Source: an uncultured Actinomycetes bacterium (GTDB lineage Bacteria > Actinomycetota > Actinomycetes > Nanopelagicales > Nanopelagicaceae). From it: DNA of 64,000 nucleotides. Location: assembly GCA_937876245.1 (NCBI GenBank), contig CALEGP010000038.1:149933-213932 (forward strand), written 5' to 3'. The notes under the pieces are model-generated. The model made no database searches. It was given only the letters and a program-made list of their open reading frames with translations, and was not told the DNA's origin. How positions within the stretch are numbered: position 1 is the first letter of the stretch; every line of letters begins with the position of its first letter. A program made the translations under genes and the position numbers. Shown here in pieces: positions 1-64,000 of the stretch.

Positions 1-1
1 T

Positions 2-883
2 GTAAAGATTGAAGGCGGCTATCACGGAAGCTATGACCCACTGACAGTTTCATCTAAACCAGACCTCAAACTTGCTGGCGATCCAGAAGCACCAAATTCG
101 GTTTCCTCGCCAGGCATTAGTGCTGGGGTGGTTTTCGTAGCGCCATACAACAACCTTGTGGCCCTCGAGAGGATTTTTCGCCAAAACAAAGATTCAATCG
201 CCTGCTTTATCCTAGAACCAGTTCTCGAGAATCTTGGGATAGTTCTGCCAGATGCTGGTTATTTGGCTGGGGTTCGCAAACTCTGTACCGAATATGGAAT
301 TGTCTTGATCTTTGATGAAGTCAAAACTGGTTTAACTGCCGGACCTCAAGGTGCTGCTCATCGTATTGGCGTTCAGCCAGATCTTATTTGCCTTGCTAAA
401 TCGATTGGTGGCGGACTTCCGCTGGCAGCATTTGGCGGTAAAGCAGAGATTATGAAGGTAGTTGCCGAAAATAAGATGGCACACTTTGGAACCTTTAACG
501 GCAATCCACTTGCGATGGCAGGACTTCGCGCTATGGATCGCTTGTGCACTGTCGAAGCGCTGGCTAAAGCCGAAGCCTTAAATATCCAGGCGTTAGCTCG
601 AATCTCGGAAATAATTGCGGAGTTTCAAATCCCGGCGCACACTGTTGGGTTTGGCGTAAAAGGATGCATTACTTGGTCGAAAGACCCAGTTCGCAACTAC
701 CGTGACTATAAGAAGACGGATCTTGCCCTTGCTGAACTCTCTTGGCTCTGGTCAATGAACCGCGGAATCATCACGCCTCCAGGGTTAGATGAACAATGGT
801 TGATTTCACTTGCTCATGGCCAGAAGGAGATTGACCTTTTAGTTGAGAACTTCCGTCAACTTGCGGTTGCTCTTCGTTCTTAG
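2..883 (+). CDS. class III aminotransferase, GSA-aminotransferase-like (5' truncated by window)
   Basis: PLP-dependent transaminase of the class III fold, resembling glutamate-1-semialdehyde 2,1-aminomutase and its relatives. The reading frame is open from base 2, before the ORF-track start at 128, and begins in the family motif KIEGGYHGSYD, so the true N-terminus lies upstream of the window. Visible landmarks are the cofactor-aspartate motif FDEVKTGL and the Schiff-base lysine in CLAKSIGGG, followed by the GTFNGNPL segment. The final third is the small C-terminal domain. The substrate cannot be assigned from this part: it could be HemL itself or a HemL-like amino-acid transaminase. No downstream partner is on this strand; the next gene converges 31 nt away. 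Confidence 0.8.
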   Translation, partial: VKIEGGYHGSYDPLTVSSKPDLKLAGDPEAPNSVSSPGISAGVVFVAPYNNLVALERIFRQNKDSIACFILEPVLENLGIVLPDAGYLAGVRKLCTEYGIVLIFDEVKTGLTAGPQGAAHRIGVQPDLICLAKSIGGGLPLAAFGGKAEIMKVVAENKMAHFGTFNGNPLAMAGLRAMDRLCTVEALAKAEALNIQALARISEIIAEFQIPAHTVGFGVKGCITWSKDPVRNYRDYKKTDLALAELSWLWSMNRGIITPPGLDEQWLISLAHGQKEIDLLVENFRQLAVALRS

Positions 884-914
884 CTTCCGATAGTTTCCAC
901 TAGCAAGTCTGATC

Positions 915-2513
915 TTATTCGAGGGCAATCAGTTCAAAGTACTGGTTGCCCCATAGATCCTCATCACCATCTGGTAGTAACAAAACTCTTTCTGGTTTCA
1001 GTGCCGCTACTGCTCCAACATCGTGACTTACCAAAACAACCGCTCCTTGATATTCACCAAGCGCAGCTAGAATCTCATCTCGAGAAGCTGGATCTAAGTT
1101 GTTAGTTGGTTCATCCAAAAGTAGAACATTGGCTGAACCCACAACTAAAGTAGCCAGGGCCAGCCTTGTACGTTCACCGCCACTTAAGACTTTTACCGGC
1201 TTATATACATCGTCGCCAGAAAAAAGAAATGAACCAAGAGTCTGGCGAGCTTGCTGCTCACTAATTTTTTCGCCAGAGGAGAGCATATTTTCCAGGACAG
1301 TTCTCTCGAAGTCTAGGGATTCGTGCTCCTGGGTGTAGTAACCAATCTTTAGACCGTGACCCGGAAGAATTTCTCCAGTATCAGCAGTATTCGTTCCACC
1401 TAAAATGCTGAGCAAAGTAGTTTTCCCCGCACCGTTTAGCCCTAAAATCACGACTCGTGAGGAACGATCGATTGCTAGATCAACGTCAGTGAAAATTTCG
1501 AGTGAGCCATACGATTTGCTTAAGCCAGTTGCCATGAGTGGCGTCTTGCCACATGGAGCTGGGGTAGGGAAGCGAAGCTTGGCCACCTTGTCAGATTTAC
1601 GAACATCTTCAAGATTCGAAATAAGTGACTCTGCGCGACGGAGCATTCCTTGGGCAGCGGTGGCTTTGGAAGCTTTGGCCCGCATTTTCTCGCCCTGCTT
1701 TTGCAAAATTTCAGCCTTCTTCTCGGCGTTAGCTCGTTCCTTCTTGCGACGGTGCTCATCTGCTTCACGTTGTAGAAGATACTTTTTCCAGCCCATGTTA
1801 TAGACATCGATTACATTTCGGTTTGCATCTATATAGAAGACCTTATTTACAACAGTTTCAATTAGCGCCACGTCGTGAGAGATAACCACGAGTCCACCAG
1901 AATACTTTGTTAAATAATCGCGCAACCAATTAATAGATTCGGCATCTAAATGGTTTGTTGGCTCATCGAGCAACAGAGTTTCAGCTCCACTAAACAGTAA
2001 CCGAGCAAGTTCAACTCTGCGACGTTGGCCACCGGATAGAACTTGGATAGGTTCCTCGAATAAGCGCTCTGGCAGGCCAAGGTTTGTCGCAATAGATTCG
2101 GCTTCGGCCGATGCACCGTATCCGCCAGCCGCATTGAATTCACTATCCACTCGGGAATAGCGCTCAAGTGCAATTTCTAATTCTTCTGGCGTCGCGGTAG
2201 CCATTGCTTCCTCGGCTTTTCGCATGCGTATAACTATTTGGTCTAGGCCACGTGCCGAAAGAATGCGATTAATTACGCTCTCTTCTTGGTCACCAGTTCG
2301 AGGATCCTGAGGGAGATAGCCAATAGATCCGGTGCGAGTTATTTGGCCACCAGCTGGAAGAGTTTCACCAGCCAAACATTTAGCAAGTGTTGATTTGCCT
2401 GCGCCGTTTCGGCCAACGAAGCCAATTCGATCACCACTGTTAATTCGGACCGCAACATCTTTTACTAATAGTCGCGCTCCAGCTCGGAGTTCAACGCTTT
2501 GAGTGGCAATCAC
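915..2513 (-). CDS. ABC-F family ATPase (ribosome-associated type, two ABC domains)
   Basis: Soluble duplicated ABC ATPase without membrane segments, the ABC-F arrangement known for proteins that act at the ribosome E site. Domain 1 has Walker A GRNGAGKST (about 34-42), signature LSGGQ (about 160) and LLLDEPTNHLD (about 180-190). A basic, charged linker rich in K/R/E spans about 235-290. Domain 2 has GLNGAGKTT (about 358) and LLLDEPTNNLD. I chose the GTG at 2513 rather than the ORF-track TTG at 2534 because a GGGAG lies 9 nt upstream and homology starts at VIATQSVELRAG. The cellular role (translation factor or antibiotic protection) cannot be told from sequence alone. Confidence 0.9.
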   Translation of the reverse strand: MIATQSVELRAGARLLVKDVAVRINSGDRIGFVGRNGAGKSTLAKCLAGETLPAGGQITRTGSIGYLPQDPRTGDQEESVINRILSARGLDQIVIRMRKAEEAMATATPEELEIALERYSRVDSEFNAAGGYGASAEAESIATNLGLPERLFEEPIQVLSGGQRRRVELARLLFSGAETLLLDEPTNHLDAESINWLRDYLTKYSGGLVVISHDVALIETVVNKVFYIDANRNVIDVYNMGWKKYLLQREADEHRRKKERANAEKKAEILQKQGEKMRAKASKATAAQGMLRRAESLISNLEDVRKSDKVAKLRFPTPAPCGKTPLMATGLSKSYGSLEIFTDVDLAIDRSSRVVILGLNGAGKTTLLSILGGTNTADTGEILPGHGLKIGYYTQEHESLDFERTVLENMLSSGEKISEQQARQTLGSFLFSGDDVYKPVKVLSGGERTRLALATLVVGSANVLLLDEPTNNLDPASRDEILAALGEYQGAVVLVSHDVGAVAALKPERVLLLPDGDEDLWGNQYFELIALE

Positions 2514-2557
2514 TGAGGGATACTCCCACAGCAAAGAGGGATATAACTAATCCGCAT

Positions 2558-3745
2558 TTAGTCGATTTTGAATCCATCTTTGATCGCGCCAAGTTCGATA
2601 CCAGCAGCCACGTGGTCGCTTACCTCGCCGCGTGCTAGTTGGTCAGCATGAGCTTTATCATGCCAGCGTTCCTCAATTCTTCCGTATTTCCAAATTAGAA
2701 GAGCCAAAGACCAAACGACTACAAAAGCTGCAACAATTATATAACCAGCGGAATTAAGATTGAAGTTATTTGCATAGTTCCAAAAGCCACCCGATAAATT
2801 AAGTTGGCTCGAAATTACCTGCAAAATTTCTAACCCTCCGACATAGAAAGCAACCCCAACGGATAATCCTGTTATCACGATGTTGTAATAAACTTTACGA
2901 ACCGGCTTAGAAAATGCCCACCCATAAGCAAAATTCATGAAAGAGCCATCAATTGTATCTAGCAGGCTCATGCCACCTGCAAAGAAGAGTGGGAGTGAAA
3001 GAATTGCCCACCACGGTAATCCGGCAATAACTGAAGTCCCGGCAAGAACCAATAGGCCAACTTCAGTTGCAGTGTCAAAACCAAGGCCGAAAAGGATTCC
3101 AAGTGGGTACATTTTCCAACTCGTATCTATTCTTCTAGCAATCGGTCCAAAAAAACGCATTAATAAGCCGCGCGAATTTAGGTGCTTTTCCAGTTCTTCT
3201 TCGCTATACATACCTCGACGCATCTGAGAAAAAACCTGGACTATTGAAATAAGTACAATTAAGTTGAGTATTGCAATAAGCATTAAAAATGTTCCGCTAA
3301 CGGTGGTGCCAATGAGCCCGGTGTAGTGGTGCAGGGAGGAGTTTTCATCTTTGAGTTGGGAGCCGAGCGCCTTTATCCCAAAGTTCAGTAGAAGTGCTAG
3401 GAAGGCAACAACTGATGAATGTCCTAGTGAGAAGAAAAAACCGACAGCAAGAGGCCGCTGACCTTCCGACATCAACTTTCTTGTCGTGTTATCGATTGCG
3501 CTGATGTGATCGGCATCGAAAGCATGACGCATTCCAAGGGTGTAGGCCAGAGCGGCTGTTCCCCAACCAAAGAGGGCTCCATCGCCCAATTCATATCTCC
3601 CCGAGACAGCAAGTGCCATAAGAAGAAAACCGGCGATGTGTAAAAAGGCTATACAGCCGAACATGGCCGCCATTCGTCGCCATTCATCCCTTGTAAGGCG
3701 ATCTCTAAGAGAAATACGCTCTGGCAAGGGAACTGGCTTATTCAA
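2558..3745 (-). CDS. NiCoT family nickel/cobalt permease
   Basis: High-affinity Ni2+/Co2+ uptake permease of the HoxN/NixA family. The diagnostic motif RHAFDADHISAIDN (about 73-86) is present with its metal-coordinating His/Asp residues, followed by the typical HSSVV segment (LGHSSVVAF) and GLGFDTATEVGLL. About eight hydrophobic segments are visible. The start is taken at TTG 3745, not the ORF-track start 3790, because GGAGG sits 5 nt upstream of it. The protein would then be 395 aa, beginning MNKPVPLPERISLRD. In the context of a B12 importer elsewhere in the window, cobalt is a plausible substrate, but metal selectivity cannot be read from sequence. Confidence 0.92.
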   Translation of the reverse strand: MNKPVPLPERISLRDRLTRDEWRRMAAMFGCIAFLHIAGFLLMALAVSGRYELGDGALFGWGTAALAYTLGMRHAFDADHISAIDNTTRKLMSEGQRPLAVGFFFSLGHSSVVAFLALLLNFGIKALGSQLKDENSSLHHYTGLIGTTVSGTFLMLIAILNLIVLISIVQVFSQMRRGMYSEEELEKHLNSRGLLMRFFGPIARRIDTSWKMYPLGILFGLGFDTATEVGLLVLAGTSVIAGLPWWAILSLPLFFAGGMSLLDTIDGSFMNFAYGWAFSKPVRKVYYNIVITGLSVGVAFYVGGLEILQVISSQLNLSGGFWNYANNFNLNSAGYIIVAAFVVVWSLALLIWKYGRIEERWHDKAHADQLARGEVSDHVAAGIELGAIKDGFKID

Positions 3746-3796
3746 TCGGCCCTCCAGATAGAGTAGTTGCGAGCAATTTGCAAGTAGCAAAATACC

Positions 3797-3822
3797 TCAA
3801 ATGCGCCCTTGGCGCTATTTGA
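3797..3822 (-). repeat. imperfect inverted repeat in the NiCoT 5' leader
   Basis: TCAAATGCGCC-ctt-GGCGCtATTTGA is an 11-bp inverted repeat with one bulged base, 52-77 nt upstream of the chosen NiCoT start. It could be an RNA hairpin in the leader or a DNA operator such as a metal-responsive repressor site. The sequence alone does not decide between these. Confidence 0.5.
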
Positions 3823-4046
3823 AATCGCTTTTCTAGAGGCTGAAAACCGGAGAGATGAAAGAGTCGATTTCCTGGCCTCTGTGCGAATCGAGCAGACACT
3901 TAGTAAAAGTCTTCCCGCAATATTTGGCTAGTAATTGCGCCAACTCACGATCTTATGTAAATGCTTGGGAATCCCCTACGATTTGCACCTTAATCACCTA
4001 CTATTCCAATATTATTGCAAGAATTACGTAAAAAATCGGAGGATGA
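3823..4046. other. divergent intergenic region, no gene seen
   Basis: Non-coding space between the divergent NiCoT and DUF2061 genes. It contains a second inverted repeat, TCGATT (3864-3869) with AATCGA (3886-3891). On the minus strand there is a stretch ending in GAGGCCAGGAAATCG that faintly recalls the B12 box, but the rest of a cobalamin riboswitch core is not recognisable. A ribosome-binding site for the plus-strand gene, GGAGG, lies at 4038-4042. Promoters in both directions must lie here, but I cannot place them confidently. Confidence 0.4.
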
Positions 4047-4268
4047 GTGGCAAAAGTAAATCATAAAAGATCACTAGCTAAGGCTTTTACTTGGCGAATC
4101 ACCGGCACTATAGATACTTTCGTGCTCTCTATCTTAATCACCAAACAAATAAAGTTTGCACTGGCAATTTCAGGGACCGAACTAGTAACCAAAATTCTTC
4201 TTTATTACTTCCACGAGCGAGTCTGGGAGAAAGTAAGTTGGGGAGAGCAAGAAGTTACTACCGATTAG
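4047..4268 (+). CDS. DUF2061 small membrane protein
   Basis: 73-residue membrane protein matching the DUF2061 pattern: SLAKAFTWRITGTIDTF near the N-terminus, two hydrophobic segments (about 22-34 and 38-52), and the closing HERVWEKVSWG motif. The family's function is not established; members often occur near sulfur-assimilation genes in other bacteria, which is not the case here. The start is GTG 4047, preceded by GGAGG with a 4-nt gap. The overlapping ATG at 4043 opens a frame that stops after seven codons. The gene stands alone, divergent from the NiCoT permease and convergent with glnA. Confidence 0.8.
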   Translation: MAKVNHKRSLAKAFTWRITGTIDTFVLSILITKQIKFALAISGTELVTKILLYYFHERVWEKVSWGEQEVTTD

Positions 4269-4325
4269 ATCCTTCTCTTCTGTTGAACTATTGTTTAATT
4301 GAAAGAGCTAAAATAATTGCATAAA

Positions 4326-4361
4326 CAAGAAGGGCCCTCGTTTGATTGGGGGCCCTTCTTG
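4326..4361 (-). terminator. rho-independent terminator of glnA
   Basis: Perfect 12-bp stem CAAGAAGGGCCC / GGGCCCTTCTTG with a 12-nt loop between the convergent DUF2061 gene and glnA. Read on the minus strand the stem is followed by TTTAT, so it best fits glnA termination. On the plus strand no U-run follows, though the hairpin could still act in both directions. Confidence 0.8.
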
Positions 4362-4374
4362 AGTTGGGCATTAA

Positions 4375-5805
4375 TTAGAGATCGAAATAGAGCTCGAACT
4401 CTGCTGGATGAGGACGTAGTCGAACATAATCTACTTCCTCTTTACGCTTCCAAGTAATCCAAGTTTCTATAAGATCCTTAGTAAAGACTCCGCCCTTTAG
4501 CAAAAATTCATGATCTGCTTCGAGATTATCTAGAACGGCATCTAGTGAACCGGGAACTTGCTGGATTGCTGCGGCTTCATCACCTTCCAACTCATATAGA
4601 TCTTTATCAACTGGCTTAGGTGGTTCGATCCTATTTTGAATTCCATCGAGTCCAGCCATAAGCATGGCCGCGAAGGCCAGATATGGGTTGGATGAAGGAT
4701 CTGGACAGCGGAATTCAATGCGCTTTGCTTTTGGATTTGATCCAGTAATTGGGATTCGAATACATGCAGAACGATTTCGAGCAGAGTAGACAAGGTTTAC
4801 TGGGGCTTCATAACCTGGAACTAAACGACGATACGAGTTAACCGTCGGGTTAGTGAAGGCGAGCAAGGAAGGCGCATGCTTAAGTAAGCCACCGACATAC
4901 CAGCGAGCCATATCTGAAAGGTCGCCATACCCGTCGCCGAAGAAGAGAGGCTTGCCATCTTTCCAAAGTGATTGGTGAACATGCATGCCCGATCCATTGT
5001 CACCGAACAGTGGCTTTGGCATGAAGGTTGCTGTTTTTCCCGCTTCCCATGCAGTGTTCTTAATAATGTATTTGAATTTCATTACATCATCACCAGCAGA
5101 GAGAATGTCGGAGAAACGATAGTTGATCTCCATTTGACCTGCAGTACCAACTTCATGGTGTGAGCGTTCGACGAGCAAACCTGCCTCACCAAGCTTCATG
5201 ACCATTTGGTCGCGAAGATCAGCAAACTGATCTGTGGGAGAAACCGGAAAGTAGCCGCCCTTAATACGTGTGCGATAGCCACGGTTTGGCGTGCCATCAG
5301 GATCGTATTCAACGCCAGTGTTCCAAGCGCCTTCGTAGGAATCGATATGATGAAATGACTCGTTCATTCCAGTTTTAAAGCGAACGGCGTCAAAGACATA
5401 GAACTCAGCTTCTGGTGCGAAGAACGCAGTGTCGGCAATTCCAGTTCCCTTCAAATATTCAACCGCCTTTGCTACAACTCCGCGAGGGTCTCGTGAATAA
5501 GGGGAGCCGTCTATTGGATTGTGCACTGAGAAGAGAATTACCAAAGTTTTTACATCGCGAAATGGATCGATAAATGCTGATTCCGGAACAGGCAGTAGTT
5601 TCATATCTGATTCATGTATTGCTTGGAAACCACGAATCGAAGAGCCATCAAACATCAGACCATCAGTAAATACAGCTTCATCAAATGATTCGACTGGCAC
5701 ATTGAAGTGGTGTTGAATACCTGGAAGATCAATAAAGCGAACATCGATAAGCTTTATATCTTCCTTCTTAATAAAAGCAAAAATCTCAGTAGAATTCTTG
5801 AACAT
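4375..5805 (-). CDS. glnA: glutamine synthetase, type I
   Basis: Catalyses ATP-dependent formation of glutamine from glutamate and ammonium in the cytoplasm as a dodecamer. At 476 aa it has the GSI length. The motifs DGSSIRGF, the metal-binding [24 protein letters not shown] and the ATP/glutamate segment [10 protein letters not shown] are in order. Tyr at about 404 in [12 protein letters not shown] matches the adenylylation tyrosine of the GSI-beta type, so activity may be controlled by GlnE-type modification. The ATG has a good GGGAGAG ribosome-binding site. A GlnR-like site and a -10 box lie upstream, and a strong terminator follows. Confidence 0.97.
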
Positions 5806-5878
5806 TTCTCTCCCGGTGTAGGACCTGACCTCTTGTTGGGCGCTTCGCCGAGCCCGCCAATGGGGTTGTTGATGGGTC

Positions 5879-5884
5879 AGAATA
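5879..5884 (-). promoter_or_regulatory. candidate -10 box of glnA
   Basis: TATTCT on the minus strand, about 75 nt before the glnA ATG and 22 nt downstream of the GlnR-like boxes. It fits the actinobacterial TANNNT pattern. No good -35 hexamer is seen, which would be consistent with an activator-dependent promoter. Confidence 0.5.
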
Positions 5885-5906
5885 TAGGCGCCTAAGGTAA
5901 AAAAGC

Positions 5907-5934
5907 GTTAACCGACTTGTTACATTTATGTTTC
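5907..5934 (-). promoter_or_regulatory. GlnR-like operator upstream of glnA
   Basis: On the minus strand the boxes GAAAC-N6-GTAAC-N6-GTTAAC appear. This matches the repeating half-site spacing of the actinobacterial nitrogen regulator GlnR (GTnAC / GaAAC boxes separated by 6 nt). It lies about 100-130 nt upstream of glnA, where an activator site would be expected. The third box deviates slightly from consensus. Confidence 0.6.
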
Positions 5935-5985
5935 ACGACGCAATAAATGGGGATTGTGCGCTTAATGCTGCGCTACCACTAGCCT

Positions 5986-6330
5986 GTGTGGATGGAAATT
6001 GCTGGCATGGGTCGCAGATTTTTGGCCCTCATGATCGATTGGACAATGTGTTCAATAATCGCAAATTTTGGCGGATTTGAATCTAAGTCGCTCAGCATTT
6101 TAGCTATATTTTTTATCGAAGTCATCGTCCTGACCACCCTTGCGCAGGCCTCGGCTGGTCAGAGAATTTTGAGATTGAAAATAGTTGATTTTACAGATGA
6201 AGGAGTAGTTCGCCCGGTTCGCATACTGCTTCGAACAACTCTTATTTGTTTAGTGTTACCGGCAATTTTTACTCGTGAAGGACGCGGTCTTCACGATTGG
6301 GCAGCTAATTCTAAGGTCGTAAGGATTTAA
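5986..6330 (+). CDS. RDD family membrane protein
   Basis: 114-residue integral membrane protein with the RDD features: an N-terminal GRRFLALMIDW segment, hydrophobic helices around 9-24, 34-50 and 83-97, and the C-terminal LHDWAANSKVV. Function is not established for the family. Starts at GTG 5986, ATG 5992 and ATG 6007 are all possible. No ribosome-binding site is visible, and a near -10 sequence (TACCAC) 6 nt before the GTG suggests a leaderless mRNA. Actinobacteria commonly keep an RDD gene beside glnA and the lipA-DUF4191 genes, as here. The 3' end overlaps the convergent DUF4191 gene by 4 nt. Confidence 0.8.
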   Translation: MWMEIAGMGRRFLALMIDWTMCSIIANFGGFESKSLSILAIFFIEVIVLTTLAQASAGQRILRLKIVDFTDEGVVRPVRILLRTTLICLVLPAIFTREGRGLHDWAANSKVVRI

Positions 6331-7025
6331 CGTTTAGGAATCTTGGCATTCCTATTCATAGCCATCGGCCCTTTAGGAATTGGCATGCTCAGTCCGCCGA
6401 CAGCTTTCAAGCGATTACGAACCTCTCGTACCTGATCCTTACTTAATTTTTTTGGCAGTTTCTTTAAATGGCCCTGTAATTTGCGAAGAGGTACTTGACC
6501 GGAGAGCTCACCAACAATTACTTCAGTTAGGGCAACACCAGGAACGAAGCGTTCCATTTTGCGACGCTCGTCCTGCAATAGTGAACGAACTGCAGGAGTT
6601 CCTTCACCAACTAAAACTATTCCGGCACGACCAACGCTGCGATGCACCATATCTTGGTTGCGTGAAACGTTGACTGCAGGTGTAGTTGTGAAGCCTTTTC
6701 TAATTGCCATTAATACTGACGCACCAGCGCCCATCTGATCCTGAATCGAGAGAAATGCGGCCGTGTTGGCTTGGCGAGTGAAAATAAAAAATGCGACCAA
6801 TATTGCAAGAGGCAAAGAGATTAGTGTGAAATAAACTGGGTGATCCAAACTTGTTCCGATGATTATGCCAACACATAGAACAGTTGCAAATGAGAGCATC
6901 ATCCAGAGGAAAGCTATCGGCTTATGCTTTCTGGTTAGGCCGAAGGCATCTTTCAAAACTTGTAGTTGACCTTGTTTTTCGCCAGCTACTGGTTCGGGCT
7001 TATTTTTTCTCTTAAACAGTGACAT
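6327..7025 (-). CDS. DUF4191 domain membrane protein
   Basis: 232-residue protein of the actinobacterial DUF4191 family, function unknown. A charged N-terminus (about 1-35) is followed by two closely spaced membrane helices (about 38-60 and 64-85) and a long, basic cytoplasmic domain containing RKGFTTTPAVNVSRNQD and an APA-like VLVGEGTP segment. The C-terminus ends in a lysine/arginine-rich tail. The ATG shares one base with the stop of the upstream acyltransferase (TAATG) and has a GAGGAG ribosome-binding site, so it is translationally coupled as the last gene of the lipB-lipA-plsC operon. Confidence 0.85.
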   Translation of the reverse strand: MSLFKRKNKPEPVAGEKQGQLQVLKDAFGLTRKHKPIAFLWMMLSFATVLCVGIIIGTSLDHPVYFTLISLPLAILVAFFIFTRQANTAAFLSIQDQMGAGASVLMAIRKGFTTTPAVNVSRNQDMVHRSVGRAGIVLVGEGTPAVRSLLQDERRKMERFVPGVALTEVIVGELSGQVPLRKLQGHLKKLPKKLSKDQVREVRNRLKAVGGLSMPIPKGPMAMNRNAKIPKR

Positions 7026-7789
7026 TATTTTTTCTCCTCGTTGCGGGATTTTTCAGATAACTCTTGTAAATGCTCGGCCCACTCTATTTCAACTTGCTCA
7101 GGCGTTGGTGCAGTCCCACCTAAGCGTGCTGGCGCCCAGCGTTGGCCCTCGTAGGAATCTGGATATTCACTCTGTACTTTAGCCAAGAGCTCCTTCATAA
7201 GTCGGCGTAGCTCCAACTCGGCAGCATCGACATCTTGGCCCTTTTCAACGATTAGCGGTCTGCCGAATGCGACACTGATCGGAAATTTATTGCGCTTCCA
7301 ATTAGCTTTAACTTTCTTGGTGAAGATTCGCTGACTTCCCCAAACAACGGTAGGAATAATCGGGGTATTAGAGCCCATCGCTAATCGGACAGCGCCGGTC
7401 TTTAACTCTTTGATCTCAAAACTACGACTGATTGTCGCTTCAGGAAAAATCCCCACAATTTCTCCAGCACGAAGGTAGCGGAGTGCCGCAACAAATGAAC
7501 TCGATCCATTAGAACGATCAACGCATATGTGGTGCATGCCGCGCATCAATGGCCCCGCAAGTTTGTGATCAAAAATTTCCTTTTTAGCCATAAATCTGAC
7601 GTAGCGCTTGCTAGGCAAGGCCGCAGTTCCGGCAAGAGCGAAATCTAGGTAGCCAATATGATTGATAGCCAGAATTGCGCCACCTTTTTGTGGAATATTT
7701 TCAATCCCGATGAAATTAAATTTAAGCCCTAGATAGCGCCAAAGAGTTTTAAGTACGGCTACTACGGGCGGATAAACCAGATCTCGCAC
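7025..7789 (-). CDS. plsC: lysophospholipid acyltransferase (PlsC-type)
   Basis: Membrane-associated 1-acyl-sn-glycerol-3-phosphate acyltransferase family protein. The HX4D-type motif NHIGYLDFAL (about 43-52) carries the catalytic His/Asp pair, and FPEATISRSFEIKELKTGAVRLA matches the acceptor-binding EGTRS-like region. At 254 aa it is a single PlsC domain plus a short charged C-terminal tail. The start is GTG, overlapping the lipA stop by one base (TAGTG). Which lyso-acceptor it uses is not determined by the sequence. Confidence 0.88.
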   Translation of the reverse strand: MRDLVYPPVVAVLKTLWRYLGLKFNFIGIENIPQKGGAILAINHIGYLDFALAGTAALPSKRYVRFMAKKEIFDHKLAGPLMRGMHHICVDRSNGSSSFVAALRYLRAGEIVGIFPEATISRSFEIKELKTGAVRLAMGSNTPIIPTVVWGSQRIFTKKVKANWKRNKFPISVAFGRPLIVEKGQDVDAAELELRRLMKELLAKVQSEYPDSYEGQRWAPARLGGTAPTPEQVEIEWAEHLQELSEKSRNEEKK

Positions 7790-8718
7790 TATATTTTCGC
7801 TCGTTTTTCTTGGGCCTGCTTGTATAGACGACCCGCGCGATAACTTGAACGAACCAAAGGACCACTCATGACGCCAGCGAAACCGATTTCTGCAGCCTCA
7901 GTACTTAACTCGACAAATTCGTGAGGCTTTACCCACCGCTCAACAGGGTGATGTTTTGGCGTTGGTCGTAGGTACTGGGTAATTGTTATTAGGTCACAAC
8001 CTGCAGTGTGTAAGTCGACTAGTGCTTGAGTTACCTCATCGCGGGTTTCTCCTAGCCCCAAAATCAAATTGGATTTTGTGATTAAGCCAAATGCGCGAGC
8101 CTGAGAAATTACGTCCAGTGAACGCTCATACCTGAAAGCGGGACGAATTGTCTTAAATATGCGAGGCACAGTTTCCAGATTGTGAGCAAAAACTTCCGGC
8201 CGAGTTTCGAAAACTTCATTCAACAAATGTGATTTCCCGCTGAAATCAGGGGCCAACATTTCGACTCCGGTTCCAGGATTCAATTCATGAACGGCCCGAA
8301 TAGTTTCGGCGTATAACCAGGCACCTTCATCAGGTAAGTCATCGCGCGTAACACCGGTGATGGTCGCATACTTAAGTGCCATTGTTTTCACTGATTCTGC
8401 AACACGCCTTGGTTCATCACGATCAAGTGGTCCCGGTTTTCCCGTATCAATATTGCAAAAATCACAACGTCGAGTACAGCGTTCGCCACCAATTAAGAAT
8501 GTTGCCTCTCGATCTTCCCAGCACTCAAAGATATTTGGACAGGCAGCCTCTTGGCATACGGTGTGCAATCCTTCCCGAGATACCAATGAGCGAAGAGCCG
8601 TATATTCCGGACCCATGTTGGCACGAGTTTTTATCCATTCAGGTTTTCGTTCAATTGGAACCGCAGCATTTCGAGCTTCAATACGAAGTAATGGTCGGCC
8701 TTCTGGGGCTAGAGTCAT
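7789..8718 (-). CDS. lipA: lipoyl synthase
   Basis: Radical-SAM enzyme that inserts two sulfur atoms into octanoyl-protein to form the lipoyl cofactor. Both cluster motifs are intact: the auxiliary CX4CX5C at C55, C60, C66 ([12 protein letters not shown]) and the radical-SAM CX3CX2C at C81, C85, C88 (CTRRCDFC). At 309 aa it has the usual length. The ATG overlaps the lipB stop (ATGA), placing it second in the operon. Its target proteins, the lipoyl domains of the E2 component, are encoded about 4 kb away. Confidence 0.97.
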
Positions 8719-9377
8719 TTTGATATCCGATCTAGTGCGATCAATATTTTAGCCTCAACTACTGGTAAAACTTCAGCTACAGAAATTTTGCTACCCAACT
8801 CTTTCGATATTGAAGTTACTCCTGTATCGGTGAACCCGCAGGCAGAGATGCGATCGAAAGCGGTCATGTCGGGGTCTACATTTAGAGCAAAGCCGTGCAT
8901 CGTTACTCCTTTAGCAACACGAATTCCGATTGCTGCGAGTTTACGGTCGCCTTTCTCATCTCTGATCCAGACGCCACTTCTTTCGCAGTATCTCTCACTT
9001 TTCAATCCTATTTCTGCACACGCCTCGATAAGAGCAGATTCAATTTCACGGACAAAGCCAACAACGTCATTGGGATTGCTCAACTTAATAATTGGGTAGC
9101 CAACTAATTGCCCTTCGCCATGCCAGGTAATTTTTCCACCGCGATCCACATCAATCACCGGAGTACCATCGAGCGGCCGTTCGTGTGTTTGGGTACGACG
9201 CCCGGCTGTATAAACCGATGGGTGTTCGAGTAGAATTAAAGTGTTCGAACCGCGATTTTCAATGACATTGGCCTGAACTTCCCGTTGGTAATCCCAGGCA
9301 GCTTGATATTCAACAAGACCCAAATGTTCAACAACTGTAGGGTTTGACTTAACCCGCAGGCTCGAATACATAGGCAT
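8715..9377 (-). CDS. lipB: lipoyl(octanoyl) transferase
   Basis: Transfers the octanoyl group from acyl carrier protein to lipoyl-dependent proteins, the step before LipA. Conserved stretches include [32 protein letters not shown], the lysine in KLAAIGIRV and the catalytic cysteine region [13 protein letters not shown]. The length of 220 aa fits the family. The ATG at 9377 is preceded by TACCTT with a 6-nt gap, so the transcript is probably leaderless; ATG 9371 is a second option. It is the first gene of the lipB-lipA-plsC-DUF4191 operon. Confidence 0.95.
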
Positions 9378-9383
9378 GAGCCT

Positions 9384-9389
9384 AAGGTA
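9384..9389 (-). promoter_or_regulatory. -10 box for leaderless lipB operon
   Basis: TACCTT on the minus strand, then 6 nt (aggctc), then the lipB ATG. No Shine-Dalgarno sequence is present. Confidence 0.6.
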
Positions 9390-9440
9390 ACCTACAGTTC
9401 TAGGCGAATTGAGCTCTGACCCAGACCCGAAAGGATGGGC

Positions 9441-11657
9441 ATGTCCACTGAGAAAAGTTCAAAAATCCGAGGCCGTAAGCCGCTTTGGCTAGCAATAGTT
9501 GTCGTCATTGTTTGGCTGTCAATTTCTGGATTCACCGGCCCGCTCTTTGGCAAACTTTCAACGGTTCAAGAGAACAACAACTCTTCTTTCTTGCCTCCAG
9601 ATTCTGAAGCAACTCGAGCCGCTGATGCAATAGCCAAATTTTCAGATAGCGCCAATGACCAAATTCCAGCGCTTGTTTTATTCGCGGGGACAGTTACTCC
9701 AGAGAAGATTGTGTCCTCGCAAGCATTTACTCAAAGTTTAGCTGCCAAATCTTTAGTGCATCCCGATGGAAAATTAATTACAGATAAAAATGGTAATGAG
9801 ATTTCGATCCCAATCGGTAACTACTTTATTGAGAATGGGGATATCAGAGCATTTCCAGCACCAGATGGAGAGGCGATTCTGGCAAGTTTTCCCATTAGCG
9901 TCCAAATCGCAACAGAGCTGCTTCCCGATGGAAAAGAACCAGCGCTTCTAGGCGTAGTTGATTCAATTCGATTTTATGCAGGTGAGTATGCAGATGCGAA
10001 TGGTTTTAAAACTCATACAACAGGTTTTGCTGGCATTCTCGCAGATCTTTTTGGGGCATTTGGAAGTATTGACTCTACACTTTTATTGACGACCGGCAGC
10101 GTAGTTGCACTTATCCTAATTGTGGTCTATCGCTCTCCGATTCTATGGATTCTGCCTTTAATGTCCGCTGGATTGGCTTTAACTCTTTCGGGTGGGGTGA
10201 TCTATATTCTTGCGAAGAACAATTTAATTACCTTGGATGGCCAATCACAAGGGATTCTTTCTGTACTAGTTCTCGGCGCAGCAACCGATTATGCGCTGCT
10301 GTTAATTGCAAGATATCGCGAAGAGCTACATTTGCATGAATCTCGCTTTGATGCGATGAAAATTGCTTGGCGCGGCGTAGTTGAGCCAATTATTGCCTCA
10401 GGAAGCACTGTTACTTTGGGACTTCTAGTTTTACTACTTAGCGAATTGAATAATAATCGAAGTTTGGGCCCAATTGGAGCGATCGGAATTGTTTGCTCAA
10501 TGATCACAGTCTTAACACTCCTGCCTGCTCTTTTAGTTATTTTTGGTCGTTGGATATTCTGGCCAAAAGTAGCGCGCTTTGGCGGTGCCGACGAAAAGCT
10601 GACTGGAAGTTGGGCGAAAGTCGCCGCGGCAACCGCAAGAAAACCACGCAAATATTGGATTGGTGCGACGGCTATTTTAATTCTATTGGCTGGATTTTCC
10701 TCAACGCTAAATGCAACTGGGCTTTCAACTATTGATTCCTTTACGAAACGTACTGATTCTATTATCGGCCAAGAGGAACTTTTGAAGCATTTTCCAGGCG
10801 GACAGGGACAACCTACGCAAATTATTTTGAAGCAAGAGCTAATGCAAGAGGCGGTAGCTACATTAAGAGCTAATCCTGGAATTGATTCAGTTCTTCCAAT
10901 GCCAGAGGGACAAATTGTTCAAGGGGCGAGCATGCCACCAGTAAAAGTTGTGAATGGTTATGTAATTATAAATGCCACGCTGAAATTTGCTCCAGATTCA
11001 GAGGAGGCGATTGCTCTTATTCCAGGAATTAGGGCTGATATGGAGTCAATTGATGCGACGATTTTAGTTGGTGGGTTTACTTCAGTTAATTACGATGTAA
11101 ATAAGGCCTCTGAGCGGGATCGCAATTTAATTATTCCGATCGTTTTATTATTGATTGCCATAATCCTAGGATTTTTGCTACGTTCGATATATGCGGCATT
11201 CCTCTTGCTGGGTACTGTTGTTATCTCCTTTATTGCCACGCTAGGGGCATGTGCGATTGTGTTCAATCATATTTTTCATTTCAAAGGCGCAGATCCTTCC
11301 TTCCCGCTCTTCGCATTTATATTCCTTGTAGCTCTTGGAATTGATTACAATATTTTCTTGATGACTCGGGTCCGAGAAGAGAGTCAGAAAATGGGAACTC
11401 GCGCCGGAATGACTAAAGCTCTGACTGTTACCGGGGGAGTTATTACATCTGCCGGAATTGTTCTAGCCGCGACATTCGCTGTGCTTGGAATTCTGCCGCT
11501 GGTATTTTTGGCAGAACTTGGTTTTGCTGTTGCTTTCGGCGTACTTCTAGACACTATGTTAGTTCGATCGATTTTGGTTCCAGCGCTAGTCCATGAAATT
11601 GGACCAAAAGTTTGGTGGCCATCGAAGCTACAGCATGATGGCAAGGAATTGCGTTAA
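9441..11657 (+). CDS. MMPL/RND family transporter
   Basis: Large inner-membrane transporter of the MMPL group of the RND superfamily, with about 12 transmembrane helices. There is one N-terminal helix, an extracytoplasmic domain to about 190, five helices, then a repeat of this layout. The proton-relay aspartate-tyrosine pairs are visible in each half: [18 protein letters not shown] and [16 protein letters not shown]. Substrates of this group are often lipids or hydrophobic compounds, but none can be named here. I prefer ATG 9441 over 9435 because AAGG is then correctly spaced. It is divergent from lipB and stands alone. Confidence 0.9.
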
Positions 11658-11672
11658 GGGAAATTTGTTTTA

Positions 11673-12578
11673 CTAAAAATCGAAAGCGGTGAGGGCCTGT
11701 AGGGCTGTTGTTGGTTGTGGGTAATCAAATATAAACCCATCGTTCAATAGAGCTTCAGGCAATACCCGCTTTGATCCCAAAATTTCAGTCGCAAATCCAC
11801 CTAGAGCTAATTTCAGAGCAATACTGGGCGCCGGGAACAGAGCTGGGCGCCGGAGCGCTCTTGCTAGTGCGGCCGTGAATTCATGATTTGTAGCTGGATT
11901 GGGTGAAGTTAAATTCACCGGCCCTGATATTTTTGATTCCATCAGATGGCAGATAGCGCGAATTTCATCGTGCAAAGTTATCCAGGACCACCACTGTTTT
12001 CCGCTTCCCAATTTACCGCCTAACCCCAATTTGAAAAGTGGAATCATCCGGCCGAGTGCTCCTCCAGTGGGATCAAGGATCAATCCAGTTCGAAGTTTTA
12101 CAGTTCTGACATCGCCTGCTAAATCTGCAGCACCTTCCCATTCACGACATACAGCAGCAAGGAAATCATCACCTCCGCGGTCAGATTCGTTGACTGCTCG
12201 ATTTCCAGTCTCGCCATACCAACCAATTGCGCTGGCAGAAATAAAAACGGATGGCTTAATTATGGAAACAGCGTTAGCTATTGCTGTTGTTCCAAGTAAA
12301 CGAGAGTTTAAAATGGTGGAACGGTATTTTTTAGTCCAACGTTTCTCACCGACGCCAGCTCCGGCAAGGTGAATAACTGCGTCTGTACCTTCGAGGGCGG
12401 AAAGATCCACGCTACCTGCGATTGGGTCCCAGGAAATCTCATCCCGAGAAATTGCTGCTCGGCGAACAAACTTTTGGACCGTGTGTCCTTCAGAACGTAG
12501 GTGACCAACCAGGGCTGTGCCTACCAAGCCCGATGCCCCTGTTACCGCAACTCGTTGTGGCGGTAAGCGGAATGTCAT
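11673..12578 (-). CDS. TIGR01777-type NAD(P)-binding epimerase-like protein
   Basis: Extended short-chain dehydrogenase-like protein of the YfcH/TIGR01777 group. The dinucleotide motif VTGASGLVGTAL sits near the N-terminus, AVIHLAGAGVGEKRW is the second family hallmark, and ISASAIGWYG carries the YG signature. The C-terminal part, GPVNLTSPNPATNHEFTAALARALRRP, is the DUF1731 tail. The biochemical role is not firmly known. It starts 2 nt after the E2 stop codon, so it is probably co-transcribed with the lpd-E2 genes. Confidence 0.9.
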   Translation of the reverse strand: MTFRLPPQRVAVTGASGLVGTALVGHLRSEGHTVQKFVRRAAISRDEISWDPIAGSVDLSALEGTDAVIHLAGAGVGEKRWTKKYRSTILNSRLLGTTAIANAVSIIKPSVFISASAIGWYGETGNRAVNESDRGGDDFLAAVCREWEGAADLAGDVRTVKLRTGLILDPTGGALGRMIPLFKLGLGGKLGSGKQWWSWITLHDEIRAICHLMESKISGPVNLTSPNPATNHEFTAALARALRRPALFPAPSIALKLALGGFATEILGSKRVLPEALLNDGFIFDYPQPTTALQALTAFDF

Positions 12579-12580
12579 TT

Positions 12581-14218
12581 TTAGGAAAGACCTAAATCAG
12601 ATTCAAAGCGACCGCCTTCTAAGCGATTTTTAAGTGTTACTAAGAAGCGAGCGGCCTCTGCCCCATCCACAATTCGATGATCGTAAGAGAGCGCCAGATA
12701 AACCATGGAACGAACTGCGATCGTCTCGCCACCATCGGTTCCCTTCATGACTACTGGACGCTTCACAACAGCACCAAGGCCAAGTATTGCAACTTGTGGC
12801 TGATTAATAATTGGGGTGTCAAAAAGTGCACCGCGACTTCCAGTATTTGTAATTGTGAATGTGCCACCACCCAATTCGTCGGGGGAGATCTTATTATTAC
12901 GAGTTCTAGCTGCAACATCCGCAATTTTCCGCGCCACGCCACCCATATTTAAATCGCCTGCATCACGAATCACTGGAACGAGAAGTCCGCGCTCAGTGTC
13001 AACGGCAATACCTAGGTGTTCAGCGCCGTGATAGGTAATTTGATCTCCAGAAACTGAAGAATTCAAAACAGGATGTTGTTTTAACGCCTCACATACAGCG
13101 ACAGCAAAGAATGGTAAGAATGAAAGTTTGGTTCCTTCACGAGCCTCAAAAGTCTCCTTCGCGCGGGTGCGAAGTCGAGCTACTGCTGTGACATCCACTT
13201 CTACAACTGTCGTGAGTTGGGCGCTTACTTGTAGGGATTCCAACATACGCGCCGCGATAACTTTGCGAAGTCGCGACATGGTAACCGTTGTGCCTCGAAG
13301 TGGAGAGACCGAGATTGGGACAGTAAGTACTTTTGTAGCATCAGAATTAGTTTGTGCGGCCGTCACCTCAGATACTGGTGCACTCTTTGGTGCGGCAGCT
13401 AAGACATCTTCCTTGCGGATTCGGCCACCTATTCCCGTGCCTTTAACTTTCGAGAGATCTACCCCGTTTTCTGATGCATATTTTCTAACAATGGGAGTTA
13501 CGTAGGCGTCAATATTCTGGTGGGCAGCAACAGGGGCAGCAACAGGGGCAGCAACAGGGGCAGCAACAGGGGCAGCAACAGGGGCAGCAACAGGGGCACC
13601 GGCACTACCAATCATCGCTAATCGGGCTCCAACTGGAACGGTTGCATCGATTTCAACATCAATTGAGAGAAGAGTTCCGGATGCAGGTGATGGAATTTCG
13701 GTATCCACTTTGTCGGTCGAAACCTCAAGTAGCGCCTCATCAACAGTTATCTCCTCGCCAACTTTTTTCAGCCAACGAGTGACAGTGCCTTCAGTTACCG
13801 ATTCACCTAGAGCAGGCATAGTCACGATCGTACCTGAAGCAGATTCGACAGCAACTGGAGTAAGCGCAGCAACAGATTCGACAGCAACTGGGATAACGGG
13901 AGCGGCAGGAGTTGGCGTTGGAACAACGGCAGCCACAACTGGAACAACTGGTGCAATAGTCGGTGGTGTTTGGCCAGGTGCGCCCTCCGCAATTACAGCT
14001 AGTTCAGCGCCAACCTCAACGGTTTGATCAATGCCCACAACTATTTTCTGAAGGACTCCGGCGACCGGTGACGGAATTTCGGTATCCACTTTGTCGGTGG
14101 AAACTTCTAGGAGCGGCTCGTCAACTGCGATGACATCGCCCTCATTTTTCAGCCAACGGGTCACGGTTCCTTCTGTGACAGATTCGCCAAGCGCTGGCAT
14201 AGTTAAAGAAAAGGTCAT
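12581..14218 (-). CDS. sucB: 2-oxoacid dehydrogenase E2 acyltransferase with two lipoyl domains
   Basis: E2 core protein of a pyruvate or 2-oxoglutarate dehydrogenase complex. Two lipoyl domains carry the lipoylated lysines K43 and K170, both in [15 protein letters not shown] Pro/Ala/Val linker (about 208-232) follows, then the E1/E3-binding domain ([23 protein letters not shown]) and the catalytic domain with DHRIVDGA (His about 514). 545 aa. The ATG has a GGGAG site and lies 12 nt after lpd. Actinobacterial SucB-like E2 proteins have this layout and may serve both complexes; which acyl group is used here cannot be settled from sequence. Confidence 0.93.
13523..13594 (-). repeat. six 12-nt tandem repeats in the E2 linker
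   Basis: Six identical copies of ggcagcaacagg (plus strand) encode repeats of Ala-Ala-Pro-Val in the flexible linker after the second lipoyl domain. The copies are identical at DNA level, which indicates recent slippage rather than old divergence. Copy number could vary between strains without breaking the frame. Confidence 0.95.
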
Positions 14219-14230
14219 TTTTTTCTCCCG

Positions 14231-15598
14231 TTACCCGTGTGAATGTAGTGGTTTACCAGCAAGAGCTAAATGCGCTTCACCAACAGCTTCAGAAAGCGTC
14301 GGATGAGCATGGATCAATGCAGCAACATCAGATGCTTCTGCTTCCCAATTAAATATCAATTGTGCTTCCGCCAGCAATTCGCCGACACGTGCACCCACCA
14401 TGTGAATTCCAATCACCGGACCATTTTTTTCGGAAACCAATTTAACTGCACCGGCAGTTTTTAAAATTTGTGCCTTGCCATTGCCAGCTAAATCATAATT
14501 TAATTCCACAATATCCAAGCCGCGCTCTTTTGCTTGCGCCGAAGTTAGACCCACGGAAGCTACTTCAGGTTCGGAATATGTTACCCGGGGGACGCCATCA
14601 TAATTAATCGGACGGGGGTTTAATCCGGCAATTTCTTCGGCAACCAAGATCCCTTCAGCAAAGCCAACATGCGCAAGTTGCAAGGTAGGAATAAGATCGC
14701 CAACCGCCCAAATACCTTTCACATTCGTGCGACATTTATCGTCAACTAGGACATAGCCACGATCCATCACAAGCCCAGACTCTTCATATCCTAGATTCGC
14801 CGAAACAGGTCCGCGGCCCACCGCGACCAACAAAATATCTGCGGTGAAGGTTTTCCCATCTTCTAGGGTGACGCTCACGCCATCTGCGCTGTTGGTTGCG
14901 GACTTGAACCTTGTCCCAAGTTCAAAATCTATTCCTCGTTTGCGAAAGGCACGTTCTAACTGCTTACTTGAAGATTCATCTTCTAGGGCAACTAAGTGAG
15001 GCAAAGCTTCAATAATTCTTACTTCGGCGCCGAAGGATTTCCAAACCGATGCGAATTCACATCCGATTACTCCACCACCAAGAACCATAACGCTCTTTGG
15101 GAGGTAATCCATGGCAATAGCATGCTCACTAGTAATTATTTGAACGCCATCAATTTCTAGACCGGGCAGAGACTTGGGATAAGAGCCAGTTGCCAGAACG
15201 ATATTTTTGCCAGAATACTTTACGCCGTTGACTTCAACTTCATTTATCGAAGTTAGGCGACCATGGCCCTCGATGTAAGTAATATTTCGAGATTTCACTA
15301 ATCCCTGGAGGCCTTTATGTAACTTCGAAACCACGCCATCCTTGTAAGCATTCACTGCCAACATATCAATACCGATGAATTGAGTATTAACGCCAAAATC
15401 AGATGAGTGACGCGAATTGTCAGCCACTTCACCAGCATGCAGCAAAGCTTTGGTTGGAATGCACCCGCGATGTAGGCACGTGCCTCCGAGTTTATTCTCC
15501 TCGACTAAGGCAACAGATAAACCAAGTTGCGATGCACGCAGGGCGCAGGCGTAACCGCCGCTGCCTCCACCCAGAATTACAACATCAAATTGCGACAC
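14231..15598 (-). CDS. lpdA: dihydrolipoamide dehydrogenase (E3)
   Basis: FAD-dependent enzyme that reoxidises the dihydrolipoyl groups of the E2 (and glycine cleavage H) proteins with NAD+. The FAD motif GGGSGGYACALRA, the redox-active disulfide GGTCLHRGCIPTK, the NAD motif VLGGGVIGCEFAS and the C-terminal catalytic HAHPTLSEAV are all present. I take GTG 15598 as start because GAAAGG lies 6 nt before it and FDVVILGGG begins the FAD fold right after. The ORF-track start at 15661 would add 21 residues of no obvious homology. It is followed by the E2 gene. Confidence 0.95.
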   Translation of the reverse strand: MSQFDVVILGGGSGGYACALRASQLGLSVALVEENKLGGTCLHRGCIPTKALLHAGEVADNSRHSSDFGVNTQFIGIDMLAVNAYKDGVVSKLHKGLQGLVKSRNITYIEGHGRLTSINEVEVNGVKYSGKNIVLATGSYPKSLPGLEIDGVQIITSEHAIAMDYLPKSVMVLGGGVIGCEFASVWKSFGAEVRIIEALPHLVALEDESSSKQLERAFRKRGIDFELGTRFKSATNSADGVSVTLEDGKTFTADILLVAVGRGPVSANLGYEESGLVMDRGYVLVDDKCRTNVKGIWAVGDLIPTLQLAHVGFAEGILVAEEIAGLNPRPINYDGVPRVTYSEPEVASVGLTSAQAKERGLDIVELNYDLAGNGKAQILKTAGAVKLVSEKNGPVIGIHMVGARVGELLAEAQLIFNWEAEASDVAALIHAHPTLSEAVGEAHLALAGKPLHSHG

Positions 15599-15622
15599 AG
15601 AGCGCCTTTCTTGTAACCGGTA

Positions 15623-15650
15623 TGAACCTTGCTGAACCTTGCTGAACCTT
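15623..15650 (-). repeat. three short direct repeats upstream of lpd
   Basis: Plus strand tgaaccttgc-tgaaccttgc-tgaacctt: a 10-nt unit repeated nearly three times, 25-52 nt before the lpd start. The 10-nt period equals one helical turn, so it could be an array of regulator half-sites, or simply a slippage product. Confidence 0.7.
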
Positions 15651-15713
15651 AATCTTGCCACGAAAACTCGCTGAGCCTAATTCGAAACAGGGCCCAATTT
15701 AAGCTCTAAGCCT

Positions 15714-17207
15714 TTATCTACTAGGAGGTTGTGACGAAGCCGACTCAATTAGGGTCAGAAGCGAGCGAAGTGCGATCCCTGTTCCGCCTACGGGCGTATA
15801 GCCATGTGCAGTGGATTCATTGTATGAGGGGCCGGCGATATCCAAATGTAGCCAAGGAAGGTCTGGATCTATGAATTCCTTCAGAAAAAGCCCAGCAACC
15901 AACATGCCGCCCATTCGATCACCAATATTTGCCAGATCGGCGACAGGTGAGTCTAGAGAAGCGCGCAATTCATCGGGTAGAGGCATTGGCCAGAAAGATT
16001 CGCCAGCTTTTATCGCCGCGGCAAGGAATTGATTTGAGAAGGCCAAATCGTTAGTCATAACCGCGCTTGTCCGAGTTCCAAGTGCTACCACTTGGGCCCC
16101 GGTAAGGGTTGCAACGTCGATGATGCCATCTAACCCGCCAGCTTTTGTGGCAAACTCCTGCGCTCGCACTAGTGCATCGGCCAAAACCAATCTACCTTCT
16201 GCATCTGGATTCAAAACTTCAACACTTTTGCCGCCGTAGATACTTATTATATCTCCGGGACGCGTTGCATTTTCGCTCACCATGTTTTCTGCAAGTGGCG
16301 CCCATGCATCAACTGCAATTGGCAACTTTAATTCTGCAATTGCAAAAATTGTGGCAATTACGGCGGCGGCACCGCTCATATCACTTTTCATCGCCTCCAT
16401 ACCGTTGGCGCCCTTGAGTGCAAGCCCGCCGGTATCAAAAGTAATTCCCTTACCAACAAATGCGTAGCGTTTTTTTGCCTTGTGAGGGAGATAAGAAATG
16501 CGCAGAAGTCTAGGCGGATTAACTGAACCTTGGCCTACGCTAATAATTCCGCCAAAGCCTTGAGCTCTCAAGGTTGATTCATTTAGTATCTCAACTTTTA
16601 AACCCAAAGGAGTAGCAATCTTTTTCATTCTTGCACAAAAAGAATCCGGAGTTAAATGGCTGGGAGGAGTATTGATTAGGTCTCGAACAGTCGCGGTGTG
16701 ACGGGCAATTATTTCTGCGCGAACTAAGGCACGTTTAACTGCCGAGTCAGAAGGTGACTTGGTAAAAATAATAATTTGACCAAGAGGTTCCCTAAAATCT
16801 GGTTTCGTACTGCTTCTAAATTCATTGAAAGCATAAGCACCAAGCGCCCCACCCTCTGCTACAGCTGCAATTTCGCTCACTGAGGTGGCAGGTAAAGCAA
16901 ATGTGGCACTGGACTGTCCGGCCAGTGCTCGTGAAGCGGCTCCTGCAGCACGACGCAGTGTCTCAGCTTCGTAGCTCTTCTGTGTTTGACCAAGGCCCGT
17001 AAAGTAAATTGTTTTCGGTGTTGAAAAGGGCACCTTTATGATTTCGTCAATCTTTCCAGTCGCACCCAAATTTCTAAGGATTTCGAGTAACGATTTCTTA
17101 TCTATTTCAGCAGAACCCGATTCGATTTTTAACTTGCCCTTGGCCGTCGAGAGGCCAATAACAGCGTACGGAGTCGTGATTGTGGATGTTAACTTCAACG
17201 CTTTCAT
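15714..17207 (-). CDS. pepA: leucyl aminopeptidase (M17)
   Basis: Cytoplasmic dizinc or dimanganese aminopeptidase of family M17 that removes N-terminal residues from peptides. The catalytic C-terminal domain carries the metal-binding segments GKGITFDTGGLALKGANGMEAMKSDMSGAA and the signature NPDAEGRLVLADAL. The N-terminal third is the less conserved macro-like domain. 497 aa is typical. The ATG has a strong GGAGG site 5 nt upstream. It is probably transcribed independently of lpd, with a 52-nt gap plus the repeat region between them. Confidence 0.95.
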   Translation of the reverse strand: MKALKLTSTITTPYAVIGLSTAKGKLKIESGSAEIDKKSLLEILRNLGATGKIDEIIKVPFSTPKTIYFTGLGQTQKSYEAETLRRAAGAASRALAGQSSATFALPATSVSEIAAVAEGGALGAYAFNEFRSSTKPDFREPLGQIIIFTKSPSDSAVKRALVRAEIIARHTATVRDLINTPPSHLTPDSFCARMKKIATPLGLKVEILNESTLRAQGFGGIISVGQGSVNPPRLLRISYLPHKAKKRYAFVGKGITFDTGGLALKGANGMEAMKSDMSGAAAVIATIFAIAELKLPIAVDAWAPLAENMVSENATRPGDIISIYGGKSVEVLNPDAEGRLVLADALVRAQEFATKAGGLDGIIDVATLTGAQVVALGTRTSAVMTNDLAFSNQFLAAAIKAGESFWPMPLPDELRASLDSPVADLANIGDRMGGMLVAGLFLKEFIDPDLPWLHLDIAGPSYNESTAHGYTPVGGTGIALRSLLTLIESASSQPPSR

Positions 17208-17290
17208 GAAACCTCCGAAATAATTTAGGAGAAGAGTAGCGAACTATTATTGATTACCGAATAAATGGCGAAAGATTATGCAACTTCCGA

Positions 17291-17296
17291 TAAGTT
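17291..17296 (+). promoter_or_regulatory. -10 box for leaderless gcvT
   Basis: TAAGTT followed by 7 nt and ATG 17304. It supports the internal ATG as the true start of gcvT. Confidence 0.5.
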
Positions 17297-17303
17297 TAGC
17301 GTT

Positions 17304-18419
17304 ATGAAATCTCCGTTATACGACTGGCATCGTGCAGTATCTGCAAAAATGGCAGATTTTGGGGGCTGGGAAATGCCCATCGAATACCCGAAAGGAGTGA
17401 ACGGATTTAGTGGTGGAACTTTGTCAGAACATTACGCGGTACGCGAGCGAGTGGGAATTTTTGATGTTTCGCACTTGGGGAAAATAAGCGTTTCAGGTGC
17501 GGGTGCCAAGGATTTTGTAAATACTATGGTTACAAATGATCTAGCCAAAATTGCAGCGGGGAGCGCTCAATATAATTTATTTTGTAACCACGATGGCGGT
17601 GTGATTGACGATTTAATCATCTATGAGTTTTCAGAGGATAAAATATTTATTATTCCCAATGCGGCAAATTGTGAGCAAGTCTTTTTGGACTTGGCGGGCA
17701 AGGCGCCTAGCCAAATTGTCGTAAAGAATATTCACCAAGATTATGCGGTCTTTGCAATTCAGGGTCCTGATTCCAGAAGAGTCATTGCGAAACTAGGTTT
17801 GGAGCTTGATCTTGGCTATATGGAATTCACGAAGATTGCACTACCTAGTTTTCCAGAATTTGGAGAAATAATTATTTGTCGGACCGGTTACACCGGAGAG
17901 TTCGGGTATGAACTGCTTCCAGAATGGGATAGCGCAGAAAAGCTTTGGCAAGTTCTAGTAAATGAGATTTCTGAGTTCGACGGTCGTGTTTGTGGGCTCG
18001 GTGCACGTGATACGTTGCGAACCGAAATGGGTTATCCGCTCCATGGCCATGAGTTGTCATTAGAAATTTCACCGGTACAGGCAAGTGTCAATTGGGCTGT
18101 GGTTTACGAGAAAGACGATTTTGTCGGCAAGAGGGCGCTCGAAAAAGAAAAACAAGTAGGCCCAAAACAGATATCACGGGCGCTTAAATGCGAGGATCGA
18201 GGGATTCCGAGAGCTGGCATGAAGGTCCTAAACCTTGAGGGTGAAGTTATTGGTCAAGTTACAAGTGGAACTTTCTCGCCGACCTTGAAAGTTGGAATAG
18301 CCCTTGCATTACTCAAACCCGAATACAAGGTGAGCGGCAAAGTGCAAATCGATGTTAGGGGGCGTTTAAGCAACGCAACCATTGTGAAGGCGCCATTCAT
18401 CCCATCACGAGTTCGCTAG
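17304..18419 (+). CDS. gcvT: glycine cleavage T protein (aminomethyltransferase)
   Basis: Tetrahydrofolate-dependent aminomethyltransferase of the glycine cleavage system. Family features are FGGWEMPIEYPKG near the N-terminus, VFDVSHLGKI-like sequence, RTGYTGEFGYEL and the folate-binding C-terminal barrel ending in KAPFIPSRVR. I choose ATG 17304 (371 aa, MKSPLYDWHRAV) over 17265. The family normally begins there, and a TAAGTT box precedes it by 7 nt. The P and H proteins are not in this window; the lpd gene nearby would supply the L protein. Its 3' end overlaps the convergent ABC ATPase gene by 4 nt. Confidence 0.93.
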   Translation: MKSPLYDWHRAVSAKMADFGGWEMPIEYPKGVNGFSGGTLSEHYAVRERVGIFDVSHLGKISVSGAGAKDFVNTMVTNDLAKIAAGSAQYNLFCNHDGGVIDDLIIYEFSEDKIFIIPNAANCEQVFLDLAGKAPSQIVVKNIHQDYAVFAIQGPDSRRVIAKLGLELDLGYMEFTKIALPSFPEFGEIIICRTGYTGEFGYELLPEWDSAEKLWQVLVNEISEFDGRVCGLGARDTLRTEMGYPLHGHELSLEISPVQASVNWAVVYEKDDFVGKRALEKEKQVGPKQISRALKCEDRGIPRAGMKVLNLEGEVIGQVTSGTFSPTLKVGIALALLKPEYKVSGKVQIDVRGRLSNATIVKAPFIPSRVR

Positions 18420-19174
18420 TTAATCAAATCTTTCTTTGCCACGATGACTGGCCTGCCTGATTCTAAAGTGAAGACATTAATTCGATTCTCGAAAGCTGTC
18501 TTTAGCTCTTCAGAATGAATAACAAAATCTGAAGTGCCATTGAGAAGTACGCGACCCTCCTTCATCACGATCAATTTTTCAGCGTACATAGCCGCAAGAG
18601 TAATGTCATGCATGGTTGAAATAATTGTTACACCACGCTCTTTCAATAACTCAATATTGTTTAGGACCGCTATTTGGTGATGAAGATCCAATGCACTTGT
18701 CGGCTCATCAAGAAGAATTAAAGTTGGCTCTTGAACAAGCGCCCTAGCAATAAGTGCGCGCTGGGTTTCACCACCGGATAAATGGGAGACAAACTGGTTT
18801 TGCATTCCGAATAGCCCCGTAAGTTTTAGTACTTCGGCAACCATATTTCTACTCTTTTTACTTTCGTTTCCCCATCCGTCGCGCTTAGAGCGGCCCAACA
18901 TGACATATTCGGCAACACGCATCCCGATGGGAATTTGCGGCTGTTGCGGAACAAAAGCCACATTTCTCCCGTGGTTTTTAAATACTTCAACAGAGCCATC
19001 CGTGATTGATCCAGAGTAGGCGAGCGAACCGAGAAGAGCTTTTAAGAACGTAGTTTTTCCAGCGCCATTTGGTCCAACAAGGCATGTCCATTTTGCATCC
19101 TCGATCTCAACGTTAATTTCCTTTAGAATATCTCGGTCACCAAGTCGAACGCCTAGATCTTGAACTCTTATCAC
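18416..19174 (-). CDS. btuD: B12-type ABC importer, ATP-binding protein
   Basis: ABC ATPase of the iron-siderophore/B12 importer class. Walker A GPNGAGKTT (about 36-44), Q-loop VPQQPQ, signature LSGGETQRALIARAL, Walker B LILLDEPTSALD and a switch histidine in STMHDITLA are all intact. GTG start overlapping the permease stop (GTGA). It is the last gene of a binding protein-permease-ATPase operon that lies behind a cobalamin riboswitch, which is the reason for assigning B12 rather than siderophore uptake. Confidence 0.88.
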   Translation of the reverse strand: MIRVQDLGVRLGDRDILKEINVEIEDAKWTCLVGPNGAGKTTFLKALLGSLAYSGSITDGSVEVFKNHGRNVAFVPQQPQIPIGMRVAEYVMLGRSKRDGWGNESKKSRNMVAEVLKLTGLFGMQNQFVSHLSGGETQRALIARALVQEPTLILLDEPTSALDLHHQIAVLNNIELLKERGVTIISTMHDITLAAMYAEKLIVMKEGRVLLNGTSDFVIHSEELKTAFENRINVFTLESGRPVIVAKKDLIN

Positions 19175-20190
19175 TTGGCCACCAACCTCTTTTTGCGAAG
19201 AACTACTAGGAAAAACGGGGCACCGACAAATGCAGTTATAACTCCTATTGGGAGTTCGGCCGGGGAGAGCAAGGTGCGGGCGCCCAAATCAGCTAAAACT
19301 AAAAAGCTCGCTCCAACTAGCGCAATGGTGAGCAAGCTGCGGTTGGTAACTCGGCGCGTGATTCCGCGAACCAAGTGCGGAACAACAATTCCTACGAAGC
19401 CAATCAACCCACTTGCCGAAACAGCAGTTGCGGTAGCTAGCGTTGCGGCGATAACAGCAATGATTCGCAATCTATTTGGGTTAATACCAAGAGAGTAGGC
19501 CTCTTCATCGGTGAGCATTAGGCCATCTAATTGCTTGGATACGGTTATCAGAATTACTAGAGCTATCATGATGTAAATGGATGACCTGGAAACTACTTGC
19601 CAATTTGCCACTGTTAACTCGCCAAGTATCCAGGAATAAACCGGCCTAAGCGAGGAGCTATGGCGCTGTTGCAAATAGGTCTGAACTGCTGTGGCGAAAG
19701 ATCCGACTGCGATTCCAGACAAAAGTAAGGAATTTGGTTCTGCAAAAAATTTTCCGGAAATAAAAAAACTAGTTAACACTGCAAAAATTGCACCGCAGAA
19801 AGAAAAAATAGGTAGCAGGCTATATAAATTTGCCCCGGAACTTGTTAATGCGATTGTTGCCCCAAGCCCTGCTCCAGCAGCCACTCCAAGAAGATACGGG
19901 TCTGCTAATGGATTTCTAAAAACTGTCTGATAGACAGCGCCACTAGTTGCGAGCGCGGCACCAACAAGTGCACCAAGTAAAACTCTGGGGAGGCGTAAAT
20001 CGATAAGCAAAGTTCGCTCTTGGCCAGTTAACCCTCCGGGTAGTGCGAAGAGGGTGCGAAGGATTTTTGAAAAATCAAGAGAGACTGGCCCAAAGCTGAC
20101 TGCAAGGATTGAAACAAAAAAGAGAAGCCCAAATGAGAGGCCAGTTATACGCCAGTTCCAAATCGGCGACAAACTATTTTCCTGTTTCAT
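19171..20190 (-). CDS. btuC: B12-type ABC importer, permease
   Basis: Membrane subunit of the FecCD/BtuC family with about ten transmembrane helices in 339 aa. Characteristic segments are LRLPRVLLGALVGAALATSGAVYQTVFRNPLADPYLLGVAAGAGLGA near the N-terminus and VSASGLIGFVGIVVPHLVRGITR near the C-terminus, the latter contacting the ATPase. The ATG lies 13 nt after the binding-protein stop. Substrate assignment to cobalamin or a related corrinoid rests on the upstream riboswitch. Confidence 0.88.
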   Translation of the reverse strand: MKQENSLSPIWNWRITGLSFGLLFFVSILAVSFGPVSLDFSKILRTLFALPGGLTGQERTLLIDLRLPRVLLGALVGAALATSGAVYQTVFRNPLADPYLLGVAAGAGLGATIALTSSGANLYSLLPIFSFCGAIFAVLTSFFISGKFFAEPNSLLLSGIAVGSFATAVQTYLQQRHSSSLRPVYSWILGELTVANWQVVSRSSIYIMIALVILITVSKQLDGLMLTDEEAYSLGINPNRLRIIAVIAATLATATAVSASGLIGFVGIVVPHLVRGITRRVTNRSLLTIALVGASFLVLADLGARTLLSPAELPIGVITAFVGAPFFLVVLRKKRLVAK

Positions 20191-20203
20191 GGCTATCGAT
20201 TTA

Positions 20204-21088
20204 CTACTTTATATTCTCGATGGAGCTCGCTATGAATTCATAGAAATCTACTAAACGCGGCCCCCATCTTGATGGAATATCTTCGGGAAGGGCAATTACC
20301 TGGTTTCTCTTAATGGCAGCTACATCACTCCACCCAGGCCGCTGAGCGAGAGTCGTAAGTGATTCCCCATATTGAGCATCAGAGAGAAATATAATTTTTG
20401 GATTGGCCTTAATAACATATTCAGATTGCAGCTGTGGATACCCGGCAGAATCAGCCGAGGCTGCTTTATCTGCGATGTTTCTTAAATTAAAATCCTTGTA
20501 AACCTTTCCAATAAAGGTCTCCGAAGTTGCGGTATAGAGGGTGTTATCCAATTCGTGGAAGAACTTAATTTTTTTGCTAACACTTGCCCTCTTAACTGCA
20601 GCGGCGATTTTTACTTTCATATCGGAAATCACGGTTTGAGCTGCGGAAATGTTTCCGGTGGCCCTGCCTAGGGCTGTGATTTCGAAATAAGCTTGCTTTA
20701 AATTCTTCGGCGCATGTTCTAGAAAGACGTCGATATTTAACTTCTCAAGAGCTGATTTGATTTCCAGTGCCTTATTCGCGTCGGCATTTAGTACGATTAA
20801 ATCTGGTTTGTAATTAAAAAGTGCTTCAACGCTTGGGCTAAATGCCGAGAGTTTAGAGGCCGGAGCATCGCTTGGAAAGTTTGAGTAATCGTCTACAGCT
20901 ATTACCTGGCTGCCCGCATCGATCGCAAAAAGTATTTCAGTAGCGCTCGGAGATAATGAAATAATTCGCTTAGGAATTTTATTGCTGGCGTTGGCTGGTG
21001 CACCACCGATAAGTGAATTGACGGCTATAAGGCAAGATATGGCCGTACCAAGTGCCAAGAGCTTTTTTAATACTTTTTTCGTGAACAT
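20204..21088 (-). CDS. btuF: B12-type ABC importer, substrate-binding protein
   Basis: Secreted binding protein of the helical-backbone (BtuF/FhuD) fold. A signal peptide (about 1-34, KKVLKKLLALGTAISCLIAV, likely cleavage after APANA) is followed by RIISLSPSATEILFAIDAGSQVIAVDDYSNFPSDA, a typical BtuF-type first lobe. No lipobox is visible, so anchoring is unclear. The start is ATG 21088, with GGGAG 7 nt upstream; the ORF-track start 21103 has none. That Shine-Dalgarno sequence is inside a hairpin just below a cobalamin riboswitch, so translation is likely repressed by B12. Confidence 0.9.
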   Translation of the reverse strand: MFTKKVLKKLLALGTAISCLIAVNSLIGGAPANASNKIPKRIISLSPSATEILFAIDAGSQVIAVDDYSNFPSDAPASKLSAFSPSVEALFNYKPDLIVLNADANKALEIKSALEKLNIDVFLEHAPKNLKQAYFEITALGRATGNISAAQTVISDMKVKIAAAVKRASVSKKIKFFHELDNTLYTATSETFIGKVYKDFNLRNIADKAASADSAGYPQLQSEYVIKANPKIIFLSDAQYGESLTTLAQRPGWSDVAAIKRNQVIALPEDIPSRWGPRLVDFYEFIASSIENIK

Positions 21089-21094
21089 AAAAAT

Positions 21095-21117
21095 CTCCCT
21101 CAAGAGTTTTGAGAGAG
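21095..21117 (-). promoter_or_regulatory. hairpin sequestering the btuF Shine-Dalgarno sequence
   Basis: Minus strand CTCTCTCAA-aactc-TTGAGGGAG pairs over 9 bp (one G-U) and buries the GAGGGAG ribosome-binding site of btuF. There is no U-run, so this is a translational rather than a terminator-type platform. Confidence 0.7.
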
Positions 21118-21123
21118 GAAGTT

Positions 21124-21174
21124 TGGGCGAAAAGAAAATTACTTTCTTGAGGCCCGACCTTCCTCCGAGGTCGG
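21124..21174 (-). promoter_or_regulatory. competing hairpins of the riboswitch expression platform
   Basis: Stem ccgacct/aggtcgg (21154-21174) carries CGGAGGA in its loop on the RNA strand. A second stem pairing gggc (about 21125-21128) with gccc (about 21152-21155), enclosing aagaaa/tttctt, shares its base with the first. The two cannot form fully together, as expected for a switching region between aptamer and ribosome-binding site. Confidence 0.45.
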
Positions 21175-21181
21175 ATACTTC

Positions 21182-21288
21182 AGTAATGAATTAGGCGACC
21201 TGGCTCGAATTCATCTCCAGTTAGGAGAGAATCTTTACAGTTGCGGGACAGCGCCGGAATTTAACCGGACTTCGCTAAACGCATTACT
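21182..21288 (-). ncRNA. cobalamin riboswitch (short form)
   Basis: The minus strand reads GTCCGGTTAAATTCCGGCGCTGTCCCGCAACTGTAAAG and then GAGCCAGGTCGCCT. These are the conserved core and B12 box of cobalamin riboswitches. A closing P1 stem is formed by AGTAATG (21282-21288) with CATTACT (21182-21188). The aptamer is about 107 nt, shorter than full adenosylcobalamin elements, so it may belong to a compact class. It lies directly upstream of the btuF-btuC-btuD operon and defines its probable substrate. Confidence 0.92.
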
Positions 21289-21335
21289 CTCTGAAAAGCT
21301 ATGAAGCGATTCAGTGGGGGAAAGTTAGCACTACT

Positions 21336-21554
21336 TCAGCTCTTTTTACGAGATCTGCGTCCGACAGTGAAGGCGATTCCAAGTGCGAGAACTATTGCCG
21401 CCCCTGCTGCTAATAGTTCGGCGCCTTCAATTCCTTCGTGGGCTTCAGAAATTCTGTGCTCAGGCTCATTGTCCTCATTGCCATCAGCAAAAGAGTTTGC
21501 TGGAAGGAGGGCCAGCCCAATTGCGAAAAGAGTTGCAATTAATCTTTGTCTCAT
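21336..21554 (-). CDS. small secreted or membrane protein, unknown function
   Basis: 72-residue protein not recognised as any family. From ATG 21554 it has a signal peptide (MRQRLIATLFAIGLALLPANSFA), a short acidic, His/Glu-rich segment (DGNEDNEPEHRISEAHEG), one C-terminal transmembrane helix (about 45-63) and a basic GRRSRKKS tail. I reject the ORF-track start at 21704, which would run through the divergent aldo/keto reductase gene. TACTCT lies 6 nt before ATG 21554, the leaderless signature seen elsewhere here. The layout suggests a small surface-exposed anchored peptide. Confidence 0.6.
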   Translation of the reverse strand: MRQRLIATLFAIGLALLPANSFADGNEDNEPEHRISEAHEGIEGAELLAAGAAIVLALGIAFTVGRRSRKKS

Positions 21555-21560
21555 AGGCAG

Positions 21561-21566
21561 AGAGTA
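21561..21566 (-). promoter_or_regulatory. -10 box for the small membrane protein gene
   Basis: Minus strand TACTCT, 6 nt before ATG 21554. It is back-to-back with the promoter of the aldo/keto reductase gene, only 11 nt away. Confidence 0.55.
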
Positions 21567-21577
21567 CGCCTGCGGAG

Positions 21578-21583
21578 TATTCT
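21578..21583 (+). promoter_or_regulatory. -10 box for leaderless aldo/keto reductase
   Basis: TATTCT followed by 7 nt and ATG 21591, with no ribosome-binding site at a useful distance. Confidence 0.55.
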
Positions 21584-21590
21584 TTTCTAC

Positions 21591-22592
21591 ATGGAATATC
21601 GTCGTCTTGGCAGTAGCGGAATGTATGTCTCTGAAATTTCTTATGGGAATTGGATTACTCATGGTTCTCAGGTAGAGCAGGAGGCTGCCATCAAATGCGT
21701 GCATGCGGCTCTGGATGCTGGAATCACTACTTTTGATACAGCTGATGTTTATGCGGGCACGAAGGCTGAGACCGTGCTTGGTAAGGCTCTAAAGGGCGTC
21801 AAGCGAGAGAGCTATGAGTTATTTACCAAGGTTTATTGGCCGACTGGCACTGGCAAAAATGATCGAGGACTTTCACGCAAGCATATTATGGAGTCGGTAG
21901 ATGCCTCAATGAGGCGTTTAAATACCGACCATATCGACCTTTATCAGATGCACCGGTTTGATTATGAAACCCCGCTTGAGGAATCACTTAGAGCCTTCGA
22001 TGATCTAATCCGCCAAGGAAAAGTTCACTACATTGGATTTTCCGAATGGCGAGCCGAGGAGATTGCCCAAGGGTTAGAAATCCAAAAGAAGAGCGGTTTC
22101 GATCGATTTATTTCCAGTCAACCACAGTATTCAGCGCTATGGCGCGTCATTGAAGCGAAAGTTATTCCACTTTGCGAAAGTGAAGGTATTGGGCAAATTG
22201 TCTGGTCACCGCTTGCTCAGGGCGTCTTAACTGGCAAATATCTGCCTGGTAAAAAACCACCGTCTGGGTCAAGGGCTACAGATAAAAAGAGTGGCGCTGA
22301 AATGATTTCTAGGTGGATGCGCGAAGAAGTGCTGGCTGCAGTGGGGAAGTTAAAGCCAATTGCCGAATCTTTAAATCTTTCGATGTCGCAACTAGGACTC
22401 GCTTGGGCGCTTTCAAATCCAAATGTATCTTCAGTGATTATGGGAGCAACAAAAGCTTCGCAAGTTAAAGAGAATGTCAGGGCATCGGGAGTAAAACTTT
22501 CAGTAGAGGTTCTCGCTCAAATAGATGAAGCCCTCGGTTCAATTCCAGAAACTGATCCGGAGCGAACTGAGAGCCCTAAGCCACGAGCTTAA
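21591..22592 (+). CDS. aldo/keto reductase, voltage-gated K+ channel beta-subunit-like
   Basis: NADPH-dependent (beta/alpha)8-barrel oxidoreductase. The catalytic tetrad is visible: Asp and Tyr in FDTADVYAGTKAE, Lys in LFTKVYWP, and His in LYQMHRFD. The C-terminal SNPNVSSVIMGATKASQVKEN matches the cofactor-binding end of the family. The start is ATG 21591 (333 aa), where the family begins (EYRRLGSSGMYVSEI), not the ORF-track 21546. The sequence is closest to the Kv-beta-like subgroup (QPQYSALWRVIEAKVIP). Physiological substrate unknown; a general carbonyl-detoxifying role is plausible. Confidence 0.9.
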   Translation: MEYRRLGSSGMYVSEISYGNWITHGSQVEQEAAIKCVHAALDAGITTFDTADVYAGTKAETVLGKALKGVKRESYELFTKVYWPTGTGKNDRGLSRKHIMESVDASMRRLNTDHIDLYQMHRFDYETPLEESLRAFDDLIRQGKVHYIGFSEWRAEEIAQGLEIQKKSGFDRFISSQPQYSALWRVIEAKVIPLCESEGIGQIVWSPLAQGVLTGKYLPGKKPPSGSRATDKKSGAEMISRWMREEVLAAVGKLKPIAESLNLSMSQLGLAWALSNPNVSSVIMGATKASQVKENVRASGVKLSVEVLAQIDEALGSIPETDPERTESPKPRA

Positions 22593-22599
22593 TTTCTAG

Positions 22600-23151
22600 T
22601 TAAATTGTGTCGCCAAGTTTTTTCTGCGGAGATGGTGCGCGTAAGCGGCGCATCTGAGTAGAGCGAAGCCAGCCGTATAGCGCGACGCCTTTAGTAGATT
22701 CACCTGGAAACTTTTCTGAGACAAGTTTTTTGATTCTGCGGCCAACAAATACTCCATAGATTATTGAGTAACCCATTGCTGAGTACATCAAGATTATTGC
22801 TAGGAATCGAATCTCAACTGAAGGAACCAAGGTAAGCATCAAAACTGCAACCATTAGTGGCAGGAAGTATTCACCGAGTGAACGACGTGAATCTATGTAA
22901 TCACGTACAAATTTTTTAACTGGCCCACGATCTCGGATCGGAAGCGCATCTTGATCGCCTCTCATATAAGCAGCTCTTGAGGCGGTACGGGCGTTCTTAG
23001 CTGCCTCTCTAGATTTTGCTCGATCCGCTTTTGTGACTGGTGCGGTTATCGAATTGATCTTGTTTTTGGCTACCGCATCTTTACGCTTGGGCGTCGCCTT
23101 TCCCTTTTTATCGATATTTCTCTCTGGATTACTTTCAGGTGTTTTACTCAT
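22600..23151 (-). CDS. DUF3043 membrane protein
   Basis: 183-residue actinobacterial DUF3043 protein. A long, highly charged Lys/Ala-rich N-terminal region (about 1-75) is followed by the family block GDQDALPIRDRGPVKKFVRDYIDSRRSLGEYFLP, two membrane helices and a basic C-terminus (LRSTQMRRLRAPSPQKK). Function unknown. The start is ATG 23151; the ORF-track start would enter nadA. The -10 box TACCTT overlaps the nadA stop codon, giving a leaderless transcript independent of nadA. Confidence 0.85.
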   Translation of the reverse strand: MSKTPESNPERNIDKKGKATPKRKDAVAKNKINSITAPVTKADRAKSREAAKNARTASRAAYMRGDQDALPIRDRGPVKKFVRDYIDSRRSLGEYFLPLMVAVLMLTLVPSVEIRFLAIILMYSAMGYSIIYGVFVGRRIKKLVSEKFPGESTKGVALYGWLRSTQMRRLRAPSPQKKLGDTI

Positions 23152-23155
23152 GTGG

Positions 23156-24307
23156 CTAAGGTAGGGCGAGCATTCGCTCGAGCGCAACTTTTGCGTATTT
23201 TGCCGTCTCTGACTCGACACTAATCTGATTAACCAAGCGTCCCTTGGCCAGCGACTCCATCGCCCAAACCAGATGTGGCAGGTCGATTCGGTTCATCGTC
23301 GAGCAGTAGCAGACCGTCTTATCTAGAAAGTGAATCTCACGATCCGAGAAGCGATTGGCTAAGCGCTGAACGAGATTGAGCTCGGTTCCGATAGCCCATT
23401 TACTTCCGACGGGGGAGGCCTCGATTGTTTTGATAATCATTTCTGTACTTCCAACAAAATCTGAGTTTTGAACGACTTCATGTTGACATTCGGGATGAAC
23501 CAAAATTTTGACCCCTGGCAACTTGGTCCGCATCTGATCGATATTTTCTAATGTGAATCGACCGTGAACCGAGCAGTGGCCACGCCATAAAATAACTTTT
23601 GCTGCCAAAATTTCGGAATCGAGCAACCCCCCATTTTTCTTCCAAGGATTCCAAGTAACGCAATCTTCCAATTTTAATCCGAGGTTTAATACTGCGGTAT
23701 TACGGCCCAAGTGTTGGTCGGGAAGAAAGAGAATCTTCTCGCCCTTTTCAAACGCCCATTTCATTGCACGCTCGGCATTAGAAGATGTGCAAACAGTGCC
23801 ACCATTTTTTCCAGTGAAAGATTTAATAGCTGCCGAGGAATTCATATAGGTAACTGGAATTGTTTTGCTTGCGACACCAACTTTTTCTAGTGCAGCCCAA
23901 CAATCGTTAACCTGGTTGGCTGTTGCCATGTCGGCCATTGAGCAGCCAGCTGCCAAATCGGGGAGGATTACCTTCTGCTTGGCCGAAGTTAAAATATCGG
24001 CGCTTTCTGCCATGAAGTGCACGCCACAAAAGAAGATGAGCTCAGCCGAAGTATTACTCTCAGCCTCTTGTGCCAGTTTGAAAGAGTCACCAGTGATATC
24101 AGCAAATTGAATTACTTCATCTCGCTGATAGTGATGGCCCAAAATCATTGCTCGCTCACCTAGGGACTTTCTAGCAGCGTGCGCTCTCGCTACGAGAGCA
24201 GGGTCGCTGGCCTCTGGAAGCTCACCATCGCAAGAAACCCCTCGCTCACTCTTGGGATCAGATTCCTGGCCCAGAAGGAGCAACGCGGATAGATTAGATG
24301 AGCCCAT
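23156..24307 (-). CDS. nadA: quinolinate synthase
   Basis: [4Fe-4S] enzyme that condenses iminoaspartate with dihydroxyacetone phosphate to quinolinate in de novo NAD synthesis. Motifs: GHHYQRDEVIQFADITGDSFKLAQEA, FCGVHFMAESADIL, AGCSMADMA with a cluster cysteine, HPECQHEVV with the second and TVCYCSTMN with the third. 383 aa is the long bacterial form. I prefer ATG 24307 over GTG 24313, because CATAAT lies 6 nt before it (leaderless layout). nadB and nadC are not adjacent. Confidence 0.95.
   Translation of the reverse strand: MGSSNLSALLLLGQESDPKSERGVSCDGELPEASDPALVARAHAARKSLGERAMILGHHYQRDEVIQFADITGDSFKLAQEAESNTSAELIFFCGVHFMAESADILTSAKQKVILPDLAAGCSMADMATANQVNDCWAALEKVGVASKTIPVTYMNSSAAIKSFTGKNGGTVCTSSNAERAMKWAFEKGEKILFLPDQHLGRNTAVLNLGLKLEDCVTWNPWKKNGGLLDSEILAAKVILWRGHCSVHGRFTLENIDQMRTKLPGVKILVHPECQHEVVQNSDFVGSTEMIIKTIEASPVGSKWAIGTELNLVQRLANRFSDREIHFLDKTVCYCSTMNRIDLPHLVWAMESLAKGRLVNQISVESETAKYAKVALERMLALP
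23158..23163 (-). promoter_or_regulatory. -10 box for DUF3043 gene inside the nadA 3' end
   Basis: Minus strand TACCTT, 6 nt before ATG 23151. These bases also encode the last codons and the first stop-codon base of nadA. Confidence 0.55.
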
Positions 24308-24369
24308 AGGCACATTATGGAGTAGCCTTAGCTCAATAACGAATTGAAATTTAACTTTTTAGGAGAGAA

Positions 24370-24741
24370 ATGAGTACAGAAACTTCTCAGGACGTCACGA
24401 TTGATACCGCTCCTTCTGCAGGAATTGGCTTGAGCGATGTGGCAGCGACTAAAGTTTCCGCCCTTTTAACACAAGAGGGTCGCGATGATTTAAGTCTTCG
24501 GGTCGCAGTCCAACCAGGTGGATGTTCTGGGCTTAAGTACCAGCTTTATTTTGATGACCGGGAACTCGATGGCGATACAGTTACAGAATTCGGATCAGTC
24601 AAGGTTGTTACCGACAAGATGAGCACCCCCTATTTAATGGGAGCTTCAATTGATTTTGTCGACACAATTGAGAAGCAAGGTTTCACGATAGATAATCCAA
24701 ATGCACAGGGTTCTTGCGCCTGTGGCGATTCATTTAATTAA
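24370..24741 (+). CDS. erpA: iron-sulfur cluster insertion protein (HesB/IscA family)
   Basis: A-type carrier that hands Fe-S clusters to apoproteins. The three conserved cysteines are in VQPGGCSGLKY and the C-terminal GSCACGDSF. 123 aa, ErpA-like length with a short N-terminal extension. ATG with a good AGGAGAG ribosome-binding site. It is divergent from nadA, itself a Fe-S enzyme, and other clients in the window include LipA, the Rieske protein and the 2-oxoacid:ferredoxin oxidoreductase. Confidence 0.93.
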   Translation: MSTETSQDVTIDTAPSAGIGLSDVAATKVSALLTQEGRDDLSLRVAVQPGGCSGLKYQLYFDDRELDGDTVTEFGSVKVVTDKMSTPYLMGASIDFVDTIEKQGFTIDNPNAQGSCACGDSFN

Positions 24742-24762
24742 ATTCCTTCTACCTAGATAACT

Positions 24763-25752
24763 ATGAAAATTGCTTGTGCTGGTTCTGTTGGGCGCGATCA
24801 TTTAATGACATTTCCGGGTAAATTTACTGATTCTCTGGTGGCCGGGTCTCTAGACAAAGTATCGCTCTCATTTTTGGTTGATGGCTTAGATATTAGGCGT
24901 GGCGGAACGGCTGCAAATATTGCCTTTGGACTCGGCGCTCTGGGCCTTGATCCACTTTTGATTGCCTCGGTCGGAACGGATTGGGCTGACTACGATTCCT
25001 GGCTCAAAAGGCACGGTGTAGAAACGTGCTATGTAAAAATTTCAAAAGAGCTTTTAACTGCCTCGTTTATGGTCACTACTGATCAAGATTTGAATCAAAT
25101 TGCATCCTTCTTTCCAGGAGCAATGAGTGAGGCGCGAGAGATCGAGCTGCCTGCGATTATTGAGAAAAGTGGAAAATTCGATCTTCTAATAATTTCACCA
25201 GATGATCCAGAGGCAATGATCAGCCACAGTGAATATGCGAGAACTCTAGGGATTCCATTTGTTGCTGATCCGTCCCAACAACTCGCCCGAATGGACGGGG
25301 AGTCAATAAAGTTATTGATTGAAGGAGCTGATTACTTATTCCTAAATGAGTATGAACTTGCTCTCACGATTCAAAAGACTGGTTGGAGCGATGCTGAAAT
25401 ATTTAACAAAGTTAAGGTGCGAGTAATTACTCTTGGTTCAAGGGGTGCTCTTGTCGAGGAGCATGGTAAAGATTCGATTGAAGTTGGCGTGCCTAAGGAA
25501 ATAGCAAAGCTTGATCCAACTGGCGTCGGTGATTGCTTCCGAGCAGGTTTTGTCTCAGGGTTAGCATGGGGTTTAGGACATGAACGGTGTGCGCAGATTG
25601 GGTCGATGCTGGCGACTTTCTGCATTGAGACCAAGGGAACGCAGGAGTATCGATTTACGAAAGATGAATTCATCGCCCGCTTCACTGAGGCATATGGCGT
25701 TCAGGCCGCTAATGAAATTGGTAGAAAAATCGAGCCACGTTTAGCTAGTTAA
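24763..25752 (+). CDS. PfkB family carbohydrate/nucleoside kinase
   Basis: Ribokinase-fold kinase. The N-terminal sugar-binding signature DIRRGGTAANIAFGLGALGLDPLLIASVG and the C-terminal anion-hole motif DPTGVGDCFRAGFVSG (catalytic Asp in GVGD) are intact. The arrangement, with an early substrate loop FPGKFTDSLVAGSLDKVSLSF, resembles bacterial adenosine kinase-like members, which would fit the nucleoside salvage genes further downstream, but sugar kinases of the family look similar. It lies 21 nt after erpA and may be co-transcribed. Its 3' end overlaps the convergent tusA-like gene by 12 nt. Confidence 0.85.
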   Translation: MKIACAGSVGRDHLMTFPGKFTDSLVAGSLDKVSLSFLVDGLDIRRGGTAANIAFGLGALGLDPLLIASVGTDWADYDSWLKRHGVETCYVKISKELLTASFMVTTDQDLNQIASFFPGAMSEAREIELPAIIEKSGKFDLLIISPDDPEAMISHSEYARTLGIPFVADPSQQLARMDGESIKLLIEGADYLFLNEYELALTIQKTGWSDAEIFNKVKVRVITLGSRGALVEEHGKDSIEVGVPKEIAKLDPTGVGDCFRAGFVSGLAWGLGHERCAQIGSMLATFCIETKGTQEYRFTKDEFIARFTEAYGVQAANEIGRKIEPRLAS

Positions 25753-25953
25753 TTTAGTAATCTCAAAGGTATTTACTGCCAAATTTTTTACCTTGTTTTT
25801 TGTCATACGCGCCCATGCTCGCAAATCTGGCTCGGTTGCTGGGTCATCGCTAAGTAGGACAAGGCGGTATCCGATCTTTTGGCTCGTAAGTTTCTTGGCT
25901 AATTCGATAATGGGCAGTGGACAACATTTCCCCAGGCAATCTAGATAGTCCAT
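25741..25953 (-). CDS. TusA-family sulfur carrier protein
   Basis: 70-residue single-domain TusA-like protein with the hallmark DCLGKCCPLPIIELAKKL; C11 of the CPxP motif would carry the persulfide. The C-terminal half keeps the beta-alpha-beta fold (YRLVLLSDDPATEPDLRAWARM). Its ATG shares one base with the stop codon of the cysteine-desulfurase-like gene (TAATG), so the two are translationally coupled. Known relatives pass sulfur for tRNA thiolation, molybdenum cofactor or dissimilatory pathways; the acceptor here is unknown. Confidence 0.88.
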   Translation of the reverse strand: MDYLDCLGKCCPLPIIELAKKLTSQKIGYRLVLLSDDPATEPDLRAWARMTKNKVKNLAVNTFEITKLTS

Positions 25954-26999
25954 TAAGAACGCAATTCCGTGACAGTTTCGGTTAAGGTTTTGAGGAAATC
26001 ATCTATTTGTTCGAAAGTGGTTGAGTGGTGAATCGTTAGGCGAATATTTCCATGCGTGAGAATTCCCAAAGCTGCCAATACGTGACTGGGCGCCATATTT
26101 GCCGCGCTACAAGCCGAACCAGAGTCGACGGCAAATCCCTTATCAGCCAACCTTGTCACTAGCTGTTCAGCATTTACATATAAAAATGAGGCGCTTAACA
26201 AGTGCTCTGCTCCGCCCGGAGCTAGGTCAGCATCTGGGATATTGGTTGAAATAAAAGTACGAATCTCGCGGTTAATTTTACTAATTTTAGCGGCCAGATT
26301 TTTCTCGTCTGCAGTCCAGCTATCAATCGCCAAGGCACTTGCGACAATTAAAGGTAGCGAAGTTGGCCCAGGGTTTACTCGAGCATCCATGTGAGGAAGT
26401 GGATTGCGCCAAGCCGTTTTTTTCGAGAGGGCAAAAATTCCAAGACCACCTGGTCCGGCCCAAGAGGTGGAGTCCCATAGCGCAGTACTCCAATTTTCAG
26501 GAAGCGGTATTCGAACTCCTGACGCCGTGGCATCTACAAAAAGGTTACTACCCTCGATCTGGCTATTTCTCTGAATAATTCCCGTTTCACGATTACAGAG
26601 TTGTAATGAAACGACATCATTTCCGCCATATTTTCCAAACTCAATCTGTCCGTTCCCCTCAACTTTAATCTGGAGATTCTTAACTTTCTCGGCAATTGCA
26701 AAAACTTCCATGCGATCGACATTGCTATAAATTAGGGTGCTTTCGGGAGTCAGCAACCCTGAAATTCCGAGGTGAAAACCCAGATTTGGCTCTCCCAGAA
26801 AATGTAGCTCATCGCCGCGGACGCCTAGATGGCTAGCGAATGTCTCTCTGGCCTCATTTAGGAGGATAGAGGCCGATTTAGAGTCGATTCCAAGTTTTGT
26901 TGAATCGGGCCAGCAAACCTCAAATATGTGAGGAAGCGCCATCCGGGCGGCATCGTGAAGCCGAGGTTCTGATTGGAAGTTAGGGGTGATGGAAACCAC
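25953..26999 (-). CDS. cysteine-desulfurase-like protein lacking the PLP lysine
   Basis: Class V aminotransferase fold aligned to IscS/NifS over its whole 348 aa, but with the cofactor site lost. The SGHKIYGPKG loop that carries the PLP lysine reads DSTSWAGPGG (Ser179 in place of Lys). The stacking histidine is replaced (NVDRMEV, Arg96) and the VDATQS glutamine is Ala159; Asp156 is kept. In contrast, the sulfur-accepting cysteine loop is intact: DSGSACSAANMAPSHVL, C297. The protein therefore looks like a pseudo-desulfurase that could still carry or relay persulfide to the coupled TusA-like protein. That role is inference. GTG start, leaderless layout, divergent from ctaC. Confidence 0.8.
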   Translation of the reverse strand: MVSITPNFQSEPRLHDAARMALPHIFEVCWPDSTKLGIDSKSASILLNEARETFASHLGVRGDELHFLGEPNLGFHLGISGLLTPESTLIYSNVDRMEVFAIAEKVKNLQIKVEGNGQIEFGKYGGNDVVSLQLCNRETGIIQRNSQIEGSNLFVDATASGVRIPLPENWSTALWDSTSWAGPGGLGIFALSKKTAWRNPLPHMDARVNPGPTSLPLIVASALAIDSWTADEKNLAAKISKINREIRTFISTNIPDADLAPGGAEHLLSASFLYVNAEQLVTRLADKGFAVDSGSACSAANMAPSHVLAALGILTHGNIRLTIHHSTTFEQIDDFLKTLTETVTELRS

Positions 27000-27006
27000 G
27001 CCTACA

Positions 27007-27012
27007 ACGCTA
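27007..27012 (-). promoter_or_regulatory. -10 box for the pseudo-desulfurase/tusA operon
   Basis: Minus strand TAGCGT, 7 nt before GTG 26999. No ribosome-binding site. Confidence 0.45.
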
Positions 27013-27045
27013 CTCCCACTTGGTTCCCAGAGTGAAACTGGGGGA

Positions 27046-27051
27046 TATTCT
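27046..27051 (+). promoter_or_regulatory. -10 box for leaderless ctaC operon
   Basis: TATTCT followed by 6 nt (tagcca) and the ctaC ATG. Confidence 0.6.
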
Positions 27052-27057
27052 TAGCCA

Positions 27058-27813
27058 ATGAAATTTAAGCCCAGAAGGAAAATGCTTGGCGCAACGCTGC
27101 TTTCGATTGTCCCGGTTGCTCTCCTCTCCTCTTGCTCAACAGAGAACATTTCAGGAATGGGCTTTCCAAAGAACGTTTCGAGCGTAAATGACATTTCTCT
27201 GCCGCTCTGGCAAGGCGCATGGATTACAGCGGGGATAGTAGGCGTCCTAACTGCGATCCTGATTATGTGGCCAGCTTTTCGCCATCGTCGCAAGGGTGAT
27301 GAAGTACCTAAGCAGACTCAGTACAACGTTCCGGTAGAGATCGCATACACCCTGATCCCCTTTTTGATTGTTGCAGTTCTCTTCTACTTCACTGCAGTAA
27401 AAGAAAGTGCAATCACTAAAGTTTCGGCTTCGGATGAAATTAGTCACGTCATTGACGTGAATGGAATTCAATGGTCTTGGCAATTCACCTATCAAGATTC
27501 GCCGCTCTCGCCCACCGTTACTGGGACACCAGCAAAACCTCCAGTGCTGGTTATTCCAAAGGGAGAGAGAGTTCGTTTTAATTTAACAGCTTCAGATGTA
27601 GTGCATGGTTTTTGGATTCCAGCTTTTATGATTCAAATGCAGACATTGCCAGGAGTGGAAAATCATCTAGAGTTCACGGCAAATAAAATTGGCTCATACC
27701 CAGGGCGCTGCAATATTCTCTGCGGTCGCGATCATTCGAAGATGCTTTTCACGGTAAAAGTTGTTTCTCCCAGTGCTTATCAGAAATATATATCTAACTT
27801 GAAGGCGGCATAA
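27058..27813 (+). CDS. ctaC: cytochrome c oxidase subunit II
   Basis: Membrane-anchored CuA subunit of the aa3 oxidase that receives electrons from cytochrome c. An N-terminal lipoprotein-type signal ends in LLSSC (C26), and two transmembrane helices follow (about 55-75 and 97-117). The cupredoxin domain carries the CuA ligands in [14 protein letters not shown] together with the upstream His in DVVHGFW. 251 aa. First gene of ctaC-ctaD-ctaF; its stop overlaps the ctaD start (TAATG). Confidence 0.96.
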
Positions 27814-29471
27814 TGACTACTTTTGCAGAGCGTACTAATACTGCGACCAACGATAAATCAGTAGCCAAGAGCAGCAAGGGGCGACTGTTCGTAAAAATCA
27901 TTACTTCTACTGATCACAAGATGATTGGGTATATGTACCTAGTTACTACATTTGCTTGGTTCTTGATTGGCGGCTTATTGGCGTTAATCCTCAGGGCGGA
28001 ATTAGCGAGACCTGGATTGCAATTCGTTTCAAATGAACAGTACAACCAAGTTTTCACAATGCATGGAACGATAATGTTGTTGCTGTTCGCAACTCCATTG
28101 TTTGTTGGGTTTGCGAATGTGATAATGCCCTTGCAAATTGGCGCAGCGGATGTCGCCTTTCCTCGAATGAATATGCTTTCCTTCTGGCTATTTCTCTTCG
28201 GTGGAATTATGGCATTCACAGGATTCCTGACGCCAGGAGGAGCAGCGTCTTTCGGTTGGACCGCATATGCACCGCTGGCTAACTCACAATATTCTCCCGG
28301 AATTGGTGGCGATCTTTGGGTAATCGGTCTTGCTATGGGAGGTATCGGGACAATTCTTGGTGGCGTAAATTTCATCACAACAATTTTGACGATGCGCGCA
28401 CCGGGCATGACAATGTTTAGAATGTCTATTTTCAGTTGGAATGTTCTTCTAACTTCCATTTTGGTTCTTCTCGCATTTCCACCACTTGCAGCGGCATTCC
28501 TAGGCCTTGAATCGGACCGACTCTTTGGTTCGCATCTGTTCGATCCAGCTAATGGTGGCGCGATGCTTTGGCAACATCTCTTCTGGTTTTTTGGCCATCC
28601 CGAGGTGTACATCTTGGCACTGCCATTTTTTGGTATCGCTACAGAAATTCTTCCTGTTTTTAGCAGGAAACCAGTTTTCGGATACAAGGGATTGATCGCA
28701 GCAACCATTGCGATCGCAGCTCTCTCGGTTTCTGTCTGGGCACACCACATGTTTGCCAGCGGGCAAGTCTTGCTACCGTTTTTCTCCTTTATGACCTTTT
28801 TGATTGGTATTCCAACAGGAGTTAAATTTTTTAATTGGATTGGAACGATGTGGCGCGGGAGTGTCTCCTTTGAAACACCGATGCTTTGGGTGATGGGTTT
28901 CTTAATCACATTCTTATTCGGCGGTTTAACTGGAATTATCTTGGCTTCACCACCACTTGATTTTGCAGTATCTGCTTCCTACTTTATTGTTGCTCACTTC
29001 CATTACGTCCTCTTTGGGACAGTGGTATTCGCAATGTTTGCTGGATTCTATTTCTGGTGGCCAAAGATGACTGGACGCATGCTAAATGAACGCCTAGGAA
29101 AAATTCACTTCTGGACAACATTTTTAGGTTTTCATTTAACTTTCTTAATACAACATTGGCTAGGAATAAAGGGAATGCCTCGGCGTTATGCTGATTACTT
29201 ATCAACCGATGGTTTCACAAACATGAATACAATTTCGACTATTGGTTCGACCTTATTGGCTTTCTCTATGATTCCATTTTTAGTTAACGTGTGGATCACT
29301 AGAAAATCGCCATTAGTAGGAGTTGATGATCCTTGGGGTTATGGCGGCTCACTTGAATGGGCGACATCTTGCCCACCGCCTCGTCATAACTTCACTTCGA
29401 TGCCAAGAATTCGCAGTGAACGACCAGCATTTGATCTGCATTACCCACACATTAAGACAGAGGGTCACTAG
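27813..29471 (+). CDS. ctaD: cytochrome c oxidase subunit I
   Basis: Catalytic heme-copper subunit with 12 helices in 552 aa. Landmarks: the low-spin heme His in VFTMHGTIM, the CuB/tyrosine motif [11 protein letters not shown], the CuB His pair in [10 protein letters not shown], and the heme-ligand region [10 protein letters not shown]. It reduces O2 to water while pumping protons, forming a bcc-aa3 supercomplex in actinobacteria with the qcr products encoded downstream. A long open frame on the opposite strand (27914-28909) is a shadow. Confidence 0.98.
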
Positions 29472-29473
29472 AG

Positions 29474-29875
29474 ATGAAAACAGGTTGGATTTTATTTACC
29501 GGACTTGCTGTTTTTTATGCACTAGTTACAGTGATTTACTGGTTGGTCGGCGGTGAGGCAGTTGGAATCACTGCTCTTGGATTGTCGGGTGGGCTCGCAG
29601 CGTTAATTGGTTTTTATCTCTGGTTCACAAATAAACAACTTAGCAACGTTCTACCAGAAGACAATATAAAGGCAGAGATCTCGGATTCCGCTGGAGAATT
29701 AGGTTTCTACTCACCGCATTCTTGGTGGCCACTGCCTCTCGCATTCACCATGACAATGGCAGGAGTTGGGCTGCTGGTAGGTTGGTGGCTTACGCTGATC
29801 GCAGTTGGAGCACTGTTAATCAGTATTCTTGGGTTTGTTCTCGAATATGAAAAACCTGTTAGGAGTTCACACTAA
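29474..29875 (+). CDS. ctaF: cytochrome c oxidase subunit IV, actinobacterial type
   Basis: 133-residue membrane protein of the CtaF family. Two N-terminal helices (about 5-25 and 32-50), a short exposed stretch with the family motif GELGFYSPHSWWPLPLA, then two further helices. It stabilises the actinobacterial aa3 oxidase. It begins 2 nt after ctaD, and its stop overlaps the start of the following permease gene by one base. Confidence 0.93.
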   Translation: MKTGWILFTGLAVFYALVTVIYWLVGGEAVGITALGLSGGLAALIGFYLWFTNKQLSNVLPEDNIKAEISDSAGELGFYSPHSWWPLPLAFTMTMAGVGLLVGWWLTLIAVGALLISILGFVLEYEKPVRSSH

Positions 29876-31161
29876 TGTCAATGGAGATGCTGATCGCTGT
29901 TGCGATTTTTGTAATGGCATATATTGCAATTGCCACTGAGAAGATTAGTCGAATTGCGATAGTTCTTACTGGTGCGGCTGCCATGATAATAGTTGGAGCA
30001 ACAGATGCCAACAAGGCTTTTTATAGCCATGAGACGGGTATCGATTGGAATGTGATCTTTCTACTCTTGGGAATGATGATAATTGTTAGCGTTATTCACA
30101 AAACTGGGCTTTTTGAATTTTTAGCTGTTAAAGCGATAAAGAAATCTAAGGGCAATCCAAAGGTTGCCATTGTCTATTTGATGGTCTTAACAGCGCTAGC
30201 TTCGGCCATTTTGGATAATGTGACTACGATTTTGTTGGCTGTTCCAATGACCATAATTGTGTGTAAACACCTCAATGTCTCGCCAACCGCTTTTATCTTG
30301 TCGGAAGTTTTTGTTTCCAATATTGGCGGAGCGGCCACTTTGGTAGGTGACCCACCAAATATTATTATTGCCAGCCGGGCTGGCTTAAGTTACAACTCAT
30401 TTTTGGTACACATGGCGCCAATGGTCATGGTTGTCTTGGTAGTAATTATTCCGCTACTAGTCGGGCTATTTCGAAGAGAATTAGTTAATTCAAAGGCTGA
30501 CCGCGCCCTCGTTATGAAATTAGATGAGCGATCATTTATCCAGGATGTGGGCTTACTCAAAAAGAGCCTGGTCGTCCTTTTCGCCGTCATGGTTGCCTTT
30601 GGTTTGCATTCTGTTATTAGTATCGAACCCGCCGTAGTTGCATTATTTGGTGCGGGAATTTTGGTTGGAATCAGTGGACTCAAGCCGCGTGATTATGTAA
30701 AAGATATTGAGTGGAATACGCTGATTTTTTTTGCTGGGCTTTTCATAATGGTAGGAGCCTTGGTAAATGTTGGGGCGCTTGAGGAATTTGCAATATTTCT
30801 TAAGGAGCTTTTTGGTGGAGATACTAAGTTGGCTGCAGGTAGCATCTTAGGTATCTCTGCAGTATTTTCTGGCTTGATAGATAACATTCCATTTGTAGCA
30901 TCTATGAGTCCGGTCGTGGCAGAGCTCAGCCAGGGTCTCGTTGGCAGACAAGAGCATGTTCTCTGGTGGGGGCTAGCTTTTGGAGCTGATTTCGGTGGTA
31001 ACGCCACAATTATTGGTGCTAGCGCTAACGTTGTTGCAATTGGTTTAGCAGCTAAAGCTGGGGTTCGAATTTCGTTCTGGAAATTCTCAAAATACGGAAT
31101 CCTCGTTACCTTGGTAAGCGTTGCAATGATTTATCCGTATTTGCTTCTCTTCTACTTCTAG
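29875..31161 (+). CDS. ArsB/NhaD-type permease
   Basis: Polytopic transporter of the ion-transporter superfamily, about 11-12 helices in 428 aa. The two inverted-repeat signature regions are visible: ALASAILDNVTTILLAVPM with GAATLVGDPPNIIIAS, and SGLIDNIPFVASMSPV with FGGNATIIGASANVVAIGLA. These fit NhaD/ArsB (P-type) members, which move Na+/H+ or oxyanions. The actual substrate cannot be decided. It is translationally coupled to ctaF (TAATG), so expressed with the oxidase, and its end overlaps the convergent qcrB by 4 nt. Confidence 0.88.
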   Translation: MSMEMLIAVAIFVMAYIAIATEKISRIAIVLTGAAAMIIVGATDANKAFYSHETGIDWNVIFLLLGMMIIVSVIHKTGLFEFLAVKAIKKSKGNPKVAIVYLMVLTALASAILDNVTTILLAVPMTIIVCKHLNVSPTAFILSEVFVSNIGGAATLVGDPPNIIIASRAGLSYNSFLVHMAPMVMVVLVVIIPLLVGLFRRELVNSKADRALVMKLDERSFIQDVGLLKKSLVVLFAVMVAFGLHSVISIEPAVVALFGAGILVGISGLKPRDYVKDIEWNTLIFFAGLFIMVGALVNVGALEEFAIFLKELFGGDTKLAAGSILGISAVFSGLIDNIPFVASMSPVVAELSQGLVGRQEHVLWWGLAFGADFGGNATIIGASANVVAIGLAAKAGVRISFWKFSKYGILVTLVSVAMIYPYLLLFYF

Positions 31162-32750
31162 TGACCGCCTTCTTCTAAGGCTTTTACGTCTGCTTCGCTA
31201 GGTGCAGGCACTTGCTCAACATGAGCCTGACTAAAGCGGGCCCGCAACTTCTGCTTCAAGTGATTGGGGTTGGTAACTCCGTTGCTGTCACTCTGTTCGA
31301 CTTCCAGAGCCCTTGGCTGTTCGTGTTGGGTAAGAGTGAACTTTTCTTCAGCCGTTAATTCTTCATGTACTTCGACGAACTCACCGTGAGGAAGCATGAC
31401 CAGGCGTCCGGTTTCTCGGCCGTGTAGCACCTTCTCGCGATCTGCGCGCTGAAGGGATAAGCAGATTCTTTTAGTTAGAACGAAAACCAACGGGGGCACA
31501 AGAATTACAGCGATACGCGTGAACCACATGATTTGATTGATCGTCAGATGGAAATTTGTTGCAATGATGTCATTTCCGCCATTTAATGTAACAACAATGA
31601 TAAACGATAACGACATTGCCCCGATCGCAGTGCGGTTGGGATTATTTCTTGGCCGATCTAACAAGTGATGCTCTTTCTTATCCCCAGTCATCCAAGACTC
31701 AATGAAAGGATAGAGCGCCATTAGCGTGAAGAGGATTCCCGGAATGATTAATCCTGGTATCAAAATATTCCACGAGACGGTATGGCCGAAGGCATGAGTT
31801 TCAATTGGGGGAGCCATCCGGACTAAGCCATCTAGCCAACCCATATAAAAGTCGGGTTGTGACCCAGCGGAAATTTGCCCAGGGTTATATGGCCCATATA
31901 GCCAGATCGGGTTAATCGAAGCAAGAGCCCCAAGAAGTGCGGTAATTCCGAAAACAATGAAGAAGAAGCCGCCTGCTTTTGCCATATATATTGGCATTAG
32001 AGGATAGCCGACTACGTTTTTCTCACTACGTCCTGGCCCTGGATATTGAGTATGTTTTTGGTACCAAACTAACATCAAGTGGATTGTGATCAGCGCTAGG
32101 AAAATTCCTGGCAAGAGAAGTACATGGACAGTAAATATTCTTGGAATGAACACATGGCCAGGGAATGCGCCACCGAATGCGAAGAAGGCGAGATATGAGC
32201 CAATCACGGGCATGGCCTGAATTATTGCTTCAGCAATACGAATTCCTGTTCCGGAAAGCAAATCATCGGGAAGGGAATAACCAAGGAATCCCTCAACAAT
32301 TCCAAGCGTTACAAGCCCAACGCCGATTAACCAGTTTGCTTCTCTTGGTTTACGAAATGCCCCGGTAAAGAAAACACGCATCAAGTGGGCGATCATTCCA
32401 GCCATAAATATAAGTGCTGCCCAGTGATGTATTTGGCGCATTAATAGGCCACCGCGAACATCAAAAGAGATGTGAAGAGTTGAGGCGTAGGAGGCGGACA
32501 TTTCAATATTCTGTAGCGGCTCATAACTGCCCTGATAAATAACATCGCGCTGTGATGGATCGAACCAGAAAGTCAGAAAAGTTCCAGACAATAACAGGAT
32601 AATAAAGGAATAAAGAACTATTTCACCTAGCATGAAGGACCAATGATCAGGAAATACTTTCGTCAAATTTTTCCGTAACCACTTGGCCGCACCCGTACGG
32701 TCATCTATATATCCAGCTACGCTTCCACCAATTTTTTCTGCCTTTTTCAT
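31158..32750 (-). CDS. qcrB: menaquinol-cytochrome c reductase, cytochrome b subunit
   Basis: Cytochrome b of the bcc complex, oxidising menaquinol and carrying two b hemes. Heme-ligand histidines lie in MRQIHHWAALIF and HVLLLPGIFLALITIHLMLVWYQKH. The Qo-site PEW-like region is replaced by the actinobacterial QPDFYMGWLDGLVRM. A C-terminal extension of about 90 residues without membrane segments is typical of the actinobacterial form. The start is ATG 32750, overlapping the qcrA stop (ATGA) and preceded by GGGAG; the ORF-track start 32765 is less likely. Confidence 0.96.
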   Translation of the reverse strand: MKKAEKIGGSVAGYIDDRTGAAKWLRKNLTKVFPDHWSFMLGEIVLYSFIILLLSGTFLTFWFDPSQRDVIYQGSYEPLQNIEMSASYASTLHISFDVRGGLLMRQIHHWAALIFMAGMIAHLMRVFFTGAFRKPREANWLIGVGLVTLGIVEGFLGYSLPDDLLSGTGIRIAEAIIQAMPVIGSYLAFFAFGGAFPGHVFIPRIFTVHVLLLPGIFLALITIHLMLVWYQKHTQYPGPGRSEKNVVGYPLMPIYMAKAGGFFFIVFGITALLGALASINPIWLYGPYNPGQISAGSQPDFYMGWLDGLVRMAPPIETHAFGHTVSWNILIPGLIIPGILFTLMALYPFIESWMTGDKKEHHLLDRPRNNPNRTAIGAMSLSFIIVVTLNGGNDIIATNFHLTINQIMWFTRIAVILVPPLVFVLTKRICLSLQRADREKVLHGRETGRLVMLPHGEFVEVHEELTAEEKFTLTQHEQPRALEVEQSDSNGVTNPNHLKQKLRARFSQAHVEQVPAPSEADVKALEEGGH

Positions 32751-33739
32751 GACGAGCGCTCCCAATAGCTAGGTCCAACCGATTCAGTAAATGGTTGCTG
32801 TGCAACTAGATATCCCTGTGCATCAACAGTGATCGCAAGTTGAGGAAGTGGTCGGGCAGATGGCCCGAAAATAACTTTAGCAGCGCGAGTTACATCGAAG
32901 GTGGATTGGTGACATGGACAAAGCAGATGCTTAGTCTGTTGTTCATAGAGTGCAACAGCGCAACCCATGTGAGAACATATCTTGGAAAATGCAATTATCC
33001 CATCGTGCGTCCAGGAAAGTCGTTCAGCATCTAGTTGAAACTCAGATGGGCGCAATCGAATTAGGAGAACTGCATCCTTTCCAATGTCCGAGAGTGTCCG
33101 GTCTTGCCCGACGGCTAACTCAGGGAGTACTTGGGCGACGGCACCAACCTCTAAATCCTCAGGGCGAATTGGTCGGTCTCCTGGATCAGTAACTAAGCGA
33201 GTTCCCTTTTTCCAGGAAGTGGTTTCTAAATCTTTTTTTGGCAGAGGCCCTAGATCGCGCAGCAGTACCAATGGCGTAAGAGCCGATATTCCGAGCGCCA
33301 GGCCAAGAGTCCGCTTAATTAATGAACGACGCCCAAGTCCAGCATCGGCAGCCTGTTCTTTAACTGTTGCGACGAAATCATTTCGATCTTCTTCAGGTGA
33401 TCTAAATTCATGACGCTCTTGAATAATTTCAGTATCTGGCATAAGAGTTTTTGCCCAATGAACTAAGCCAAGTCCGATAAATAGAAGGGCAAAAGCCATT
33501 CCAAGCCCCAGGCCAAGTTGGTGGGCATTGGTGTCACCCATAATTGGGATAAAGAAGAAAAGATCATCTTTAACGAAGATGTAAGAATAAATTGCCAATA
33601 CGGTTGAAAGCGCCGATAGGACGAAAAGTATCGCTACTTGCCGCTCGGCACGGTCAGCTGCTTTGGGATCTGTGTCAGTTTTGCGGTGCACATGTGCGGG
33701 CAATCCTGGATCTTCAAATTTTCGAATTTCGTTAGACAT
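32747..33739 (-). CDS. qcrA: menaquinol-cytochrome c reductase, Rieske iron-sulfur subunit
   Basis: Rieske [2Fe-2S] protein with the actinobacterial layout of three N-terminal helices. The cluster ligands are CSHMGCAV and CPCHQSTFD in the C-terminal domain. A twin-arginine-like GRRSLIKRTLGLALG precedes the last helix, consistent with Tat insertion of this domain. Start ATG 33739 (330 aa). The ORF-track start at 33805 would overlap qcrC and has no supporting site. Gap to qcrC is 2 nt. Confidence 0.96.
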   Translation of the reverse strand: MSNEIRKFEDPGLPAHVHRKTDTDPKAADRAERQVAILFVLSALSTVLAIYSYIFVKDDLFFFIPIMGDTNAHQLGLGLGMAFALLFIGLGLVHWAKTLMPDTEIIQERHEFRSPEEDRNDFVATVKEQAADAGLGRRSLIKRTLGLALGISALTPLVLLRDLGPLPKKDLETTSWKKGTRLVTDPGDRPIRPEDLEVGAVAQVLPELAVGQDRTLSDIGKDAVLLIRLRPSEFQLDAERLSWTHDGIIAFSKICSHMGCAVALYEQQTKHLLCPCHQSTFDVTRAAKVIFGPSARPLPQLAITVDAQGYLVAQQPFTESVGPSYWERSS

Positions 33740-33741
33740 AT

Positions 33742-34563
33742 CTATCTCGCCTTCGCAGTTAGCCATACAGAGATACCAATCAATAGGCCCAAGCCAAGTG
33801 TCCAAACTAAGAGCCCCTCAGTTACCGGGCCAACCCGACCAAGTGAAGCGCCTCCCAAGTTTGGTTCATTCTCGGCTGCCTTAATCCACTTAATGATTGA
33901 AAGTTTTTCCTCCGGCGTAATAGTTTTATCGCTAAACACCGGCATCGATTGTGGCCCGGTAATCATGGCTTCGTAAATATATTTCGCATCGACTCCCATA
34001 AGTGTTGGAGCATATTTACCTCGAGTAAGAGCGCCCCCTTGGCCAGCGAAGTTATGACACATTGCGCAATTGGTGCGGAAGAGTTGGCCGCCCTCTGCAG
34101 TATTGCCATCACGTTCAAATGCTATTTGTGCTTCGTTGATCGAATCTGGCCCCGGCGCAAGAGAAGCAACGTATGCAGCGAGAGCAGCGGTTTGCTCAGC
34201 GTTATAAATAGGCGTTTTGCGCATTGCCTGCTGACTCATATCAGCCATGGGCATCCGCCCAGTTCCTACTTGGAAATCAACTGAAGCTGCGCCAACACCG
34301 ATAAGCGCAGGGGCGATTGATGATCCTTCAGCGTTCAAACCATGGCAAGAAGAGCAACCTTGGTTAAAAATTCTCTTTCCTTCTTTTATTAAAGTTGATT
34401 GGACAGTTGTCTCCATCCGAGAAGGACCAGGTAGGGCGCTTGCCACTTGAAAGGTAGTCCCAAGAGTGATCAGCGCAACAATCAAGAGCGCAGGTCCTGC
34501 AAAGCGATGCCTGCGGTATTTGGAAAGTTTTCTAAGGGCCTGGTTCATTTTGGATTGATTCAC
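33742..34563 (-). CDS. qcrC: menaquinol-cytochrome c reductase, diheme cytochrome c subunit
   Basis: Diheme cytochrome c that passes electrons directly to the oxidase in the actinobacterial supercomplex. There are two heme attachment sites, CSSCHG and CAMCHN, each in a cytochrome c fold, with an N-terminal helix (about 22-42) and a C-terminal anchor helix (about 250-268). The start may be GTG 34563 or ATG 34548; neither has a clear ribosome-binding site. It follows ctaE by 7 nt in the ctaE-qcrC-qcrA-qcrB operon. Confidence 0.95.
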   Translation of the reverse strand: MNQSKMNQALRKLSKYRRHRFAGPALLIVALITLGTTFQVASALPGPSRMETTVQSTLIKEGKRIFNQGCSSCHGLNAEGSSIAPALIGVGAASVDFQVGTGRMPMADMSQQAMRKTPIYNAEQTAALAAYVASLAPGPDSINEAQIAFERDGNTAEGGQLFRTNCAMCHNFAGQGGALTRGKYAPTLMGVDAKYIYEAMITGPQSMPVFSDKTITPEEKLSIIKWIKAAENEPNLGGASLGRVGPVTEGLLVWTLGLGLLIGISVWLTAKAR

Positions 34564-34570
34564 CTAACTA

Positions 34571-35230
34571 TTATTTAATTAAGTAGATCGCAGAGAAGAG
34601 CGCGATCCAAACGATGTCGACGAAGTGCCAATAATAAGAGACAACAATTGCAGTAGTTGCCTGAGAATGCCCAAACTTCTTTGCGCGAAATACTCGCAAC
34701 ATCACAATTAAGAAGGCAATTAGTCCGCCAGTAACGTGCATTCCATGGAAGCCAGTTGTGATGTAAAAGACTGAGCCATATGCATTCGAGGAGAGAGTCA
34801 GGCTTTCGCTAACTAAAGTTGCATATTCATAAATTTGGCCACCAACAAAGAAGGCTCCCATCAAAAAAGTTAGCGCAAACCACTCCCGCATTCCCCATTT
34901 TTGTATCTGAAAGAGGGTGCCAGAGCGTTTTGCTTGGAAGCGTTCAGCAGCAAATACTCCGAACTGACAGGTAACCGATGAGAGAACTAAGACAGTGGTA
35001 TTGGCGGCGGCAAATGGAATATTTAGTAGGCCGGTAGATTCAAGCCAAATTTCTGGACCCTGCACGGCGCGGGTTGTGAAATACATTGCGAAGAGCGCGG
35101 CAAAGAACATGAGCTCACTGGACAGCCAGACGATCGTTCCAACGGCAACAATGTTAGGGCGATTTACCTTTGCTGGGTTGGATTGCTCGGTTTGGCGAGA
35201 AGCTGATGGATTCGAGACGTGAGATGTCAT
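34571..35230 (-). CDS. ctaE: cytochrome c oxidase subunit III
   Basis: Seven-helix accessory subunit of the aa3 oxidase. Family segments: [34 protein letters not shown] and [21 protein letters not shown] at the C-terminus. The start is ATG 35230 (219 aa), beginning [13 protein letters not shown]. The ORF-track start at 35419 runs into the divergent gene and is rejected. AATAAT lies 6 nt before the ATG, consistent with a leaderless operon head. Confidence 0.95.
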
Positions 35231-35236
35231 TTCCCT

Positions 35237-35242
35237 ATTATT
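35237..35242 (-). promoter_or_regulatory. -10 box for the ctaE-qcrCAB operon
   Basis: Minus strand AATAAT, 6 nt before the ctaE ATG. It is close to TANNNT with one mismatch at the first base. Confidence 0.4.
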
Positions 35243-35335
35243 CCTGATTTTCGGGAGAATGTTGGCATCCGGACCTGCCATATTCACGGCTCTTGGGGTG
35301 AAACTCATCACGCAGAAAAAGATGGCTTTGGGCGT

Positions 35336-35341
35336 TAGACT
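35336..35341 (+). promoter_or_regulatory. -10 box for the receiver-like gene
   Basis: TAGACT, 7 nt before ATG 35349, supporting that start over the ORF-track 35259. Confidence 0.5.
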
Positions 35342-35348
35342 CACTGGT

Positions 35349-35759
35349 ATGGCGCCGAAAGAGAAGCTAATAATTGCCCTGTATTCAGATGATTCCTCGG
35401 TTCGCTCTTCAGTGATCACAGCATTGGGTAGCAGGGTGTCAAAAGATTTACCAGAGCATAAAATAGCCGAATTCGCGACTGGACCAGCTCTTCGCCTCTA
35501 TCTGGATTCAAAGGGAGCGATTGATCTTTTCATCCTAGATGGCGAAGCAACTCCTGAAGGCGGTCTTGGCTTAGCTCGGCAACTTAAAGATGAAGTATTT
35601 AATTGCCCACCAATTTTGGTTATAACTGGCCGGGTTCAAGACAATTGGTTGGCTTCATGGTCAAAAGCCGATGGCGTGGTACTTCACCCGATCGATCCAT
35701 TTACTTTAGCCTCGCAAGTCGCTGCTCTTTTACAAGATAAAACTGTAGTTACGGCCTAA
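35349..35759 (+). CDS. stand-alone receiver-like protein, atypical
   Basis: 136-residue single domain resembling response-regulator receivers, with no output domain. Acidic pocket YSDDSSVR, the phospho-acceptor-like Asp in [14 protein letters not shown] and the Thr in ILVITGR are present. The conserved lysine before proline is replaced: VVLHPIDPF has His where LKP/TKP is normal. It may therefore be phosphorylation-independent. The gene is divergent from ctaE with a 118-nt gap, so a link to respiration control is possible but unproven. Start ATG 35349. Its 3' end overlaps the exonuclease gene by 11 nt. Confidence 0.75.
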
Positions 35760-36408
35760 TTCGATTTCCTGGTCGGGACTTCATAAATTCTTTTAGTTCG
35801 CCACTAGTAAATACGCCAAATCCCGATAATCTCTCAAATAGATGGTGCATTACTTCGACCGTTGTCTTTACATCGTCAAGCGCGCGATGTGTTGGTGGCG
35901 TTGTAGTCTGGAAAAACTGCGAAAGTGTGGAAAGTTTATAATTAAACACTTCTGAGCTATCGATAACTAGTCGAGCCAAACGAACTGTATCTATCACTTC
36001 GAAATTTGGCCAAGGTAAAGTCAGTTGGCCTGCGGCAGCCTTGAGAAAACCGATATCAAAGGGTGCGTTGTGAGCCACGATCTGAACCTGGTCATGAGGA
36101 GCAAGAAATTCCATCAACTGAGGAAAAATTTCTGCGATTTCTGGCGCGTTCGCAAGCATTTGATCGGTAATGCCAGTCAAATTTGTAATGTATTGCGGAA
36201 TCGGAACCATCGGGTTTACAAAACTTGAAAATTCGCCAAGTACCTTTCCGCCACATACTTTTATTGCACCAATCTCAGTAATCCCAGATCCATCTTTGGG
36301 TGAAGCGCCAGTTGTTTCTAAGTCTAAAACGACAAAAATCGTCTCATGAAGAGCGCTGGGATCCAGGCTCGAATTTTTCGATTGGTTTCCAGATTTCGGA
36401 GTGAGCAT
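35749..36408 (-). CDS. DnaQ-like 3'-5' exonuclease (DEDDh)
   Basis: Exonuclease domain of the DNA polymerase III epsilon type. ExoI VLDLETTGASP, ExoII VAHNAPFDIGFL and ExoIII HRALDDVKTTVEV give the DEDDh catalytic set. 219 aa with a short C-terminal tail and no UvrC-like or helicase domain, so it could be a free proofreading subunit or a repair/RNA exonuclease. ATG 36408 is preceded by TAACCT with a 6-nt gap (leaderless). Convergent overlap of 11 nt with the receiver-like gene. Confidence 0.88.
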   Translation of the reverse strand: MLTPKSGNQSKNSSLDPSALHETIFVVLDLETTGASPKDGSGITEIGAIKVCGGKVLGEFSSFVNPMVPIPQYITNLTGITDQMLANAPEIAEIFPQLMEFLAPHDQVQIVAHNAPFDIGFLKAAAGQLTLPWPNFEVIDTVRLARLVIDSSEVFNYKLSTLSQFFQTTTPPTHRALDDVKTTVEVMHHLFERLSGFGVFTSGELKEFMKSRPGNRIRP

Positions 36409-36414
36409 CGCTCA

Positions 36415-36420
36415 AGGTTA
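36415..36420 (-). promoter_or_regulatory. -10 box for leaderless exonuclease gene
   Basis: Minus strand TAACCT, 6 nt before ATG 36408. Confidence 0.5.
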
Positions 36421-36558
36421 AGGTAAATGACTGACATTTTTTTCGTTCGTGAATCACGCTTGAATTTTTGCAATCTCGGGAAAATGATGGGCGCTAAATT
36501 GCGCTAAAGACTGAAGTTCAAGTTGAGAGTTCTGTGATGTCTAAATCCAGAAGGGAAC

Positions 36559-36586
36559 TTGATTAATGCGCCCTCATCTATAGGCT
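36559..36586 (+). promoter_or_regulatory. candidate promoter of the nucleoside importer operon
   Basis: TTGATT (36559-36564), 16-nt spacer, TAGGCT (36581-36586), upstream of a leader with a strong AGGAGG site. Two direct copies of GCGCTAAA lie further upstream near 36491 and 36501 and could be regulator half-sites. Confidence 0.4.
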
Positions 36587-36600
36587 AATCCCACATCAAT

Positions 36601-36613
36601 CCCTTTTAAAGGG
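36601..36613 (+). promoter_or_regulatory. palindrome in the importer leader
   Basis: CCCTTTTAAAGGG, a perfect 6-bp palindrome around one base, between the putative -10 box and the ribosome-binding site. It could be an operator; it is AT-rich in the centre and too short for a terminator. Confidence 0.35.
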
Positions 36614-36630
36614 TTAAACCAGGAGGCACT

Positions 36631-37686
36631 TTGAAAAAGTCATTAAAGCTTATTGCGGCAGCCGCATCTCTAACACTTATTACAGGTGTTGCAGTTGCTC
36701 CTTCAGCACAAGCAGCAAAAATTAAGCTTTGTCTCGCCCTAGATACAGGTGGCGTAGATGATCACTCATTCAATCAAGGAGCCTGGACTGGCGCTCAAGA
36801 ATCCCGAGTTTCAAATGCGGAATATCTACCAGCCTCGTCATCAGCAGATTTTGCACCTAACATCAAAACATTCGTGGACAAAGGTTGCCAATTAATCGTC
36901 GGCGTAGGCTTTGCAATTTCAGCTGAAATTGTTAAATCTGCGAAGGCTAACCCTAAGATTTCTTATGCAGTCGTTGATGATGCTGGACTAGATTGCGACG
37001 CGAACTGGAATTGCAGCCCTGTGTCAAACGTTAAAGGCTTAACTTTCAAGACAGATGATGCAGCTTTCCAAGCTGGTTACCTTGCAGCAGGAATGTCAAA
37101 AACTAAAAAAGTTGCTACTTACGGAGGAATGGCTTTCCCTACGGTAACAATCTTTATGGATGGCTTCGCGCGTGGCGTTGCTTATTGGAATCAGAACAAG
37201 AAAAAGCAAGTAGAAGTTCTAGGCTGGGATATTTCTAATCCTGATGCTGGAACTTTCGTTGGAAATTTCTCTGACCAGAATAAAGCCCTCACAATTTCAA
37301 AGGGTTTTGAGCAGCAGGGCGCAGATATAATCATGCCTGTTGCTGGAAACCTTGGAAGTGCTTATGCAGCCGCCTCTGAGAAGAGCAAGAAATCGCTTAC
37401 AATCTGGGTTGACTCAGATGGATTTTACAATTTGACTGCGGGTAAAGATATTGTTCTTACCACCGTTGTTAAGGAGATCGGAGCTTCGATTAAGTCTGTT
37501 GCAGCTGATGTTGCAGCTAAGAAGTTTACAAACGATTCCTACGTAGGAACGCTCAAGAACAAAGGCGTTTCTATTGCTCCGTACCACAAGTTAGCTTCAA
37601 AAGTCCGAGGAAAATTGAAGAGTGAAGTTCTTAGAATTAAGAATGACATCATCAAGGGCAATTTGGACATCAGCACTATCAAGTAG
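36631..37686 (+). CDS. BMP family substrate-binding protein (nucleoside importer)
   Basis: Secreted binding protein of the Bmp/PnrA/NupN family, which binds purine and pyrimidine nucleosides. A signal peptide (KKSLKLIAAAASLTLITGVAVAPSAQA) is followed by CLALDTGGVDDHSFNQGAWTGA, the family's first-lobe motif, and later ISYAVVDDAGLDC and GGMAFPTVTIFMDGF. No lipobox is seen. TTG start with a strong AGGAGG site 4 nt upstream. A terminator directly after it separates it from the ATPase and permease genes, which would give a higher level of this subunit. Downstream nucleoside-catabolic genes support the substrate. Confidence 0.9.
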   Translation: MKKSLKLIAAAASLTLITGVAVAPSAQAAKIKLCLALDTGGVDDHSFNQGAWTGAQESRVSNAEYLPASSSADFAPNIKTFVDKGCQLIVGVGFAISAEIVKSAKANPKISYAVVDDAGLDCDANWNCSPVSNVKGLTFKTDDAAFQAGYLAAGMSKTKKVATYGGMAFPTVTIFMDGFARGVAYWNQNKKKQVEVLGWDISNPDAGTFVGNFSDQNKALTISKGFEQQGADIIMPVAGNLGSAYAAASEKSKKSLTIWVDSDGFYNLTAGKDIVLTTVVKEIGASIKSVAADVAAKKFTNDSYVGTLKNKGVSIAPYHKLASKVRGKLKSEVLRIKNDIIKGNLDISTIK

Positions 37687-37698
37687 ATATCTCGGCAT

Positions 37699-37734
37699 AA
37701 CAGGAGGTCTGAGTAATCAGGCCTCCTGTTTTTT
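37699..37734 (+). terminator. intra-operon terminator after the binding-protein gene
   Basis: AACAGGAGG...CCTCCTGTT stem extended inward by CTGA/TCAG, followed by a run of six T. It is a strong rho-independent terminator, so the downstream transporter genes depend on read-through or a weak promoter in the 26 nt before 37761. Confidence 0.9.
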
Positions 37735-37760
37735 GTAAATCTTTGGAATAGGATAGGGAT

Positions 37761-39275
37761 ATGTCATTAGAACTTCGCGGAATAACGAAAGCTTTTGGCT
37801 CATTGACTGTGAATGATTCAATCGACTTGAAGGTTGAAGCTGGTCAGATCCATGCAATTCTTGGCGAAAATGGTGCTGGCAAATCAACTCTCATGAATAT
37901 CGTCTATGGATTGCTGAAAGCTGATTCTGGCGAAATTTTCGTGGATGGGAAAATTCAGAATATTTCCGAACCAAGCGATGCCTTGAGCGCAGGAATCGGT
38001 ATGGTTCATCAACATTTTATGTTGATTCCAGTTTTCACGGTTGCAGAAAATATCGTTCTTGGCCATGAGAAAATTGGAAAATTTGGAGTTCTGGATATTG
38101 AAAGTGCTCGAGAGGCAATTATTAGAGTGTCAAAAGACTTTGGCTTCTCGGTTGATCCTGACGCGATAGTCGAAACTCTGCCCGTTGGTATTCAACAAAA
38201 AGTTGAAATTATTAGGGCTTTGATTTACGAGGCAAAGGTACTGATTCTTGATGAACCAACCGCGGTGTTGACGCCGCAAGAGACAGACGAATTATTGAAG
38301 ACGATGCAAGAGTTGAAAAGTAAAGGAACAGCGATAATTTTCATAACTCACAAGTTGCGTGAGGTGCGTGAAGTTGCCGATCAGATTACGATAATTCGCA
38401 GGGGCAAGGTTGTGGGTTTGGTGTCTCCAGATACATCCGAAGGCGAACTGGCATCCTTGATGGTTGGCCGCGAAGTAGATTTAGCGCCAGAAAAACATAA
38501 ACATGAAATTGGCAATCCGATACTCATTGCTAAGAATCTCTCTGTACGAGATGCAATGGGCACAGAGGTTGTTAAGAGGATTAATTTTGAACTTAGAGCC
38601 GGTGAAGTATTGGCAGTCGCTGGTGTGCAGGGAAATGGACAATCTGAATTGGCGCGTGCGATTGTTAATCTCGAGGACCATATTGAAGGCTCATTATTAT
38701 TGGATGGTAAGGAAATTCGTGGTCTGAGTATTTATGACTCTCTACATGCTGGAATAGCCTTCATCCCGGAATCACGAGAGTTAGATGGACTTGTTGGCAG
38801 TTTCTCAATTGCCGAGAACTTGATTTTGGATTTACACGACCAAGCACCGTACGCCAAGGGAATAAACCTTTCAGTCCAGGTTGTTTCTGAGCAAGCAGAG
38901 AAACGTGTTAAAGAGTTTGATATCAGATTGCAATCAGTATCTGATGCCGTGTCCACGCTCTCAGGTGGAAATAAGCAAAAAGTGGTGATCGCTAGAGAAC
39001 TATCGAGGCCGATAAAAGTTTTGGTGGCATCCCAACCGACTCGCGGACTTGATGTTGGTTCAATTGAATTCGTTCACGAAAGAATTCTTAGTGAACGAGA
39101 TGCTGGGCGCGGGGTAATTTTATTCAGTACCGAGTTAGAAGAAGTTCTAGCGCTTGCCGATCGAATCGCAGTTATGTATCGAGGAGAAATTATTGAAATC
39201 GTTGACTCCAAGGTTTCGAAGGAAGAGCTTGGTCTTTTGATGGCCGGCGTAGTAAAGAGTAAGGCAGGTTCATAA
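37761..39275 (+). CDS. nucleoside ABC importer, duplicated ATP-binding protein
   Basis: 504-aa double ABC ATPase of the sugar/nucleoside (RbsA/NupO-like) class. Domain 1: Walker A GENGAGKST, LPVGIQQKVEIIRAL in place of the classic LSGGQ, Walker B LILDEPTAVL. Domain 2: degenerate Walker A GVQGNGQSELARA, signature LSGGNKQKVVIAREL and VASQPTRGLD in place of Walker B. This asymmetry is usual in the family. Its stop overlaps the start of the first permease gene by one base. Partners are the BMP-type binding protein and two different permeases. Confidence 0.93.
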   Translation: MSLELRGITKAFGSLTVNDSIDLKVEAGQIHAILGENGAGKSTLMNIVYGLLKADSGEIFVDGKIQNISEPSDALSAGIGMVHQHFMLIPVFTVAENIVLGHEKIGKFGVLDIESAREAIIRVSKDFGFSVDPDAIVETLPVGIQQKVEIIRALIYEAKVLILDEPTAVLTPQETDELLKTMQELKSKGTAIIFITHKLREVREVADQITIIRRGKVVGLVSPDTSEGELASLMVGREVDLAPEKHKHEIGNPILIAKNLSVRDAMGTEVVKRINFELRAGEVLAVAGVQGNGQSELARAIVNLEDHIEGSLLLDGKEIRGLSIYDSLHAGIAFIPESRELDGLVGSFSIAENLILDLHDQAPYAKGINLSVQVVSEQAEKRVKEFDIRLQSVSDAVSTLSGGNKQKVVIARELSRPIKVLVASQPTRGLDVGSIEFVHERILSERDAGRGVILFSTELEEVLALADRIAVMYRGEIIEIVDSKVSKEELGLLMAGVVKSKAGS

Positions 39276-40447
39276 TGAAAAATTTGGTCAGTAAATTTGG
39301 TCAGACAGCTAAGTTGCCAGCGCTCTCTTTCGCCCTGGCCTTCTCCATAACAGGACTCCTAATTGCTTTTTCTGACTCAAAAGTTCTGGCGAAAATTGGG
39401 TCACCGATTGAATTCATAAAGAGCGGACTGGCAACGATTGGAAATGCATACCTTGCTCTATTCCAAGGTTCTATTTTCGATATCAATTTGGCAAGGGGGA
39501 ATAGTTTTTTTCAGGGGTTTTATCCGTTGTCTGAGACGATAGTGACGGCTACACCATTGATTTTGACTGGGTTATCAGTTGCCCTGGCCTTTAGATCTGG
39601 GCTTTTTAATATTGGCGCTCAAGGTCAATTTATTTTTGGAGCAATCGGAGCATCATATGTCGGATTTCATTTTAATCTTCCAACGGTGATACATATTCTT
39701 TTCGCTGCACTTGCAGGAATTGTGCTCGCGGCCATTTGGGGTGGAATCGTCGGAATCCTAAAGGCGAAAACAGGGGCACATGAAGTAATTTTGACGATTA
39801 TGATGAATTACATCGCCGGCTATTTCATTTTGTGGATTCTTAAAACAAAACCATTTCTCAGGCCTGGGCGAATTGATCCAATTGCCCCGGAAGTAGGACT
39901 CAGTGCTCGCTTGCCTCTTTTGGCGGGCGAAAATTTACGAATTCACGCGGGAATTTTTATTGCCCTTGCGTCCGCTCTCTTCGTATGGTGGTTACTTGCA
40001 AAAACTACTATTGGCTTTAAGTTTAGAGCAGTAGGTGCAAACAGTCAGGCAGCTAGAACTGCTGGGATATCTGTCCCTTTCGTTGTTACCTCTACGATGG
40101 CAATTTGTGGTGGACTCGCTGGTTTGGGAGGTGCGGTCCATGTTATGGGAAGTGCTCACGCTCTAAATACAGATGTTGCAGGATCTTTCGGTTTCGATGC
40201 CATAACCGTTGCGCTCCTCGGCCGTGCGCAACCGCTTGGTACGGTTTTCGCAGCTCTATTGTTTGGGGCTTTGCGCGCCGGCGGACGCACTATGCAATCG
40301 AATACTGGGACGCCGCTGGATATTGTTTTGGTGACACAAGCCCTTATCGTTCTCTTCATTGCAGCACCAACTTTTGTGCGATTCATATTTAGATTGAAGA
40401 AACTCAGTTCATCAGCATCTTTAACTTCGAAAGGTTGGAATGGATGA
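39275..40447 (+). CDS. nucleoside ABC importer, permease 1
   Basis: Membrane subunit of the BPD_transp_2 class, about ten helices in 390 aa. The sequence GLFNIGAQGQFIFGAIGASYVG and GIVGILKAKTGAHEVILTIMMNYIA matches NupP-type permeases. VGANSQAARTAGISVPF contains the loop that contacts the ATPase. It forms a heterodimer with the next gene product and is translationally linked to both neighbours (1-nt and 4-nt overlaps). Confidence 0.92.
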   Translation: MKNLVSKFGQTAKLPALSFALAFSITGLLIAFSDSKVLAKIGSPIEFIKSGLATIGNAYLALFQGSIFDINLARGNSFFQGFYPLSETIVTATPLILTGLSVALAFRSGLFNIGAQGQFIFGAIGASYVGFHFNLPTVIHILFAALAGIVLAAIWGGIVGILKAKTGAHEVILTIMMNYIAGYFILWILKTKPFLRPGRIDPIAPEVGLSARLPLLAGENLRIHAGIFIALASALFVWWLLAKTTIGFKFRAVGANSQAARTAGISVPFVVTSTMAICGGLAGLGGAVHVMGSAHALNTDVAGSFGFDAITVALLGRAQPLGTVFAALLFGALRAGGRTMQSNTGTPLDIVLVTQALIVLFIAAPTFVRFIFRLKKLSSSASLTSKGWNG

Positions 40448-41706
40448 GCGAGATTAGAACTAGTGTAGAAAAACGCCGAATCCGAGGCATTGGTGTCCTA
40501 TCTATATTTTCCGCGGCTTCATTTATTTATTTTGGATTACTCAATTCGGCGAGTGAGAAGACGACTTTTGGGTTTGTGTTAGATAACGAGTGGGTAATTA
40601 TGAAGGAGTGGGTTATTTCTTCAGCGAGTGGGTCAAGAATATTTTCCACTCTCGCGATTTTGGCGAGCATTTCCGCGATTTTGGCTTATCGCAAGAAAAT
40701 AGCGGTCACAATTCCTGCCTCTGTTGCGACTTTTGGGATATTCATGTCATTCTTAACATGGATCGCAGCAGGCAAATTTATTCCGCTGACTGGCTTACTT
40801 CAGGGAGCTCTATTGTTGGCCGTTCCCTTAGTTTTCGGTTCAATGTCAGGCTTAATTTGTGAACGATCCGGTGTTATTAATATTGCTATCGAGGGGCAAT
40901 TATTGGCTAGCGCCTTTGTATCTGGGGTTGTTGCTAGTTTGACGCATAAGTCAATTTGGGGGTTAATAGCCGCTCCAATTGCTGGGGCAGCGATTTCATT
41001 CTTGCTTGCCACATTTGCGATCAAGTTTTCAGTTGATCAAGTTATCCTAGGCTTTGTAATCAATGTACTTGTGATTGGTTTAACAAACTTTTTATATAAA
41101 AAATTGCTCATTCCCTATCAATCTACTTGGAATACAGCGCCTACATTTGAACATATCAAAATTCCAATTCTTTCCAAAATTCCAATAATTGGCCCGATTC
41201 TATTTAGCCAATCAATAGTGGTGTATTTGATGTATGTGATTGTTGCTGGAATAACTTTCGCTCTCTATAAGACTAAATGGGGGCTTCGTACCCGGGCAAT
41301 TGGCGAGCACCCAACGGCTGCAGACACAGTCGGTATTGATGTTAATAGGATGCGCTTCAAAAATGTACTGATTGCGGGGCTAGTTGCTGGAGTTGGTGGC
41401 GCTTATTTCACGGTTGGATCAGTTGGCTCTTTTGGCAAAGAGATGACCGCTGGAGCTGGCTTTATCGCTTTAGCTGCGCTCATCTTTGGAAAGTGGAGCC
41501 CAATTGGCGCACTTATGGCGGCACTACTCTTTGGATTTGCCGATAATTTACAGAGCACATTAACAATCATCGGAGTATCTATCCCTTCCGAATTTATGTT
41601 GATGGTTCCCTATATAGCAACAATCATCGCGGTGACTGGCTTGGTCGGAAGAGTTCGAGCGCCGGCAGCAGATGGAATTCCCTATTTGCGTGGCGGAGCA
41701 CACTAA
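40444..41706 (+). CDS. nucleoside ABC importer, permease 2
   Basis: Second BPD_transp_2 permease (NupQ-like), 420 aa with an N-terminal extension before the core. Core landmarks are GSMSGLICERSGVINIAIEGQLLASAF, AIKFSVDQVILGFVINVL and the coupling loop IGEHPTAADTVGIDVNRMRFKN. The start is ATG 40444, overlapping the previous stop as ATGA, rather than the ORF-track TTG at 40435. The stop is 2 nt before cdd, tying uptake and catabolism into one operon. Confidence 0.92.
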   Translation: MSEIRTSVEKRRIRGIGVLSIFSAASFIYFGLLNSASEKTTFGFVLDNEWVIMKEWVISSASGSRIFSTLAILASISAILAYRKKIAVTIPASVATFGIFMSFLTWIAAGKFIPLTGLLQGALLLAVPLVFGSMSGLICERSGVINIAIEGQLLASAFVSGVVASLTHKSIWGLIAAPIAGAAISFLLATFAIKFSVDQVILGFVINVLVIGLTNFLYKKLLIPYQSTWNTAPTFEHIKIPILSKIPIIGPILFSQSIVVYLMYVIVAGITFALYKTKWGLRTRAIGEHPTAADTVGIDVNRMRFKNVLIAGLVAGVGGAYFTVGSVGSFGKEMTAGAGFIALAALIFGKWSPIGALMAALLFGFADNLQSTLTIIGVSIPSEFMLMVPYIATIIAVTGLVGRVRAPAADGIPYLRGGAH

Positions 41707-41708
41707 CC

Positions 41709-42098
41709 ATGCAGATTGAATGGGACTCACTGCACGAGCAAGCAAAGATCGCGATGGCAAAGGCGTATGCGCCTTATTCGAAATTTCCAGTGGGCGTTGC
41801 AGCATTGATAAGTGATGGTCGGATTATTTCAGGTTGCAATGTAGAAAATGCTAGCTACGGCCTTGGGTTATGCGCCGAATGCGGTTTAGTTTCAAATTTG
41901 ATTGCATCGGGTGGAGGGCGGTTAATCGCTGCAGTCTGCGTCGGGGCAGATGGAAATTTTTTATCACCGTGTGGTAGATGTCGCCAGTTACTCTTTGAAC
42001 ATGGCGGCAATGATTTACTCTTCATGACACCAGATGGGCCAGCGCCTATGTCAAAACTCTTGCCATGGGCTTTTGGGCCGGATGATTTAACTCAATGA
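41709..42098 (+). CDS. cdd: cytidine deaminase
   Basis: Zinc enzyme that converts cytidine and deoxycytidine to uridine and deoxyuridine. The 129-aa homotetrameric type is indicated by CNVENASYGLGLCAECG (catalytic Glu and zinc Cys) and SPCGRCRQLLFEH (two zinc cysteines). It follows the importer by 2 nt, and its stop overlaps deoA (ATGA). Confidence 0.96.
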   Translation: MQIEWDSLHEQAKIAMAKAYAPYSKFPVGVAALISDGRIISGCNVENASYGLGLCAECGLVSNLIASGGGRLIAAVCVGADGNFLSPCGRCRQLLFEHGGNDLLFMTPDGPAPMSKLLPWAFGPDDLTQ

Positions 42099-43390
42099 TT
42101 AATTCTTTTGATGCCGTTGAAATAATTACTGCCAAACGAGATCGCAATGAGTTAAGCGATCCGCAGATTGATTGGATTATTGACGCCTACACAAAGGGCG
42201 TAGTGGCCGATGAGCAAATGTCAGCTCTGCTAATGGCAATATTGTTAAATGGCATGAATGCTCGAGAAGTATCGCGCTGGACTGATGCAATGATTAGCAG
42301 TGGCGAACGCATGGAATGGTCGATGCTCGATCGTAAAACTGTAGATAAGCATTCAACAGGGGGAGTTGGGGATAAAATAACTTTGCCACTTGCGCCACTT
42401 GTTGCAGCATGTGGTGGCGCTGTTCCCCAGCTATCTGGACGCGGTCTTGGGCATACCGGCGGTACTTTGGATAAATTGGAATCAATTCCGGGCTGGCGAG
42501 CATCGCTTACAAATGAAGAGATGTTGGATGTCTTAAAATCTTGCGGGGCGGTAATTTGTGCTGCAGGTGCTGGATTAGCTCCAGCAGATAAAAAACTTTA
42601 TGCGCTGCGTGATGTGACGGGGACTGTGCCGGCGATCCCGCTAATAGCATCGAGCATTATGAGCAAGAAGATTGCTGAGGGTACAAGCGCCTTAATTTTG
42701 GATGTTAAAACTGGCTCAGGTGCATTTATGACTGACCCAAAGAAGGCTGGTGAACTTGCGAGAATAATGGTGGAGCTGGGCACTCGTGCTGGCGTTAAAA
42801 CTCGGGCGTTGGTAACTGCCATGGATGTTCCTCTGGGTTTAACCGCAGGGAATGCTCTGGAAGTTCGCGAATCGGTTGAAGTATTGGCTGGCGGAGGACC
42901 GGAAGATATTGTGGAATTAACTTTAGTTTTAGCTCGCGAAATGTTGGATGCTGCGGGGATTAAACAACTTATGGATCCAGCTGACGCACTTAACAATGGT
43001 AAGGCTATGGATAGTTGGAAAGCAATGATTCGGGCGCAAGGTGGCGATCCAGATGCGAAACTACCAGTGGCAAAAGAGCAGATATCCGTGATTGCAGATG
43101 AGAGTGGAGTTCTATCTTCTATGGATGCAATGAGCGTTGGAATTGCAGCATGGCGATTGGGTGCGGGTCGATCAAAACAGGGCGAAGCCGTCTCCTTCGG
43201 CGCGGGAATTGAAATTCATGCAAAACCGGGTGCAAAAGTTGCCAAGGGGGATGTCATTTATACCTTGCATGCCGATGAGCCATTGCGATTTGAACGGACA
43301 AAGAGCGCGCTAGAAAATTCATTTACGATCAGCCAAGATGGCTCACAAATTGAACGTTTGCCCCTGATTATTGAAAGAATCGAAGGTTAA
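42095..43390 (+). CDS. deoA: thymidine/pyrimidine-nucleoside phosphorylase
   Basis: Phosphorolyses thymidine (and possibly uridine or deoxyuridine) to base plus (deoxy)ribose-1-phosphate. Motifs: [23 protein letters not shown] (phosphate loop), [20 protein letters not shown] and [27 protein letters not shown]. The C-terminal barrel-sandwich lobe ends with [14 protein letters not shown]. 431 aa. Its products feed the sugar-phosphate mutase encoded on the other strand. The adenosine deaminase ATG follows the stop by 1 nt. Confidence 0.95.
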
Positions 43391-43391
43391 T

Positions 43392-44483
43392 ATGGCGCTG
43401 AGCGGTATTCCCACAGCCGAACAGATCAAAAGACTTCCAAAGGCGGTCATACATGATCATCTTGATGGCGGACTTCGACCACAGACGATTATCGATTTGG
43501 CAAAGGAAATTGATTATATTTTGCCGACCAATGATGCAGGAGAGCTTGCCGATTGGTTCTATGAAGCTTGCAATTCGGGTTCGTTGGTTCGTTATATCGA
43601 AACTTTTGAGCACACGATTGCTGTCATGCAAACTAAGGAATCCATTATTCGAGTTGCCAAGGAATGTGCTCTGGATTTGGCAAGAGATGGTGTTGTCTAT
43701 GCCGAAGTACGTGGCGCACCCGAACTCTTCACTCGGGGCGGGCTATCGCTTGATGAAATTATTGAAGCAACTATTGCGGGTTATCGCCTCGGTGAAATTG
43801 AGGCTAAAGCAGAAGGATTTAATATCCGGGTGGAGTCCCTACTTTGCGCTCTTCGCCAAAATATGTTTGCCCAAGAAGTAGCAGAAAAAGTTGTCAAGTA
43901 TCGCGATCTGGGCGTTGTTGGCTTTGATATCGCAGGACCAGAGGATGGCTTTCCACCTACCAATCAACTGGATACTTTTAATTACTTGCGTCAGGAAGAT
44001 GCGCATTTCACAATTCATGCGGGCGAAGCATATGGTCTGCCATCTATTTGGCAGGCAATTCAAATATGTGGCGCTGAGCGCCTCGGGCATGGCGTTCGCA
44101 TCGTAGAAGATATTGATTTTTCCGCCACAAATCCCAAACTTGGAAGATTATCCTCATACATTAGAGATCGAAGAATACCTCTTGAACTTTGTCCAACTTC
44201 AAATCTGCAAACTGGAGCGGCAAAAGATATTGCCTCTCATCCGATTGGAATACTTGCAAAGCTGCGTTTTAGAGTAACTATTAATACAGATAATCGATTA
44301 ATGAGTAGAACGTCGATGACACACGAGATGGTTGAAGTAGTCAACGCCTTTGCTTGGACTTTTCAGGACTTGCAGCGTGTGACGATTAACGCGCTAAAAA
44401 GCTCCTTTATTCCCTTCGAAGAGCGTCTGGCTATTATCGAAGAGATAGTAAAGCCTGGTTATTTAGCTGTAGCTAGCGAATAA
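43392..44483 (+). CDS. add: adenosine deaminase
   Basis: Zinc amidohydrolase that converts adenosine to inosine. Zinc ligands in HDHLDGG, HAGEAYG (with the catalytic Glu), the GHGVRI histidine and TINTDNR (Asp) follow the ADA order; the canonical first motif HxHLDG reads HDHLDG. The start is ATG 43392 with AAGG upstream (363 aa); the ORF-track start lies inside deoA. Its end overlaps the convergent phosphosugar mutase gene by 21 coding bases, so both C-termini are encoded on the same DNA. Confidence 0.95.
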
Positions 44484-46079
44484 TTTCCTGATCTCTGTCT
44501 TAAGGTTTTCGACCAAGGCGTCGGCTTCATCATTAACTCCGATAACCTCGATATAAGTTTTTAATTTAGGTTCGGTGCCGCTTGGTCTAATAATTATCCG
44601 TATTTCATCGCCGCACCAAATTCGTAGGCCATTTGTGGGTGTTTCTGAACTCAACAGGTCTTGAAATCTTGTAACAACTTTGCCGCCAATTTCTTTCCAT
44701 GGGTTTGCTCGCAGATCAGAGAGCGCCCTAGCAATAAGGTCCAAATCATTAACTCGAATCGAAAGTTGATCAGTGCGGTGATATCCGATGGACTGCCAAA
44801 TCTCATCCAGATATTCGAATAGGGTCGAATTCTTTGCTGCCAAACTAGAAGCTATTTCGGTGATCTTTATTGCCGCAGATATTCCATCCTTATCATTCAC
44901 AGAGCATGGATCAACGCAATATCCGATTGCCTCTTCGTAGCCATATGCCAAATTCTCGACTTTGGATAGCCACTTGAATCCAGTTAGCGTCTGGTGATAT
45001 TGAATACCGAATTTCGCAGCAATTTTTCCGAGCGCACTTGAGGAAACAATTGTGGTTGCAAATGCTTGCCCGGTTTTCTGAGAGTTAGCAGCGATATAGA
45101 ATCCAAAGATTGTTCCCAATTCGTCGCCGCGAAGCATTCGCCACTGGCCATCTGGAGTTAGCGCTGCAACTGCGCATCGATCAGCATCTGGGTCATTGGC
45201 AATTACCAAATCTGCGCTCTCACTTTTGGCTAGTGCGATTGCTAAATCGATTGCCCCAGCCTCTTCTGGATTTGGGAAGGCAACAGTTGGAAAATCTGGA
45301 TCCGGCTTCGCTTGCTCGGTGACTAAAATAGGAGACGCGAAGTTCGCTGCTCTAAATGTGGCATTAATGGTCTCAGTACCGACACCGTGCAGAGCGGTGT
45401 ATACGATTCGTAATGGTTTGGCTTGAGTTCTTCCAGCCACAGCTTGGGAAATATATTTGGAAATAAGTTTCTCGCCGACAATACTCCAGCTTGAACCGCG
45501 AGGTCCTAGTGTGCGAATCTTGGCTATTTCTGCGGCAATTTGCGCATCTGCAGGGGGAATAATTTGGCTGCCTCGGTATGTGATTGCATCAATGCTCTTT
45601 CCCAAGTAAACCTTGTACCCATTATCGATCGCTGGGTTGTGACTGGCGGTAACCATAATGCCGCAGTCCATACCCAATTCATTTACGGCGTAAGCCAGAA
45701 CTGGAGTGGGCAATTCTCGGGGGAGTAGGTGGACTTCCATACCTGCCCCGGAAAATATCTCGGCACTTTCCTGCATAAATTCTTTTGACCCGTGCCTGGC
45801 ATCCCTACCGATAACTACTTTACTTAAGCCACGGGACTTCAAATATGAAGCAATGCCTGCAGCCGTTCTGCCAACCACAGCGCGATTCATGCCCGAAGGA
45901 CCAGGGCGAACGGGGCCCCGCAGTCCAGCTGTTCCGAATTCTAAGAAACCGTTAAAGGATTTACGCAGTTCATTCTCACTGCCCTCTTCAAGCCACTTGC
46001 TTAAGAGACTTGCCGAATCTGGATCTGGATCATTTGCAATCCAGTCAAGAATCTCCATTCGGAATTGTTCATCGATCAC
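44463..46079 (-). CDS. phosphosugar mutase (phosphopentomutase/phosphoglucomutase type)
   Basis: Alpha-D-phosphohexomutase family member of 538 aa. The phosphoserine loop [16 protein letters not shown], metal loop [11 protein letters not shown], sugar loop [12 protein letters not shown] and the phosphate-binding [15 protein letters not shown] are all present. The long form with GYEEAIGY is that of PGM2-like enzymes, which interconvert (deoxy)ribose-1- and 5-phosphate. That fits its coupling to purine nucleoside phosphorylase (GTGA overlap) and to deoA opposite. Use as a hexose mutase is the alternative. Confidence 0.92.
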
Positions 46080-46894
46080 AGTTGTTTTAAGACCTTAGCG
46101 AGCAATTCGCCCATTCGTCCGGCTGCGGCTTTGCCGGCTTCCATAACCTCGATGTGGTTCAATTTTTCACCAGTAACCCCAGCTGCGGCATTGGTAACTA
46201 GCGAAATTCCGAGTACTTCTGCGCCCAGCGCATGAGCTGCTATTGCTTCAGGAACTGTTGACATGCCAACTAGGTCCCCGCCCATAATGCGCATCATATT
46301 TATTTCTGCAGGAGTCTCATAGGCAGGACCTCGCCAATGTATGTAAACGCCCTCGACAAGCGTTGGGTCTTCTTTCTTTACTAACTCACGAATTCGCTTG
46401 CTGTATAAATCAGTTAAATCAACAAAGTCGGCGCCAATCAATGGGCTAGTGGCCGTCATTGAAATATGATCGCGAATCAACACTGGTTGCCCAACCTGAT
46501 ATTCACGATTAATGCCACCACAAGCATTAGTTAAAACAACAACTTTGCATCCTGCCTTAACGGCAGTTCGGACCCCATGCACAACTGGTTCGAGACCTTT
46601 ACCTTCGTATAAGTGCGTGCGGCCAAGAAAGACGAGCGCATGAATTTTCCCATTTGCCCCATCTATCTCGTAAGAGCGAAACAAGCCGCCATGTCCTGCG
46701 ACAGTAGGAGCCGGAAAACCGGGCAGGTCAGTTATTGCGAATTCATGGGTCGGCTTACCAAGTGCTTGAGTCGCCGGCATCCAACCTGAGCCCATAACGA
46801 GAGCCACTTCATGTTTTACTTTACCGGTTAACTCGGCAATTTTTTCGGCGGCCAAAATTGCCGTCGCCATTGGGTCAGAATATAAGTCGCTCAT
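46076..46894 (-). CDS. purine-nucleoside phosphorylase
   Basis: Trimeric-type PNP that splits inosine and guanosine to base and ribose-1-phosphate. Phosphate loop VALVMGSGWM, LTNACGGINREYQVGQPVLIRDHIS, the base-binding YETPAEINMMR and MSTVPEAIAAHALGAEVLGISLVTNAAAG are in family order. 272 aa. ATGA overlap with tdk upstream and GTGA overlap with the mutase downstream, so all three are translationally coupled. Confidence 0.94.
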   Translation of the reverse strand: MSDLYSDPMATAILAAEKIAELTGKVKHEVALVMGSGWMPATQALGKPTHEFAITDLPGFPAPTVAGHGGLFRSYEIDGANGKIHALVFLGRTHLYEGKGLEPVVHGVRTAVKAGCKVVVLTNACGGINREYQVGQPVLIRDHISMTATSPLIGADFVDLTDLYSKRIRELVKKEDPTLVEGVYIHWRGPAYETPAEINMMRIMGGDLVGMSTVPEAIAAHALGAEVLGISLVTNAAAGVTGEKLNHIEVMEAGKAAAGRMGELLAKVLKQL

Positions 46895-47508
46895 TGTGCT
46901 AACTTATCGTGATTCTTAGAGTTCATATTCGCCATGTGGTGCTTGCGACAGAGGACTTCGTAGGAAATTTCATTTTCTGGTGCGGTGTCACCGGGAAGAA
47001 GTTGATCACCTTCACGGACCATTTTGCCACCGACTATTCGTGCATTGTGGGTGGCCCGTAGCCCACACCAACAGAGCGCTTCGACTTGCAGCGGATTAAC
47101 TCGGTCAGCAAGTTCAACCAGTCGCATTGATCCTGGAAAGAGAGAAGTTCTAAAATCACTCAGAATACCAAAGGCAAAAACATCCACGTTAAGAATGTCC
47201 ACTACGCGTGCCAACTGATCGATCTGCTCGCTCTCATAGAATTGCGCTTCATCAAAAATTAAGTAGTCAAGTCGACCCTTGTCTTTCTGATGAGTTTCAA
47301 CAAAGGAATAAATGTCCATTCCCGTGGAAATCTCTATCGCTGGGCTTTGCAATCCAAGTCGAGAGGAAATAATTCCCTCACCGGCACGATCTTTGTTCGT
47401 GAATACCAGGCCATGTCGACCGCGGCTCTCATAGTTGTGCGCGGTTTGAAGTGCAAGAGTGGATTTACCGCTGTCCATAGTTCCGCAATAATAAATAAGT
47501 TGGGCCAT
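46891..47508 (-). CDS. tdk: thymidine kinase
   Basis: Type II thymidine kinase. P-loop GTMDSGKSTLAL, Walker B-like DEAQFYESEQI and the zinc-binding lasso cysteines in CWCGLRATHN and LCRKHH are present; 205 aa. It phosphorylates imported thymidine for DNA synthesis, competing with DeoA-type degradation encoded nearby. ATG 47508 is preceded by CAAACT with a 6-nt gap, a one-mismatch version of the leaderless box. First gene of tdk-pnp-mutase. Confidence 0.95.
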   Translation of the reverse strand: MAQLIYYCGTMDSGKSTLALQTAHNYESRGRHGLVFTNKDRAGEGIISSRLGLQSPAIEISTGMDIYSFVETHQKDKGRLDYLIFDEAQFYESEQIDQLARVVDILNVDVFAFGILSDFRTSLFPGSMRLVELADRVNPLQVEALCWCGLRATHNARIVGGKMVREGDQLLPGDTAPENEISYEVLCRKHHMANMNSKNHDKLAQ

Positions 47509-47541
47509 GGCGGTAGTTTGTCATAGCCGTGGAGATTATTT

Positions 47542-48972
47542 TTAATGCACATCGTGCAAATAATCCAAAACTTCAAGCGCGCTCCAGCCGTTCGGATAAT
47601 CTTTAACGAGCTCCTTGGCGCCAACCAAATCTGACCCCAGAGTCACTAGTGGCAGCTCAGAAGAGCCGTCAGCTCTAATTTGAGCCAGTCCAATATCCGC
47701 CATCAATGAATTACAGAGGCATTTTGATCTTTCTGCATCGAGAGCTAACCCCTCCTTGAACTCGTAGGTTGCAATTGGCTCACCCGGGCAGCGATATCCG
47801 AGACCGCCCTTTTCACGTTCGAAAGGTGTGCGTAGATATCCGAGATCGCAATTTCTACTTCGATCAAGAAACTTGCCTTGTTCTGAGAGAGTTCCCGTGA
47901 TTTCAACAACCTTAAATGGGAAGCCAGTAGGCGAGGTATATGGATCGGTGCGAACACTGAGTGAACCTGTTCGGATCTGATCCAATAACTCATCCTTGAT
48001 CTCTCGTGTGAAGCCCGACTCGTTAGCAAGTGCAAAAAGCGATCCGACCTGAATTCCAACTGCGCCGAGTTCCTTAGCCTTAATTAAGTTGTCTGGGGTT
48101 CCATATCCACCGGCCAGCCAAAAGGGCAGCCCAGTCTTGGCAACCTTCGATAAATCTGCTTCATCGAGAGCGCCAAATTTACTCTGGCCATCGCCACCAA
48201 TCGAGTCCTTACTTCTTGGTGGCGCGTTGTGGCCACCTGCGGTAAATCCTTCGACAATAAATCCGTGGGGGCGCGTCTTTTCGTCTTTGGCCAAATATGC
48301 AGCGAGGGCATGAGAAGAGATAATTGCCAAGAATTTCGGGTTCGATAATTTGGCGTCAGGTGCTGCTATTAATCCTGGATCGAAATTTAGGAGATACTCC
48401 TTTTTCGCTGAGGCGACATCGACCGAAATTTTGACAAATCTTTTCGCTGCCAGCTCACGGAGCATTTCTGGAATCTGCGTTGGTATACCAGCGCCCATTA
48501 AAACGTAATCGACACCTCCCAGCATTGCGCCATACAAGGTCGCAGGGGTTGCAAGTTGAATTTTCTCCAATGCATTTATGCCGACGGCTCCTGTGTGGCC
48601 TTCCTTTGCCAGCCAAACTTCACTGAAAGCGCTAATGACTAAAAGTTTCACACTTAGCGCATTTGGCTTAAGACTCAGCTTGGGGACATCGAGGTATGGT
48701 ATTTCTGGCTCTTTGCCACCATCAATAAAATAAGAGTTCAGAATTTCTGAAGCAATATTTTGATTAGGAAAATGTGCGAAGGCGCGCCTGATGTCTCCGA
48801 GCTGGTCACCATCCTGCAATCTGCGAGCGATTACGGAATCTATTGCGGTAGCGGATACAACCCCCAGTCCACCATTTGTAGAAACTTGCTTAGCCAATTG
48901 CCATGTTGAAACGGCAATGCCCATCCCTCCTTGGATTACATCTGGGAATGGACTTAGTTCGATTGAAGGCAT
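47542..48972 (-). CDS. nitronate monooxygenase/2-nitropropane dioxygenase-like flavoprotein
   Basis: FMN-dependent TIM-barrel protein of the NMO/PfaD-like family. The N-terminal VIQGGMGIAVSTWQLAKQVSTNGGLGVVSA and the catalytic-region motif IVEGFTAGGHNAPPR match, as does PFWLAGGYGTPDNLIKAKELGAVGIQVGSLFA (FMN phosphate). At 476 aa it is longer than classic NMO (about 350). The extra C-terminal part holds clustered cysteines (CDLGYLRTPF, YRCPGEP, SKCLCNSLM), perhaps a metal site. ATG 48972 has TAAACT 6 nt upstream. Substrate unknown. Confidence 0.82.
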   Translation of the reverse strand: MPSIELSPFPDVIQGGMGIAVSTWQLAKQVSTNGGLGVVSATAIDSVIARRLQDGDQLGDIRRAFAHFPNQNIASEILNSYFIDGGKEPEIPYLDVPKLSLKPNALSVKLLVISAFSEVWLAKEGHTGAVGINALEKIQLATPATLYGAMLGGVDYVLMGAGIPTQIPEMLRELAAKRFVKISVDVASAKKEYLLNFDPGLIAAPDAKLSNPKFLAIISSHALAAYLAKDEKTRPHGFIVEGFTAGGHNAPPRSKDSIGGDGQSKFGALDEADLSKVAKTGLPFWLAGGYGTPDNLIKAKELGAVGIQVGSLFALANESGFTREIKDELLDQIRTGSLSVRTDPYTSPTGFPFKVVEITGTLSEQGKFLDRSRNCDLGYLRTPFEREKGGLGYRCPGEPIATYEFKEGLALDAERSKCLCNSLMADIGLAQIRADGSSELPLVTLGSDLVGAKELVKDYPNGWSALEVLDYLHDVH

Positions 48973-48978
48973 TGGCTG

Positions 48979-48984
48979 AGTTTA
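48979..48984 (-). promoter_or_regulatory. -10 box for the NMO-like gene
   Basis: Minus strand TAAACT, 6 nt (cagcca) before ATG 48972. Confidence 0.55.
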
Positions 48985-49038
48985 AGTGTTCAAGTTTCGC
49001 CCACTTCTAATTAGGGGGAGAGGTGGCACTCAAGAAAG

Positions 49039-49905
49039 CTATTTAACGCGAAGAAGTGGCGCTGTTAAGCAAGTAGGTCCACCATCTCCTTTGACCGCAA
49101 CATTCTCACCAGCAAAAAGGTGGACTTCAATTCCTGCTCTGCGAAGTTTGCCCTCGATCTCTGGATTTCCTGAGGCCAGGATCACGACATTTGGTTTGAT
49201 CGCCAAAATATTGCTTCCCTGCGTCAACATTTCTTTTTCGCTTACCGTAAACCAGGATATTCCTCGGGATCTTAAAAATTCTAGGAGCCTTACTGGCGCA
49301 AGTGGCTCATAAACAACAGCTTTGTCATAGGCAATAGGTGAGAGAACGCTCATCAGATGCAAGACCGCAGCCGGACCCTCATAGTGGGGAAGATCGAAGT
49401 CGAAAACTTCAATACCAAAGGGCGAAAGCAATTCGCGAATTTGAGAAATTCCCGATTCATTGGTCCGATACCCATGGCCAATTAAAAGAGTTTTCTCATC
49501 TAACCAGACTTTATCGCCACCGTCGGCGAAGGCGGGCGCAGTTAACTCCCCAAGAATCGGAACACCTAGTCGTTCTAGAACTTTACGAAACTGATCGGGT
49601 TCATCAGATCTTATGGACTTAGCCATCCTCAACAATATGGCACCGTGCGGCGTCATGATCATTGGATCATGCATATAGAGCGAATCGACAAGCCCCTCGA
49701 TGCTTTCCGCGATATCCACCTGAGCCCCAAGGGATTCCAATAATTGAGTAAATGATTTGTGCTCGGCGAGTAACTTCTCGACATCTGGTTCGCGCCAAAA
49801 ACCTTCTGAAACAAAATTTCCGACTGTTGTCGGAGTTCGAACCAATACGCGGATGAGTGGGGAGACCATATCTGGTGTTCCCCAACTTTCATTAGCGCTA
49901 TTCAC
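49039..49905 (-). CDS. dimethylargininase/arginine deiminase-like hydrolase
   Basis: Guanidino-modifying enzyme fold of about 288 aa. The catalytic cysteine is in GDGGPTCLTAP near the C-terminus, the histidine in VLHLMSVLSPI, and acidic substrate-binding residues in YMHDPMIM and FADGGD; GYRTNESGI is also a family segment. These point to dimethylarginine dimethylaminohydrolase-like or citrulline-forming activity. I take GTG 49905, which overlaps the aminotransferase end by 8 nt, because SWGTPDMVSPLIRVLVRTP aligns with the family before the internal ATG 49869. The exact substrate is not fixed by sequence. Confidence 0.8.
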   Translation of the reverse strand: MNSANESWGTPDMVSPLIRVLVRTPTTVGNFVSEGFWREPDVEKLLAEHKSFTQLLESLGAQVDIAESIEGLVDSLYMHDPMIMTPHGAILLRMAKSIRSDEPDQFRKVLERLGVPILGELTAPAFADGGDKVWLDEKTLLIGHGYRTNESGISQIRELLSPFGIEVFDFDLPHYEGPAAVLHLMSVLSPIAYDKAVVYEPLAPVRLLEFLRSRGISWFTVSEKEMLTQGSNILAIKPNVVILASGNPEIEGKLRRAGIEVHLFAGENVAVKGDGGPTCLTAPLLRVK

Positions 49906-51250
49906 CTGTGTAATACTTTGCAATTTCACCAAGCGACTTATCCAAGATTTCTAGACCCAACTTGGCATCTGCTGCAGAGATATTACATGGCGGACATAAG
50001 TGGATTCGGTTGAAATTTGTAAATGGCATCATTCCATTTGCTTTGCAGGCTGCAACCAACTCGTTCATCGCTGGGCTTGAACCACCATATGGCGCAAGAG
50101 GAGCTCGTGATTTACGATCGCTGACCAAGTCAACGCCCCAGAAAACACCGGTACCGCGTATTTCGCCGATCACTTTATGCTTCTTTGCTAATTCATGCAG
50201 GCCAGGGCCAAGTATCTTCTCGCCAATCGCCGTGGCGTTCTCAAGCATCTTCTCTTCTTTCATTACATCGATGGTTGCAACTGCAGCAGCTGACGCCAAG
50301 GGATGCCCCATATAGGTAAGTCCGCCAGGAAAAACTTGCTCATCGAATGTTTTTGAAATATTTGCATTGATCACAACTCCGCCAAGCGGAACATAACCAG
50401 AGGTCACTCCTTTAGCAAAAGTAATTAAGTCAGGAGCCACTTTGCTGCTTTGAAAGGCGAACCACTTTCCCGTCCGACCGAAACCAGCCATAACTTCATC
50501 AGCAATCCAGATGATTTCATATTTATCACAAAGTGCGCGAACTCCCTCTAAGTAACCAGTAGGAGGAGTGAGAACGCCCGCAGTTCCAGGAACTGTTTCG
50601 AGTAAAATTGCGGCAATCGTTTTTGGACCTTCAAAGATAATTGTCTGTTCTAGATGTTCTAGGGCCCTGGAGCACTCTTCAGCTTCACTGGCTGACCAAA
50701 ATGATGAACGATAAAAATATGGTCCCCAAAAATGCACATGCCCAGTTGCGAATTCATTTGGGAAACGCCTTGGATCTCCTGTCGCATTTATAGCCGCTCC
50801 GGTATTTCCATGGTAGGAGCGGTATGTTGAAAGGACTTTATGTTTGCGAGTGTGAATACGAGCCATACGAATCGCATTTTCAATCGCATCGGCGCCGCCA
50901 TTTGTAAAAAATACTTTTGCAAAATTAGGTCCGGCGAGATCAACAATTCGTTCGGCTGCTTCATTTCTAATTTCACTGGCATGTTGCGGCGCCAAAGCGG
51001 TCAGAGTCTGGGCCTGCTTTTGAATAGCTGCGACCACTTTCGGATGCTGGTGGCCAATATTTGTGAAAACAAGCTGGGAGGAAAAGTCTAAGTATTCTTT
51101 GCCCGCATAGTCCCAGAATCGTGAGCCCGAACTTTTGGCTACGGGAATCGGTGATATTGCTCCTTGGGCTGACCAAGAATGAAAGACATATTTGTGGTCG
51201 GCGCAGCTGACTTCCTCATTTGTACTTTGCTCTGACTTACTTGCACTCAT
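49898..51250 (-). CDS. class III aminotransferase, omega-amino acid type
   Basis: PLP-dependent transaminase of 450 aa. WIADEVMAGFGRTGKWFAF holds the cofactor aspartate and DLITFAKGVTSGYVPLGGV the Schiff-base lysine; SYHGNTGAAINATGDPRRF and FPGGLTYMGHPLASAAAVA are subgroup features. It resembles taurine/beta-alanine/beta-aminoisobutyrate:pyruvate-type enzymes. The divergent neighbour MmsA would oxidise the resulting (methyl)malonate semialdehyde, which supports a beta-amino acid substrate. AAGGGG lies upstream of the ATG. It overlaps the deiminase-like gene. Confidence 0.85.
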   Translation of the reverse strand: MSASKSEQSTNEEVSCADHKYVFHSWSAQGAISPIPVAKSSGSRFWDYAGKEYLDFSSQLVFTNIGHQHPKVVAAIQKQAQTLTALAPQHASEIRNEAAERIVDLAGPNFAKVFFTNGGADAIENAIRMARIHTRKHKVLSTYRSYHGNTGAAINATGDPRRFPNEFATGHVHFWGPYFYRSSFWSASEAEECSRALEHLEQTIIFEGPKTIAAILLETVPGTAGVLTPPTGYLEGVRALCDKYEIIWIADEVMAGFGRTGKWFAFQSSKVAPDLITFAKGVTSGYVPLGGVVINANISKTFDEQVFPGGLTYMGHPLASAAAVATIDVMKEEKMLENATAIGEKILGPGLHELAKKHKVIGEIRGTGVFWGVDLVSDRKSRAPLAPYGGSSPAMNELVAACKANGMMPFTNFNRIHLCPPCNISAADAKLGLEILDKSLGEIAKYYTGE

Positions 51251-51320
51251 TTTGAGCCCCTTGGTAAATTGGACGGTCTTGGACAGTTCTGTAAACTGGC
51301 GTCATCCTAATGCTCTAGCG

Positions 51321-51326
51321 TAGATT
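51321..51326 (+). promoter_or_regulatory. -10 box for leaderless mmsA
   Basis: TAGATT followed by 6 nt (gccgct) and ATG 51333. Confidence 0.6.
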
Positions 51327-51332
51327 GCCGCT

Positions 51333-52817
51333 ATGAATCAGATAACGCATTGGATTAATGGCGCCCTAGATACCCAAAAAGTAGAACGTTCGGGCGAGAT
51401 TTTCAATCCCGCGACTGGAAAAGTTACAGCAGGTGTAGCCCTGGCAGATGGTGCAACAGTTGATCGCGCAGTGGATGCAGCGACTATTGCCTTTGCCAGC
51501 TGGCGCCACAGTTCGCTAACTAAACGGACGCAGATTCTTTTTACATTTCGCGAACTAGTTCTCCAGAATAAGGAAAGGATCGCAGCGCTAATCACCGAAC
51601 AACATGGAAAAGTATTGAGCGATGCGGCCGGGGAAGTTACACGTGGTTTAGAAGTTGTGGAATTCGCTTGTGGTATTCCTCATTTGTTAAAGGGTGGATT
51701 TTCAGAGGAAGTTTCGACGGGCGTGGATGTTTATTCGATTCGTCAACCACTTGGGCCTGTTGCGATAATTTCTCCCTTTAACTTTCCAGCAATGGTTCCG
51801 ATGTGGTTTTTCCCAATCGCGATTGCGTGTGGCAACACCGTTATTCTTAAACCTTCCGAAAAAGATCCCAGTGCGGCCATGTTCATGGCCGATCTTTGGA
51901 AGCAAGCAGGGTTACCAGATGGCGTTTTCAACGTAGTTCATGGCGATAAGGAATCCGTGGATGCGCTATTGAACCACCCGGGTATTAAATCAGTTTCATT
52001 TGTTGGTTCTACTCCCATCGCAAAATATGTTTATGAGACAGGCACAAAGGCTGGCAAACGAGTCCAAGCTCTTGGCGGGGCGAAGAACCATATGGTTGTT
52101 CTTCCCGACTCTGATTTAGAACTTGCCGCTGATGCCGCTATTAATGCCGGGTTTGGTTCTGCCGGTGAACGCTGCATGGCGATTTCTGCAATCGTGGCCG
52201 TTGAACCTATTGCAAGCGCACTTGTCGCGCGTATTAAATCTCGAATGGCAGATATCAAGACTGGAGATGGCGCGAAGGGCGCAGATATGGGACCTTTGGT
52301 TACAGCGGTTCATCGCGACAAAGTTGCTTCATATATTGATGCTGGTGAAAAAGCTGGGGCGACTCTGGTTGTTGATGGTCGCGACGTAAAAGTTGATGGC
52401 GATGGATTCTTTCTAGGGCCGACACTTTTCGACAATGTGACTCCCGAAATGACAATCTATAAAGAGGAAATTTTCGGACCGGTATTGAGTATTTTAAGAG
52501 TCAATAGCTATGAAGAAGCGCTGCAATTAGTAAATAGCCATCCTTACGGAAATGGCACTGCAATATTTACAAACGATGGTGGAGCTGCGCGCAGATATCA
52601 AAATGAAGTTGAAGTCGGAATGGTGGGTATCAACGTACCAATTCCAGTTCCAATGGCTTACTTCTCCTTTGGCGGCTGGAAGAATTCACTATTCGGCGAC
52701 ACGCATGCTCATGGAACCGAGGGCGTCAGCTTCTTTACTCGAGGAAAAGTTGTTACAAGTCGCTGGCTTGATCCAAGCCATGGCGGCATTAACTTAGGTT
52801 TCCCACAGAACGACTAA
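51333..52817 (+). CDS. mmsA: CoA-acylating methylmalonate-semialdehyde dehydrogenase
   Basis: NAD+-dependent aldehyde dehydrogenase that converts methylmalonate or malonate semialdehyde to propionyl- or acetyl-CoA. The family-specific FGSAGERCMAISA carries the catalytic cysteine. SPFNFPAMVPMWFFPIAIACGNTVILKPSEKDPSA and the C-terminal INVPIPVPMAYFSFGGWKNSLFGD separate MmsA from general ALDHs. 494 aa. It lies divergent from the transaminase gene. The pathway may serve beta-alanine, beta-aminoisobutyrate, valine or inositol breakdown; the first two link to pyrimidine degradation. Confidence 0.94.
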   Translation: MNQITHWINGALDTQKVERSGEIFNPATGKVTAGVALADGATVDRAVDAATIAFASWRHSSLTKRTQILFTFRELVLQNKERIAALITEQHGKVLSDAAGEVTRGLEVVEFACGIPHLLKGGFSEEVSTGVDVYSIRQPLGPVAIISPFNFPAMVPMWFFPIAIACGNTVILKPSEKDPSAAMFMADLWKQAGLPDGVFNVVHGDKESVDALLNHPGIKSVSFVGSTPIAKYVYETGTKAGKRVQALGGAKNHMVVLPDSDLELAADAAINAGFGSAGERCMAISAIVAVEPIASALVARIKSRMADIKTGDGAKGADMGPLVTAVHRDKVASYIDAGEKAGATLVVDGRDVKVDGDGFFLGPTLFDNVTPEMTIYKEEIFGPVLSILRVNSYEEALQLVNSHPYGNGTAIFTNDGGAARRYQNEVEVGMVGINVPIPVPMAYFSFGGWKNSLFGDTHAHGTEGVSFFTRGKVVTSRWLDPSHGGINLGFPQND

Positions 52818-52950
52818 GCTCGCTAATTCTTGAAATGGAGTTTACCGTCTGGGATAGAGCCATCTTCGAAAATTTTTAACAGCGCTAAAGTCTCGATGCG
52901 GGATATGCGGGATCGGGTGGGCGAGGTTTTGTATTGGCGAATCGCATTTA

Positions 52951-53553
52951 TTAAAATTTATAGAAGGCAAGGAAGAGTGCAATTGAGAACATGATTACAG
53001 TGATGATGGAATCTAGAATCTTCCAAAAAATGGGCTTTGACATAAAATGGGAGATTGATTTAGCCCCAAAACCAATTGTAGTGAACCAAAGGACGCTTCC
53101 CAGTGAGGCACCTGCTGCGAAAAACCATTTGTCGTTACCGAATTGATTACTGATACTTCCTAGCAGAATTACAGTGTCTAGATAAACATGGGGATTTAAA
53201 AAGGTTAAGGCCAGTACTGTGGTGATTACGCTCCTCCGATTGCCGGAAGCTTCTCCTGCGGTTGTCAAAATCTGGCTCCGAAAAGCTGATCTAATACTTT
53301 TTATTCCAAACCAAATCAGATAGCAAACGCCAAACCACCTAATTACTTCTAGGACGGAAGTATTGGATTTTATTAATGCACCTAGCCCGCTGGCACCGAG
53401 TGCGATGAGGATTGCATCAGAGAGGGCACAGATAAATACAGTTAAGAACACATATTTCTTAGTAAGGCCCTGGCGGATTACAAAAGCATTCTGAGCACCT
53501 ATTGCAATAATCAGAGAGAGCCCGGTAAGCAATCCTGGGATGAAGGCGAGCAT
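52951..53553 (-). CDS. LysE/ArgO-type amino acid exporter
   Basis: Six-helix exporter of the LysE superfamily (about 200 aa). GLLTGLSLIIAIGAQNAFVIRQGLTKKYVFLTVFICALSDAILIALGASGLG is the characteristic N-terminal half, and ALTFLNPHVYLDTVILLG the second signature, typical of basic amino-acid exporters (lysine/arginine). I choose ATG 53553 because TATCCT precedes it by 6 nt and family homology begins there; ATG 53613 and 53604 lie further upstream without signals. It is convergent with mmsA, with 133 nt between them. Confidence 0.9.
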   Translation of the reverse strand: MLAFIPGLLTGLSLIIAIGAQNAFVIRQGLTKKYVFLTVFICALSDAILIALGASGLGALIKSNTSVLEVIRWFGVCYLIWFGIKSIRSAFRSQILTTAGEASGNRRSVITTVLALTFLNPHVYLDTVILLGSISNQFGNDKWFFAAGASLGSVLWFTTIGFGAKSISHFMSKPIFWKILDSIITVIMFSIALFLAFYKF

Positions 53554-53559
53554 TGGGTG

Positions 53560-53565
53560 AGGATA
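53560..53565 (-). promoter_or_regulatory. -10 box for leaderless lysE-type gene
   Basis: Minus strand TATCCT, 6 nt before ATG 53553. Confidence 0.5.
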
Positions 53566-53675
53566 CTTGAGTGCCAGCCCTGCAAAAAAACGGCCAATTT
53601 TCATGCGCGGCATAGAAGAATTCGAGCCATAAGACAGATTGCAGCAGGTGACAGGTTGAAGTCGGAGAGAAGGTA

Positions 53676-54248
53676 TTGATGTTTCAGATTCGCATTCATG
53701 GCCGGGGTGGTCAAGGTGTTGTTACCGCAGCGGAATTATTGGCACAAGCTGGGTTTAGTGAGAAGAAGCATGCTCAAGCTTTTCCTAGTTTCGGTTCAGA
53801 ACGTACGGGAGCCCCTGTAGTCGCATTTTGTCGGATCTCAGAGAATTCAATAAGAGCACGTGAGCCCATTTCTCATCCCGATGCACTTATTGTGCAAGAC
53901 GCAACTCTTCTGCGACAGATTGATGTTTTCGCTGGTTTGGTTCCCAACGGTTATGTTCTGATTAATTCGAAGTCAACCCGCGAGGAACTTGGGATTTCCG
54001 ATGGAGTGATTTCAAATTCCCGGACACTAATTGTGCCTGCTACCGAAATAGCTATGGAACACCTCGGGAAACCAGTTCCAAATGCTGTATTACTTGGTGC
54101 ATTCTCGGCATTTACGGAGATGATTTCGATCGAGTCTGTTGTTAATTCTATTAATGAAAAGTTCAAGCCCAAGGTGGCACAAAGCAACGCAAAAGCAGCC
54201 CAGGAAGCTTTTGATTATGTGAAGAAAATGGTGGCAGCGAATGCTTAA
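53676..54248 (+). CDS. porG: 2-oxoacid:ferredoxin oxidoreductase, gamma subunit
   Basis: Gamma subunit of the pyruvate/2-ketoacid:ferredoxin oxidoreductase family, 190 aa. IRIHGRGGQGVVTAAELLAQAGF, the nucleotide-binding-like N-terminus, and FPSFGSERTGAPVVAFCRIS are the family signatures; the C-terminal part helps bind CoA. The ATG has a GGAGAGAAGG leader. It overlaps the alpha-subunit gene by 8 nt. Order gamma-alpha-beta followed by the flavoprotein gene. Confidence 0.92.
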   Translation: MMFQIRIHGRGGQGVVTAAELLAQAGFSEKKHAQAFPSFGSERTGAPVVAFCRISENSIRAREPISHPDALIVQDATLLRQIDVFAGLVPNGYVLINSKSTREELGISDGVISNSRTLIVPATEIAMEHLGKPVPNAVLLGAFSAFTEMISIESVVNSINEKFKPKVAQSNAKAAQEAFDYVKKMVAANA

Positions 54249-55431
54249 ACAAGTTGAGGGTTCGCGGGCAGTGGCTGAGGTCGTTGCTGCATGCAGGCCA
54301 GAGGTAATTTGTGCCTATCCGATTTCACCGCAGACTCACATCGTGGAAGGACTAAGTCAACTGGTGAAGAATGGAGATTTGCTCGGGTGTGAATTCATAA
54401 ATGTAGAATCCGAATTCTCCGCGATGTCAGTGGCAATTGGTGCCAGCGCGACTGGAGCAAGGACCTATACCGCAACTGCCAGTCAGGGTTTGCTCTATAT
54501 GGTGGAGGCCGTTTACAACGCTTCCGGACTCGGACTCCCGATTGTCATGACGATTGCTAATCGCGCAATTGGTGGGCCAATAAATATTTGGAATGACCAC
54601 AGTGATTCCATGTCCCAGCGCGATAGTGGATGGATTCAACTGTATGCGGAAAGTAACCAAGAGGCGGTTGATTTGCACGTCCAAGCTTTTCGGATCGCCG
54701 AAGAAATGTCATTGCCGGTGATGGTCTGCATGGATGGCTTTATTTTGACACATGCATTTGAAGAGATTGATATTCCAACGCAAGATGAGGTTGGTGCTTA
54801 TCTTCCAACATTTAGACCCCGCCAAGTTTTGGATCCAGGAGATCCAGTTTCGATTGGTGCGATGGTAGGACCAGAGGCATTTATGGAAGTTAAATATATG
54901 GCTCACGCCCGAATGATTGAGTCAGCTGATCACATCGCGAGGGCCGCAATTGATTTCAAGGAAGCATTCGGTCGTGATTCCGGCGGGCTGGTGCGCTCCT
55001 ACAAAATTGAGCGTGCTCAAACAGTGGTGATCGCTCTCGGATCAATTCTTGGCACTCTAAAAGACCTCATTGACCAGATGCAAGACGAGGGAATATCCAT
55101 TGGAGTTGTTGGAATCACTTCGTTTAGGCCATTTCCGGTGAATGAACTGCGCGACGCGTTAAAGAACTGCAAGCGAGTAATAGTTCTCGAAAAAGCCTTT
55201 CAAACAGGAATTGGCGGAATTGTCACAGAAGATGTTGATCGCTCGCTACGAGGTTTAGGAGTAGAGCGCTCAACGTTGATTGCAGGCCTTGGTGGCAGAC
55301 CCATCTCGACGCAGTCGCTGCGTTCATATTTAGTTAAGGCGATAGACAGCGGAGTCGAGGAACTAACTTTTCTGGATTTAGAGATCGACACTGTTGAGAG
55401 CGAATTGGCTCGTGAAAGGAATTCGCGATGA
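54241..55431 (+). CDS. porA: 2-oxoacid:ferredoxin oxidoreductase, alpha subunit
   Basis: Alpha subunit with the pyrimidine-binding transketolase-like domain. CAYPISPQTHIVEGLSQLV, NVESEFSAMSVAIGASATGARTYTATASQGLLYMVEAVYNASGLGLPIVM and NRAIGGPINIWNDHSDSMSQRDSGWIQ resemble pyruvate-type enzymes more than 2-oxoglutarate types. This hints at pyruvate, though branched 2-oxoacids remain possible. 396 aa. It overlaps the beta gene by 4 nt. Confidence 0.92.
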   Translation: MLKQVEGSRAVAEVVAACRPEVICAYPISPQTHIVEGLSQLVKNGDLLGCEFINVESEFSAMSVAIGASATGARTYTATASQGLLYMVEAVYNASGLGLPIVMTIANRAIGGPINIWNDHSDSMSQRDSGWIQLYAESNQEAVDLHVQAFRIAEEMSLPVMVCMDGFILTHAFEEIDIPTQDEVGAYLPTFRPRQVLDPGDPVSIGAMVGPEAFMEVKYMAHARMIESADHIARAAIDFKEAFGRDSGGLVRSYKIERAQTVVIALGSILGTLKDLIDQMQDEGISIGVVGITSFRPFPVNELRDALKNCKRVIVLEKAFQTGIGGIVTEDVDRSLRGLGVERSTLIAGLGGRPISTQSLRSYLVKAIDSGVEELTFLDLEIDTVESELARERNSR

Positions 55432-56423
55432 CCCCCACGCCACTAAAGTTCTATCAGATTGGCAGTTTTGCAGTAGGCAATCGGCTCGTTACAGCTGATG
55501 AGAGGTCTAACCAATCAGATCCAGAGCGAACAAACGCATTAACATCTGGGCATCGAGCTTGCCAGGGGTGCGGTGAAGCTCTAGGTGCACGATATGCCCT
55601 TGATATGGCAATGCGCGCAACTAATGACCAAATAATTGCAGTGAATGCAACTGGGTGCTTGGAAGTATTTTCCACTCCTTATCCGGAAAGCTCATGGCGA
55701 ATTGCGTGGCTGCACTCACTCTTTGGAAATGCCCCTGCAGTTGCTTCAGGAGTTGCTGCGGCGCTGCGCGCCAAAGGGAAAACGGATATTCGCGTAGTTG
55801 GGCAAGGCGGGGATGGCGCGAGCGTTGATATCGGATTCGGTGCATTATCCGGAATGTTCGAACGCAATGACGATGTTCTATATATTTGTTATGACAATGA
55901 GGCTTATATGAATACCGGAGTTCAGCGTTCCGGTGCAACGCCACCAGCTGCTCGTACGGCAACGACACAAGCCGTGGGCGAAACTCCGGGAAATGTTTTC
56001 GGTCAGGGAAAGTTTTTACCGCGCATAGCTATGGCGCATGAGATTCCATACGTCGCGACTGCATCAATTTCAGACTTGCGAGATCTAGAGGCAAAAGTTC
56101 TTCGTGCTATGGAATTTCGCGGAGCTCGCTATTTGCATATATTTGTTCCCTGCCCATTGGGATGGGGATCTGCTTCGTGTGACACGATAAAAATTGCCAG
56201 ACTTGCTACGCAATCTGGGCTATTCCCGCTATTTGAGGCCGTTAACGGGGAGTTGATTACCTCGACTCCGATTCGCAAGAAGGTTCAAGTCGAAGAGTAT
56301 CTGAAACTACAGGGAAGGTACGCCCACCTATTTTCACCAACTCGACGGGATGATGTGATCGCAAATTTGCAAAGGATCGCTGATCGAAACATCGATCGAT
56401 ATAACTTGATGGGAGCAGAGTGA
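55428..56423 (+). CDS. porB: 2-oxoacid:ferredoxin oxidoreductase, beta subunit
   Basis: TPP- and [4Fe-4S]-binding beta subunit, 331 aa. HRACQGCGEALGARYAL supplies two cluster cysteines, with NATGCLEVF a third and the WGSASCD cysteine the fourth. TPP binding is shown by GQGGDGASVDIGFGALSGMFERNDDVLYICYDNEAYMNTGVQ. The enzyme cleaves a 2-oxoacid to acyl-CoA and CO2, reducing ferredoxin. Such enzymes are usually oxygen sensitive, which makes their presence next to an aa3 chain noteworthy. The stop overlaps the following ATG (TGATG). Confidence 0.93.
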   Translation: MTPTPLKFYQIGSFAVGNRLVTADERSNQSDPERTNALTSGHRACQGCGEALGARYALDMAMRATNDQIIAVNATGCLEVFSTPYPESSWRIAWLHSLFGNAPAVASGVAAALRAKGKTDIRVVGQGGDGASVDIGFGALSGMFERNDDVLYICYDNEAYMNTGVQRSGATPPAARTATTQAVGETPGNVFGQGKFLPRIAMAHEIPYVATASISDLRDLEAKVLRAMEFRGARYLHIFVPCPLGWGSASCDTIKIARLATQSGLFPLFEAVNGELITSTPIRKKVQVEEYLKLQGRYAHLFSPTRRDDVIANLQRIADRNIDRYNLMGAE

Positions 56424-58039
56424 TGGAAAGACCATTCGCAATTACTTTAGGCGTTGGCTCGAGTCTTGCCAATCACACTGGGTCTTGGCGCGTAGAGCAT
56501 CCGGAGTATGTACATCGAATGCCTCCATGTAACGCGGCTTGTCCAGCAGGCGAAAATATCCAGAATTGGTTATACATCGCCGAGGACGGGTCATATGAGC
56601 CAGCATGGCAAGAATTGATAAAGGAAAATCCCTTTCCAGCGATCATGGGCCGGGTTTGTTATCACCCATGTGAAAATGTTTGCAATCGTGGCGAATTAGA
56701 CGAGGCCGTCGGGATCAATTCGATAGAAAGGTTTTTGGGGGACTACGCGATAGAGCACGGTTGGAGAATACCCGGCCCAACTAGTGAATCTGGTTTCAAA
56801 GTTTTAGTTGTCGGTGCAGGACCAGCTGGTTTATCTGCTGCTTACCATTTGAGGAGGTCGGGACATGCCGTAGTTATAAAAGATGCCACACATGCCCCGG
56901 GCGGAATGATGCGATACGGAATCCCAAAGTATCGCCTTCCTCGGGAAATTTTGGATGCTGAAATCGATCGAATCGCTGGAATGGGTGTGCAATTTCAACT
57001 CAATACGAGAGTAGAAGATGTCCATGATGAAATGGATTCTTTCGACGCCGTCTTTCTCGCAATTGGAGCGCAGTTAAGTAAGCGAGCATATATTCCTGCC
57101 GGGGAGAGTGCGAAAATTCTTGATGCCATATCGGTTCTGAGCGACGTAGAGAATGGAACGCCTCCTTCGCTTGGCAGGCGCGTTGTTATTTATGGCGGTG
57201 GCAATACTGCAATGGATGTTGCGAGAACTGCCAAACGTCTTGGAGCCGATGAGGCGATAATTGTTTATCGCCGGACGCGAGATAAAGCTCCGGCCAATGA
57301 TGTCGAAGTTACCGAGGCGCTAGAGGAAGGCATTCTTATCAAGTGGCTTTCCACTGTCAGTAATATGGATGGCGAGAAATTAACGGTGGAGAAGATGGAG
57401 TTGGACGAGAGAGGATTTCCGCAGCCCACTGGGGAATTTGAAGACCTAGAGGCAGATTCATTGATTCTGGCCCTAGGTCAGGAAGTTGATTTTTCACTAC
57501 TGGGAAATAGTGCGGATCTAGATGTTACAAATGGAACTATTGCTGTCGATAGGGCAATGATGACATCACACCCCGGTATTTTTGCTGGGGGTGACATGGT
57601 TTTCGCGGACCGCACTGTGACAACGAGTATCGGGCACGGCAAGAAAGCTGCTCGCAATATTGACGCTTGGTTACGTGGCTCTGATTTCAAGTCGAGTGAG
57701 GAAAAAGTTCCTGTGACAATAGATGAGCTAAATACTTGGTATTACACGGATGCTCCTCATGTAATCAGTGAAAAATTGGAGGCCGCTCGACGCGTACAGG
57801 ATTTCAGTGAGATTGTTAAAGGATTAGATGAGTCGACTGCCTTATATGAAGCACGGCGTTGCATGTCGTGTGGAAATTGCTTCGAGTGCGATAACTGCTT
57901 CGGAGTTTGTCCGGATAATGCGATAAAGAGGCTCGGGCCAGGATTGGGATATGAAATTGATTTGGATTATTGCAAGGGATGTGGAATCTGTGTTTCAGAA
58001 TGTCCTGCGAGTGCACTCCAAATGTTTCCGGATGCCTAG
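56423..58039 (+). CDS. GltD-like FAD oxidoreductase fused to 2[4Fe-4S] ferredoxin
   Basis: 538-aa fusion. The N-terminal GltD-like cluster domain is PPCNAACPAGENI and RVCYHPCENVCNRG. Next come the FAD site VVGAGPAGLSAAYHLRRSGH, the NAD(P) site IYGGGNTAMDVARTAKRLGADEAIIVYRRTRDKAPA, and FAGGDMVFADRTVTTSIGHGKKAARNID. The C-terminal ferredoxin has CMSCGNCFECDNCFGVCP and CKGCGICVSECP. It probably replaces the delta (ferredoxin) subunit of the preceding oxidoreductase and passes electrons to NAD(P)+; this direction is inference. Start ATG 56423, GGGAG upstream. Confidence 0.9.
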   Translation: MERPFAITLGVGSSLANHTGSWRVEHPEYVHRMPPCNAACPAGENIQNWLYIAEDGSYEPAWQELIKENPFPAIMGRVCYHPCENVCNRGELDEAVGINSIERFLGDYAIEHGWRIPGPTSESGFKVLVVGAGPAGLSAAYHLRRSGHAVVIKDATHAPGGMMRYGIPKYRLPREILDAEIDRIAGMGVQFQLNTRVEDVHDEMDSFDAVFLAIGAQLSKRAYIPAGESAKILDAISVLSDVENGTPPSLGRRVVIYGGGNTAMDVARTAKRLGADEAIIVYRRTRDKAPANDVEVTEALEEGILIKWLSTVSNMDGEKLTVEKMELDERGFPQPTGEFEDLEADSLILALGQEVDFSLLGNSADLDVTNGTIAVDRAMMTSHPGIFAGGDMVFADRTVTTSIGHGKKAARNIDAWLRGSDFKSSEEKVPVTIDELNTWYYTDAPHVISEKLEAARRVQDFSEIVKGLDESTALYEARRCMSCGNCFECDNCFGVCPDNAIKRLGPGLGYEIDLDYCKGCGICVSECPASALQMFPDA

Positions 58040-58066
58040 ATTACTTAATTCTGGACAGGTTCTGGG

Positions 58067-58072
58067 TATATT
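58067..58072 (+). promoter_or_regulatory. -10 box for leaderless GNAT gene
   Basis: TATATT followed by 6 nt (tctgcc) and ATG 58079. Confidence 0.6.
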
Positions 58073-58078
58073 TCTGCC

Positions 58079-58534
58079 ATGCCTTTGATTCGGGAGCTAA
58101 AAGAGAGTGACAAACTTGCTTGGTCAAAACTTTGGGACGGCTATCTGTTGTTTTATGAGACAGAACTTTCCGCCGAACAGAGTGGGTTAACTTGGAAGCG
58201 TTTATTGGATTCGAACTTCAATATGTATGGACTTGTGGCAGAAGTTGATGGGGTAGTACTAGGTATTACGCACTATTCTTTTCAGAACTCTACTTGGGCG
58301 CCAGTTAACCACTGTTACCTCGAGGATCTTTTCGTCGCAACTAATTCGCGAGGTCAAGGTCTAGGCCGCTTGTTAATCGAAGGGGTGAAGAAAGTTGCAA
58401 TAGTCGCGGGATCTTCTAGGCTTTATTGGAATACAGATTCTACAAATGCTACTGCTCGTAAACTCTACGACTCTTATACCCATGACTCGGGAAAAGTTCA
58501 GTATCGGATTCCACTTTCACCGAACGATCCATAA
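58079..58534 (+). CDS. GNAT family N-acetyltransferase
   Basis: 151-aa acetyl-CoA-dependent acyltransferase. The pyrophosphate-binding motif A is RGQGLGRLLIEG, preceded by LEDLFVATNSRG; the N-terminal LIRELKESDKLAWSKLWDGYLLFYE and the YWNTDSTNATARKLYDSY tail resemble the small GNATs of amino or polyamine acetylation. Substrate unknown. Own leaderless promoter 39 nt after the fusion gene. Confidence 0.9.
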   Translation: MPLIRELKESDKLAWSKLWDGYLLFYETELSAEQSGLTWKRLLDSNFNMYGLVAEVDGVVLGITHYSFQNSTWAPVNHCYLEDLFVATNSRGQGLGRLLIEGVKKVAIVAGSSRLYWNTDSTNATARKLYDSYTHDSGKVQYRIPLSPNDP

Positions 58535-58571
58535 AGATCAAAGCCCTTAACTGGAGCATGAAAAACGTAGG

Positions 58572-59996
58572 TTAACTAGGAAATTGACCGCCCAACTTCT
58601 TGTGAATTGCGCTGCTCATCTGGTTCATGCCAATAATCTCAACTTTTTTGTTGTGGTGTGCGTATTTGTTTGTTATCGCATCGAGAGCCGCAACCGATGA
58701 GGCATCCCAAATATGAGCGTCAGAGAAATCGATGGTCACCTGGTCCGCGACTGTGTTGTAATCAAATTGATAGTACAAATCATTGCTGCTCGCAAAGAAG
58801 AGTTCACCATAAACGCGATACTCCATTATTCCGGAGTCGGGGTTGAGTTGGCCCTCGACTTCAACGACGTGAGCCACACGTCTGACGAAGAGCACTGCCT
58901 CAATAAATACCCCAGCGATTACGCCATAGGCAAGATTATGAGTTATGACTACAACGATTACTGTACAAACCATTACGAAAGTTTCACTCTTAGGCATTCT
59001 CTTTAAAGTAGCTGGTGCCATTGAGTGCCAATCAAAAGTTAAGAAAGAAACCATAAACATGACTGCCACCAGGGCAGCCATCGGGATGACTGATACTAAA
59101 TCCCCAGCAGATACGACTAGAAGTAGAAGGAAGACACCGGCAAGAAATGTAGAGAGCCTGGTGCGAGCACCAGATGCTTTTACGTTGATCATCGTTTGAC
59201 CTATCATCGCGCAGCCACCCATGCCGCCAAAGAGGCCGGTAACTATATTGGCAATTCCCTGACCAGCGGATTCTCTAACTTTGTTTGACTTTGTATCAGT
59301 TATGTCGTCGACCAGTTTAGCGGTCAACAGAGACTCGATTAAGCCCACCATGGCGATTCCCATCGCGAAGGGTGCGATTACTGACAAAGTCTTCAAAGTG
59401 AATGGAACCGAAGGAATACCAAAAATCGGGAATCCAGAGGGAAGCTCGCCTTCGTCGCCGACTGTTGGTATAGAAATATTTGTGAAATAAGTCAAGGCGG
59501 TGATGGCAAATATTGCAATCAGGGGAGCAGGGATAGTTTTGGTCAATCTTGGTGCAAGAACAATGATTCCCAAACCGAGTCCAGTCAACCACCAAACGGA
59601 AAACGTCCTACCGAGCAAGTGTGGAAGTTGAGCGGAGAAAATCAAAATACCCAAGGAATTAACAAATCCGACCATTACGCTTCTCGGAATAAATCGCATT
59701 AACTTAACTACGCCAATAAATGCCAGAACGATCTGGATAATGCCACCTAGAATTACCGCTGCAACCAAGTATTCGATGCCATGGGATTTAACCAATGGCG
59801 CTATTACGAGCGCTATTGCGCCGGTAGCTGCCGAAATCATTGCCCGTCTTCCGCCAGTGATTGAGATGGTGACGGCCATAGTGAAGGAAGCGAATAGACC
59901 AACTTTTGGATCTACGCCTGCAAGAATCGAAAACGAAATCGCCTCTGGGATTAAAGCAAGGGCAACAACTAACCCTGCCAAGATTTCAGTAATCAA
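58572..59996 (-). CDS. SulP/SLC26 family anion transporter with STAS domain
   Basis: Membrane transporter for sulfate, bicarbonate or related anions. ITEILAGLVVALALIPEAISFSILAGVDPKVGLFASF is the SulP signature. About 10-12 helices lie within residues 1-375, followed by a C-terminal STAS domain (about 385-470, DQVTIDFSDAHIWDASSVAALDAI). The start is uncertain: the ORF-track TTG 59996 has only a poor AAGAGA site. The frame is open for 18 more codons upstream with family-like sequence (LRNELHIPNPFNF) but no ATG, GTG or TTG. The substrate is not assignable. Confidence 0.88.
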   Translation of the reverse strand: MITEILAGLVVALALIPEAISFSILAGVDPKVGLFASFTMAVTISITGGRRAMISAATGAIALVIAPLVKSHGIEYLVAAVILGGIIQIVLAFIGVVKLMRFIPRSVMVGFVNSLGILIFSAQLPHLLGRTFSVWWLTGLGLGIIVLAPRLTKTIPAPLIAIFAITALTYFTNISIPTVGDEGELPSGFPIFGIPSVPFTLKTLSVIAPFAMGIAMVGLIESLLTAKLVDDITDTKSNKVRESAGQGIANIVTGLFGGMGGCAMIGQTMINVKASGARTRLSTFLAGVFLLLLVVSAGDLVSVIPMAALVAVMFMVSFLTFDWHSMAPATLKRMPKSETFVMVCTVIVVVITHNLAYGVIAGVFIEAVLFVRRVAHVVEVEGQLNPDSGIMEYRVYGELFFASSNDLYYQFDYNTVADQVTIDFSDAHIWDASSVAALDAITNKYAHHNKKVEIIGMNQMSSAIHKKLGGQFPS

Positions 59997-60074
59997 AATT
60001 CTCTTAGTGAAATTAAATGGATTAGGAATGTGCAGCTCGTTTCGTAGGTTTTAAATCAAATCAACAGAAGTGAA

Positions 60075-60986
60075 TCACTTGCCAGTAAGTCTAACACCGG
60101 TAGCCTGCTCGAATCGCTCCTCAATCTCCTCCGGATTTGGGAAGTCTCTTCGCCAGCGGTTTTCATGAAGTTTTTCAGCAAGCATTTCCTTGTCAAAGAA
60201 GTTTCTAATTATTTCTTCATCTTTAATATTGAGAAAATCGAGCAATTTTGCATAGGAATTTTCCCGGTCGTGAATAATCAGATCTTCTAATTTAAGTATG
60301 AATTTCTGTTCCTCTGGAATTTGCACCATTGAAGCCTCGGCCATCGATGTGCGACGTAGCCACCATGCCATTGCACTATCAAAGTCGTTGGGTCCCCATG
60401 GCTCGCGAATTACCGAAGCAATAGTGTCTAATGGGTTGCGTTGCATCTCGATAAATTTTGCGCCTGGTAAAAGTCTATAAATAGAGCTGGCATGCATAAT
60501 ATTTGGTGGACTAGTGTCCATCCAGTTAGGTTCGCCGAGGTACTGTCTCTGAGCGTTGACAAACCCGTAAAAAAATTGGCGACTTGCCCCTTCGAGATCT
60601 TGGCTTGCCCCATCGTGTAACTCGCGAAGTAGGATCTTGATTTTCTTTTTGGATATACCCAAATGCAATCCACTATCCTGGTCAAGCCTATTTTTTCTCT
60701 CATACCATTCGTTGAGCATCTTTCCGGAAAATTTCTTTAGTCTTGGCTCATACTTACCAAGTGGCATAAAGTGGAGATAAAGCCGGCTCTTTTTGGAAAT
60801 CTCTTGACTAGAAAAATCTCTCATTCCGAAGGCGAGATCGGTCAGCGAGAATACATCCGTCAAAAATTTTATCTCATATGGCTTGCCGCATTTAATCTTT
60901 GAGTGCCTACCGAGCAATTTTCCTACGATAGTTGTACCGCTTCTTCCTGTGCCTCCAGAAAAAATGGGCAAAAAAGAGTCATTCAT
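60075..60986 (-). CDS. sulfotransferase family protein
   Basis: PAPS-dependent sulfotransferase fold of 303 aa. The 5'-phosphosulfate loop is FSGGTGRSGTTIVGKLLGRHSKI near the N-terminus, and the 3'-phosphate motif is IEMQRNPLDTIASVIREPWG. Acceptor probably a carbohydrate or lipid of the cell surface, but this is not determined. ATG 60986 is preceded by TATTTT with a 6-nt gap. It starts the region of accessory character. Confidence 0.83.
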   Translation of the reverse strand: MNDSFLPIFSGGTGRSGTTIVGKLLGRHSKIKCGKPYEIKFLTDVFSLTDLAFGMRDFSSQEISKKSRLYLHFMPLGKYEPRLKKFSGKMLNEWYERKNRLDQDSGLHLGISKKKIKILLRELHDGASQDLEGASRQFFYGFVNAQRQYLGEPNWMDTSPPNIMHASSIYRLLPGAKFIEMQRNPLDTIASVIREPWGPNDFDSAMAWWLRRTSMAEASMVQIPEEQKFILKLEDLIIHDRENSYAKLLDFLNIKDEEIIRNFFDKEMLAEKLHENRWRRDFPNPEEIEERFEQATGVRLTGK

Positions 60987-60992
60987 AAGCAG

Positions 60993-60998
60993 AAAATA
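60993..60998 (-). promoter_or_regulatory. -10 box for leaderless sulfotransferase gene
   Basis: Minus strand TATTTT, 6 nt (ctgctt) before ATG 60986. Confidence 0.55.
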
Positions 60999-61119
60999 TC
61001 GTGCTCGAGGGTAAGCACCAAGGACCTAAACGTTGTGTTCTCCAACAATCGAAGATATTGCGGCCCAATGCTGACTATGTACTCAATTTTCAGCGGATAC
61101 GGAGAACTACTTTCTGATA

Positions 61120-61125
61120 TAAAAT
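61120..61125 (+). promoter_or_regulatory. -10 box for leaderless SDR gene
   Basis: TAAAAT followed by 6 nt (ttggtc) and ATG 61132, supporting that start over the ORF-track TTG 61126. Confidence 0.55.
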
Positions 61126-61131
61126 TTGGTC

Positions 61132-61917
61132 ATGAGCAATGAATCGAATTTAGCTAGGACAGCGCTTATTACAGGGGCAGGGAATTCGAAGGGGATCGGT
61201 TTCGCAACAGCGAAAGCGTTGGGATTACTTGGTTATCGAATTGGGATTACTTCGACTAGTGATCGAATTCGGGATCGTGTGAAAGAGTTGGAAATTTCGG
61301 GTATCGAAGCATTTGGTTACGTTGCTGATTTAACATTCGAAGAAGAGGCAGAGGCTCTGGTCAATGCCGTTGTTGAACGTTTTAACTCGCTGGACGTCTT
61401 GGTTAACAATGCAGGAATGACAAGCATTAGCGATCCGGCGGAAGACGGTGAAGGCCCGCTGGAGAATTACACGTTACCTAGTTGGCAATTAGCCATTTCG
61501 CGAAATTTGGACACGACAATGTTAGCCAGTAAGGCGGCTATGCCATTTCTCAAGAAGAGTGCAGCCGGCAGAGTTATAAATGTTGCAAGCGCTACCGGCC
61601 CAGTTTTGGTGATGCGAGATACGGTTGCATATGCGACCGCAAAGACAGCACTGATAGGTTTCACGAGAGCCGTCGCCCTAGATTATGCGCACTTTCCTTT
61701 GACGGTAAATGCCGTTGCCCCTGGTTGGATAGCAAGTTCGACTGACTCCGAGCACGAGATTCGCCAAGGTGCAGCTGTCCCGATGAGGCGTCGTGGAACT
61801 TCCGATGAAGTGGCGAGCGCAATCGTTTGGCTGTCCAGTCCTGGTGCTTCTTACATTACGGGACAGTGCATAGTTTTGGACGGTGGTAATGCTTTACCTG
61901 AAGAACGTGACAGCTAA
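61132..61917 (+). CDS. short-chain dehydrogenase/reductase (FabG-like)
   Basis: Classical SDR of 261 aa. Cofactor motif TGAGNSKGIGFATAKALG, NNAGMTS, catalytic Ser in NVASATGPV, YATAK (Tyr and Lys) and the C-terminal YITGQCIVLDGGNAL are present. The cofactor loop has Ser/Asn and TSTSDR after beta-2, suggesting NADP. Similar to 3-oxoacyl-ACP reductase-like enzymes, but the substrate is unknown. Divergent from the sulfotransferase gene. Confidence 0.9.
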   Translation: MSNESNLARTALITGAGNSKGIGFATAKALGLLGYRIGITSTSDRIRDRVKELEISGIEAFGYVADLTFEEEAEALVNAVVERFNSLDVLVNNAGMTSISDPAEDGEGPLENYTLPSWQLAISRNLDTTMLASKAAMPFLKKSAAGRVINVASATGPVLVMRDTVAYATAKTALIGFTRAVALDYAHFPLTVNAVAPGWIASSTDSEHEIRQGAAVPMRRRGTSDEVASAIVWLSSPGASYITGQCIVLDGGNALPEERDS

Positions 61918-62011
61918 TGAATCGTATTTTCAAAAGGCGTAGCAATTTTGGCAAGAATGGTCTCAAAAGTTTTTAGTAAAGTACGAAAATAGAAAGATTC
62001 GAAGTAAAAGG

Positions 62012-62060
62012 TGGATTGTGACGGGTTCGAGCCTACGACCTCAGCCTCTTCTCTTTCGAG
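62012..62060 (-). pseudogene. degenerate tRNA 3'-half fragment
   Basis: The minus strand contains GAGGTCGTAGGCTCGAACCCGTCACAATCCACC, which matches the variable loop, T-arm and acceptor 3' strand of a tRNA. The T-stem is mispaired and no matching 5' half is found. It also resembles the sequence left when elements recombine at tRNA ends. The identity of the parent tRNA is unclear. Confidence 0.35.
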
Positions 62061-62061
62061 T

Positions 62062-62241
62062 GTGCGTATGTTCTCACCAGAGCCTGTCCCACGAGAGTTG
62101 ATCGAGATTGCAGTTAGGAGTGCCAATACTGCACCACGCCCTTATATTTTTTTCCCAGTTGGCTATTTAGCTGAAGATTGCACCGTGCCGGATCTAGAAC
62201 GAAAAGAACTCAGCAAGATTTTGAAGATATATTATCTATGA
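62062..62241 (+). pseudogene. internally deleted nitroreductase remnant
   Basis: Part of the ORF-track 76-aa frame. The beginning, VRMFSPEPVPRELIEIAVRSANTAP, matches the N-terminus of FMN nitroreductases. The end, FFPVGYLAEDCTVPDLERKELSKIL, matches their C-terminus. The 150 or so residues between, including most FMN contacts, are missing in-frame. The left end abuts the tRNA-like fragment. Very unlikely to be an active enzyme. Confidence 0.65.
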
Positions 62242-62339
62242 TGATCTTCTCGCAGCGCACAGGCTCGTTTAGGCGCAAATCTGGAGCTATCGGCGAGAGA
62301 TAGCTAGAAAAGACTGGTAGATACTCACCCTAAAAAAAC

Positions 62340-62345
62340 TACAAT
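62340..62345 (+). promoter_or_regulatory. -10 box for the secreted metallopeptidase-like gene
   Basis: TACAAT followed by 6 nt (caatgt) and ATG 62352. Confidence 0.6.
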
Positions 62346-62351
62346 CAATGT

Positions 62352-63482
62352 ATGAAACCACGAATAATAGGAGTTTTGGCCATTCTCACCTTATCCATAA
62401 GTGCTACCGCTATGCCAGTAAGTGCTGCAGTCAAAGTAGGAGCAAAGTGCAAAGTAGTTGGGCAAATAAAAGCGAAGAATAGTAAGGAATTTATTTGCAT
62501 AGCCAAAGGTAAGAAGTTGGTCTGGAGTAAAGATAAAACGGTGAAAAAAGTAGTTCCTCAAGTAACACCAACACCAACACCAACGACAGCACAGGCCAGT
62601 TTTTCATTCAAATACAACATTGATAAGAGCGTGCCTAAAGATTATGCGATTAAGTTCAGAGATACTATGAAAATTTTGGGCGAAGTAATTCCTATAGATT
62701 CGAAGATAGGCGAAAATGCCGAAATATCAAAGGAGTCAGGGAATCCTTTCATGAATATTTATGTGGCGAGGGAGGGAGCGAATGCGTGGCCAGTTACTGT
62801 CACTCGACACGGAGAGAATTGCATATGTGGTAATGGGCGAGAGACCTGGATGAATTTAACACTCTACAACTATGACATTGAGAGCAACAACGTTAGCTTT
62901 CTCGATGGATTGGTCGCACATGAGTACTTCCATGTGTATCAGAAATCACTGTCAAAAGATGTTCTGCGACCTAAATGGCTGACTGAGGGTACAGCTACTG
63001 CCATATCAGATCTGTATACGAATCAGTATTACGGTCAATGGGATTTGGAGTGGAAAATTCAGAATGATTCGTCAAAGTTCATTTTTACTAATCCTAAGTT
63101 ATTTGAAAAATTTGAGTCATCAGAAGAAGACTCCACAGGAAAGGCGATGGATAGTAATTACGGCAGCTCAGTATTTATGGTTTTAGCCTTGGTGAAGGAA
63201 TTGCAGAAACAGGGAATCTCCGAGCAGAGAGCTTTTGAAATGGTATTCAAAGATTTTTGGGTTGAGAATGCTCAGTTACCCCAGTTTATTGAGCTAGATG
63301 GTGGCAACGAAAAGAACGCTGTAGATTGGCAAAAAACATTTAAATCTCTCTTTAAAATGGATGTAAAGACCTTTTACGCACACTTACAAAGTGAGTATTC
63401 TCTTACAGATTACAAGGCAGACTACAAAAAGGTACTCCCAAGTAAGTCTTTAAAAATCCAAGATATCTTCGTAAGCAAGTAG
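62352..63482 (+). CDS. secreted protein with HEXXH metallopeptidase-like motif
   Basis: 376-aa exported protein. A signal peptide (MKPRIIGVLAILTLSISATAMPVSAA) is followed by a small two-cysteine module (GAKCKVVGQIKAKNSKEFICIAKGKKLVWS, about 30-60) shared with the next gene. A Thr/Pro linker (VTPTPTPTTAQ) and a large C-terminal domain follow. In that domain LVAHEYFHVYQKS gives HEXXH and the following EGTATAISDLY supplies a likely third zinc ligand (gluzincin-type). No known peptidase family is recognised with confidence. CICGNG around 158-162 may form a disulfide. Leaderless start. Confidence 0.75.
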   Translation: MKPRIIGVLAILTLSISATAMPVSAAVKVGAKCKVVGQIKAKNSKEFICIAKGKKLVWSKDKTVKKVVPQVTPTPTPTTAQASFSFKYNIDKSVPKDYAIKFRDTMKILGEVIPIDSKIGENAEISKESGNPFMNIYVAREGANAWPVTVTRHGENCICGNGRETWMNLTLYNYDIESNNVSFLDGLVAHEYFHVYQKSLSKDVLRPKWLTEGTATAISDLYTNQYYGQWDLEWKIQNDSSKFIFTNPKLFEKFESSEEDSTGKAMDSNYGSSVFMVLALVKELQKQGISEQRAFEMVFKDFWVENAQLPQFIELDGGNEKNAVDWQKTFKSLFKMDVKTFYAHLQSEYSLTDYKADYKKVLPSKSLKIQDIFVSK

Positions 63483-63515
63483 CACCTGCGTAATTAAGGT
63501 TCAGTTTTATACTAG

Positions 63516-63563
63516 TGGACGATACTGGGATCGAACCAGTGACCCCCACAATGTCAATCTGTC
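63516..63563 (-). pseudogene. tRNA-Val(GAC)-like 3'-half fragment
   Basis: The minus strand reads TTGACAT-TGTGGGGGTC-ACTGG-TTCGATC-CCAGT-ATCGTCCA. This is an anticodon loop with GAC, a variable loop, a perfect 5-bp T-stem with a good T-loop, and an acceptor strand. The expected 5' half (acceptor partner GGACGAT, D-arm) is not found upstream, and the 5' anticodon stem does not pair fully. Either a remnant or an attachment-site copy of a tRNA gene elsewhere. Confidence 0.65.
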
Positions 63564-63730
63564 TCGGTAAGTTTTTCAGCGTGTTGTCCAGTGCATTACG
63601 TTCAAACTTCTTGCTTATTTACGCGTGAAATACTTTCTCGGACTTAGACGATACCCGATGGAAAGTAGCAAGAAAGTAGCAAGAGATAGCTAGGAAAGGC
63701 AAAGGGGGTAGACAATGCACCTTAAAAAAC
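63564..63730. other. non-coding spacer in the duplicated-gene region
   Basis: No gene is seen. From about 63684 onward the sequence (GAGATAGCTAGGAAAGG... then CTTAAAAAACTATTATCAACG) repeats the leader of the previous secreted-protein gene (from about 62295: GAGATAGCTAGAAAAGA...). The duplication therefore includes about 60 nt of upstream DNA. Confidence 0.6.
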
Positions 63731-63736
63731 TATTAT
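63731..63736 (+). promoter_or_regulatory. -10 box for the second secreted-protein gene
   Basis: TATTAT followed by 6 nt (caacgt) and ATG 63743, matching the layout of its paralogue at 62340. Confidence 0.55.
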
Positions 63737-63742
63737 CAACGT

Positions 63743-64000
63743 ATGAAGTTACGCCTAATAGGAGTTCTGACCATTCTCGTCTTGTCCGTAAGTGCGACGG
63801 CTGTGCCGGTAAGCGCTGCGGTTAAAGCTGGAGCTAAATGCAAAGTAGTTGGACAGATAAAAGTTAAGAAGAATAAGGAATTTACTTGCACAGCCAAAGG
63901 CAAGAAGTTGGTATGGAGTCGAGGCCAGGTAAAATTCATTACACCAAATGAATTGGCACCTCAGCCTGAATTGGCACCTCAGCCTGAATTGGCACCTCAG
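63743..64000 (+). CDS. secreted protein, paralogue of the previous gene (3' truncated by window)
   Basis: Missed by the ORF track because no stop lies in the window. 86 codons are visible: a signal peptide (MKLRLIGVLTILVLSVSATAVPVSAA) and the same two-cysteine module, GAKCKVVGQIKVKKNKEFTCTAKGKKLVWS, about 75 percent identical by eye to the preceding gene. A different continuation follows, ending in ELAPQP repeats. The shared N-module with divergent C-terminal parts suggests a cell-surface or secretion-related module placed on different proteins. Function unknown. Confidence 0.8.
   Translation, partial: MKLRLIGVLTILVLSVSATAVPVSAAVKAGAKCKVVGQIKVKKNKEFTCTAKGKKLVWSRGQVKFITPNELAPQPELAPQPELAPQ
63950..64000 (+). 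repeat. 18-nt tandem repeats encoding ELAPQP, cut by window end
   Basis: Unit gaattggcacctcagcct occurs 2.8 times with no mismatch before the window ends, coding Glu-Leu-Ala-Pro-Gln-Pro. Probably a stalk-like linker; full copy number is not visible. Confidence 0.9.

Follow-up and report, generated by a model that had tools for sequence, protein, structure and literature searches.

Sulfur enters iron-sulfur (Fe-S) clusters, thiolated tRNA, and cofactors through cysteine desulfurases. In the IscS enzyme of E. coli, K206 is the lysine that forms the Schiff base with pyridoxal phosphate (PLP), H104 is the stacking histidine, T76, S203, and H205 make up the phosphate site, N155 and Q183 provide the O3' contacts, D180 and R354 point towards the cofactor and the carboxylate of the substrate, and C328 is the persulfide cysteine. 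Structures of E. coli IscS with TusA (PDB 3LVJ, 3LVK) represent one of the closest described systems: IscS binds TusA, an outward swing of the mobile cysteine loop is proposed for the hand-over of the persulfide, and the roles of K206 and C328 are given there as well (PMC2854127). A second type is represented by IscS of Archaeoglobus fulgidus (PDB 4EB5, 4EB7, 4HVK, 4R5F) and IscS1 of Methanosarcina acetivorans, which have the IscS fold and keep the cysteine but lack the PLP lysine; the A. fulgidus protein has Asp in place of Lys, shows no desulfurase activity, and contributes its cysteine as a ligand for the IscU-bound cluster (PMC7585200). A third comprises actinobacterial pairs or fusions of a desulfurase and TusA at the ctaC locus, of which the papers found give no characterisation. 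Searches of the literature for desulfurase-TusA fusions in Actinobacteria and for desulfurase pseudoenzymes, covering titles and abstracts and few subscription journals, yielded no description of the family considered here. The absence of the lysine from an IscS protein is thus already known from Archaeoglobus; what is new is a form that is linked to TusA and recurrent.

The window, that is, the whole stretch of DNA analysed, comprises 64,000 nucleotides from a member of the Nanopelagicales (acI) with a genome of 1.52 Mb. On its reverse strand, positions 25953 to 26999 encode a pseudo-cysteine-desulfurase of the IscS/NifS fold (348 residues, GTG start), and positions 25741 to 25953 encode a TusA-like sulfur carrier of 70 residues with an intact CPLP motif (PF01206, 51.9 bits against a cut-off of 28.6). 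Base 25953 is common to the stop codon of the first gene and the start codon of the second, in a TAATG junction, exactly as the preliminary description had it for this gene pair and its retained CPxP cysteine; such an overlap is a usual sign of translational coupling. The TusA of the window carries an additional Cys immediately ahead of the CPLP cysteine, and it reads AWARM, with Ala where its relatives commonly have a second Cys (AWCRM). A carbohydrate-kinase-like gene on the forward strand (24763 to 25752), a neighbour conserved throughout the class, converges on tusA, and the two 3' ends overlap by 12 bp; beyond it lies another conserved neighbour, a gene for an ErpA/HesB-like Fe-S carrier named by its sequence motif (24370 to 24741, forward). 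On the other side, ctaC (cytochrome oxidase subunit II; 27058 to 27813, forward) is divergent, with about 58 bp between both start codons. Directly downstream of ctaF, positions 29875 to 31161 contain a gene identified by eye as an ArsB/NhaD-like permease, which is convergent with the genes on the qcrB side.

Standard profiles match the 348-residue protein weakly. PF00266 (Aminotran_5) reaches 23.1 bits against a cut-off of 21.5 and covers the C-terminal part, the NifS profile TIGR03402 gives 78 bits over residues 41 to 348 and misses its NCBIfam cut-off of 530.75, and the IscS profile TIGR02006 gives 55.7 bits against an NCBIfam equivalog cut-off of 643.2, also missed. The protein is nevertheless a member of the class-V aminotransferase fold and of the IscS-NifS lineage, homologous over its full length. 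A structure predicted with AF2 from a 93-row alignment has a pLDDT of 91.8 and a pTM of 0.90, with very low confidence at the cysteine loop, residues 296 to 299, only; the loop around Cys297 is accordingly predicted to be mobile as in IscS. The model superposes over 334 to 345 residues (Z 36 to 38; Foldseek was also run) on human Nfs1 and on the IscS proteins of E. coli, M. tuberculosis, and A. fulgidus, the last at a Z of about 36.

Residues were mapped by alignment with E. coli IscS (from MG1655) and about 185 other sequences. The PLP lysine K206 corresponds to S179, the stacking histidine H104 to R96, Q183 to A159, and the persulfide cysteine C328 to C297; an assignment first made by eye in the preliminary description is thereby confirmed residue for residue, and the fold model agrees with it. 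Because the model superposes on solved IscS and Nfs1 structures, the register is secure, and misalignment by eye is ruled out as the source of the observation. Further PLP contacts are replaced as well (T76 by N72, N155 by R137, S203 by D176, and H205 by T178). D180 and R354 are kept as D156 and R320, D180 being the only PLP contact to survive. The segment coding for the persulfide loop, residues 293 to 309 (SGSACSAANMAPSHVLA), lies at 26073 to 26123 on the reverse strand and was located from the alignment and the model. Since a PLP active site is no longer built, the usual extraction of sulfur from cysteine would not take place, and a protein with such residues probably cannot generate active sulfur itself. 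The E. coli system shares the fold, the type of partner, and the mobile cysteine loop, but its IscS is an active PLP enzyme and its TusA is not encoded beside iscS.

Conservation was counted over 183 distinct sequences, 64 from Nanopelagicales, 100 from other Actinomycetes, and 19 from the remainder of the phylum. The PLP lysine is present in none of the 64, in 75 of the 100, and in all 19, while the persulfide cysteine occurs in every sequence (183/183, including 64/64 in Nanopelagicales). Within the order, the lysine position holds mostly Ser or Ala and H104 has become Arg or Lys in 63 of 64 sequences, yet 63 retain D180 and 61 retain R354. The preliminary description left undecided whether the loss was already known in related actinobacterial proteins. 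Some of them share it, as 24 further sequences from other Actinomycetes lack the lysine, all of them with the cysteine and R354; however, most of the closest relatives from outside the order keep the lysine, so that the loss belongs to the lineage and not to the whole family. A loss common to the entire actinobacterial family is ruled out by the presence of the lysine in most relatives (75/100). Lysine-less orthologues outside the order (L012, L105, L112, L120, L123, L124, L133, L135, L137, L139, L140, L142, L143, L148, L169, L174, L177, and L179) have S, D, A, G, M, Q, or other residues at this position, and several also lack the stacking His; the Asp found in several of them recalls A. fulgidus IscS. 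When the order is compared with lysine-bearing relatives, with columns treated as independent in the permutations, entropy rises by 1.26 bits in the seven PLP-contact columns and by 0.44 bits in an average column (p about 0.008). The cysteine loop gains none and is the best-conserved part of the protein, its mean of 0.67 bits against 1.76 elsewhere being matched in 0 of 20,000 random draws.

The gene is widespread in a set of genomes that are largely metagenome-assembled and partially sampled: it is found in 117 of 151 genomes of the order, and 229 of 394 sampled genomes of the class, order members included, have a match at the threshold used. The orthologues are about 30-40% identical, and orthology at this level is indicated by a gene order conserved across the class, with ctaC divergent on one side and TusA, the kinase, the ErpA-like gene, and NadA on the other. 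The syntenic actinobacterial pairs and fusions (ctaC / desulfurase-TusA / kinase / ErpA-like) differ from the pair of the window in that most keep the lysine of the SAHKWGGP motif, the stacking His, and the phosphate site. A possible link to oxidase maturation, suggested earlier from the divergent ctaC, finds no support as a specific one, because the same layout is found with lysine-bearing relatives across the class and because ctaC survives loss of the gene, remaining intact beside the kinase in six gene-less genomes of one genus. The divergent ctaC arrangement is ancestral.

A quick tree, from whose alignment the PLP columns were left out, groups the order in one clade (support 100). Lysine-less sequences turn up in about ten further family codes of the class as well, and a minimum of seven changes at the lysine position is needed. 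With weak branches collapsed, the minimum falls to 6 changes (support 80), 5 (90), or 2 (95). These changes are most simply read as losses because IscS and the outgroups at the level of the phylum carry the lysine; it was thus likely lost repeatedly, about five to seven times, two of them firmly supported. The cysteine stays in every lysine-less lineage of the tree. Purifying selection acts on the lysine-less protein, as shown by a median dN/dS of 0.11 (Nei-Gojobori, close pairs within the order). In part of one genus, g200 (six genomes, L205 to L210), the desulfurase-TusA pair is cleanly deleted and the kinase adjoins ctaC with roughly 100-200 bp between matches, so the gene is dispensable there.

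TusA is found in 59 of 152 genomes of the order, as 60 genes, and all 60 lie next to the pseudo-desulfurase gene, the two matches being 3-130 bp apart; no genome among the 152 has TusA without the pseudo-desulfurase (Fisher p 2e-9, uncorrected for kinship). The CPxP cysteine is kept in all 43 TusA proteins of order loci, and the two proteins are fused into one in several genomes of the class (group f3 and others). Among sequences from outside the order, 25 show no aligned lysine, one being truncated at that point; TusA is matched in the locus of 22 of them, and one of these matches, in L139, does not resemble TusA. In about half of the order genomes that carry the pseudo-desulfurase, complete single-contig genomes among them, no match to TusA is found at all, and Cys297 is kept in all 26 TusA-less loci of the order. 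Loci of this kind with Cys297 intact are spread over several branches (L052, L053, L065, L068, L083 to L087, L089 to L095, and L097 to L099), and no TusA was present in those of their genomes that were searched. Pairs lacking TusA give dN/dS values of 0.118 (L089/L091), 0.075 (L087/L090), 0.125 (L085/L090), and 0.112 (L068/L070). The partnership with TusA is real but is not the whole function; since about half of the gene-bearing genomes lack TusA and keep Cys297, TusA cannot be the sole acceptor.

We propose that the protein is a PLP-free persulfide acceptor or relay, in which Cys297 would be loaded by another sulfur source and would then pass the sulfur on, and we give this reading a probability of about 0.5. 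A pseudoenzyme that relays or gates persulfide was already suggested in the preliminary description. The selective loss of the PLP site, the retention of the cysteine loop, the recurrence of this exchange in other lineages, purifying selection, adjacency to or fusion with TusA, and the binding of TusA by E. coli IscS with its proposed loop swing all speak for it, and the part that does not stand is TusA as the only acceptor. The protein, unable to build a PLP active site, would still present Cys297 on a mobile loop. We infer that Cys297 most likely receives sulfane sulfur as a persulfide, either from one of two desulfurases of the host, SufS and an IscS-like enzyme, or from a small persulfide, and that the sulfur would move from there to TusA where TusA is present and to another acceptor where it is absent. 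Both candidate donor enzymes are lysine-bearing: SufS sits in a SufD/Rieske/SufC/SufS/SufU operon, and the IscS-like protein, 29% identical to the pseudo-desulfurase, is encoded directly upstream of mnmA. With these two intact, the cell does not depend on the pseudo-desulfurase for sulfur mobilisation. Against the relay we count the retained D156 and R320, with which the pocket could still bind a ligand and do chemistry, the clean loss of the gene in part of one genus, and the absence of TusA from about half of the carriers. A wider statement, that actinobacteria repeatedly turned PLP cysteine desulfurases into persulfide carriers that need no cofactor, the PLP site being dismantled several times independently around an invariant loop, and that such a carrier is externally loaded and delivers to TusA as well as to one or more other acceptors, is put forward tentatively, at somewhat less than even odds.

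The main rival to the relay is a function of the Archaeoglobus type, because A. fulgidus IscS is the closest precedent: there would be no desulfurase activity, and the loop cysteine would act in Fe-S assembly as a ligand or scaffold, with a partner such as SufU or the ErpA-like carrier. A direct precedent exists in the A. fulgidus protein (PMC7585200), whose sequence the family profile also matches best among those in the PDB, and Asp stands at the lysine position in several lysine-less actinobacterial relatives. A ligand role would account for the retention of Cys297 without TusA, and an ErpA-like gene is nearby with SufU in the genome. However, the partner in the archaeal systems is IscU and Fe-S assembly, whereas the operon here has no IscU, SufU being encoded elsewhere in the SUF operon, and the partner gene, where present, is the sulfur carrier TusA. 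The PLP pocket is also far more eroded here, with nearly every PLP contact lost and mostly Ser or Ala in place of the Asp of A. fulgidus, and the ErpA-like neighbour is just as near in lysine-bearing relatives. We regard a ligand role as unlikely.

It is quite improbable that the protein is a regulatory decoy, which would bind TusA or form mixed dimers with a real desulfurase and so limit the flow of sulfur while carrying none. The fold of the dimeric desulfurases is kept, and binding partners of desulfurases in E. coli tune the sulfur supply (PMC11446229), but an invariant cysteine (183/183) on a mobile loop would be needless for a pure decoy, the protein is retained without TusA, and the IscS-like paralogue of its own genome is only 29% identical. 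Equally doubtful is a PLP-free sulfurtransferase, in which D156 and R320 might bind a small sulfur compound such as cysteine hydropersulfide and Cys297 might take the sulfur directly. Such chemistry is consistent with the presence of the R354 and D180 equivalents in nearly all lysine-less sequences, though the PLP contacts are gone, and with Cys297 in TusA-less genomes; D180 and R354 may, on the other hand, be structural.

That the protein is still a PLP enzyme, with PLP bound non-covalently or a displaced lysine such as K35, is very unlikely. A. fulgidus IscS reportedly binds PLP without a Schiff base, the D180 and R354 equivalents are kept, and K35 (window 26895-26897), a lysine specific to the order, is conserved in 98% of Nanopelagicales. 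Nonetheless, the lysine, the stacking His, T76/S203/H205, and N155/Q183 are all replaced. K35 occupies the column of IscS R39, where lysine-bearing relatives have Arg, and by sequence it is therefore no moved catalytic lysine; the alignment holds no conserved lysine near the PLP site, which at the level of sequence speaks against a relocated one. A decaying relic of a desulfurase is scarcely credible, for although the pair is completely deleted in part of one genus and the gene diverges faster than its neighbours, the dN/dS of about 0.11, its presence in most genomes of the order (117 of 151), and the invariant cysteine loop rule out decay as a general explanation.

PLP chemistry appears to have been dropped several times and the persulfide cysteine never; if this is true, the function of the loop would be separable from sulfur mobilisation. 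At a single syntenic locus, orthologues that have or lack the lysine, and that occur with or without TusA, constitute a natural separation-of-function set, and its hosts are very abundant freshwater bacteria. For the whole order Nanopelagicales, the annotation 'cysteine desulfurase' would mislead.
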